A DNA stretch of 64,000 bases from Sipunculus nudus (Eukaryota; Annelida; Sipuncula; Golfingiida; Sipunculidae). The stretch spans positions 13,196,839 to 13,260,838 of the forward strand of contig CM049316.1 of NCBI GenBank assembly GCA_026874595.1. Direction: 5' to 3'. Each line of letters starts with the position of its first letter. Position 1 is the first letter of the stretch. A model generated the notes under the pieces. The model was not told the DNA's origin and searched no databases. It saw only the letters and a list, made by a program, of their open reading frames with translations. Made by a program: the position numbers and the translations under genes. Positions 1 through 64,000 of this stretch are shown here, piece by piece.

Positions 1-216
1 AAAAATAAAATCAGTACCTTAAATTTTGCCCAACTTTGGCCATGGCATGTTTTTTCCCTGTAAGCATTGTTGATTTAATTTTCATATCTTGCACAAGTAA
101 GGATTTTAGCTTCTAAATTCTGAATTTATAAAAGGAATTGATCAAAAACGAGCTTTTATGAAAGTTTTTATGAAAGTTTTTATGAGGCTGGGTCAGGCAG
201 AAATTACCAGAGAGCC

Positions 217-372
217 TCTCTTTCTCTCTCTCCTTCTCTCTCTCTCTGGCAGTCTAGCTCTCTCTTTCTCTTTCTCTCTCTCTCTCTCTCCTCTGCTTTT
301 TCTCTTTCTCTCTCCATCTTTCTTTCTCTCTTTCTCTCTCTCTCTCTCTCGCTCTCTCTCTCACCCTAATTG
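217..372. repeat. (TC)n polypyrimidine microsatellite
   Basis: About 155 bases almost purely C and T, mostly CTCTCTCT with TTTCTC interruptions. Confidence 0.9.
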
Positions 373-1689
373 CCTCCCTCCTCCCTCCATCCCATTTTGT
401 TGACAGGTACTATAAACTAGATACATTAGCTATAAACGTTAATGCAATTTAGAAATGTAATCAACTGAAATATTCACAATCACATGTATGTTATACTGTA
501 AATTTATAGTAACATTCGTAAACTTGGATTAAAATTATGTAATGAAAAAAAGGAATAAATGCAAATATTGTTAATTTTTTTCTTGGCTCAGTAGAATGGG
601 GGGTAAAAAATGATTTGCTTTGTTTCTCCATCTTTCTGCCTGTTTTAAATATTTAATGTTCATGAATTAACTTTTTTTTTATAAGCACTGTTGAATTAAA
701 TTTCATATCCTGTATGTATATGCAAGGGTGTTGTAATTCTCACCATCCCCTTCTTCATCCCACTGAGGCTTTGCTCCTTGGCACTGTGAACAATAGTTCT
801 ATGGCTATAGCATAAAATTTAATAATTAAAGAAAATATCTACAGAGAGACAGAGGCGTTGTAACTCTGATCATAACACAACACCCCCCCCCCCCTCATCA
901 AGTCATTGCACCTGTGGAGTGGGGACGTTATGGCAACTGTATACATAACATAAAATTGATAAATAAAGGTTTACCAAATAAATTGGATCTCATCAGACAA
1001 ATGTGTAAACTGTTGAACTGTCAACAGCTTATCAAAAAGGTAACCAATGGAAAGGCATGGTCAGATCTCAAATATTATTTGCAACATTTTCTTCAATCAT
1101 ATAAACCAACCATGGCCCAGATTACCTCTTCCTCTCAAACTTTATCTACATTTCATCATATTTTTAAGATTTTAACCTTCCAGGTGGTTCAGTACTGTTG
1201 ACCATTTGTCCATAGGTATCTGTGTACATGCCAGAAATTATTTCAATATTGTGTAATATGTAGATGTGAGGGGCATCAAAATAATGTATCTTGTCAAGAC
1301 CGATCTTGTCAAGATATCATATCATACAGTCACAAATTCATAAATCCCCTCATCAGTATAGTTAATCATAACCTTGTATCTGTCAAATTGTTATCTTGCA
1401 GTTTTCCATACACTATAGATCCTTCAACAAATAGACTTATCATCATTATACCACTGACTAGTATACTGTCATTGCATTCATATTTGCTCAAATGAATTGC
1501 TTTTTTGACCCCTCCCAAATTAAATAAGAAATAAACCACAATATTTTACTCCACATTAATCCATCAGTCAGGTTATTTCATGTATCATTTACTCACATAT
1601 TACATTATATTCCTTTATAAAAGGCCAACATGACCATGATATTCATAAGCTTTATCTACTCAATATAGTATCACAATGGTGATACATTT

Positions 1690-1925
1690 ATAGTCCAATC
1701 ATGATCAGCTGAGCGCCGTGACCCATGGGTCCCTTGTTTTTGGGTGCCATGTATCTGTGCACATAGCTAAAGAGTGGTTTGAAGTATCTGCCTAAAATTT
1801 TGTTTGTCCATACATCTTGGATGGCTTTCTCATAAACAAGACTGATGGCACCATCTACAATCATTTTTATGTTGTGTACAAATGAGAGAGAAACGCCCTT
1901 CCTACATTTGTAATTTTCCATTTCG
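1690..1925 (-). repeat. dispersed repeat related to the 42-kb family
   Basis: Read on the minus strand it resembles 42440-42550: the GATGGTGCCATC / GGTGGCGCCACC box, then a GTTTATGAGAAAGCC-like stretch, CCAAGATGTATGGACA and a CCACTC motif. It abuts the terminal motif AGCTGAGCGCCGTGACCCAT at 1706-1725, close to the end of the Helentron-like element at 26.2 kb. Confidence 0.6.
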
Positions 1926-2014
1926 GGATTATTATTAAGAAACCTAAGGGGCTACACAAAATAGTTATTTCAGAAGTAATGTTTGTTTAGTACTTGCATT
2001 GTACATATACAAGT

Positions 2015-2160
2015 TACACATGTACTTTAAAAGTAATGGTGAAGCATGTTATCATGGAAGCATTATACCTGATGTATATCCCATTGCACAGGTTGGCATT
2101 AGGCCTGTAAGCCTTGTTCCTTTACTATTGCCCAATTATGTCTATTATGTTACCAGACTT
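2015..2160 (+). repeat. dispersed repeat, copy 1 (see 27290-27440)
   Basis: Shares a block with 27290-27440: ATGTTATCA, then CCTGATG, ATATCCCATTGCA, AGGCCTGTA and CTTGTT in the same order and spacing. Confidence 0.6.
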
Positions 2161-2575
2161 TGTTATCCAGATTACATTTATAGATTTATTCTCTTGTAAA
2201 TCATATCCATTTTCATATTCTCATGTAACAAATATCTGTTTTACTGATCATTTTGTGCCCAGGCTTGTTCTGCCGAAGTGCTTTCTGTTTTATTCGCTCA
2301 AAAACCTTTATAAGATCTCCTACCAGCCACTTGGTTCGGTCATTTGTAATTTTGTGTTAAGTAGAAACGTGTCTGTATTATTACATGCTATGTAGTGATG
2401 TTACTATATAAAATCAAATGACACATGGTGAACATGATGGGGCTAGTACTGAAAGTTGTTTAAACTTTGCTCATAAGACCTATTAGTTTAATATACTCAC
2501 AGGCATGTGATTCCTTGCACAAAATTAAAATTGTTAGCAGTTGCATTACTTCATCTTAGTTAACTATCTTTGTAG

Positions 2576-2688
2576 ATCTACAGTTTGCCAGATTTTAAGC
2601 TTCATTTTCTGGTGAAGAACTTCCCAGTTGGTCAGAAGGTTTTGGTGGACAGTGTTCAAGTTCAGGAAAGCAGCAGCAGCAAAATGGG
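2576..2688 (+). CDS. CPSF1: CPSF1 visible exon 1
   Basis: Acceptor TTTGTAG, donor GGGTAAGTA. Encodes [20 protein letters not shown] and a serine-rich end. It ends in phase 2; the codon is completed by the next exon. The donor is the first unit of a 45-bp tandem array. Confidence 0.95.
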
Positions 2689-5600
2689 GTAAGTATATAA
2701 TAAATGTTATTGTTAAACATCTTTAATGATGGGGTCAGTATTTAATAAATGTTATTGTTACACAGCTTAAATGGTGGGGTCAGTATTTAATAAATGTACT
2801 TGTTACACAGCTTAAATGATGGCGTCAGTATTTAATAAATGTTATCGTAACACTTTTTTAATGATGGGGTCAGTATTAAATAAATGTTATCAGTACACAC
2901 CTTTAATGATTGGGTCAGTATTTAATAAATTTTATCGGTACACATCTTTAATGATAGGCTTGACTGCTATTTTGTATCATATGAAATTAAGTTACATATT
3001 AAAGTACCATTTGCCTGCTGTGTATGGTGTATGTTATCAGATTTTATGCCAGTATTGTGTTTATATGTACTCATATGTATTGCTTTATATATGATGAGTG
3101 TTCATACTGGACTTGTATGATTTCAGAAATTTAGTTCACTTTTCAGTTTTATTTATATGTATATACACACACACACACACACACACACTATTGTTTGATG
3201 GGATATTCTGCTACTGTTGTATTACTTTTATACTAACATTGTTCAGAGTGATAGTACCTCATTATTGGTAAAGGTACTTGAGAGAAAGTCCAAGATGTTC
3301 ATAGAGTATCTAGGTAAAGGCTCAGGTACTTTGGAAAGTAGAGGTACAGATAATAATACATTTATATGTAAGTCAACATTTCCAGTGTGATATATATACC
3401 TGGAGTACATTAATCCGGGTACAGATATTTCATGTACAGGTACTGCTACCAGGCAACTAATGATTTCCAGGTACAGGTACCGGTACAGTGAAATCTGTTT
3501 TAAAGACCACCTGTCTTATAAAACCACCTGTCTATTAAGACCACCCTCGGGTTAACTGAAAGCATTCACATTGGTTATAAATAACCTGTCTAATAATACC
3601 ACCTGTGAATTAAGACCACTTTTGAACAGTCCCATGGGTGGTCTCATAACACAGGTTTCACTGAACTTTGAATTGGATACCTAGGTACAAGTACAGGTAC
3701 CTGGCCCCAGCCCTGACATTGATGTTAATGTAAAACATATCTCAGCTTGTTTGGTATTCTCCTTTCAGGTTTGGGGACAAGTCAGAGGGTCTGCCAGTAA
3801 TCAAGGAGTTGTTGATGGTCGGACTTGGCAGCAGACAGACCCGTCCATTCCTTATGGTAAGATGCTTTTCTTGGAAACTTAGCCAACATTATGAAATATA
3901 CTAAAACTAAATACAACTAGAAATCTGCATTCTTTGGAATGCAAGCCTCCACCTTGTGGGGCCAAAGTGGGGGTCCCTACCGTGGGATGTTCCTAAAACA
4001 ATGTTTTTATTCACTATGTATCCCATACTTTCAGGTACATTCATGCATAAATGACTGTACATTTCTTCATGGGTCCATTCCCTAAATGCCCTGAAAATTT
4101 CACAAGATTCCTTTTATGATTGCTTGAGTAATAATGTGAACAAACACACGAATAGGGATGAACACAAACCCTCCTTGCAGAGGCAACTAAATACAATGAA
4201 AATGCTACAGTGACATCACATGTTGTAAGGTATACAGAATATAATCACTTCTCCCTTACCCCATGGCTCAACCATCCACTTTAAAACTTTGGCGAAAAGT
4301 GTGGACAGACAAAGTAAAAACGATAAAATCATAGAAATTTATCCTCATAAACATGAAGCGAACCATCATATGTGGTGGTTGGTCCCTTTATTATATGTGA
4401 CGTCAGTGATGAGATGGTGTCTGGTTACGTTACAGGCGAGAGCAAATGATAACCTGTTGATGTACGAAGCATTCCCATACCACACGGGAGGGGCAAACGA
4501 CAAACACCTGAAGCTGAGGTTCAAGAAGATCCCGCACGGACTGATTGTGAAGAGCAAGAAGCAGCGAGGGAAAAAGAAAATGGAGGAAAGTGACCAGAGT
4601 CCGCTCAATGACACCATCAAATGGCTAAGACCATTCACAGACATATCAGGATACGCCGGAGTGAGTAGACCCAATCAGATCCAGGGTTCCCAAGGCCTAA
4701 AAATGTCATGAATTTTGAAATTTTTAATTTCACTATGATTTTTCCGGAATTTTAAAAAATCATGAAAAAGTCAAGAGAATTTAAATTCCAGACTGTCTAA
4801 ATATTTCTCTCATCCATCTCTTACTATCAATAAATTAATTATGATTTAATGAATATATTAAAATATCCAAAATCATGGAGTGATGGTTGGGAATTTTTCT
4901 TTTAAATCGTGAAAAAGTTGTGAAAATGGAGGAATCATGAGATAATAGAAACAGGATTGGCATGATTTTAACAATAACAGTTTTTACCAGTTTTGGAACA
5001 TTTACCACATTCTCCTTTGGTTTGAACTGGGAACCTGGAGTTCATTTCTTAAAATCCTGAGCAGTGTCCCACCATGTGTGTCGATGTTTCAGATGGTTTA
5101 TATGGTCCATGTCTGGTTATTTTGCTGTTGTTTGTGTCACTTTGATTTGATGTTTAATGCTGACTTTTGTGAGCCCATACCGAAATCTGTCCCCTGTCTC
5201 CCTCTTCTTGGTGTACATGGGAATGTAACTTAAATGCTGGTTTTTTATTGTAGGTATTTTTATGTGGGCCGTACCCTCATTGGATATTCATGACCTACCG
5301 TGGTGTGCTGAGGATGCACCCCATGGGGATTGACGGAGCCGTCACGTGCTTTGCTTCCTTCAACAATGTCAACTGTCCTAAGGGCTTCCTGTATTTCAAC
5401 AGACAGGTGAGATGTAGCAGTAATTGAGTCCTTTTTGATGAATTATAATACAAACTTGGACATAAAATTCAGTTTTCCACAGTGTAGGCCATGTTGGAAA
5501 TACAGTAATACCACCTCAAAACAAAGACCACTTTTTCACGCCCCCTATTTGTGCACTTTCTAACAAACCTCACTTAGACAGCAACCTTGAAAATCCCATT

Positions 5601-8600
5601 GATGGTCGTAATTTTGAGGTTTCACTGCATTTTCAGGCTTCTAGGGCAGTGATTTCTCATTAAAAAAAATGTTTCATATTTCCCAACCAAAATCAAGAAA
5701 TTTGGAGACATCTTCAGGGCACTATGAAAACTAAAACATGGTCTCTATGACATGTGGAGACATCCTAGGTGAAAATCTTATATTTATAAAAGAAATTCAC
5801 TCAACATTTGTCCTCAGTGTTCTCTGAAACCGCATTGGGTATGAAACTGTGCCACACCTCATTCTAAAGGTTATTGTCCCCGCAGTGACATGGGCGATAG
5901 GAGAATATATAATTTTAAATGTACATATAATTTTGAGTGATTTTTCCGTTTTTACTGACTTGTGCGGAGGTTAGACCGAGCACAGATGAACAGCCTTCAG
6001 ATATGACCTGAATGCAAGCATAGTGGTCACTCAACCTCAAACACTAAGGACTATTGTTCATATGAATAACACTTGCTTTCAGTGAAAGGATTCGCGCATC
6101 TCTGGCCTCACATTTGACCCAGGCTCACTCGCTTTATGAAATGCAGGGTTCAACCCAAGAGGATAAATGACAAAACCTAATTCAAGGTTCCAATTTTAGG
6201 AACAGGGGTGGGCTTGAGTTGGGTGGTGGCAGGGTTTCAGGGCTCAGAATTGGTCTTATATGATGATAAAAAAGGTTGCGGCGGCTCAAAATGGGATACA
6301 AACCCTCTGCATGGAGTCTCATTGGGTCCATTTCTGCTACTTTCGAGGTATGCATATTTCTGTTTCTTTCTTTAGGAACAGTTTCCTTGCAACATACATT
6401 TAATTAATCTTTCATGTGTTCCTCACATCAACCTATTCTTTATACGTCCAACAATGAATCCAGTAAAATATCATCCAAAACCTGAATGCCCCCATGTCTC
6501 ATGCCGGTTCGCAATGTAAACATCCTCACTGACTAGGTCTTCAAGGTAAACAGACTGGGGTATGAATTTCTTGCCACGAGCACAGCACCACAAAATAATG
6601 TAAACAATATTTGTACATATCTTATTGAGACAGTATCCCACTGAAAACCTATATTTTCTTTTAACTTTTAGAATAAAAATGAGCCAACATTCCACATCTT
6701 GTTTAATATATCTCCCCAACCCCGGTAAAAAGCTTGGTATACCAGGTTTTCAGCTAGTAAAAACTAAAACATTGATAAGGCAAGCATGAATGACAACAAG
6801 AAGCAGAAGTGGGGGACATAAATTCCACAAATTTGCTTATTACCTGATTACCTTGTTACATTATAAATCTAATTATCCTATGTTTTGGTGAAGGTAATGT
6901 GGTAATTTGATATGTTTTTTTGCAGGGAGAGCTCAGAATCTCAGTGCTTCCCACACACCTGACCTACGACGCCCCCTGGCCGGTGAGGAAGGTACCACTG
7001 AGGTGCACCCCACACTTTGTCATGTATCACCCTGAGAGCAAGGTAATAAAACACCAGAGGTGTAGCTTTGTTTTGTTTTCTTTTGTAATCATATAGATGG
7101 GATGCCATTTACCAGTGGCACATTTAGCTTGCTGATTATCTTCCATCTTTTGATTAACAAGGGGGATACCAAAGTTTTACCCCAACCCATATTTTGCTAA
7201 TTAAGATGATGTAGTTTACAATAAAACTTACACTAAAATGATTATAATTTTTCAGATTTCAGAGTGAATTAACATCAAAACTGTCTCACTTATTTTATAC
7301 AGTCACTAATTATGAAAGTAACACGCTGATTACTATAAACCTAGAGAAATGTTTAGACTCATTCTTCGACTTATATACAACATCTATCAGTATTATTGTT
7401 AATTGCTCACATTTATACAGATTTAAATCAGAGCTTAATTTTATAAGAAGATTAATTCTCTTGTTTGCAAATTGTGTGTGTGTTGTTGGGGGGGGGGATA
7501 ATAAATGGTATATCCCCCTTTGTTTGTAAAAGGAGGTGTGTGGGGTTGGGGACCAAAAAGCAGTAATATTTCAAGGCTAGCAATACTTAATTAAATATTA
7601 CTTTATGATTAGTAACATCCAGAAACTGAGGTGAAAATATTAGTTTCATATCTGGATACAGCAGTTATTGCACTTTCCTTGGGCAATTTGTAATATTTCT
7701 TAATTAATCTATTTTATAAGCATTATGACTTCACAATAAATATTATACAAATGTTATATTTTGTACCATATGGATTCTTCAGGAAATCTTTATAAGTATT
7801 ACCCATGCATTTAAGTTTCAAAGAAGATGGAATAATCTCAGGTATTTGCAACATTTTCATAGGGTTTTCAACATTTTCAAGGTAGAACGTTGTTCAGGCC
7901 TAGCATTCGTCTTTCAGACATACTCTGTGGTTACGAGCATACCGGACCTCTGCAGCAGAATCTGCCGCGTGGTCGGCGAGGGAGAAAAAGTGTTTGAGGA
8001 CCAGACTAGAGGTAAGGTCAACTGACTTTGTATTCATAACTCACATTGCAACATGTACAACTCATTCACCTATATCTCCTAATGGCCAACTAAAGTTTTG
8101 GAAATATAGTTTAATTTTGTGTGCTTAATATTCTGTTAGTTGTTTGCGCATCTATGTAAGTCTGTGAAGAGCGTTTCTCTACTGGACTTGAGATGGACTC
8201 AGTCTGATTTAAGGAGTCTTTACCTCCGAGTAAAAGTGGACTTGAGTCCAGACTCGCGTCCAAGTCCGACTTAAGTCCTGCATTACTGATATCATATAAG
8301 AAGCAAATATTTAATTCACCAAGAACATTTTTTCCTCTGAAAGCGTGGCTTTATATGAAACATCAGACTCAAACAGAAGTTCATTTTCTGAACTTTTATT
8401 TTAGTTTTGAATTAGAGGGGATTATGTTTTACTTCTTGAGATAAATGGTAGCTTCTAAAATTGGCCACATATGTCACTACCTGTCAATCATTTGCTCTAT
8501 CAACACAGTTCCAACTTTAAATGGCATCCCAAATGGAAAAACAAGGCCAGCAATGCCAAGTTGTAAGTTGACAACAGAACTCTCTCAAGTTTTAAGTTTG

Positions 8601-11600
8601 TCAGCAGTGACTTGAAATGGATGCACACTGAAAGTGTGAAGGGACCAGGCTGATTTTAAAATCTTGTGCGGACCATTCTTTTTGTTTGGTTATTTTGTAT
8701 CAATTATTTACAGATGACAGGTTCATTTACCCCACCATCAACAGATACACTGTCCAGCTGTTCTCACCAATTAGCTGGGAAGCCATCCCATCAACAAAGT
8801 AAGTTTAAATGTTTTATTTAGTTTAAATCTTTTTAAAATGTTTAAATGTTAAAAACCCATCTTGATAGCAAACACTTTGTAGGTATTGAGTTCTCATAAA
8901 TTTGAACCTATTTACCTTTGATTTTTCTTCAGTAGTACTGTTCAGTTGTATATGATCACTTACATAAAAATAAGGTTTTATTTTCATAATCATTTCCTGC
9001 ACCCACAGGTTTTGTGCACACTACATGCCACTCTTATATATTCAGTTTAATAGTAAATTATAGGAAAAATCTCATTCACTAAATAAATTGAATGCTTTAT
9101 GGTTAATATGTATAAATCATTTTTGAGATGTATATGAAGATGAGCCATGTCAAGGGTGATAGGGTCGGGGGTGCAGTGGGTGATTTTTCACTTCCTCAGT
9201 TCAATATTAGCATGTGCTGTGAACAGGACAGTCATGTCTTTCAATGGTCAAATATTCAATACACATGAATGTACTGAACATTAATGAATGGAAATATGTC
9301 ATATGGCACAGTTCTTTGTAGAATGTTATAATCATAGATAACTGCAGGGGCAGTCCATGGACTCCACATTGCGTCAGTCACTAAAAAAGCAATTAAGAGT
9401 CCATTCTTATGGGCTAGCTATGCCCCTGCTTTAAGTTAAAATATACATTTAACTTTTTCTATCAAGACATAAAAGCAGTACATATTTGTAGCGTTTTTTT
9501 TTTCAGGATGAAGTATAATTCTTTAAGAGTGTTAATATTCACACGGTTTATATGAGATAATTTTTGTGTAACCAGGATAGAGCTGTCAGAGTTTGAGCAT
9601 GTCACCTCGGCTAAATGTGTTTACCTGAAGTCAGAGGGCACAGTTAGTGGAAAACAGGGCTTCATTGTCATGGCAACCAACATCAGTGTGAACGAGGAGG
9701 TGACATCCAGGGGAAGGGTAAGTGTGATTAGTTCTGTGACCATTATCTATGAACAGTTATGTGGACCTATTTATCATTCTGTATATGATAGTAAAACCAG
9801 TGACAGTGCCAGCATACCATGATGTAGGAAAAATAAGGGCGAGGGAGAAAGACTGCCTCAGCCATCCCAAAAAATGGCAATATAATTAGACCATACACAC
9901 AGAATAAGTGTAGTTTAGTGGGTTTCTCCTAAGGCTTTCTTTACAGTCATTTTCCCATATTGTAAACATTATAATTACTCTGTATCATAGAGGAGGTGTA
10001 TACCAGCTGTGATTCAGTAGGCACTTAAAATTTGGCTGGTAAACCTAACACAAGTTGTGATCAGGGTTATAGCTACACCAGTCGGTGCCAGTCAGGGGTA
10101 GCTGGGACTGGCTTCTGTTGGCCAGCACAAAGCTAACATTTGCAACCGACCGGTACAAATTTTTAAAGATCATCAAAAACCAAGCTACCAGCAATGAAAT
10201 GTTGGTTATTTATAACCCAAAACTACATTGAATTTGTACCTCATAAGTAGGTTTACAAAAATGAATCAATCCAGAGCTAAAATAACCATTAAAAATAAAA
10301 TTATAACACATAGAACAACGCAAAGATCAAGCTTACATATTCTGAAACCTGATAACCCCCTGCGAGACCACCTCCGCTTGCTTCGCCAGTGTTTGTAAAT
10401 ATAGCCAGCACTCAAATTTGTCTAGCTATAACCCTGGTGATGATACAAGCCATATAGAAGAATGCTTGCAGTGGTCTTCCAACATTTTGCATTCATATTG
10501 TGGTAAACAGCCTATAATCTTAACATTAGGCTAAGAATGATGAATTAACACAGAAGAATACCTGTGAACTCACAACCAAAAATGAAACTTTGCCTCTATG
10601 GCAATGAGTCATTTCCCGTATCACGTAAAAATTGGCTGCATCCAGAATCCTGTGCACGCCATGCATGTATTCATGTGGTCAGAATTTCAACAAACATGCA
10701 GAGGGATTTACCAATATGCTGAGATAAAACAGAATTTTGTGATGTCTTGTTAAAAAGTATACTGAAGAAAGCTAACAAATGGTCTGGTCTATGACAAGTG
10801 ACTATGTACTTGTAGGCCATAAGGCATAGTCAGAAATGATGAAAAAATTTGCATCAACATAGAGCCTTAAAGTGCTTTCCTTTCTAAAGGATGTAATGGC
10901 ACTCTGACAGCCAGTACACTGATCGTAATCTCTAATGTCAGAGGGCCGAAATGGTGTTAGGTGTATACCTACAGAAAAATATTTACCAATATGCTGCGAT
11001 AAAGCAGCATTTTGTGATGTCTTGTTAGAAAATATACTAAAAAAAGCTAACAAATGGTCTGGTTTATGACAAGTGACTATGTACTTGTAGGCCATAATGC
11101 ATAGTCAGAAATGATGAAAATATTTGCATCAACACAGAGCCTTAAAGTGCTTTCCTCACTGTAGGATATAATGGCACTCTGACAGCCAGTACACTGATCG
11201 TAGACCCCTTTATATCAGAGGGCAGAAATGGTGTTAGGTGTATACCTACAAAAAAATAAATGTTGTAAGTGGAATAATTTGAGTGTATAGTTCAATGTGT
11301 GCTAAAGTCTTAGTTTCTGCAATAATCATTGGTCATGGTGTTTTTAATGATGTTGTGGATGTCACAGTGTAAGAAATGGCTTGAGACCATTGCAAACCAA
11401 AATTTGAAGTTGTGTTTCCTAGAAAACTCAATATTTAACATAACAAGATATCGCTCAAGTCAAAACTCTCATGTGTGGTAGAAAATTACAGCCTGCCTGA
11501 AAAACTGCAAATAACCAACTAGCACCCAAGTGTCTGGCCTGTCAAGCCTATTTAAACAGCTCAGCAGTGTATGCACTGAGCATAACGTGTTACTGATTGT

Positions 11601-14600
11601 CATGATATTCATTATAGACTTTTCTTCAAAGACTATAGCAGAGTTGAAATGAAACCTGTTGTAAACAGGAATGTGAAAAAGCCTAGGTATGAAAAATAGC
11701 ATAAGTAAATTAAGAACATAATCTTGATTCCGCTGGCCAGCAAAATAATTCAGTCGAAAGCTACACAAGGTCTTTCATTTATGGATGAATGTCAAGTTTT
11801 GAAAGTTTCATGCTGTGAAATTGTAAAATTGATAAATATTTTTATGGTGAATGCTTTTAAAATGTTACAGATCTACATACTGGATGTGATTGAGGTGGTT
11901 CCTGAGCCAGGTCAACCACTCACCAAGAATAAACTCAAGGTGACCCCATGTTGTCATAGTAACAATTTAAAACAATAACACATATAAGCTACCAGTATCA
12001 GTCAAAACTCACACATTCATTTTCAGCTCCGTGTTATTTATGCAGTCACAACTTTTCTCCAACTAATAAGAAAAGAACTGTATTCTCATGCACAAAATGG
12101 ATGTGTCAGACATATCCTGTTTCCAACATTTTCATCTTATCTTAAACATCTGTTATGTTTTTCACAGTCAGTAAAACTGTTCTATTGTTTGCCTAACAGA
12201 GTGTTGTTATTGTCTCTTCTGATTAAACCTGTTTTAATTTAAGACGGTACCTGCTAAAAAAGTGGATAAGAGCCTGCAGAAAAATGCAAATAAATGGGCA
12301 CTTCTCAGCTTTTATTTCATTAAGGTAGAACCAACATTGTCTTAATAAGATCCACTTTATAACACAATAAAAATCAGGAGCATTTATTGTGTTATGTCTG
12401 TTTTAACTATTTGTAGATTGATAAAGCTGAAACCTGTCTATTTATTTCAGGTTGTATATGACAAGGAGCAGAAGGGACCAGTCACTGCCCTAGATGCGGT
12501 CAATGGCTTCCTGGTCTCAGCTATTGGACAAAAGGTAAATCAGTGTGTCTAGTAATTTTTGTTAATATATCTGTATAGTATGTTTCTGCACTGTTTTTAT
12601 GAATTAAGAATTACATGTGTATTGATCACTGGAAAATTTAGATGCTTGTCCTGGAAATATCGGAAACATGGAATATCTGATTCCTAGACTCCTAGAGCCC
12701 AAAAGCACACACCTGAAATACCCACTTACACATACCTTTTAATTTCCCTATCGACATGTTGAGTTTTCTGCTTTCTCATTTTTTCAGATTCACATTTTAA
12801 AATGTTTTGCCCTGCCCTTTCAGATTTACATTTACATTGTACTCTCTTTTAATATTTATATTATGAGACTCTTTGTACTCTCCTTTCATATTTACATTTT
12901 GAGACATTTTGTACTCTCATATTTACATTATGAGACTTTTTTGTACTCTACTTTCAGATTAACATTTTGAGGAGACATTTTGTACTCCTCTTTAATATTT
13001 ACATTTTGAGACATTGTACTCTCCTTTAATATTTAAATTATGAGACTCTTTGTACTCTCCTTTCAAATTTACATTTTGAGGAGACATTTTGTACTATTCT
13101 TTCATATTTACATTTTGAGACATTGTACTCTCCTTTAATATTTATATTATGAGACTCTTTGTACTCTCCTTTCAAATTTACATTTTTAGACATTTTGCAC
13201 TCTCCCTTCATATTTTCATTTTTAGACATTTTGCACTCTCCTTTCAGATCAGCATTTCAAGATGTTCTGTCCTCTCCTTTCAGATTTACATTTGGACACT
13301 GAAGGACGATGACCTGAGTGGGGTGGCATTCATCGACACACAGATCTACATCTGTTCTCTGGCGGTCATTAAGAACATGATCCTGGTGGGTGACTTGTTG
13401 AAGAGCGTGTCACTGCTGAGGTACCAGCCAGAAATGAAGGTCCTGTCACTAGTCAGCCGGGTGAGTTACTCCAAGGTTTATCCAGGGTTCACCATGTGGT
13501 CTTGTAATGTGCATGTACCTGAAAGTTTTGTATGCATCTATAAACCCCTTAGATTTCATGTCCTGCAAAAAGTGGTAAATTTCAGCATGTTTGATATATA
13601 TTGCACTAAAAGCTTATTTTGTCCTTGATAAACACCCGCATGTATAGCAGTAAATGCTTAATTATTGGGGATCTGCTTGAAAAATGGTTCCCTATGGTGA
13701 TCACTTTGTCCGTCAGTTTTTAGAAACTTGCAGGTTCAGGACCTGTACAGTCCCAAACCTCTAGTTGATGCTATACTAATGGACTCGTGAAACACCTTTA
13801 CAAACCCCATTCCTTGATTTGTATAGAAGTGTCACATGGTATTTTTGCCTACTTTGGTAAACACTTGGGTGCCAACTCTGATGTCCCTGCCCATTGTCAC
13901 ATTAATTTAAAAAAAAAAAACACATTTTTGCTGGTCTGTGACATAATAACTACATGTTGAGTATATTTTTTTTCTCTCTCTCTTTTCAGGATGTTAAGCC
14001 TCTGGAAGTCTATGCTACAGAGTTTATGGTAGACAATGCTCAGCTCAACTTCCTAGGTCAGTATCTGTTTACATTTGTATAAGTGTATGAACAAATCGGA
14101 CTCCGGACACATTGTTTCAGTTTGCACAGGGGCATGTATGGTTTGTTAGTTTCCCACCAGATGGCATCCCAGTGAACTGTGGTTCTCTTTATGATACCAT
14201 TTCTTAAAATGTGCAAGTACCTTTAACTGTAATACTCAGACATAAAATAACTGTGTTGTAGGTTTGTTTGTAAGATGGTGATAATAAATTAAATCAGAGT
14301 GTTTGAAATGAATAAAAAATACTAAAAATGAAAGTAAGAAATAATAAGTAAACATACATATTACCCCACCTTGCAAATATTATGTTCATTTGAAATTTGC
14401 CTGGTGTTTGTAACTGTAAAAAAACAAGAAGGTGCCCTTTATGTTAAGATATTGCTATCCTGGATTTTATCTTGTACATTAAGTGAGTATTGCAGTAACA
14501 CTGTAGCAGCTTAGATGGAATGTCATTGTAGAGTGACTCCATACATCAGCCATTTCTAGATATTCCGTTTAGAAATCTATGAGGAAAGCTTCAGTAAAAT

Positions 14601-17600
14601 CACTGAAATTTTCTTATATTGTGTGGACTATATTACTATGAGCATTATTAATAAAACACATTTTCTGTATCAGATTCCTCTGTCCATCTCCTAAAAATAA
14701 AACAATATTTCTTACTTTATATTTGATGTTTGTTCTACTTACTTGAATTTAATATTTCAGTAAGTGACAGAGAAAAGAATCTTATTGTATACTGCTACCA
14801 GCCTGAAGGTGAGCTGTGTTCTTATTTATATTAATCTACACAAATCATGTGATATTAAAAAACAAACCAGCAGGATTTGAAATATTAAACAACATACTTT
14901 GAAATACAGCATAGGTTTTGCAAGGCAAAAATAAAATGGAGAGTTGGTCACAGTTCAGAACTATTTATCTTACTGTGCATGAACTACAAATCACTTTCAC
15001 CTTAATTTTTTGGCATGCATTGTGTAATTAAACAGTGATCATACTTTATTGTTCATATATAGAGAAATAGTGGTGTCCTTCAATGGCTTGCATGAAATCA
15101 AATAAGGTACATAGATGAATTAATATTCCCAGCAAAATTAACTTGAATAACCTTGTGACATTATTGTGCTGTGGATTTAACACCACTGATGAGAACTGAT
15201 TATTGTAAAGGTAAAGGTATCATGTTTATAATCTTGATATCACCAACAATGTCAGTCTCATCCCACTTCCCCTTTCTGGTGTTTAGGGCCTTTTCATTCC
15301 TTTAGCTTTTCTCGGCTCCCTTGGGAGCATACAACCCATTCAGCCTAAGAATGTGCTAAGGGTTATACATTACATATTTTGTCTTGTGTTCATGCATGAC
15401 ACCTTTGTGGTTAAGACTTTGGCCAGGTGTCTTAGCATGGAAGGCTGTCTGATTGGGGCTTGAACCCACAACCTTGGGGTCACAAGTCCAGGGCCCTAAC
15501 CATTAAGTGACCACACTCCTGTTGTAAGTTGTCCTGTTCAGACAAAAATAGCTCGTATCTTGTTAGCAGAACAAAAATTTCCCCAGAGATGTTTGGTCCA
15601 AAGAGTTTCTACCATATGTGGTCATTTTTCAGTTCGTGAGAGTTACGGAGGTCAGCGTTTGATTAGGAAGGCCGACATTAACATCGGCGTTCATGTCAAT
15701 ACGTTCTTCAGGATCATGTGCAAGAGAATGGATCCATCCACGGGCAAACGGGCCGTCGGGGCTATAGAAAGGAGACATGTCACATATTATGGTGAGTAGA
15801 GCTGCAAAGAATAGGAAAATTTGGATTCAAGGTCTCAATAGGTATTACCAGACTTGGAGTAAGGTCCTCGTGATAATCTGTATTTATATTGAAAATATTA
15901 CAAAATGGGGATTGTAAGGTCCTTTTCTGTGTAATTACCCATTTGCTGGTTGCATAAAAGAATATATAATAACATATGGCTTAGCAATTTGTAATGCATT
16001 TGAATGTGCTGTGACACTTTAATGTGAGGAATACTTGTACTGGATAGAATACTTGTATTCGTAAGAATTCTTGTAACGGTTAGAATACTTGTCTTGGTTA
16101 GAATACTTGTCTTGGTTAGAATACTTGTCTTGGTTAGAATACTTGTCTTGGTTAGATTCAACTGAGATTTACAGTGACAGTTATATCTCTACAAATAACT
16201 ATGTAAATATCTCAAAATACAGGCCTACATAAGGATTCTAGTTTTATTTTGGATTTTAGTACTTTGTTAGAATTACTCTTTCTGGAGTTCTTGTTCTTCT
16301 TTCTATCCTGATAGCGAGTCATGTAGTATCTCAAGAATTCTATAGAAAGTTTGGTTTGGGATGTCAGTTTTATAGTTTTGAAGATTTATTCAATCAGTTT
16401 GTTTCCATTTACAGTGTTCAAAAGATGCAGCTTGTTGTTGTGCAAAAAAGTCTTACAGTAACACTGCTATGTTGTATAAATCTAATGATGTCATGTTAGA
16501 CTGGAGGGTTTTTAAGTAAATTGAACATGTTTATTATTTGTGATCTTTGCAGCTTCTCTGGATGGCAGTCTGGGTTTCATCCTTCCAATCTCAGAAAAAG
16601 TCTACAGAAGATTGCTCATGTTACAAAACGCTCTCAACACGCACATACAGCACCTTGGAGGACTCAACCCCAAAGCCTACAGGTAATACAAGTTTGCTTG
16701 TTAACTCTTTTTAAACTAAAAAATCTGCATTCTAAGAAATGCAAGCCTCTGCCATGTTGGGGTCCCCTTTTGTGGGATGCTCCCAAACCTGTGTTTGCAT
16801 TCACTTCTTCAGCCCATATTCCCAGGTACATTCATGCATAAGAGACTCTACATTTGTGAATATTCCTTGATGATGTTCCTAAATCCAGAGCAGGTGCCTG
16901 ATCCTCACCAAAAATTTCATAGAATATTCATTGGCTCATTCCCTAAAGGCCCTAAAAATTTCATTGGATTCTCTTCATAATTGCTCGAGTTATGTTGTGA
17001 ACACACACACACACAAATGGGGATGAATGTATACCGCCCTGGTGGAGGCAGTAAAACCTCTAACCCAAGGTGCTACTTATTCGTAGGTGCAGAGATATGG
17101 GTAAGCCCAACTAAATTTTCTGTTTATTTTGTTTACTTTTACTTTAATGAACTCTGCAGGTTAATTTAAGTTTAATTTTAATTTATGTTTGTATTACCTT
17201 AAAGCTAAAAAAATTCTGTTTCCTAAAGTGCTCACCATGTAAAAAAATCTACAGAGTACCTACAGAACCCTGAGTAACCCTCAGAAGAGCATTCTTGATG
17301 ACTTGTTTAATTTCATCTTTCTTCTACAGACTTTTACAGAGTACCTACAGAACCCTGAGTAACCCACAAAAGAGCGTTCTTGATGATTCGGTTCTTTTCA
17401 TCTTTCTTCTACAGACTTCTACAGAGTACTTACAGAACCCTGAGTAACATTCAGAAAGGCATTCTTGTTTATTTGTTTATTATCATCTTTCTTCTACAGA
17501 CTACTACAGAGTACCTACAGAATCCTGAGTAACCCACATAAGAGCATTCTTGATGATTTTGTTCTTTTCATCTTTCTTCTACAGACTTCTACAGAGTACC

Positions 17601-18497
17601 TACAGAACCCTGAGTAACCCACAGAAGATCTTCTTGATGATTTGGTTCTTTTCATCTTTCTTCTACAGACTTCTACAGAGTACTTACAGAACCCTGAGTA
17701 ACATTCAGAAAGGCATTCTTGTTTATTTGTTTATTATCATCTTTCTTCTACAGACTACTACAGAGTACCTACAGAATCCTGAGTAACCCACATAAGAGCA
17801 TTCTTGATGATTTGGTTCTTTTCATCTTTCTTCTACAGACTTCTACAGAGTACCTACAGAACCCTGAGTAACCCTCAGAAGAGTGTCCTTGATGGCGACC
17901 TTCTGTGGAAGTACCTCCACCTGACCACCGTGGAGATGGTGGAGCTGGCAAAGAGGATTGGAACATCACAGGATCAGGTCAGCAGCCATCGTGTTTTAAT
18001 ATATTGTAACATGAAAAACATAATATATAACCATACTCATCACACATTTTAAAAAAGGTGTACTGGTTGTTAAAGATTAAATAACATTTTATCAGTTTTG
18101 ATGCTGAACATTTTACACTGATGCTATTCATTGTTAAAATATCTCATATGAGGTACTACTTTTCCCAGGTTATATCTTTTACTTTACATGTAAATTTGCG
18201 AGTATGGATATAAGTTATGACTATCAAATCCATGCAGCAATCTTTTATAAAGCGGGCCTTCCAATATCAGTGTATTTAGATGGAAAAAAGCTACTTATTC
18301 CATTTCCTAAATATGTTTTAATTAATATATGCTTGCCTGTTAAAGACAAATCTGGGCATATTTTGAGCTGACATAAGATATTGTGTTAAGTTGGCAAAAT
18401 ATCTAAGGTTCTGTTTTGTTTTCTCATTGTTATATTTCTTTCTTTGTAGTTGATTGATGATCTGATGGATATTGACAGAACCACAGCTCACTTCTAA
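2576..18497 (+). CDS. CPSF1: CPSF1 (CPSF160), 3' half, 17 exons, 5' end outside window
   Basis: Encodes the last 645 residues of the large subunit of the nuclear cleavage and polyadenylation specificity factor, the scaffold of the complex that recognises AAUAAA on pre-mRNA. Exons, all bounded by AG/GT: 2576-2688, 3769-3856, 4436-4660, 5254-5406, 6926-7042, 7918-8011, 8714-8798, 9576-9717, 11871-11939, 12451-12534, 13284-13460, 13990-14056, 14761-14808, 15633-15791, 16553-16682, 17839-17977, 18450-18497. The joined frame stays open to TAA at 18495. Peptides typical of animal CPSF160 appear in order: [70 protein letters not shown]-like [46 protein letters not shown] and the C-terminal TTAHF. 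This is the CPSF_A region (last beta-propeller plus C-terminal domain). No exon was found in 1-2575, so the first half lies upstream. Family assignment is from remembered homologues, not a search; identity is very secure. Confidence 0.97.
2682..2955 (+). repeat. 45-bp tandem array starting at a splice donor
   Basis: Six copies of a 45-bp unit. The unit begins with ATGGGGTMAGTAT, i.e. the donor of CPSF1 visible exon 1. GT dinucleotides fall at 2689, 2734, 2779, 2824, 2869 and 2914, exactly 45 apart. The true donor reads GGGTAAGTAT; the five copies read GGGTCAGTAT or GCGTCAGTAT. Confidence 0.93.
3165..3188. repeat. (AC)12 microsatellite
   Basis: Uninterrupted AC dinucleotides within a CPSF1 intron. 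Confidence 0.9.
3486..3663. mobile_element. pogo/Tigger-like MITE
   Basis: 178-bp element. The left end CAGTGAAATCTGTTTTAAAG is preceded by TA; the right end GGTTTCACTG is its inverted counterpart. GACCACCTGT motifs repeat inside. The right TA target copy is eroded. No coding capacity. Confidence 0.65.
3769..3856 (+). CDS. CPSF1: CPSF1 visible exon 2
   Basis: Acceptor CCTTTCAG, donor ATGGTAAGA. Encodes [20 protein letters not shown] and RQTRPFLM. Confidence 0.95.
3915..4195 (+). repeat. dispersed repeat family A, copy 1
   Basis: Shares ordered blocks with 16725-17050: CTGCATTCT, ATGCAAGCCTC, GTGGGATG, GGTACATTCATGCATAA, CATTCCCTAAA and CACACA near the end, then a GAGGCA stretch. It lies in a CPSF1 intron. 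A third, shorter copy is on the minus strand at 39838-39985. Confidence 0.75.
4436..4660 (+). CDS. CPSF1: CPSF1 visible exon 3
   Basis: Acceptor TTACAG, donor GGAGTGAGT. Encodes [12 protein letters not shown], a lysine-rich linker ([10 protein letters not shown]) and the end FTDISGYAG. The lysine-rich linker sits where vertebrate CPSF160 also has a basic, variable stretch. Confidence 0.95.
5254..5406 (+). CDS. CPSF1: CPSF1 visible exon 4
   Basis: Acceptor TTGTAG, donor CAGGTGAGA. Encodes [12 protein letters not shown] through [16 protein letters not shown], one of the most conserved stretches of the family. Confidence 0.96.
5503..5627. mobile_element. pogo/Tigger-like MITE (125 bp)
   Basis: Left end CAGTAATACCACCTCAAAAC follows TA; right end GTCGTAATTTTGAGGTTTCACTG is the imperfect inverse. 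Non-coding, in a CPSF1 intron. Confidence 0.65.
6926..7042 (+). CDS. CPSF1: CPSF1 visible exon 5
   Basis: Acceptor TTTTTGCAG, donor AAGGTAATA. Encodes [20 protein letters not shown] through MYHPESK. Confidence 0.96.
7918..8011 (+). CDS. CPSF1: CPSF1 visible exon 6
   Basis: Acceptor GTCTTTCAG, donor GAGGTAAGG. Encodes [20 protein letters not shown] and a short acidic stretch; phase 1 at the end. Confidence 0.92.
8714..8798 (+). CDS. CPSF1: CPSF1 visible exon 7
   Basis: Acceptor TTTACAG, donor AAGTAAGT. Encodes [20 protein letters not shown] and WEAIPST, matching the family's FSIQLISPVSWEAIP segment. Confidence 0.95.
9576..9717 (+). CDS. CPSF1: CPSF1 visible exon 8
   Basis: Acceptor AACCAG, donor AGGGTAAGT. 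Encodes [20 protein letters not shown] through the EEVTSRGR that ends this propeller strand. Confidence 0.95.
10707..11256. repeat. 275-bp tandem duplication
   Basis: Two direct copies, 10707-10981 and 10982-11256. Both start TTTACCAATATGCTG and share the stretch with GGTCTGGT, GTGACTATGTACTTGTAGGC and CAGCCAGTACACTGATCGTA. They are clearly diverged, so not recent. Lies in a CPSF1 intron. Confidence 0.85.
11871..11939 (+). CDS. CPSF1: CPSF1 visible exon 9
   Basis: Acceptor TGTTACAG, donor AAGGTGACC. A 23-codon exon encoding [20 protein letters not shown] and KLK, nearly invariant in animals. Confidence 0.96.
12451..12534 (+). CDS. CPSF1: CPSF1 visible exon 10
   Basis: Acceptor TATTTCAG, donor AAGGTAAAT. 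Encodes [20 protein letters not shown] and LVSAIGQK. Confidence 0.95.
12781..13283 (+). repeat. 30-40 bp tandem array ending in a true splice acceptor
   Basis: About a dozen degenerate copies of a unit CTCTCCTTTCAKATTTACATTT plus a GAGACATTTTGTA spacer. The last copy is the real acceptor of CPSF1 exon 11. CAG is kept at 12785, 12821, 12955 and 13245; other copies read CAT, AAT or CAA. The last step is 36 bp. Confidence 0.88.
13284..13460 (+). CDS. CPSF1: CPSF1 visible exon 11
   Basis: Acceptor CTCCTTTCAG, donor CGGGTGAGT. Encodes [20 protein letters not shown] through [17 protein letters not shown]. The acceptor is the last unit of a tandem array of acceptor-like copies. A decoy CAG 36 nt upstream would add 12 in-frame codons without a stop. 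Confidence 0.95.
13990..14056 (+). CDS. CPSF1: CPSF1 visible exon 12
   Basis: Acceptor CTCTTTTCAG, donor TAGGTCAGT. Encodes [20 protein letters not shown] and FL; phase 1 at the end. Confidence 0.95.
14761..14808 (+). CDS. CPSF1: CPSF1 visible exon 13 (48 nt)
   Basis: Acceptor AATATTTCAG, donor AAGGTGAGC. Encodes [16 protein letters not shown], equal to the family's VSDRDRNLMVY segment. Too short for most ORF scans. Confidence 0.93.
15195..15525 (-). mobile_element. tRNA-derived SINE
   Basis: On the minus strand the head has a pol III B box GTTCAAGCC (15465-15457) and an A-box-like TGGTCACTTAATGG (15514-15501). It is followed by an unrelated body and an AAAGGTAAAGGTA tail. It inserted antisense in a CPSF1 intron. 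No functional tRNA fold. Confidence 0.65.
15633..15791 (+). CDS. CPSF1: CPSF1 visible exon 14
   Basis: Acceptor ATTTTTCAG, donor ATGGTGAGT. Encodes [20 protein letters not shown] through HVTYY. Confidence 0.95.
16029..16155. repeat. 18-bp tandem array
   Basis: About seven copies of TTAGAATACTTGTCTTGG, the last three nearly perfect. Intronic. Confidence 0.88.
16553..16682 (+). CDS. CPSF1: CPSF1 visible exon 15
   Basis: Acceptor TCTTTGCAG, donor CAGGTAATA. Encodes [20 protein letters not shown] and [20 protein letters not shown]. Confidence 0.96.
16725..17050 (+). repeat. dispersed repeat family A, copy 2
   Basis: Ordered match to 3915-4195 (ATGCAAGCCTC, GTGGGATG, GGTACATTCATGCATAA, CATTCCCTAAA). 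Also contains (AC)7 and ends near a GGTGGAGGCA stretch. Confidence 0.75.
17245..17880 (+). repeat. 85-bp tandem array of acceptor plus exon start
   Basis: Eight copies (the first partial) of a unit made of a pyrimidine tract TTTCATCTTTCTTCTACAG plus the first ~45 nt of CPSF1 exon 16. Exon-start positions after CAG are 17330, 17415, 17500, 17585, 17669, 17754 and 17839. The steps are 85, 85, 85, 84, 85 and 85. Only the last is the true exon. Copies at 17415-17584 and 17669-17838 resemble each other most, suggesting a later three-unit duplication. Confidence 0.95.
17839..17977 (+). CDS. CPSF1: CPSF1 visible exon 16
   Basis: Acceptor TTCTTCTACAG, donor CAGGTCAGC. Encodes [20 protein letters not shown] through [10 protein letters not shown]. 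Chosen because only this copy of the 85-bp repeat continues into conserved CPSF160 sequence. Six upstream copies carry the same acceptor. Confidence 0.94.
18450..18497 (+). CDS. CPSF1: CPSF1 last coding exon
   Basis: Acceptor TTTGTAG. Encodes [15 protein letters not shown] then TAA at 18495-18497. This matches the conserved C-terminus of the family (DDLLETDRVTAHF in human). Confidence 0.97.
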   Translation: MIDDLMDIDRTTAHF

Positions 18498-19730
18498 CCT
18501 GGGTACAGATCACTCCTCTCTCATTGGATAAATCCATTGTTACATGATTAGTGCTCACTGCCAGAGTCACATGGTCAGGTTTTCCCATCTGGGTCACATT
18601 ACCAGTGTCTAATGCCAGTGTCACATGGTCAGGGTTTCCTGTCTGGGTCACATGACCAGTGTCTAATACCAGGGTCACAAGATCAGTGTAAGAGGCAATC
18701 TTGTGGTTTAAGAAAAATATTGGATTCCTCATGTAGGTTAACATTATTCCTGAAACTGCTGTGTTGCTATAGCAGCAGAGAAACATGAATTATGGCATGT
18801 TGTGTTTTGAACAATACTATACCAGTATAATACAGGTACCTCTGATGAGACAACATTATTGTATAGAAAGTGGTATTTTAGGAAAATGTTGCTTGTGATG
18901 TGATGGCTCTGGGCCAGGTCAGCCGTTTTTACCAGGAATATAGTGCCCTAGAAAGAAGTGTGTTAAAAGCTTGTAAAACTGTGTCACATAAAAAAGATAT
19001 CAGAATAAGAGTTTTCTGAAACCTCATAGTAGTCTGGTACACATGACTGATCTTCTTTAAGTCAATATGATTGGCTAGGGGAGTGAAAGAGAGATATAAT
19101 AGTGCTGGGTGCCTGTCTATATCCATCTTCATGCAAATAAGTGTACCAATACATTGGAACATTTGTGAAAGACAAAGTCTATGTGGTAAAGTAAAGAGTA
19201 TTAGTATTGGGCAGGGCCCAGACTGTTGCCAACATCTTCCTTCACATTGCACCTTGTAGTTTCTCAGAGCATTCTTCAATGTTATTATGAAAAGGGACTT
19301 GTATCAGCTTGCAAACTGACCATTTAGTTTTGATTAAATGTTAACAGATGTATGAGAAGAACAGGACGTTAGTTTAAGATCTCTTTGCCCTGGTTAATGA
19401 TGCTCAGATATATGTGTAGTGTCCTGTCAGATAGTCACAGGTCAGACTGATCAGGTATTATGATTTAATTCCTACTGTCAGGCCTCAGTTGTTTACAAGG
19501 AAACTATCTAAAGTATTACAGCATCATGAGAGGGAAGGGGGGGGGGGGGTGTTGGGAGGGGGTTGAAATTGCAAATTGTTTACCCACCAACTCAAGCAGA
19601 TCCAATTGTTTAAGAATTCTGTGTCAAAAATTTATTTTTAAACCTTGCCATGTATCATTGAGCAAGAGATCACATGACCAAAATGTAAATATTATTTATA
19701 CCTGTAATAAATAACATGAAAACTTAAATT
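18498..19730 (+). other. CPSF1 probable 3' UTR and poly(A) signal
   Basis: No coding signal follows the TAA. Between 18548 and 18690 a unit of about 57 bp containing CACATGGTCAGG and GGGTCACAT is repeated two to three times. An AATAAA hexamer at 19706-19711 is the first convincing poly(A) signal I noticed. The end of the UTR is inferred, not shown. Confidence 0.5.
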
Positions 19731-20238
19731 GTTTGTTATTTACTCAAATAGAATGTTTCTTTTACAGGGGAACAGTTAGATATTTTAGTCTCTAATAGGT
19801 AGTATTTTGAAGAAAAAAAAAACTTTTTCATGAAACTTTCAAGCTGAATTGTTTAATATTTCACAGGAATTATCTTAGGGTAGGGTTTTCTCATTTCATT
19901 ATTGTATAAGAACAGCAGGCCTCCCACACTGGCATAAAATTCATAAAATTTCCAAAATTGGCATAAAAAAGCATAAAATAAGTAACAAAATCATAAAGTC
20001 ATAAAATTTTGTTGTAATTACCCAGTAACATTTGTTTTAACTTAAAAGTCTATGGCTATTTTGCATAGAGCTCAATCTACCTTTTGCATACCATGTATAT
20101 TTGCATTGCATTTTACACAAGTGGTGTGTGGGCTAGAGTAATAATAGTTGTTTCTTGTAAAGCATGAAAATATCATATGCAATATCCTAAACAGCTGTTG
20201 AGATATTCATGACCTAAACTGCTGTATATGATGTATAT

Positions 20239-22242
20239 GTCACAGTGTAAATGGGAATCCAGTTGAATTCAGAACTCAACCAGTTAGATGGGATTTTAGA
20301 TCTAAACAGTTGAGATGGGAATAGTCACTGTTATTCCAGTCTCAATGTTGACATTGGAATATTCCAATGTACACTGGTTTAGATTGGGAGTGCCAGAAGT
20401 GAACCAGTTTACTTTAGGATATCCTGATATAACCTAGTTCACTTTAGAATATCTATAAAGTCTACAGTTTTATTATTCTACACTTTAAAACAAATTCTTT
20501 TAAATTAAGTTCATTTATTTCCACAAGAATATATACATTTTACATGAAATTGTTCCTTTAAATATAGTTATTTGTGTGACAAAGAGGACAGACTCATAGA
20601 GTAAATGGCCTCTCAGTATTAACTTTAAATGTAGTAGGTTATATGGTGCACTGTGCAATAAGAAAACTAAAATTTCAGAGAAAACAAACTATAAATAAAA
20701 ATTTGATTATGAAAATGAAGTAAAATATAATAAATATGATTTTTAAATTTAGGAAAAGTATTCCCTCAGACAGCATTTAAATGTTGATATTGTACAACAA
20801 GGATCAATATCTTAATAATATTGTTCCAAACTCCAGCCCCTTTGAACTGTAAAGTTATATTGGAGGCTGCAGTTTTACATAATGGCACATGGAAAAAATG
20901 CATTCTTCTTGTCCTGTTATGATGTACAACTCAGTACTTGCAGAACAATTCAGATACAATTAGAGGTAACATTTCATAATTAATCTTATAAATAAATAAA
21001 CCAACACTGTAATTGTAGATATATTCTGGATAATCTATTGAAAAAAATATCATTTAGTTATAATAATAAATAAATATGAAAAATCATGAAATTGTGGCAG
21101 TGAGATAAACATGTTTTATTCCTTTATACTATTATCTAGTATAGTTTGAAAATAAGCTGCAGCTAGATTCCGTTGTTCATTGTTTTTTTATGAGCTGGGG
21201 TCTCCATTCTCCAGCTGATGTTCTTAAATCCAGGTTTACATCAGATGCAGGCTCCACAGAAAATACTGTATGACCCTTCATGTCATATGTTACTATATTT
21301 CATACAATTCATCCCTAGGAATGGACTCTGTAGCTGTAGTGGAAGTTGTTTTAATGAATGCCATATTTTAGTAAAACAAAAAAACAAATTTGTTTTAATA
21401 TGGTTACCGCTTTATAACAGTACTGTGTTGTTTCACAAAGTGCTGTATTTAGGAGGAAGGTCAATTTTTTTCATTATATGCTCAAGAGCGTTTATAACTT
21501 TAGAATTATCATTCAACAAGTAAAGCTGAAAGATTAACTCTATAAAACATTTTTTCTACATTTGATGTGCTTATTAGTGTTTAATAGATCCTTGAGTGTT
21601 TAAATTATTTATTGTAAATGCTGCATACTGCATAGTTTAAATTGTGATTACAATTTAGTTATGGAATTGCTACACATGAATTCCTAGTCTGTTTCTTTCC
21701 CTCAAATCTATATATATATTAATTTTAATATCTTGGCTTTTATTCAGCTGGTCAGTGTTCTAGGTGGGCCTTGTATTGTCACCCCAGCACTAAATTAACA
21801 GATAAACAGATATTCTTGTGTACACTTAACAGAAATTGAAACTTTAAATAAATCTTAACAACAAGGGAAAGATATTCTTCTGTAGATTGGTGAATTTTAG
21901 GTTATTCCAAAAAAAGACTGTTTCATCTAGTTACATATTAGCTATGATAAAAAAAATAAATTCTAAAGAAAACTATTATATTTCAGGATATCCCAAAGTA
22001 AACTGGTTCACGTGTGGATATCTCAATGTGCACCAATGTACATTGGAATATTCCAGTGTCAACTAGTTGAGATTCTAATAACAGTGACTATTCCCATCTC
22101 AACTGTTCAGATGGGAATTCCCATCTCAGCTAGAAGATAGCCAGTTGAGATTGGAATTCCTATCTCAACTAGTTGCAATGGAATTTCCTTCTCAACTAGT
22201 TGAGTTCAAAACTCAACTGAATTCCCATCTGCACTGTGACAT
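20239..22242. mobile_element. 2.0-kb element with ~220-bp inverted ends
   Basis: The left end starts TGTCACAGTGTAAATGGGAA; the right end is its inverse (TTCCCATCTGCACTGTGACA). The similarity extends inward about 220 bp on each side, with GTTGAGATGGGAAT and AACTAGTTGA motifs repeated in the arms. The AT-rich interior has no coding ORF. I could not find a target-site duplication, so the superfamily is open. Confidence 0.75.
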
Positions 22243-22371
22243 TTTAAAGTCATTACATCATGCAACAGCAGCATGGTTTATATATAGGCTGCAAATGATT
22301 AATATACCCATTAAGAGATTTCTTCCTAAATCAGCGCTAGAATTTAAAGTGTTAGAATGCAAAAATGATTT

Positions 22372-25300
22372 TTTAGCTCAGCTGACTGAAAGTCATCTGA
22401 GCTATAGCGATCACTCTTTGTCCGTCGTCCGTCTGTCCGTCTGTCTGTCTGTCTGTCCGTCTGTCCGTTAACCAGGCACAAATCGTAACCGCTAGAACTG
22501 GAATCTTCTTACTTGACATCCTGGGAGGTCCATGAAAAATCTCCTTGGAAACCAGAAATTAGGTCTCTGTTACCCATATCCTTCGAGCTATGGGGCCCCA
22601 AAGTACCCCCCAGAAAAGTCCAAAATTTCATACAAAAACTTCAATATCTCATTAACTACTTGACTGATGGTCATGATTTTTGGCATACATATTGATCATG
22701 AGAGGTTCCATCATTTCCTGAAGACTGGTGGCGCCACCTGTATTTTTCGATTTTTTACGAATTTTTTTCTCTATTTTTGAGACCTTTAAAAATGTGAACA
22801 TCTGTTAACAAGGCACAAATCGTAATGACTGGACTTAGAATCTTCATTCTCGACACACTGAGAGACCTATGAAAAGTCTCCATGGAAGCCAGAAATTAGG
22901 TCTCTGTTACCCATATTCTTCGAGCTATGGGGCTCCAAACTACCCCCCAGAAAAGTAAAAAATTTCAAACAAAAACTTCAATATCTCATTAAATACTTGA
23001 CTGATGGTCATGATTTTTGTCATACATATTGATCATGAGATGTTCCATCACTTCCTGCAGACTGGTGGCGCCATCTGTATCGTTCAATTTTTTACGAATT
23101 TTTTTCTCTATTTTTGAGACCTTTCAAAATGTAAACATCTGTTAACATGGCACAAATCATAAAGACTGGACCTAGAATCTTCATTCTTGACACACTGAGA
23201 GACCTATGAAAAGTCTCCATGGAAACCAGAAATGAGGTCTCTGTTACCCATATTCTTCGAGCTATGGAGCCCCAAAGTACCCCCAAGAAAAGTAAAAAAT
23301 TTCATACAAAAACTTCAATATCTCATTAACTACTTGACTGATGGTCATGATTTGTGGCATAACTATTGATCATGAGATGTGTCATCACTTCCCGCAGACT
23401 GGTGGTGCCACCTTTATTCGATTTTTTACGATTTTTTCCTCTATTTTTGAGACCTTTAAGGATGCTGTCATCTGTTAGCATGGCACAAATCGTAACGACT
23501 GGACCTAGAATCTTCATTCTTGACACACTGAGAGGTCCATGAAAAATATCCTTGGAAACCAGAAATTAGGTCTCTGTTAACCATATCCTTCGAGCTATGG
23601 GGCCCCAAAGAACCCCCCCCCCCCCCCGAGTAGTCAAAAATTTCATACAAAAACTTCAATATCTCAATAACTACATCACTGATGGTCATGATTTTTGGCA
23701 TACATATTGATTATGAAATGTTCCATCAGTTCCTGCAGACTTGTGGCGCCACCTGTATTGTTTGATTTTTTACGATTTTTTCCTCTATTTTTGAGACCTT
23801 TAAGGATGCTGTCATCTGTTAACGTGGCACAAATCATAACGACTGGACCTAGAATCTTCATTCTCGACACACTGAGAGACCTATGAAAAGTCTCCATGGA
23901 AACCAAAATTAGGTCTCTGTTACCCATATTCTTCGAGCTATGGAGCCCTAAAGTACCCCAAGAAAAGTAAAAAAATTTCATACAAAAACTTCAATATCTC
24001 ATTAACTACTTGAATGATGGTCATGATTTGTGGCATAACTATTGATCATGAGATGTGTCATCTGTTCCTGCAGACTGGTGGCGCCACCTGTTCGATTTTT
24101 TACGATTTTTTCCTCTATTTTTGAGACCTTTAAGGATGCTGTCATCTGTTAGCATGGCACAAATAGTAACGACTGGACCTAGAATCTTCATTCTCAACAC
24201 ACTAGAAGACCTATGAAAAGTCTCCATGGAAACCAGAAATTAAGTCTCTGTTACCCATATCCTTCGAGCTATGGGGCCCCAAAGTACCCCCCCAGAGTAG
24301 TCAAAAATTTCATACAAAAACTTCAATATCTCAATAACTACATCACTGATGGTCATGATTTTTGGCATACATATTGATTATGAGATGTTCCATCAGTTCC
24401 TGCAGACTGGTGGCGCCACCTATGTTATCTATCAAGAGGGTACAAATTGCAACAACTGGACCTAGAAACTTCATTCTTGTCATGCAAGGAGGCCCATGAA
24501 GATTGCCTGTGGAAACTTGAAATTAGGTCTCTGTTACCCATATCCTTCAAGCTATAGGTCTCTGAAGTATCCCTCAGAATAATGGACAATTTGATACAAA
24601 AGCTGAAGTATCTGAACAACTAATACGGAGATCATCATGATTCTTTGCATGGATATTGACCATTAAGTGTTTTTAGCTCAGCTGACTGTAAGTCATCTGA
24701 AGTATCCCTCAGAATAATGGACAATTTGATACAAAAGCTCAAGTATCTAAACAACTATTGCAGTGATCACCATGATTCTTTGCATGGATATTGATCATGG
24801 AATGTGTCATCAGTTTCTGCAGTATGGTGGCGCCACCTGTATTTTTTTTTTATTTTTACGAATTTTTTTCTCTATTTTTGAGACCTCATAAGATGCGGTC
24901 ATCAGTTAACATGGCACAAATCGTAACAACTGGACCTAGAATCTTCTCTCTTGACATGCTGAGAGGCCCATGAAAAGTTTCCTTAAAAACTTGAAATTAG
25001 GTCTCTGTTACCCATAACCTCTGAGCTATGGGGCTCCGAAGTACCCCCCAGAATAATGGAAAATTTGATACAAAAGTTCAAGTGTCTGAACAATTATTAT
25101 ATTGATCACCATGATTCTTTGCATGGATATTGATCATGAAATGTTTCATCAGTTTCTGAATTCTGGTGGAGCCACCTGTATTTTTTCAATTTTTTTAGCT
25201 CAGCTGACTGAAAGTCATCTGAGCTGTAGAGATCACCTTTTGTCCGTCGTCCGTCCGGCCATCCAGGCGTCTGTCAGTTAACAGGGCACAAATTGTAACC

Positions 25301-26226
25301 GCTAGACCGGGAATCTTCTTACTTGAAATCCTGGGAGGTCTATGGAAATTCTCCTTTTAAACCTGAAATTAGGTCACTGTGACCTATATTCTTCGAGCTA
25401 TGGGGTTCTGAATTACCCCCCAGAATAATGCAAAATTTAATACAAAAGCTCAAGTATCTGAACAACTAATGCATTAATCACCATGATTCTTTGCATGGAT
25501 ATTGATCATGGAGTGTTTCATCAATTTCTGGAGATTGGTGGCGCCACCTATATTTTTTTTATTTTTTACGATTTTTTTCTCTACTTTTGTGATCTTTAAA
25601 CATTTGGTCATCTGTAAACAGGGCACAAATCATAATGACTGGACCTAGAATCTTCTGTCCTCACCTCCAGGGAAGCCCATAAAAGGTCTACATGGAAGCC
25701 TGAAATAAGGTCCCTGTTACCCATATCCTTTATGCTCTGGGGCTCCGAAGTACTCCCCAGAATAAAGATTTGGTCATCTGTTAACAGAGCACAAATTATA
25801 ATAACTTGACCTAGAATCTCCTTTCTTGATATGCTGGGAGGCCCCTGAAAAGTCTCCTTGTGCACCTGAAATTACATCTCTGTTACCCATATCCTTCATC
25901 CTATGCGGCTTTGAAATACCCCCCAGAATAAACATTTGGATTTGTTAACAGGGCACAAATCATAATAACTGGACCTAGAATTTTATTTTTTGACATGCTG
26001 GGAGACCCCTGAAAAGTCATCTTGTAAACCTTGAAAATAGGTGTCTGTTACCCATATCCTTCATGCTACAGAGCTCCATAGTACCCCAATGAATATTGGA
26101 TGATTTTATACAAAAGGTCAAGTTTGGAAAAAGTATTTCATTCAAATTTGACATTCAGATGATAAAATTACTTTTGTCAATGTCTTCCTGGTCAGCTGAG
26201 CGTCATGACCCCTGGGTCACTTGTTT
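22372..26226 (+). mobile_element. Helentron-like composite element with tandem core
   Basis: Starts with TTTAGCTCAGCTGACTGAAA. The imperfect hairpin CTCAGCTGAC/GTCATCTGAG (22377-22401) is followed by a (GTCY)n tract at 22419-22468. The core is made of 330-344 bp units starting GGCACAAATCG at 22475, 22812, 23149, 23482, 23826 and 24156, then shorter diverged units. A second head at 25195 suggests a nested or tandem copy. The end has AGCTGAGCGTCATGACCCCT near 26195-26215. Non-coding. Terminal hairpin, GTCY tract and tandem core are features I associate with non-autonomous Helentrons of the mini-me/pearl kind; the class is inferred. Confidence 0.7.
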
Positions 26227-29200
26227 TATGTAGTGGTAGAATTTTCTATTTTTCTGTATTTTTTTTTAAATAGTGCTGGAAATATAGAAAATAAGGCCAG
26301 TTTAAGGAAAATGGGAAACTTCTTATATTGTAGTCCTAGGAATAATCATAATTAACATTACTAGCTAAATCGTTGGGGTTCATCCTGGCCCATTTGTTTG
26401 GGGGACTCCTACATGTGTGTCCCAGTAGTAGGAGTTAAAAACTATAGAATCGGGCTTTTGCTTTTTCAACTGTATTACCTATGTTATCATGTACAAATGC
26501 TATAAATAGGGACCTTGTCTGAACAGCATAAACTAACATATAAAAGGTGCTTTCAAAGAGCATAAAAAAGCATATAATTTTACAAATAATGTCATGAAAT
26601 CATAAAAGAATTTCTCAAAAGTGAGTGGGAAGCATGGAACTGTTCGAGTTCATGAATTTTGGTAAAATTATAGAAAGCTGAAGTTGGTCATGTGGCCAAG
26701 AAGCCTATATCAAACTGAGGGTTGCTAAACTGCTGTTTCAAATTCTTTAACATTCAAACAATTTTTTCTTGAGTGGCTTCTGTTAAAGTTTGCTCATTTT
26801 TTTTTTTTTTTTTTTTTTGCTGAATTATTGGACCTTCAGCAATGAAAGGACTATGAGATACTTTGGTATACAAAGCTGGTAGATTTATTGTTGTAACATA
26901 CTGGAGCTCTGCAGGTATATAAGCAAAGCTGTACAGGCAATATAAATAATTAGTGGTCATGTCCAACTTATGAGTAAGATAAATCTATGATATATAAAAT
27001 AAATCTGTATTATAATTTTACTTTCAGTAGACATTTTGATAAAAATATCTTATGAATACGTCAGCTTGAAAAAGCATCGTGCCCAAAGTCTTAAAGTCCC
27101 TATGTATTTCTCAAGGGTGATTTGACGTATCAGGCTGGAATTTGTTATGTCCATCCATGCATCTTCGATTGTGGAGCCAGCTACAGTCATTTTTGCATAG
27201 TGTTTATCCATGCCAATATCCTAGGAGTGATGTTGTGTGCTTTGGTATATGTACCCAGATTCAAAATGTTAGTACTTACTCTGTACATACATGTCACACA
27301 TTTACTTGAAGAGTAATCAAGCACCTTTTAAAAAATTGGTCATTCATGTTATCAGGGAAGGATTATGCCTGATGCATATCCCATTGCAAAGGTTCACATC
27401 AGGCCTGTAGGTCTTGTTATATTATAACTGCATTAAATTTACCCTGGTCACCACATATGTTTGTTACACACATAACATATTTGTATAGTAAGTATGACGC
27501 TTATAAATCGAAATTCTCATTTTAAATTTCTAAAAAAAAATTTAAAGAATTCCACCAAGATGTTTATAGTGTTGGCAATTTGTGCTTTTGCTTCGAATCC
27601 TTCAAACAAATCATTCCATGTCTTACTGAATCAAATTGTCATCCATTGTTAGTTTTATTTTTAAAAAATGTATAATTGAAAAAAAACTATTGTGATATTC
27701 ATGTTCAAAATATTAATGACTTGAGCACCCATTTTTAACTTTTTTAAAAATTAGCAATTTTATATATTTTTCTGTCGATCTATTAATTGCAATTTAAAAA
27801 TCGAAATGAATAATATTAGAAAATAGAGTGAAACGTTCTTTCCCTTTGGTTTTGGTCCCAGAATCCATAGATCAATTAATTAGGTGTGTGAGGGTGTGTG
27901 TGTGTGGGTGTGTGTCCTCAGCGTGTCTAAAGTTTTAATTTTTTCAGATAAACCTGCATTAAAATCCTGTATAAAAGTCAGATATCCTTTTGAATAATAT
28001 TTCTTGCTACGGGCAAGGCCTTAGGTGAGAAATCACATGCCGCAGCTTTAGATCGATCTTACAGTGTGACTGAAATGGGCGTGGTCCAGGTATATTCATG
28101 TTGCATGCTTTTAGCTCACATGTTGGCCAATATTACCGTCCGTGCGTCTTCCGTCATCAATCCCTATGTTAACAATCTTTCTCGGCACAGTCGCTTGGAT
28201 CTGTTAGTGGTTGTGATTTTATCCAGAACTGGACGAAACTGCACTGAATGAGTATATGGTCGTGCCTTACATAGTTACTTCGTACGGAGATGGCGTGTAT
28301 CACAAAAGAGGCCCAAAAAGTCACGTTTGTCCCACGCTTTAGATGATCACTTTATTCGGATTTTCCTTAAAATAAGGATTCAGGCGACTGTTTTTAGCAA
28401 TGCCTATTACCTGCATGTACCTCCTTTTAAACAATCGGCCAAGTCAAACTTCATGAAGGATATCATAACAGAAACATCCTGGTTAAAGTTTTACACTTGT
28501 CGTTTTAGGTCATTTAAAGGTAATACTAGATGTAGGAAATGATTTACATTATACCACTAGATGCGTGTGGTCGTGCGACTACCTGGATACCCCGGCCATA
28601 TAGGGTCCATTATCAAGCATTCAGTTGTTGTACACAATGTCACGTTTCACTAAAAAGGGCTTATCTGGTCAGTTACCTGACAAATAGTGAAGCACAATAC
28701 CGGTACCTATGAACGGGGCGGCCTCAACCCCAGGACAAAGTAATCCCCCGTTATCTATACGGTATTTAAACCTTTGAATTAAAGTTATATTCCTATGTTA
28801 TCACCCGCGAGACTGTATTGGTATGGAGTTAATCTTGTATATTATGATAAACTGGTGATCCAGATAACCTGCAAAATTAAATGGATTATTCCCTCAATGT
28901 TACCCTACATATAAACCTTCACAAAATTTCATTTTTGCTTAAAGTTACCAAAAAAAAAACAACAAGGGGAACATAATGCCCACCTGACGAATGTATAGTA
29001 AAGAGTAATACATTGTGAAAATAATTCAGCCGTTTATTCAGTCTCATATGGCAGTAAATTTAATATTCATTTAACATTATGTATGCTGATGGATGCTTGC
29101 TCCGGTGCTGAGAGTAGGGTTCCTTTCAGATGTTATCGGTGTACCGTTTCCAGTTGCTTGGGCCCGCAGATTTCACACCATTCCAGACATGTATACCTTG

Positions 29201-29520
29201 TGTGTAGGTTTTAGATACGCCTTCCGAGTAGGGAACTGCTGCGGTGATTCACTACGGATCAGCAACAATGCCGATGCTTTATGCATGTTAAATGTGGCGG
29301 AAACGTCCGAATGTTTGTGAATGATTCTTTTCTGTGACTATCATTTCGCGCTCGAGTGAACAGACATAGCAAAGGTAGTCACACTAGAATAAGGTCGGGT
29401 ATGTTTACATGGACGTAATAAGACTCAGTCCTTCAGTCACTTAACAGTGGGCCATTTCTTCCAAATACTTTAGTGATATTTACTCTTACTGGCTGCCGTA
29501 AAGACAGTTGGGCGCTTCCG
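26227..29520. other. intergenic DNA, no gene recognised
   Basis: AT-rich. Contains a T-rich homopolymer near 26800, the dispersed repeat at 27290-27440, a (GT)-rich stretch at 27882-27915 and an AGCTCACATG head at 28111 like those of the mollusc repeats. Short ORFs here match nothing I know. Confidence 0.5.
27290..27440 (+). repeat. dispersed repeat, copy 2 (see 2015-2160)
   Basis: Ordered match to 2015-2160 (ATGTTATCA, CCTGATG, ATATCCCATTGCA, AGGCCTGTA). Confidence 0.6.
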
Positions 29521-29527
29521 AACATCT

Positions 29528-29535
29528 TATAAAAA
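29528..29535 (+). promoter_or_regulatory. candidate TATA box of the CMTM-like gene
   Basis: TATAAAAA lies 162 bp before the start codon at 29697. This predicts transcription from about 29558-29562 and a 5' UTR of about 135 nt. Position and sequence are seen; function is inferred. Confidence 0.5.
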
Positions 29536-29597
29536 GACCAACATTTCTTGAACATGAACACAAGTAGACTCAGCGAGTCGGTGTGTATCTTTAACAT

Positions 29598-29672
29598 ATG
29601 GACATAAATCGACTGAATACGACAATAATAGCGGAGATATTTACTGAAAAACTAGACGGAAGAAGTTTATGA
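29598..29672 (+). other. upstream ORF in the CMTM-like 5' UTR
   Basis: ATG at 29598 opens a 24-codon frame ending TGA at 29670-29672, 24 bp before the main ATG. The four bases ATGA at its end contain another ATG. It could lower translation of the main frame if the predicted transcription start is right. Confidence 0.4.
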
Positions 29673-29696
29673 TAAAATTGCCTTAAATAACATAAT

Positions 29697-38609
<8,913 letters not shown>

Positions 38610-38850
38610 GCAGGTTGCCAAGAAACCAGTCCACGAGAGGTTGCCAAGAAACTTTCGAGCTTTCGAGGCTCACTGCCGCGAGTTAAATAGCTTGGGCCAG
38701 AACAGATTTGTACATTCGCTGTTTTTCATTTAGTCGTATTTATCCATACGTAATCTTTAACTTGCTTTATTCCAAAGATATCCTTTCAATATTTATGCAT
38801 AGTCTGATTTCAACTGAAAAATATGTGATTAATAAATTTAATTGTAAACA
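38610..38850 (+). other. CMTM-like 3' UTR with AATAAA
   Basis: AATAAA at 38831-38836, about 220 bp after the stop, is a plausible poly(A) signal. Confidence 0.55.
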
Positions 38851-39837
38851 AAACTCAGATTGGGTTGGAAATTGATAATGGGAAGGCGGTTCGGGGTTCT
38901 ATAAGATGCATTGTAATTTTATAATTATGTATTTTCGCTGGGACACCTATATAATACATTAAACATAATATGAAGAATCTATTAAACTTCATCAAGCAAA
39001 AGTTAAACGTGATAAGGCCAAAAAAAAAAAAAAAATAATAATAAATATTATATAAATAAATAAGTAAAAGGTATGGTTCTCAGGTACCGATCGCGTCAAT
39101 TACAACTCCCGCATGAAAAAAATGATTTTGATTTCATTCTTTCAAGAAGATAAAATATTACAATTTTGATAAGATTTATTTTGTCATGAAGTGCTATTCC
39201 CTCTATAGCAAAAAAAGAATGTTATTTTCATGCGTTCCCCTGATCATATGACATTTTTATCGAAATATACAAAAAAGGTAGAAAAAAATAAATTAAATAT
39301 CGCCCGACCACCCGCACTGGTTTCAGTAAAAAATGCGAGAACCATACCTTTTTGGCCTAATTCATCAACCCTAAGATATTTCATACTTCTTAAGATATAT
39401 ATTGAGTGATGAATATTTGTGTGTGCATTAGCTAGACTGTTTTCATGTGCATATGGTAAAATATTAGAAGATGTAGCTACAAGAGGCCAGTTTTATATAG
39501 AATTGTATATATATATATACTTATATATAATAAGTATATATATTATATTATATTAAATTATATTATATTAAATATGCATGTATCTCTCTGTTGTATGACA
39601 TTTTTAGATTATATATATATGGTGCTTAAATAAAATTTTTGAACGGTTACAGTTTTCATGATTAAAAATGCATGACAGAAATCCGTGGCTATTTCAAGGA
39701 ACAAAATACACGGAAAGAAACCTTAAAAGGAAATTTAAATTAACTGTAAATACAACAAACAAAAAACGCCCGTTCTCTTAAAGTCATGCAAGACTTAAAT
39801 CTCTGTATGACTGAGCTGGCCCCAAATTAAAGAAGCC

Positions 39838-39985
39838 CTATATTATTGCCGCCACCAGGAGGGAATGCGTTCACCACCGTTCGTGTGTGTTTGTTCACAA
39901 TATAACCCGCGCGATCCTGAACAAAATCTCATGAATATTTCAGGGCATTTCTGTAATGTGCCGAGGAATAAACAATTGAATTTTG
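39838..39985 (-). repeat. dispersed repeat family A, copy 3 (partial)
   Basis: Read on the minus strand: AAATGCCCTGAAATATT, GTGAACAAACACACACGAA, then a GTGGTGAACG stretch. This corresponds to the last ~120 bp of the copy at 3915-4195. Confidence 0.65.
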
Positions 39986-40019
39986 GTGCGGACCTGGCAT
40001 TTGATATTTTTTCATGAAA

Positions 40020-40560
40020 TGTAAAATTAAAACGGTTTCTATCAAAATCTCGGACGAGTTCGGAAACCAGTGACCTTGCCCTTCATCTTCAAGGTCAAAA
40101 AGGCCAAAATTATTTTTTGTGAACCTCGTAACTTTTTAAGTTTCACATATATATTACTCAGATAACCAAGTTGTTTCCACCAAATTCAATGATGAATTCG
40201 AAAACTGTGAACTTTCGACCTTCATAATCAAGGTCAAATACGCCGAAACAGATTTTTTTTTTGTTAACCCCATAACTGTTAAATCATTCGGTATATTTTT
40301 ATTAAATTCGACCTGTGAAATTTCCTTTCCAAATTTTGTAAGAGTTAAAAAACCGGTGACTTTGACCTTCATCTTCAAGGTCAAATTCACCGAAATAGAA
40401 TTATTTTGTTTACACTTTTACTTTTCATCCACTCAATATATTCTTAAAATTTGATATGTGATATGTTTCTGGAAAATTCTCGGAAGAGTTCGGAAACCAA
40501 TGACCTGGACCTTAATCTTGAAATGGTAATTTTTTCCCTCAAATTTGGGGATGAAAGGCC
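40020..40560. repeat. ~145-bp tandem repeat with TTCAAGGTCA boxes
   Basis: Three to four diverged units, each with a GTTCGGAAACCAGTGACCTT-like box and then CTTCATCTTCAAGGTCAAA. TCAAGGTCA is the extended half-site bound by monomeric nuclear receptors; whether it is used here is unknown. Confidence 0.75.
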
Positions 40561-41460
40561 CATAGGAAGGGAGACATATTGTTGCAAAAACAACCTCATT
40601 CTACTTATTATTCAATTCAATGTCTAGTTTATTTACACAAGTGGATGGGCCCCTGTAAAAATTACAACCAGTGGCTCCATTAAGCCTTAAAACAGTGTAA
40701 AGACTTTACATCCCCCCCCCCCCTATTTCTTGTTGCCCCCCTGGTAATCTTAAATAATTTCATCCCCCGCACTATTCAGATTGCCTCCAGATGAACTAAT
40801 GATTAATTCTTATGTTCTTATTTCATGATATAGTATTTCATTAAAGCATGCGAAAGATAGGAGATTCAAAAGATGGAATCTTTCTATGAAAACTAAAACT
40901 GTTGCAAAATGTTGATCATGTTGTTTATAATACTCATATTGACTTTTTTTTTACTACAATTCACCAAAGCGCATGACACATCAACTGCAAACATAAGAAA
41001 TAAAATGATTCAAACTAATTTAACTTTGAAGTTAAGAAAAAAGAAATCATATAAAACATACAGAAACAACTGCTCTGAAGGGGTAATTTGAATCGTTGGG
41101 AGAAATCTGAAATCGATTTCAAGTAACCCCGCGGGGTATTCTGAAGTCGATTTCTAGTTAATCTGAAGATCAGGTATCGGTACATAGGCTCTGTTTTATG
41201 TGAAAGAAAAACGTTACCTCTTCAACACTGCGCTCTGACTCAGAGGAGTAACTTCCGGACCACTGTATGTCAGTATGTCTATGGAAATGTGAATTTGGGA
41301 AAACTCTCCTAAAACCGAACCCATACCGCGAAGATTGTTCGGCTACCGATAACTAAAAATGAAATCAACATAGGCTCATTTCAAATGCACAGAAGTTATT
41401 GGTATAACGGTTACTTGGTGGACCATGTCCCGCCGGTCACGTGTGTTGGTCACATGCATG

Positions 41461-41469
41461 TTTTTTTTT

Positions 41470-41500
<31 letters not shown>

Positions 41501-41501
41501 G
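41461..41501. repeat. T19 followed directly by G22
   Basis: Nineteen T (41461-41479) then twenty-two G (41480-41501) without interruption. Confidence 0.92.
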
Positions 41502-41999
41502 CTGGTCTTGTATTGTGGTTCTTTGCATATAAATATCATACAATAATATTCCGGATATTTTCACGGGAAAGATAATTGTATATACTCGTTCAAGGATATG
41601 CTCCTACTTGTTGTTAAATCCAGTGAAATGTACGATTGTGCCGAAATTGCACCGAAAACAATAGTGACATGTTCGTCTGCCAAACCACAGTCATACGACC
41701 CGGTTAAAATACATTCATTTTCATTATCCCGGACTTTGAGAGTAATTTAAAGATATCCCCGTCCTTCAGACAAATCACGCCATTTGTTATAAACAATGAA
41801 AAATAAACTCAAAAAGTTCGACCACAGAACAGGATTTCTAACTCTTCATGAAAACTAATTTTCCTAGTGAATTTTAAAAAATTACGAGGTAACAAGAATT
41901 TCTTTGCGTCGCAGGTGCCATAGTATCCCAAGACAATTAACCCCTACCTTTAAGAATAGGACCCCATTTTCAGCAGCATATACTGACACTTGGCAAGCG

Positions 42000-42990
42000 A
42001 CCATGGTTTCTTCCATCTATCAATTTGAGGAATATATTTTTTTCACCAAATACGGGAATATTCAAGGTCAAAGCGACTCTCATAGGAGAGGTCATTTTCA
42101 GGCCGAGACACCAATCCACTTCTGAGAAAAGTGCATGCATCAATGAATTCAATAAAAACAAAACAGCTGGTGGCGCCACCTATCTGGTCTACAACATAGC
42201 TATCCAGGACGGCTAAACACGCCAAAATTCCAGGCTGATACATCCATCCACTCCTCAGATATGGATTATTATCCAAAGCAAACAGATGGATGGACGCCCC
42301 CCAAAGACAACTGCAGATGGCGCCACCAATCTTGAATACAAGATGGCGGTATCCAAGATGTATGGACATGCACAATTTCAGGCCAATACGGCAAATCACT
42401 TCTGGGAAAAGGGCATTTATTTATTCTATGAAAACAGGGAGGTAGGTGGCGCCACCTGTTTGGTCCACGAGAAAACTCTCCAAGATGTATGTACATACCA
42501 AATTTCAGACAAATACATTGAACCACTCCTGAGATTTGAGCAATTTTCACCTATAGCAAATGTACGGATGGACGCCACACGAAAACAAATGCAGATGGCA
42601 CCACCAGTCTTGAAAATAAGGTGGAGGTATATCCGAGATTTATGGACAAGCACAATTTCAGCCTATTCTGTCCATCAGTTTTTTTTTTACTTATAATGCT
42701 CAAAGTACTGTCAATTGGCAATGGTGGGTATTAAACGGCGCGAAAACAAGAAAAGGAGAGAAGGTGGCGCCACCTGTCTTCCGGAGAAGACAACACTATC
42801 CAAGATCCTCGGTCAACTTTATTTTTGGACCAATCGATTTTATTTTTAGAATTTGTGAAATTTTCCCCCAAAATGGACTTATTCAAGGTCAAAGTCACTC
42901 TCCTAGTAAAGTTCATGACCCTATATTTATTTGGCTTCGTCCTCTCATCAATATCTATGCACATGTAAAGTTTCGTAAAGGTCCGTGAAA
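42000..42990. repeat. 42-kb repeat family: alternating ~140/~150 bp half-units
   Basis: Boxes at 42169, 42311, 42445, 42598 and 42763 alternate between GGTGGCGCCACC and GATGGC(G/A)CCACC. Each is followed by similar text (CCAAGATGTATGG, CACAATTTCAGGCC, CACTTCTG or CACTCCTGAG). The long ORFs here follow the repeat and look fortuitous. Confidence 0.75.
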
Positions 42991-43294
42991 TATTTTTAGT
43001 TATCTTTCCTGAAAGAAATCTCTGCGGCGGCGGAGGAACTACCCTGCCTAAACCATATTATCCCGTCCTTGTCTGGGGATACAATTATTTCAACCTTTTT
43101 CGGGAGATATCAAACTAAAAGGCGACGATGATCAATCATCCACAGTATGCGCTATTTGGACAGACGACAAATAAATGTTGAACTGACCACACTTTGTTAA
43201 GGGCCAATCCAACACCCCGATTAGTATGATTTTTTTTTCATATTCAGTGACTTTACCCCGACTGGGAATAAGGGAAACTTATTTTCCAGGCTTA

Positions 43295-43318
43295 CCCCCC
43301 CCCCCCCCCCCCCCCCCC
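43295..43318. repeat. C24 homopolymer
   Basis: 24 consecutive C. The same kind of tract recurs at 23613 (C15), 34212 (C18) and 61621 (G19). Confidence 0.92.
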
Positions 43319-43424
43319 GATTTCTAGGATGGATGAGAACCCTGCAGAATGATTTTTTTGGTTATTCTATAATGAAGGAGAGAACCTATGTCCATTCTCT
43401 TTAAAGGGGCAATGTCACCTTCCG

Positions 43425-43608
43425 TTTGAAAAAGAATTTACGATTTCTGGCTTCCTCCTATATATTAATGTTCTATGGGTAATTTTTGTTGTGAAAAGTT
43501 CATAAAAGGCCTTCGTGAAGGATGTGTGTACTTGTTCATCAACATGTTTGTACAAAGCAATGTTGACAGACAGGAAAAACATGTAACCTAAGGTGGTAGG
43601 TTGCATAA
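43425..43608. repeat. dispersed repeat (pairs with 62585-62750)
   Basis: Shares with 62585-62750: GATTTCTGGCTT, CAATGTTGACA, AAAAACATG and AACCTAAG in the same order. A related right-hand part is at 44838-44955, matching 62805-62945. Confidence 0.65.
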
Positions 43609-43610
43609 TA

Positions 43611-43755
43611 CAGTAAAACCCCGCTAACACGACCACTTGCGGGACTAGGCAAAGTGGTCGTGTTAGCGGGGTGGTCGTGTTAGCGGGCTGATTGTACATA
43701 AGTCTGCCAATAATAACCCAGGCGATAATATGGGTATTTCAAGTAAATGTTAAGT
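43611..43755 (+). mobile_element. Tigger/pogo-type terminal segment, left
   Basis: CAGTAAAACCCCGCTAACAC is preceded by TA at 43609. It contains a perfect 20-bp hairpin (43619-43638 with 43652-43671, 13-nt loop). About 145 bp match 51665-51809 in inverted orientation. Confidence 0.78.
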
Positions 43756-43874
43756 TGTTGTCCCTGTTTAATATAAGAATTAAATATAAAGAAAATTAAA
43801 TAAATATGAACATGATTCAAAAAGTTTTATTCACATAGAAACAAAACACACAAATGAAACAAATAGATTGACTA

Positions 43875-44498
43875 TAGTCCGTTCCTGTACCCCTGTCCAC
43901 CTGATTTTTCGCGATTATCTCTACATAAGACAAACTTGGCAAACAAAATTTGCATCAATGGCATAAAGAGGCAAAAGCGTAATTTTTGGTACCTTACCTA
44001 CTCACGATATAAATATTATTTACTTTACGGTCTGGTTTACATGTCTTAAATATATCCGTGGTTCATGGCGTCCCTAATATGCGGCCATTTGTTTATCCTC
44101 CTTGGATATTGATATAAAGTAAAGTGACGTAACAGTGAAGCGCGTGCACGAGGAGAATACAAGTCTCACTGTGAACAGGGGTCGGCAGCTCTTGATTATT
44201 GGTTCCGTGAATGTTGATACCTCTTTAGTACGTCACGTCTATTATGACGTCATCACTATCCCCTGATATGCCCATTTAACAGATTAGTGGCACGATGTCG
44301 CTAAAGAATAGACTAGTTACTCATATTATGGTTTTAAATTGTTAACAGGAAAATTACACAAGGTAGGCTATTTCTTCCATAATAGTTAATTACGCTTTTT
44401 CCTCTTTCTTTCCCAAGGTCAAACAGTTTTGGCGTTCTTTGATTCACAAATAAATAATCGCGAAAAAAACAGGTGGACAGGGGTACTGGAACGGACTA
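43875..44498. mobile_element. 624-bp TA-flanked MITE with 43-bp inverted ends
   Basis: Ends TAGTCCGTTCCTGTACCCC... and, inverted, TAGTCCGTTCCAGTACCCC..., both running inward to TCGCGATTA. TA lies on each side (43873-43874, 44499-44500). No ORF. A perfect TGACGTCA lies inside at 44245-44252. It sits between a Tigger-type end and a Tigger transposase relic. Confidence 0.85.
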
Positions 44499-44544
44499 TA
44501 TAAGCCATAATACAAGTCAATGGGCATTGTATAAATTGTACAGT

Positions 44545-44840
44545 CTACACTCGTCCAAAATATTTATCCAGGGTTGACTGTGTCTTCAACTTGACAGTTT
44601 CTTTCAGTGCTTCTATTTGCAGCTTTTCCTTAAGTTGGCTCATGCACTGCCATAAATCAGGACAGGACTCCTAGCAAAAGACTTCCAGTTTATCAGCCCA
44701 TATCAAGGCTTCCTTGAAGGTGGCAGATGGGACGGGTGGTTTGCTGTCATATGCTGAGACAAAAACTTGTTGCAAAACGTCATTTGCAATGCTCTGGCTT
44801 ATCTGACTTGCTGCCAGATACCTTATTGAAGGTTTTATTT
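44545..44840 (-). pseudogene. Tigger/pogo transposase C-terminal relic
   Basis: The minus strand from about 44840 to a TAG at 44547-44545 reads ATFKEALIWADKLEVF, then an in-frame TAG, then a helix-rich stretch ending KTQSTLDKYF. A final K-Q-T/S-T-L-D-x-F/Y-F box after an acidic helical segment is typical of Tigger/jerky/CENP-B-type transposases. About 97 codons survive; upstream coding sequence is not recognisable. Confidence 0.7.
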
Positions 44841-46791
44841 TGGCGGGCCCCCATATATTATAAACTTGTTGATATCAACAAAACAAGCATGTGTGAAGTG
44901 ATATCCACGTTTTCTCGCCTGTTTCTATAAAAGCTCCGAGGGATTACCTTTAGTTTATAACGGTCAGATAGGTGGTTGGGCCCCATTAAGAGATGACTGA
45001 ATTATTGTTATAATAATTATTATTGATTTGGTCAGATATCCATGGCGTCTGAGAACTACGGGGCATTTTTCCTGGAGAAAAATATTTTTCGACATAAAAT
45101 ATATGGTGCTCTGCAGTCTCAGATTCTAATTTCAGCGGATTACAGACAAATACTTATTAAACGGGGTACACGGTTAGGCGAGTGATTTCATTCACTAAAC
45201 CCTGCATTGATCCCCGGCTGGGTGACAGACAAAACTGGATATAATTTTACATATTCATTACATAAAGGAAGTATAACAATTAGACTAGTTATTTACCTAT
45301 GCTTTCGGAATATTTACTGTTACTTTCGTTATATTCACCATACCGAACTCTCTTATCTCATCCCGGCGTGACACAAACAAATTTCACTCTGTGACGTCAT
45401 AAGACTAACGTCATACACAAAAAAACAACATACAACCATAAGTCATAATATAAATACAGGTTTAATGTGCATACGTCTACAATGTGTGATATCACGCGCA
45501 TGTGTGTTTATAATAAGCACATCGTTATCCCGTGGTTCACAATGTGCAAGGCCTAATCAACCATTCAACAGTCGTGTACAGAATACAAACGGTTATAGAA
45601 ATAACGGATCTTTTCAAGTTAACATAAATATATGAACTCGCGTCTTGTTTAAAACCCAACTTCAACGTTATTTCGTTTCAATCTCAAGTTCAGACCACGA
45701 AACCACTTACGGTTACAACATAACACTGGATCTAGGGAGGGTGCAACAGCGTAGTTACTTGCTATAATGTATGATTACCTGACACGCCCAGTTACTGTTA
45801 TAGACGCCATAGCCTATAGACTCGTTACTAATATGAAGCTTTTAGTTCAGTCGACTTGCAAGCACGGGTTATCATAGGCCACTGCACCATGCTATGAGTA
45901 ATACATGAAGCTAATAACAAGAATGTACAAAAAATATATTTATAATCTCTAATACCACTGAATATATCAACGAATCGTCCATGGAATGAAAAATTAACGG
46001 TTTATAAAAATAGGGCCGGTTTGCCGACCAAATTTATTAACTATCAGTGGGTCAAAACAACATTTCTGAATATCACTCAACTACGCTGTTGGAACATTTG
46101 AAATATATCACAATTGTTAATATTAGATTAACTCAACAAAACTTCAATATCTGTTGCTTTTCTATTCATAAAATTGATAATTTCCGGCCTTCTTAATTGA
46201 AATGAACACCGGTCGGAGCACCTTTTTATTCAATGACAAAATTATATATACCGCAGTTAGACTTAATGAAGGCACAATGACTTAATAATAATAAAATACA
46301 TCCAATTTCCGTCAATTGAAATCCTAGTCAAATGTACGTTAACATAATAAATCACTTTTTATCAGTAGAAATGGCAATCAAAAAATGTCATACGCTATAA
46401 TTTTAAATAAAATTTGATACCTGGGAACACTTAAATAAATTTGTTTTCAATATATGGAATCCTATATAACACGTATAAAAATAACAATACAGCGTGTGAG
46501 CAGACACAAACATAACCAAATGGCTTATTTGTGTGCACTAAAGGGACTGGTATGAAGTGGGCACCTCTTTTCTCTGAGGGGACAAACTAAAGCAGGCATG
46601 GTATTAACTAGTCAGTTATACTTGGGGGAGACTTCTGTACAGATTTTGCTAAAACGCACGCACACACGCACAATATTAAAGTGAGTGTGTGTGTGGGCAA
46701 AAAGAAAGCGGGCTTATTTGCATCTAAAGTAACAAATAACTCATTCTTCCTTCAATTGAGCCTCCCAAGCGCAATGGGTGTATACCTGTCT

Positions 46792-46803
46792 GCCCTCTGG
46801 TGG
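46792..46803 (-). promoter_or_regulatory. candidate CTCF core site
   Basis: The minus strand reads CCACCAGAGGGC, an exact fit to the CTCF core CCASYAGRKGGC, in the context TGCTGCCACCAGAGGGCA. Motif match only; occupancy unknown. Confidence 0.45.
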
Positions 46804-47915
46804 CAGCATTATTTTTGCCCGATGCGCACAGGAAATCAATTGTGTTTGCGCAGCCTGTCAGACCTGAAGCCAAATGATCCCAGCATCACAGATATTGAGG
46901 AAAGATTTCTAGTTATTGGGCTCAGATTAAAGTCTTATCACATTTTTACAATGCACGTCAAATTGTTCGAGATATGATGAACTTGTACGAATTGCCATAA
47001 AAACCTTCAAATCCTTGTATAAAAACACATACATGCGAAAGTGTGTGTATATATATACACATACATAATCTTATCATCAATGGCAACGTGAACATTCAAC
47101 ACGCCTTTTTGACCTCCAAAATGAAGGTCCCGGTTTAGCTTTATTACTGTAGGTTCTGAAGCAATTAAATCCTTCTCAAATACACACCATGCCAAAGCAA
47201 GACGTCAAACTGTATATAACGTCTATATAGTATATCTATGTCCAGGTATTTTGTGAATGTCATAAGTGAGAGTTTGATTAAATACAAATCGAAAGAAAAC
47301 CGATCAACTGATTTACAGTACATAGGTAATACATGTGATATTCTAATGAATGAAACATTATATAAAACATTCTGCTAAATTTCCTACATTATTATGCAGC
47401 TGACTAATCTGTTATTTATATATCAAGCTTTTTATCCACATTTTGTTTTTTATATTTTCAAGCTATATAATGGTGTTGTGCATGCATGTCTTGACCCTGC
47501 TATGGTGGGTATATATTTATATGTAATGATATGTTAATACCATGAGGTCCACGGCATGAGGAAACGTGGTATGTCCAGGTAAATATACATGATCATCATA
47601 AATATTACATCAATGAGCTATATGTAATAAAGTGCAAGCATTTACACCAGTATGTGTATTGGTGCTTTTGAGCTGATCCACAATACATGTACCGGTATTC
47701 CTAATATGTTACTAACAAGTTCATCATATTTTTATTAAATACACGACCACATTTTATCAACCATATTGTCATAATTTTTGCAACTGAATACCTGAGCTCT
47801 GACAACCTATTGACTGGGCAGCGATATGAACAGAGCATCTTAGAACGGGGTTGGATTTGGTTGAGACATACTTCTTCAGTGTATAAAATGTCATTTCTTC
47901 ACTAACCATAGCCTT

Positions 47916-47918
<3 letters not shown>

Positions 47919-47998
<80 letters not shown>
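47919..47998. repeat. (TA)40 microsatellite
   Basis: About 80 bp of uninterrupted TA. Confidence 0.95.
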
Positions 47999-47999
<1 letters not shown>

Positions 48000-48454
48000 C
48001 TCTTGACACAAGCACTTGTAAAATCATCCCGTCACTAACAAATTAAACGTTTTTGCCCAATTTTAGGTTCATAAATAACTGAGAAAACATGTCCCTGGGC
48101 AGTTTTTGCATGTAACTGAAAATTTTGCTTGCCCCGTTTCTCTAATGTTTCTCCTTGCCCTCGACTGGTCCTATCTAAATGTTTCATTTAATCACTGGCT
48201 TTGCCCAGTGTACACACACTGGACCTCTCTATCTTCATAGGGAATAAGTGATGTCATGTATTCTCTCAAGGCTCTTGGCGTTGGCTTTTATACCAGCTTG
48301 CTCTTGACTATAATTATGGCAATACTAATTCATTTTAGGATGCTCCCAGACCTGTTAAATGATCCACATTTTACTAACCTTCCTTCCTTGGGATGTTTTC
48401 TAGCATCCTCTTCACAGAGAGAAACATTCATTACAGGTAAATCAAATACAATAT

Positions 48455-48665
48455 TTACAGAGCAACTAAAATCAAATATCAGAATACCATTTACTGTGCT
48501 CTATACGATACTGGTTCTTTTCTTCCTTGACACACCCATTCACTCATATTAGATATTAGACATCTATAGTTGCTCAATATTTACAGAACACGCCTAAAAT
48601 CAAATATCAAAATGCTATTTACAATACTACACACGATACTTGTATTACATGTCACAAGGCCATAC
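48455..48665. repeat. diverged tandem duplication, ~115-125 bp
   Basis: TATTTACAGA...CTAAAATCAAATATCARAAT recurs at 48455 and 48579, followed in both by an ACGATACT box and a CACTCA end. Confidence 0.7.
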
Positions 48666-51664
48666 ACTCACATTTGTCATTTCCTTGGTCAAAGGAATTT
48701 TCAGTCTAGTTATCCACTCAATTTCAATGAACCTATGGTACACAGAATTCTGTTGCATAGTCAGGGCATTTATACACGAGTATCCTGATATATGTATATA
48801 CAATATAAGTGTGTGCATGTGTGAAAGGGTGCAGTGAGTAGGCATGAAAAAAAGGTAAAGTAAATTGCTTTGATACCTATTTTGCATACAATTCTGAATG
48901 TTATTATCTTCATGTCATAAGTACTTTCAAATACTTTCAAAGTTGGACACATTGACTGGAACATGAATATACAGGTGTGTTTCTGTGTGTGCATATATAT
49001 GCACGAAAAATTGCTCATTTCTTTGTAACTGTGGAGTTTCCAAGCGTCTCTCAGTGGATATGTGTATATGTGCATATGCATGAAAACAACCACACGAGAC
49101 ATTATGGTCTGTATGAATTCAGGGATTCGGGGTAAAATACAGTCACTTCACTGTCTGTGTGGTCTTTGTTGAAGACCTGCTGGATCCACTGTACCAATAT
49201 ATGTCTTCCCCTTCACCCATATATGCATATACATGCACATGGAAACGCAGCTATTTTTTTCACACATATACGCACATACACATTTACAAACACATGGCAA
49301 CAGTTTGACATATAAAATATTTTCAAGAGACTGACTGTCCATATTCACATATTGTAACAATAATTAATGGTACTTATCCATGGTTATATAAGCATATGAT
49401 AAATACTAAATACACTTAAGACAATGAGAGATACCATTAAAGCCTTCATTAGTCAGTGGATAACACATATAAAGGCCTCAATTGCATGGAAATTATCATA
49501 ATTCTGCTAATATTAACACAACTGATAATAACAAAGTTATGTGAAAGCATTCAAGGCACTCTTAATGTAATAGTTTAAATACATGTCCTTGTGCACTGAA
49601 AATGCAAGTCATACCTTTTAATGTGATGAATATGCATTTATGAATATATAAGTATGAATGTTTTTTTATGAAAAATGCATACATCACTTGCACTTTTGCT
49701 GTAATGATTACAAGGCACATAGCTAGTGTTGCAACAACTAGACATTTTTTTATATTTGAGCATGATTCAAATTTAAATCTAATTAAAATTTCAAATCCAT
49801 CACACTGTACCTGCATAGATCATTTTAAAAGCCTAGTGGAAAATATATACTGTTACATTACATTCTGCATTTCTTTTTCAAAAACGTGGCCAGTAGAGTG
49901 AAGGAAAAATTATTTCTCTGAATTCTTTTCACTATCTTGCTGAGCACAAACAAACACACTGCTGAATGATGTGAATACCTGTAAACATCAGAAATACCAG
50001 GTGTTTTTACAGAGTGCTAACTAGAACATTAAGATAATACAGTAATCTTTGAGTAATATTTTCCCTATAACAAGCAGTGAGCCCCATCCATAATCCTCAG
50101 CCTTCAGCTATCTACAATAGCTTGCTATATGACTATCCTTCAAAAGTGACAAATCTATTTGGTCCTTGCAGATGTTACATCTTCCTTGTCTATCAAGAAC
50201 TCTCCACACCAACACTTGGTGGACCTTAACGGTGGACCTTTACTGAACATCATACAAAAGGAAGCATGATTATATATGAATAGTGCTGGTTGTATATCAT
50301 CAAACATCTCTAACCTCCCTGTACCTTATATCCTTTCACTGTGCTCTGTAATCATATCATGATAATATACATAATAAGTGTCCTCTTTTATCTGATCTCA
50401 TATGCTGCTGGGTCTTCTGTTCGTATTCTTCTGAGTCTGTGAACAAATAGGGCATGGGTCAAACATTTCTTCATTATTAGACAGTCATTATGACAACTTT
50501 TTAAGCATCCTATTAATAAACCCAACTGTCAGTTAGGCAACTATTAATGTTATATCACCCAAATCACTGAAACCAGCCATCTTACTGGTTCGTGCAAAGT
50601 TAAAATCTTCCTTTTATTTAATTTATGGAATTTCCAATTTCATGGTTCCAATGAAGTGTTAGAATATGAATGTGTCGAGAAGGTCATATTTTAAAGGTAG
50701 AGCATAACAAGTAGTGAAAAATATTATTACTAATTTACTGAAATATGAAAGTTTATAAAGACAAGGTTGTTTGCCGAAATTTATTATGGTTTCAATTCTT
50801 AAGTAGTTAAATATGTGAAAACTGGTAATCCTTGAAAATAGGTCATATCAAACACAATAGCCACTCTGGATCTGCAGTGGAACCTTTGGAACTGACCAAC
50901 AAACACAATATGGATACAACTAACTCGCCATGGAAAAAAAATTGGCCATCTCTCAGGGCACATCCTCAGGAACAAACATTTACCCAGGAAGAAAATGCAG
51001 GAATACTCAATCTGACCTTTCAGGCACAGTTTTATGTCACAGGGTCCTATTAATATTCAGAAGAGTCAACAGCCAATGAACTTAAAGGTTGGGCTACCGA
51101 TGGTCCAGTGTGAAAAGGAGACCTAGGTGGCAAAAGAGATTATTGGCACTGATTAAATTTTTTTTTACTTTTTACCTATTCTAAAGTGCAATGGTTTGTG
51201 TCACTCAGGGATAATGCAATACATATCAAGCAACTGCTCACTTGACAACGTGCACACACCATTTTTTTACAGGGAACTCCCGCATGACGACCATCCTGTT
51301 ATCACGACCACCTCGCTATAAGATTAGCATTTAACATACTGATCAAAAAAGGAGTTGGGCAAACATAACTGACACCACACACATGCCTTCAGGACAGTCA
51401 AGTAAAACGGTGACAAATCACATTTCAATGATCAAGCAGGAACCATATGAATAACACTTCATTCTGTTCTCACTCTGTCTTTGACATCAGACCATCTTCG
51501 TGTTAAGACCAATACTGGGAGAATGACTACAATGCCAACTCGTAAAAACCTAAAGAGCTTAGCCTCAAGGAGAAGATAGAACTCATCAAGACCTCCGAGA
51601 CTCGGTACAAGTCAAAGAAAAGTAGCAACTCAGTATGGGATTTTAAATTAATAGGGAAAAAACA

Positions 51665-51809
51665 ATGTAACATTTACTTGAAATACCCTTATTATCGCCT
51701 GGGTTATTATTGGCAGACTAATGTACAAGAATCCAGCTAACACGACCACCCTGCTAACACAACCACTTTGCCTGGTCCCGCAGGTGGTTGCGTTAGCGGG
51801 GTTTTACTG
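51665..51809 (-). mobile_element. Tigger/pogo-type terminal segment, right
   Basis: Inverted copy of 43611-43755, ending GGGGTTTTACTG with TA at 51810-51811. Either the far end of an 8.2-kb element or a separate short element. Confidence 0.75.
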
Positions 51810-52022
51810 TACTTTATTTATTGAATTACCAGAAGGAATTTAAAAAATTTAAAATGGGGAATTTACACATAAAATTTTCTTTAAGAAGCCCTAACTTCTG
51901 GCCTATAGCCTTATACTGTATGAAAAGTCAAATCAGCCATGGGAGGATACAATCTTGAGAGCATACAGCTTCACAATTCTCAGAATATAGAGTATAAATT
52001 AAGGTGTTTATGCACTCACCCT

Positions 52023-52180
52023 TCAAACCCTGTTGCCAATCAAGTGCTGCATTTCATGCTGTACCAGCTTCTCTGATGCCTGGAAAGGCCTGTCACAGTA
52101 CTGACACACCCACACAGTACCCTTGGTCTGACTGCTTTCATTGTTGTTCCGCTCTTCATCAGTGCTGACTACTTGACCAT
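52023..52180 (-). CDS. zinc-finger gene, last coding exon (finger 31)
   Basis: Acceptor ATTTCAG; encodes GQVVSTDEERNNNESSQTKG then WVCQYCDRPFQASEKLVQHE, MQHLIGNRV and TGA at 52025-52023. A canonical C2H2 finger in the right frame and phase supports it. Too short for the ORF scan. Confidence 0.88.
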
Positions 52181-55100
52181 CTGAAATGTGAGAAAACAGT
52201 CTACATTACCACATGCACACCAATCAAATCATTCCCAAAAGCAAAACAAATACATCATTAACAAAAGCAAACCAAATACATTGTTACCAAAAGCAAACCA
52301 AAGACAACATTGTTTTACAGGCATATGAAATCAAGAATTATTACATGCAAACAAAGACAAGTGACCCATGGGTCATGACGCTCAGCTGCCAAGCATGACC
52401 TGTGACATCATGGACTGAGATTCACAACTTCCAGTCAAATTTTGAAGAACCAATTTGCCAATTTGTTGAAAATTTTCTTTGACAACAGAAATATATATCA
52501 CCTATGTCTGGTTAAAACACAGTGAATTGATGGTCTGAGGAAAATGCATGATTGTTAAGCTATCAGGAACTATTCCAACAGCTTGCTTGAAACCTGTCAG
52601 TCTCAAAGGAACACCACAGAGGGAAAATATAAGATCAAAATATATAGCAAAAATCAAGGAAATACATGCAAGAATTATTGAGAAACAGGTGCTTCTGTAT
52701 GAATTTTTATTCAATACAAGCCAACTGTACTGCACTTTTATAAATGATGGTAATATTTATTCAGAAATATTTGACCCAATCCTTTACAAGATTACATAAA
52801 TATACATCCAACTGCATTCACTTTAACTGTTCTTGAGATAATATGATCAAAAGGAATTAAAAGATGGTTGCCTGGTGGCCATATTGGACTTCTGACAAGT
52901 CTGAAATCAGACAATAAACATTCTCTAAATCGGATCAAACATCAAAGAAAAATTACTGAAACTGCACTGAAGAAAGAATTTCTAAGGTGGCTAACTGGCA
53001 GACATTATGGATTTCTGACAAGTATGACATTTGATATCCCACATTCTCCAATAAGAGACCAAACTTGGGCAAATTATCCAGTAATGAACGCCCAAAATAA
53101 TTCAAAAGGCATGTTCAGGCCCTCATATCAGATTTATAGATATGCAATTGTAAAAAGTGTAAGTCCAATATTTTTTATTATCACTCTGCTTTTCAATGGG
53201 GTCAGCAGGGTAGGTAAACTGCCAAACCTGAAAGAAAAGAAATGCAGAAAGCATGACTAAGAGTCTTGAAATAAAACAAAAAGCCATCCTAAATCAAGGT
53301 ACACATCCACATATTATGAGAACAAACACTTGCTTTTATATGTGGTGATATATATGAAAATATTCAGATATCTAGGAAACTAAGTTTATTGCTAGGATTC
53401 CATAAAATAAACTGCAAAATGTTCCCATCATCTTATAAACCTTAATACTATACTCTCATTGTCTTAATGCCTGGCTGAAGCATTCTGACAACAGTGTTTT
53501 TTTTATGAAGTAACGAGGTACTTATCACTGCGCCTTATCACTTAATAGGCTGATACAAAAGGGAGTCATATGTCACCAGTGTCACTCACAATTACAGCCA
53601 CACAGGGAGATGTACCAGCTGGAGTGGGATGGTTATATATACAAGAAAAATAGAGATGGTCTATAAAATAAGTAATTGTGAACATCCCTGACCTATGACC
53701 TTGGCCTTTTGCCCATATATCAACTGGATTCTTTCTAAATGATGGGTAACTACTAACCACTTAAATCTGGTGTAATTACTTGGCAACCAATGGGTGAATA
53801 ACTTTGACCTGCAACCTTTAACCTGCTGACCCCAAAATCAATAAGTTATTTATTCAAGCAAAAAGACCCATAAATATGAAGTTTGAGTCAAACTGAGAGA
53901 TGCATAGATGTGGCATATGTGAAAGACTGAAGGTTTGGGTTGAACAGTTACACTTGAAATATGCTCACAAGCATTTAGAACAATTAAATATCGTGACCTT
54001 GACCTTTGACTTTTTGACCTCAACATCAATAGGCTTCTTCCCTTATTGGTAGGTAAGCCATATATGACAGATGGAAGGTACAGATTGAAAAGTTTGCCTG
54101 AAAATGACTCCACGCAAGAAGTGGGTGCTGTGAACTTGACCTTTGACCTCAAAATCAACAGGTCTTTTCCCCTGTTGGCAGAGAAGCGATATCAGTGCTG
54201 GAAGGTTTGGAATGAAAAGTCTAGCTTGAAATGTGTCCACAACCTTTTCAAAGAAGTGGATCCTGTGACCCTGACCTTTGACCTTGTGACCTCAAAATCT
54301 ATAGGATTCTTCTCCAACTTAGTAGGTGAGCTATATGTGAAAAATCAAAGAATTGGGATGAAAGGGTTGGCTTAAAATGCATCCACAGGCTTTACAAAGA
54401 AGAGGCTCCTGTGACCTTGACCTTTGGACCTAAAAAAAATTATGGTTCTTCCCCTGTTGGTAGGTGAGCTGTATGTGAAATATGGAAGGTTTGGGATGAA
54501 AATTTTGTCTCAAAGAGTTATTTCTGGGGGGTGCAAACACACCCCATAACTTCGAGAATATAAGTCGCAGTGACCTAATTTCAGGTTTGCAAGGAGATCT
54601 TTTTATAACCTCTAAGACTGCATAGGGTTCATGGCCCTAGCCCCTACGGTTACGATTTGTGCCCTGCTAACGGCCGGCCGGCCGGACGGACAGACGGAAG
54701 GACGACGGACAAAGACCCATCGCTATAGCCCAGCATGACTGAAGGTCAGCTGAGCTAAAAAATATTACCTGCATACTGAAGATAATTTTGTCAAAAGAAT
54801 ACCAGTAAAGTAAATTCAGCCTTATAGTTTAACACAATGTTTAGAACATAAAAAAAATAAAATAATGTCCATACAACAGCACTGAATCATGAATACAATA
54901 TGTTGTACCTTCATATTCTTAATTGAATATTTAATGAAACATTCTTATTATATATTTCTACTATCTATATTCATGACTGAATTGAAAGTTACCTTTTTCA
55001 GCAATTTCCTTGCCCCTTGTAATTCTCATTGACATCTCCCCAGCCATGTCACTTGTGGCATCATCAGTTTCAGCACTTTCTGGGACAACCAGTTCAGATA

Positions 55101-58100
55101 TGTCAATGAACTCAGGTTCCTTCTGATCCTCCGGGTCCTCTTTTGTAGCAGGTGCATCTTCAGGGGTCAGAGGAACTGCATCTGGTGCATCATCTGATTC
55201 TTCAGATGCATTAAAGGTTGAGCCATTGATCAGGGCGGTACTGAAATGGATTTTCACATGCTGCTGTAAAAGCTGTTGTTTGGCCACGCTGTAGTCACAA
55301 TATGGACATTGCAAACTGCTTCTGATCACATGGCATCTCAGGTGACTCAGCAGGTGGTCCCGTCGAACATTTGCATAAGGGCAGCGATCACAGCAATACA
55401 GTTTCTTCGGTTCCATATATTCATCAGAATTCTCATACAAATCCAAGTGATCATGGAGTAAATTTCGGTCATCCTCCTTCTCCAACACTGGATAGTTGGC
55501 TGCTGCTGCTACATTTGCCGGGATCTCTGGTAGCTGGACTAGGTTTGAGATGGACTGGTTGATAAGGAGGTTGTTATTTGGCGCTAGGTGGAGCTGCTTG
55601 TGCTGCAGCAGCAGATTATAGCTGGGAACGCTGTAGTCACAATACTCGCACTCATACTTCTGCTTGCTGCCGTGTAGCTGCATGTGTCGCTCAAACTGGG
55701 GTTGTTTGGCGGTTGCATAAGGACATCTTTCACAACACCATTTCTTGAACCTTATACTTTCCAGTCTGTGCTCCCCAGTTCTCTCATTGAATTTGATGTA
55801 GTAACTGGTGTTCCCTGGAATCGCAGACTGGTCTACTTTCACAGATGTTTGGGATTCTGCATTGCTGGAAGTGGCAGAGCTGCATTCACTCACTGGTTCA
55901 GCCTTGACATCAGCTTCACCTGGGGCTGTGGTATCACTTGAACTTGGCATTTCTACATCATTGACCACATCCTGGTAAGGATTGTAGTGTGATGAGTGCA
56001 CCTTGATGTGGTGAGACAGCAGGCCTTTGTTGGCCACGTGGTAGTCACAATACATACATTTGAAGACATCTTTGCCCTGTCTGGGACCATGCATTTTCTC
56101 ATGAAGCCTGACATTGGTTCCACGGATGTTTGTGTATGGACAAAAACGGCACTGGTGCAGTTTTTTGTACATCCCACTTGTGAGCACATTTCCGGTTTCA
56201 TTCAGGATACATCCATACATCATACTGGGATCACTGTTGTCTTTCATTGCTCTTTTAGGGGTCAGCAGGATCTTGTGCTGCTTCACAGATGCTGGAGACA
56301 CAGGCACACTTTTGATTTTGGCTGCTATTATGTGTTGTTTGATCCTGGCCATCTGTATGGCATCAATACTGGTATAACTGCTGTCAGAGATTTCGGTTTT
56401 AGTTGGGGAGGTTTCAACCATGGAGATTTTCTTTTCACCAGGAATCGAGTCACCTTGCTCATATTTCAATTTGTATTGTGGGTTGTGGACTTTCTTATGT
56501 TGAGTCAGCAACCTCCGCAAAGTAGTCCAGTATGGACACTCGTCACATTTGAATGGAGCATTTGCTTTGGGACGATGGAATTGCTTGTGGTACAAGTAAT
56601 CATTGAGGCATTTCCCTACATAGGGACACTTATCACAGAAGTATCTTGTTGTTTTCTTGGCAGTTTTGTCAGCAGTCTTCTTTTTCAGGACGACACTTTT
56701 CTTTACCGGAGATGAAGGAATAAGGTGACTGTATGCCCAAACACCTTTAGGATCATTCAAATGCATTCGCACATGCTGGTTGAGCAAGCGCCTAGCACAC
56801 ACGTAGTAGGGGCAGTACTTACAGGCAAACTTTTTCTCTGGGGTCTTCTTATGGTGCGCCACATGGTACTGTAATTTAGCAGCAGAAGCAGCCTGATATG
56901 GACAGAACTGACACTGTGTTTTCTTCAAATCACTCACTGTGTTATCTGCTGGGGATATAAAAGCTTCCACAGGGGGAGGAGTCTTAATTTCTGTCTTTAT
57001 CAGCTGTTCTCTTAAGGACTTTTTGGGGAACAATTTGACACATTTCTCAAATGGACATTCTGGATGTCTGATTTGTACATGTTTTTCAGCAGACTTTTGC
57101 CATTTAGCAGAAAATTTGCAGAGGAGACATTTGAACATGCCTTTGTACTGCATGGAATCATATTCTTTTTTGGGAATCTTCTTGACACTACAGGGAACAG
57201 ACGCACCATTCTCTTTAAGGAACAACTGATTGTAGTCTGTGCTGCCATGCTTTTCCCGAATGTGCCTTTGAGCAGCACTACGATGTATAGAAACAAAGTC
57301 ACACAGTCTGCATCCATATATATTTCGTTTTACGTGCTCTGTCTTAAAATGTTCAACAACTACTTCTTTAGTGACATCCCTGAATTCACATCTGCTGCAT
57401 TTCCATGATTTCTTAGTGAGTTTTCCTTTCTTTTTACCCCCTTTAGCATTAAAACCTTCTTTGGGTGGAGCCCTGTTTTTGATCCAGTCATAATGATAGT
57501 TGTCGAGTGTACTTACAGCTTCCTCATAATCTAAGATAATGACTTTAGCACCAGGCATGTCACTGTGTTTCCGTACAATATGGCGCGAGATATCCCCACT
57601 GTAGTCAGACCTATAAACACAGCCTGGACATTGATACCGTTTAATTCCATTCCATTTCCCTAATCCATCTTCACTTGTTGGTGAAGGCCCTGGTTTTGGG
57701 GCAATTGTTTGGGTTGGGCTTGGAGTTGAGAATGGTTTCCCAAAAGATGAACTTCTTCTCTTATATTCAGGCTTGCTATAAGTAGCCTTGGCCTCTTCAA
57801 GTGACAGTGTAATCACCGATCCCTTCTCATTGTGGATCATTCTGATGTGCTTCTGGATGTCATGCTTCCAGTTTGACCTCTTCCCACAGACGGTGCACTT
57901 GAAAGGTCTGAACCTTTCTTCAGGTGGCATCTTCTTATAATTTGGTGTTAGTTTCGGTGATGGTGTATCCTGGGTTTTAGCAGGAGTTGAGAAAGAAGAA
58001 GTACTTTTCCCTTTAGAAACAGGAGACCCTCCATGAATACCTTGCATAGCAAATACAGACCCTGGCATCACCTGGCTAGGAGTATCATTTGGTATGGCTG

Positions 58101-60669
58101 TAGGTTCAAAAGGGCTAACCTTTACAGTCCTATGGGCTGAGGAACTGATGTAATCTTCAATGGTAGCCCTTGCTTCACTTTCTGACATCAACTCTACATT
58201 CTTATAGTTATCCCCTGGGTGATCTTTCTTGATGTGTTTCCTTACATCCCATAACCAATTAGACCGTTTCCCACAATAACCACATTTATAAGGCTTCAGA
58301 TTATCATGAATGGTCATATGGCTCTTGAGCTTAGACTGGGCTTCACAAGTAAAGGGACATTTAGGGCAACAAACTACTTTCTTGCCAGTACTTGGGTCAT
58401 CTTTTACCAAGATGTTACTGTTCAACCCTGGTGATGTGATGGGGGATGGTGTCCCCTTTGTACTGTAGTTACTGTGGGATGCTGGTGATTGGTCCTGAAT
58501 CTTCAAATACTGATCCAGGGTAAGCTGCTCTTGGTGCTGCTGTTTGCGCAGTGTTTCTTCTGGGGCTTCTGGGATCACAACAACTGTGCCTGATTCAAAC
58601 ATACCTGCTTCATACACTGAAGCTCCATATAAAGTCTGTGGATCAGTAGTGTCCATTGCTTCCTCTGGTAAACAAGCATTCCCTTCATACCCAACCTCTC
58701 CCATTTCCACTTCCTCTGAAAGGCTCTGCTGTTTGATCTGCTGACTCTGCTGCTCTATTTCTGGCTTGTATGTCTGCTCTGTCATTTGTACCAAATTGTG
58801 TTCATTAACATGGTCCCCATGGTGCTTTGCGAGATGTCTCTTCATGTCCCCTTTCCATAAGGTTTTGTACTGGCAAAACATACAGTGAAATGGTTTCTCT
58901 CCTGTGTGAAGCATGGTGTGGCGATCTACCTCAGATTTACAAGTACCAATATATGGACAATACACACACCTCAGTTCAGGCTTATCTTGATCAAGTATCT
59001 GATTTCCATTCCCATCATTGATGGTTTCATACTTGTGAATTTGCTTAGTGCCTCGTCCTCCATTTGATCTTTGTCTAGTCAAGCCAAGGGCAGCCCTGTG
59101 TGATTTACGCATATGCATATTCAAGTCAAATTTGTATTTATAACTCTTGTTACAGTGCTGACAAAAGAAACGCCTGTCTACTTTGTGCACAAGCATGTGC
59201 CTTTTGAGGTCTGCTGGCCACTTTGCCATGTATGAACAGTGCTTACACTTCAAATTCTCATTCACAAAAAGTGCTTTTCGGACTGTGTTTTTCAATGACA
59301 GATCAAGCGGTTGCTCATCTGTTTTGCTGACAGGCTGTGAGTCTGCATCATCAACTTTGTTACTGATGATAAGCAACACTTTGCGGGGAAACTCCTTAAT
59401 TTTACGCCCATGTTTCCTTTTCAAATGACGACTGAGATCAGATGACCTGCGATACCTAGACTTGCATATAGGGCAAGCCCATGGCTGAAATTTTGGATGC
59501 AGTACAATGTGTGATCTCAAATGTGTTTCATTTGGCAGTGACAGTCCACAAATAGGACATAATATTTCAGGACAAGGTTCTTTGGATGATGATCTATTTG
59601 AACTGCTCGGCGGGGAACTGCCTGAGGGTGTCCCATGATTTGGAGTTGCATATCTCTGGGGGCTCATATCTATTGCTTCTTCTGTGTTGTTGTTGGTCAC
59701 ATCAGACAAGGTCATTGCAGTATCAATGCCAAACAGTTTTTCTGGGCTGGCAAGACTGTGATGTTCCTCCTGGTGATTTTCAATCTCCATGGATGTGTTG
59801 GCAGAGAAGCTGCACAGGTGACATTTCACAGCATAACTGTTGGTGTGATGCAAGTTATGTTCATCCATTTCATCCTTTAGGGAACAACTAAACCTGCATT
59901 CTGCACAAGTCAGTTGAGGGTTTTTGGCATGCTGTGCCCTGTGAATGGAAAATTCAATCTTGCGGTTGGTTTTGAAGCTACAGCGATCACAGTTGTACAC
60001 GCTGCCTTTCATGTGAACACTCTTCATGTGCTTTTGCACCATCCAGCGCTGGCTGTTCACAAAAGAACATAATTTACATTGATACTTTGTTTCAGAATGG
60101 TCTTTGTTCCATATCTCTTTAATGTACTTAGACTGAGTAGTAGTTTCTGTTTCAAAAGTACTGTTGTCCAGAGTACTGGTTACATTGCCTCTATTATCTG
60201 AATTGTGTGTGGGTATTTGAGCTTCATTTACAAAGTCATCTGGGGAATCATCAGCTTTTCTTATTGCTTCAAGATCAAATGGTGGCTTGAGCGGTTCAAG
60301 ATCTCTTATGACCAGAGGAGGTGCATCTCTGTGGATCATGGCACGGTGGCGGGGCATTTTGTGCTTATACCTCGTGGCATACTGGCACAAATCACATGGG
60401 TAGACAAGTATGTCTGCATCATGTAGCTGCACCTGGTGACACAGGAACAAACGAGACTTGTTGGTGTTGAATGAGCAGTGTTCACATTTGTAGTTCCTTT
60501 TCAACGGTATCCCTGCATTCAGTCCTAGCTTTGAGGGTTTCTTCTTTGGTGGCTTACACCTTTTGGTGTGCATCGTGAACAGGAAGTCATGCCTGGTGCT
60601 AAAGCCACAAACACAAGTCTGCAGTGATCCACTACTTTTCCCAAATGGTAACTTCACTTGAAAGGACAT
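52023..60669 (-). CDS. giant C2H2 zinc-finger protein, 2 coding exons, ~1,944 aa
   Basis: Coding exons 60669-54993 and 52180-52023 (minus). The donor AAAG|GTAAC at 54993 and the acceptor ATTTCAG before 52180 join in phase (G|AT = Asp), giving about 1,944 residues. There are 30 fingers in the large exon and one in the small exon (Cys1918, Cys1921, His1934, His1938). The first finger (Cys19, Cys21) is atypical. Residues 454-458 are PLDLS, the CtBP co-repressor motif. Fingers near 792, 921 and 1009 share a 20-residue acidic tail. The last ten fingers of the large exon form five pairs separated by linkers. Probably a nuclear DNA-binding regulator; finger text such as CPYxxxxxxxLxxH recalls REST or ZNF462 types, but I do not assign a name. 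The ATG at 60669 is the first in the exon, 23 nt after an acceptor (TTTACAG), so an upstream non-coding exon exists. Confidence 0.95.
52357..54762 (-). mobile_element. Helentron-like element filling the zinc-finger intron
   Basis: On the minus strand it starts TTTTTAGCTCAGCTGACCTT (hairpin with the mirrored CAGTCATGCTG), then a GTCC/GGCC-rich tract (54673-54711) and GCAGGGCACAAATCG. It ends near 52357 with AGCTGAGCGTCATGACCCAT. These match the two ends of the element at 22372-26226. The core here instead carries ~125-bp units with TGACCTTTGACCT boxes. It occupies 2.4 of the 2.8 kb of the intron. Confidence 0.7.
53990..54500. repeat. ~125-140 bp tandem units with DR1-type boxes
   Basis: Four units starting GTGACCTTGACCTTTGACCT or close variants (near 53993, 54130, 54265 and 54411), then CTCAAAATCAATAGG, a CTTCCCCTGTTGGTAGGTGA stretch and GATGAAAAG. 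Exact TGACCTTTGACCT (the inverse of AGGTCAAAGGTCA) is at 54137-54149 and 54272-54284; 54000-54012 differs by one base. Confidence 0.8.
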
Positions 60670-60692
60670 ATTTGCTGTCTCTCAGTCAAGCC
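54993..60692 (-). CDS. zinc-finger gene, large exon (acceptor at 60692, ATG at 60669)
   Basis: A 5.7-kb exon holding fingers 1-30. The acceptor TTTCTTTACAG precedes 60692. If the donor at 54993 is not used, translation runs 10 more codons (GNFQFSHEYR) to TAG at 54961, giving 1,902 residues without the last finger. Confidence 0.95.
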
Positions 60693-63600
60693 CTGTAAAG
60701 AAAATACCCACAATCAATTACATGTAACAATGATCATTATAATTATTTAATTTACATCATATATACTTACAATGCAGCCAAATAAAAAATTCAAATACCA
60801 AGCCTATGAACTGCACTTCGATTGATTTATTATAGATTTTATTAAAATTAAAAACAATGTTCTCTTGGTCCACAGTGCACACCTAAAGTTCTCTATGAAG
60901 GTAACTTTATGAAATATGGAACACAGAAACAGGTTAAGGGTTTATATATTACTAAACCTTTGAAATGGAGTTGAGAAGTTTTTTAAAGTACTGCAAACAA
61001 TCTGTACTGCATATAATTTATTTAATGTCAATTCTCAGTTGAGCACTAAAAATTTATGTTGCTTTTGAATCTATGTTTGATCTGGTGTAAGGAGAGCCTT
61101 TTATGGTCTTAAACTACAAAATGGGACTCATATTAACACATATAAAATTTATTAACAAAGAAGTTCAAAGAAAGGTATGAAAGGTATGATATTTTTTTAC
61201 ATGTATTTTAACAATGGATGTTGGTAATGGTCAAACCAGCTGGACATTTTAATATAACATGTTTCCTAACAATGTGAGTGAACAAGGCTTAAGGGAAAAC
61301 ATAACTAAAGAAGTTAATTATATCATAATATAGTATATTACATTGTAATAGAGATGAGCATGTAACACAATATATTATATTTTATTTACGGAAAAAAATA
61401 TATGTTCATTTAAGTGAAATCTCCTATTCCAAATTTATAAAACATCATTCTGATAAATAAGGAAAATAAGACTACAGACTACAAAATTTAACAAGACTGC
61501 TCTTTGATACATATTTTGTTTACAGTTTTGTAATAATCTGATGTTCTCTAACCACTAGCCCAATGTTCTTTTACACGAACTGAACCATCCGTAGCATTGA
61601 CACCATTTCAGCTGTGTGTTGGGGGGGGGGGGGGGGGGGAGGGGGCCCAGTTGACAGCCGGTGTGCTGCCAGCCAGATAAAGGGATGTAAGCTCAGCTTA
61701 TTTATATTCGAATGAGCTAAAAAAGGAACAAAATCTTTCACACTGTTTCAACTGTTCAACAGTTCATATCTTTATTAGATTGCAAATTTTTTGGCATTAG
61801 GTATTCAAAAGCAAGGAATGGATTTTCTGAAACCCAATGTGGAAGCTACTAAGCCAAACAAATTGAGAACAGAAACCAGAGAATAACAAATGTTACACTG
61901 ATGGTATTAAACTTGATGATATTAATTAAGTTCCCATAAAACAGGTGTGAAGTTAACTTCATGAACAATTACTATATTTTAACAAAGGCTTCAAACAAAG
62001 ACCCAACTGGATCATTGTGTGGTGCTCTCTCATGCATCATTTACGTTGACAGAATCATGAAATGTTCATGACAAGGTAAATGAATTTCAAAGTTGAGGTT
62101 AATAAATTAGCATGCCTTATGGACTACTTTGCATGAATACATGGAGTAAGGCACCATGAATAATAAAGCTGTATGCATTCTATGCTGTGAACAAATTTGT
62201 GAAAGGCAGGTAATACTAACATTAAAGAAGATATTTTTTTAAAACATATAGCATGAATCTTATTGCATCATTTCTCATGTAAGAATGTAAGAGCACTACT
62301 GCTGCTTCATGACCATCTTAATGTTAATATATCACTAATCTCTTGTTATAGCTATCATTTATTATTTAGTAGTAATTATTACTTAAGGAGGGGAGAATGC
62401 AAAATAAACTTAGTATGCTTCAAGATGTTAACATTTATCATTATAATAAAAATAATGAAAATAATGGCATTTACAGTTGGAATAGACAGTAATATAATAA
62501 TAAATTGTGGAACCAGATCTTTTACGAAGTTTTTCTGGATCTTTCATCTTTAAAGAAAGTTATTCATCTTTTTTTCTGTAGAATGCTGTGATTTCTGGCT
62601 TACTCTTTGTAGATATGAATGAACTCTGGGTCATGCTCCTGGGACAGTTGTATGAGCTTGTTATCTAAATGTTTTTTTGTAAACATAGCAATGTTGACAA
62701 ATGAAAAACATGCAACCTAAGATGTTTGGCTGCATATGTGCAGATGTCCTTGGTTGCAAAAGCCCTTTGCATATTTTGGTTCATCTGGCTTACCACAAGA
62801 CATTTTGATTATTGTGGTGCCCCCCCCCCCTATTTTATAAATAAGTGGATATAAATAAAATAACAGCCTGTGTAAATGGCAGGGTCAGTGTTTTCTACCT
62901 ACTTCTGTAAAAATTACAAGGGATTACCTTTAGTTATTAGACTTCAGATTTTGGAACAGTCCCCTCTAAACAGACTTTAATAATAGATGGTCACCAATAT
63001 GTACCGTGTACCAATAATAAAACACAGTAAAGTATCAAAAGTTTCTTGTTACCTGATTGCTAAAACCGCTGCCATGTACAAAGAAACTTCACTTTAACAT
63101 TTAAAAACAACCACAATGTTGCTTTTCTGCCAGTGCTTTGTTAACAAATCTTTGACAGCGTGTACTACAATGTATGACACGGGAGCCATACACAACAAAG
63201 GTCATCACTGAGCCACTGTATCAATCTCAGGTGGCCATTACTCCCAAAACCCACTGTTTACAACACAATGGACAGCAGCATGACCGGGCGTGTTTATTCA
63301 ATGACCACCTGCCGTTTGAGGCTGTACCAAGTCACTAAACCTCACATCAACCCTGCTATGCCCCCTCACATACTTAATGGCCCATGTGAAAAGCTGACCA
63401 CCGCTGACATTATGAATATGTCATTCCATCCAGGACGAGGATTTTGTTTGTACAACAGGTACTAATGATCTGTATACAACAGTTTAATGAACACCACAAG
63501 AGGGACATATATAAACATGAACACACTTGTCCATTAGTATTTTTAACACAGCACTCGACATTGTTTAAAGCATCCAAAGTGCAATTTTTTATCTTATGAA

Positions 63601-64000
63601 TCTCAAGATTTTTACAGGATGCTTAAATGCTAACTCTGTGCAATGTACACAACCAGGTGTGGAAAATGTTGTCCATTTTTATACAGATTGATTGGGTCAT
63701 CAAAGCAAATACACAGTCCATATTAATCTCTGCATCTGAGGAAGAAAGAAAGTAGAATTGAGGAGATCCTTATCATGACATTAAGTGGCAAAACACATCA
63801 AAATGACTGCAGAGTGGCCTGGATTGCTGCCCGATGCTAACCACACAGGAATTACCTGTTAAAAACTGATAAAACTTTTTTTATTTTTCTTTTGACGACT
63901 GGACAATTTCATTTCTCACTAGTAACTGTTATAATCATATCATTTTTAGGTATAAGGGTTTTGACATGTGTGATGATACCTGAAGGTCGCACAATAGTAT
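60693..64000. other. upstream of the zinc-finger coding exon; no exon recognised
   Basis: AT-rich DNA, presumably 5' intron and flank of the zinc-finger gene. Contains G19 at 61621-61639, an AGCTCA-type repeat head on the minus strand near 61725, and the dispersed repeat 62585-62945. The 5' UTR exon required by the acceptor at 60692 was not found. Confidence 0.5.
62585..62945. repeat. dispersed repeat related to 43425-43608 and 44838-44955
   Basis: The left part matches 43425-43608; the right part (with TATTTTATAAATAAGTGGATAT and GGGATTACCTTTAGTT) matches 44838-44955. Here the two parts are only about 60 bp apart, whereas near 44 kb they are about 1.2 kb apart. Confidence 0.65.

Follow-up and report, generated by a model that had tools for sequence, protein, structure and literature searches.

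Upstream of the penultimate coding exon of CPSF1, a gene that trims messenger RNAs, the end of the intron and the start of the exon are repeated in tandem. The locus raises two questions: which of the seven matching acceptors is joined to the preceding exon, and whether the other six serve the gene or are simply tolerated by it. The preliminary description of the window (the whole stretch of 64,000 nucleotides analysed here) had raised the prospect that the array makes a poison variant of CPSF1. We therefore consider the array itself, the products that its copies would give, and the occurrence of similar arrays at other exon boundaries of the same genome.

The CPSF1 gene and its 85-bp acceptor array

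A total of 16 CPSF1 exons were located in the window, from position 2576 onward. The reading frame does not continue from 2688 to 4436, and at least one exon that we did not locate must therefore lie between these positions; from 4436 to the stop codon the spliced frame is open. The 3′ end of the gene, on the forward strand, comprises an upstream exon (16553-16682) with the donor CAG/GTAATA, the penultimate coding exon (17839-17977; 139 nt), and the last coding part with the stop codon (18450-18497). The penultimate coding exon has its authentic acceptor CAG ending at 17838 and its donor, CAG/GTCAGC, at 17978. Splicing the end of the first of these to the other two yields an 89-aa C-terminus that matches human CPSF1 1356-1443 (E 5.2e-27) and also Pfam CPSF_A. 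Thus, CPSF1 looks intact in the part seen. The array-bearing exon had been named exon 16 of CPSF1. Its assignment to CPSF1 stands, but such a number can do no more than count exons inside the window, where it is the 15th of the 16 located and the penultimate coding exon.

The array (17248-17894, forward strand) was delimited using TRF and alignment. TRF reports a period of 85 bp (7.6 copies, 86% matches) and, over the same interval, a second period of 254 bp (2.5 copies, 95%). The repeat is arranged head to tail with its unit across the exon-intron boundary, such that the intron end, the CAG and the exon start are present in the unit of all seven copies. The CAGs end, as the last intron bases, at 17329, 17414, 17499, 17584, 17668, 17753 and 17838. 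The corresponding first exon bases, namely 17330, 17415, 17500, 17585, 17669, 17754 and 17839, are the numbers given in the preliminary description, whose spacing of 85 bp with one step of 84 is confirmed. The regularity of this repeat is beyond chance. The first six copies are decoys (17313-17753). They were said to retain both the CAG and the pyrimidine tract, and this is borne out: AG is kept in 6/6, and from -17 to +3 the alignment is without a difference across all seven copies. It is also correct that the last copy alone, at 17839, continues into CPSF1 coding sequence, as seen from the human match and the open spliced frame described above. The coding exon thus follows directly from the outermost copy alone, with the frame kept.

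The 85-nt units are 81-100% identical in pairwise comparison; two of them are identical, and most are separated from one another by several bases. At the left end lies a partial eighth copy (17249-17305), which is exon-like, has no pyrimidine tract before it and agrees with the real exon over +5 to +45. The two outer copies, i.e. this one and the real exon, therefore match each other over that stretch, while the inner copies share other variants. The inner copies are homogenised, as reflected in the 254-bp block duplication, and the edge copies are not. Among the best candidates scored, the array sequence was located at one place in the 1.43-Gb assembly.

Two further features of the window were recorded. 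A single 1906-aa open frame on the reverse strand (54961-60681) contains many C2H2 fingers, one of which matches a ZNF462 finger model. In addition, a 337-bp satellite of 5.8 copies (22467-24421) lies near an array with a similar-looking unit (25597-26068).

Predicted products of the upstream acceptors

If the donors that follow 16682 and 17977 are used, each of the six decoys leads to an in-frame TAA (at 17445, 17530, 17615, 17784, 17784 and 17869), so that the premature stop predicted in the preliminary description for the decoy at 17754 extends to every decoy. These stops precede the last coding junction by 109-533 nt. Under the 50-nt rule for premature stops, the decoy products are therefore expected to be decay substrates.

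Such an arrangement is what a regulated poison device would need, in which controlled use of the decoys would generate decay-bound CPSF1 mRNA and thereby tune CPSF1. The exact conservation of -17 to +3 in all six decoys and the placement of all their stops speak for this reading. The distribution of differences among the copies is a further hint in its direction: variable columns make up 4/51 of the core (-17 to +34) and 17/34 of the linker. When scanned over window sizes, this clustering has a p of about 0.001 (3000 column shuffles), and the longest invariant run, taken alone, has a p of 0.04, with the reservation that the columns of an array are not independent events. Selection on the decoys could explain the low core variation, and so could conversion involving the real copy, which is under constraint.

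The repeated part was also ranked for potential donors. Its best GT scores 0.4, compared to 6.9 for the donor at 17978; where the real exon is unique, two GTs reach 1.5 and 2.8. It should be noted that the matrix is rough and serves for ranking only; with it, the real CPSF1 donors at the exon ends 2688, 7042, 8011, 11939, 16682 and 17977 score 6.9 to 10.6. Micro-exons or new small introns within the units are thus unlikely, as no GT of the repeated part exceeds 0.4.

Boundary arrays elsewhere in CPSF1 and in other genes

Two more boundary arrays are found in CPSF1, both on the forward strand. The first, reported by TRF, is a donor array of six 45-bp units (2684-2955) at the end of the exon 2576-2688, where the real donor gtaagt at 2689 is followed by five decoys reading gtcagt; GT is kept in 5/5 of them. 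The second is another acceptor array, of units of about 36 bp (12786-13299; TRF, 12837-13292), which lies upstream of the exon starting at 13284. A loose match identifies 14 decoy copies in it, 4 with AG, 8 with AT and 2 with AA, and a tighter pattern identifies 11, of which 3 have AG and 8 have lost it. Since this array has lost AG in most of its decoy copies, the keeping of the acceptor signal is not a rule across arrays. The poison reading is not supported, and the loss of AG in 10/14 copies counts against a poison device in this gene.

To see how far such arrays extend, we surveyed 60 exon loci with 1.5-kb flanks. The assembly has 75 myosin-head matches and 84 dynein matches, and the 30 best-scoring of each set were taken. 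TRF arrays lie within 10 nt of 5 of the 120 match edges (L114, L122, L131, L136 and L137), and on inspection three of these are true boundary duplications. In L114 (1690-2790, reverse complement), a myosin exon is followed by 28 donor copies, including the real one, at a spacing of about 36 bp. All 28 have GT (27/27 decoys) and 25 have exactly GACAG/GTCAGT. In L122 (1-1520), a dynein exon is preceded by 24 decoy acceptor copies within its 1.5-kb flank, with AG in 14/24. This upstream flank consists mostly of acceptor units of about 58 bp, which fall into an AG type and a GA type. In L131, the presumed donor of a dynein exon and the last ~30 nt before it are repeated, with two more near-perfect copies and further degenerate ones. 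The splice sites of L122 and L131 were placed from the match and the sequence. Acceptor copies extend upstream and donor copies downstream of their exon, and on either side it is the copy nearest the exon that is joined to conserved protein.

Arrays near an exon edge that are not boundary duplications were set aside: L136, L137 and L145 after inspection of the sequence, in the first two of which the array stops outside the splice site, and L112, which was not counted on the basis of the array listing alone. Separately, several matches to one myosin region occur in close spacing at C2:44849337-44854198 and are perhaps mutually exclusive exons.

The recurrence of boundary arrays in two further places in CPSF1 and in 3 of 60 loci in other genes argues against a device specific to CPSF1, and the idea that the array is special to this gene is not supported. 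AG retention also varies between the acceptor arrays (6/6, 4/14 and 14/24). Furthermore, in none of the four other arrays tried do the columns of the splice dinucleotide stand out as conserved, a comparison that covered part of the copies in each (12 in L122, 16 in L114, 3 in the second acceptor array and 5 in the donor array). Taken together with the apparently normal splicing of comparable repeats in amphioxus (PMC3087553), these results make a regulated poison device improbable, despite the exact core and the decay-positioned stops.

How often would arrays meet exon edges by location alone? In the survey flanks, arrays of period 10 or more occupy 12596 of 168000 bases (7.5%), some of them counted more than once where neighbouring loci have overlapping flanks. 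In the CPSF1 introns, such arrays occupy 2037 of 14069 bases (14.5%), and arrays touch 3 of about 31 CPSF1 boundaries. These values carry the imprecision of the underlying coordinates, in that some matches span stop codons, the flanks may contain other exons, and several CPSF1 exon ends are off by 1-4 nt. With 7.5% of the flanks covered and 5/120 edges touched, edges are not enriched over flanks; a duplication process targeted to boundaries is therefore not supported, and none is needed. It suffices that the genome is rich in repeats and that selection keeps the outermost copy, and no other, intact.

Origin of the arrays and comparison with known systems

We conclude that the 85-bp array is very probably a mirage, i.e. 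a minisatellite whose unit straddles an intron-exon boundary, which is passively tolerated by the gene and spliced at 17839. This reading is favoured because boundary arrays recur, twice more in CPSF1 and at 3 of 60 myosin and dynein loci, because the edge copies are unhomogenised as in an amphioxus mirage, and because splice signals are not uniformly kept and boundaries are not enriched for arrays. The array would have grown by local tandem duplication, through slippage or unequal exchange, followed by the duplication of a three-unit block. As the copies sit within the intron, the coding exon stays intact. The donor at 16683 would most likely be joined to the acceptor that adjoins the real exon, 17839, which is the one bounding the shortest exon with the donor at 17978, and any transcript spliced at one of the six upstream copies would be expected to reach its premature TAA and be removed by decay. 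The array would thus be tolerated rather than selected, in a genome that is rich in arrays, some of which land on splice boundaries.

Two observations sit less easily with this account. Pure neutrality does not predict that decoy donors keep GT (5/5 in CPSF1 and 27/27 in L114) or that the core of the 85-bp array is conserved. The sole use of 17839 may also be too simple. How one of several identical splice sites in competition is chosen has been studied mainly with artificial constructs. In one example, human reporter libraries with native tandem acceptors 2-59 nt apart, two consensus acceptors were used without an order preference (PMC6783452), and by analogy some use of the nearest decoy would be predicted here.

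The array is very unlikely to reflect a misassembly or an allele that was collapsed or expanded. The pair of identical units and the 254-bp block repeated at 95% would fit such an artefact, and a draft genome contained one amphioxus mirage in aberrant assembly (PMC3087553). However, several bases separate most units from one another, the gene has kept its frame, and similar arrays occur at independent loci. It is equally unlikely that the array is on its way to a new intron or exon through the conversion of a unit into a small exon, a route documented in potato for RdRp (PMC4974935) and proposed for amphioxus globins (PMC3087553), since the units offer no good donor (0.4 against 6.9 at 17978 on the rough matrix) and the decoy reading frames hit stops.

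If the tolerated-mirage reading applies more widely, boundary minisatellites may be pervasive in this genome, perhaps with at least one per long gene, and splicing would routinely ignore many perfect copies, with the site bounding the shortest exon winning among identical ones. We put this extension forward tentatively, as quite possible but still short of likely. Should it be true, the several exon edges at which acceptors or donors recur, in as many as 28 copies, would offer natural experiments, already in place, on proximity and exon definition. Boundary arrays would also supply material from which introns could be gained. What gives the finding its value is that such arrays recur: several genes carry many identical sites, with the exon-proximal one joined to conserved protein.

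The genome itself is most likely that of a protostome. The bantam microRNA, which we take to mark protostomes, has one match in the assembly, at 73.2 bits against the Rfam gathering score of 61, in a search in which no control genome gave a match. For the molluscan haemocyanin domain, neither the assembly nor any control gave a match, so that this search does not discriminate. Among 11 COX1-family matches in the assembly, the two that were translated (C123 and C61) are both bacterial in type; the C123 product is a cbb3-type oxidase by reading of its translation, and the best relative of the C61 oxidase among the matches listed is 58% identical and comes from an Oligoflexia MAG. C60, C62, C66, C72, C74, C75 and C89 score like C61 in this search, and a further match on C5 covers 153 bases. 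Bacterial genomes are thus probably present in the assembly, the contigs with these oxidase genes measuring up to 3.3 Mb among those of known length.

Several described systems bear on these arrays. Human tandem repeats at exon-intron boundaries are a related case (PMC2812944), and PMC4974935 cites a 24-bp exonic segment that occurs in multiple repeats in fission yeasts. The intronic element In100 of caspase-2 likewise contains a non-productive acceptor (PMC2082412). It differs in being one 100-nt element, in which a decoy 3′ splice site is followed by PTB sites, and in being tied to regulated splicing. In intron gain by tandem duplication (potato RdRp; Rogers model), the duplicated segment contains a pyrimidine tract, an acceptor and an exon start, as here (PMC4974935), whereas in the present case no new intron is evident and the units have no good donor.

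The closest likeness is to the mirages of amphioxus, minisatellite-like duplications of intron-exon boundaries in Adh3, the globins BflGb6 and BflGb9, and PGBD5, which RT-PCR suggested do not interfere with regular splicing (PMC3087553; PMC3902484). We found no report of many-copy boundary arrays outside lancelets in those parts of the literature that were searched. In both genomes, boundaries are duplicated in tandem on the acceptor or the donor side, many but not all copies keep AG or GT, and the inner copies are homogenised while the edge copies are not. The units of BflGb6 are 81-100% alike (PMC3087553), as are those of the 85-bp array. On these features of the sequence, the CPSF1 array fits the known mirage phenomenon and very probably belongs to it. 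It differs from the amphioxus examples in its most likely protostome setting, to which mirages, reported from lancelets, would then extend, in the presence of three arrays in one gene, and in the number of copies at a single boundary, which in L114 reaches 28 donors.
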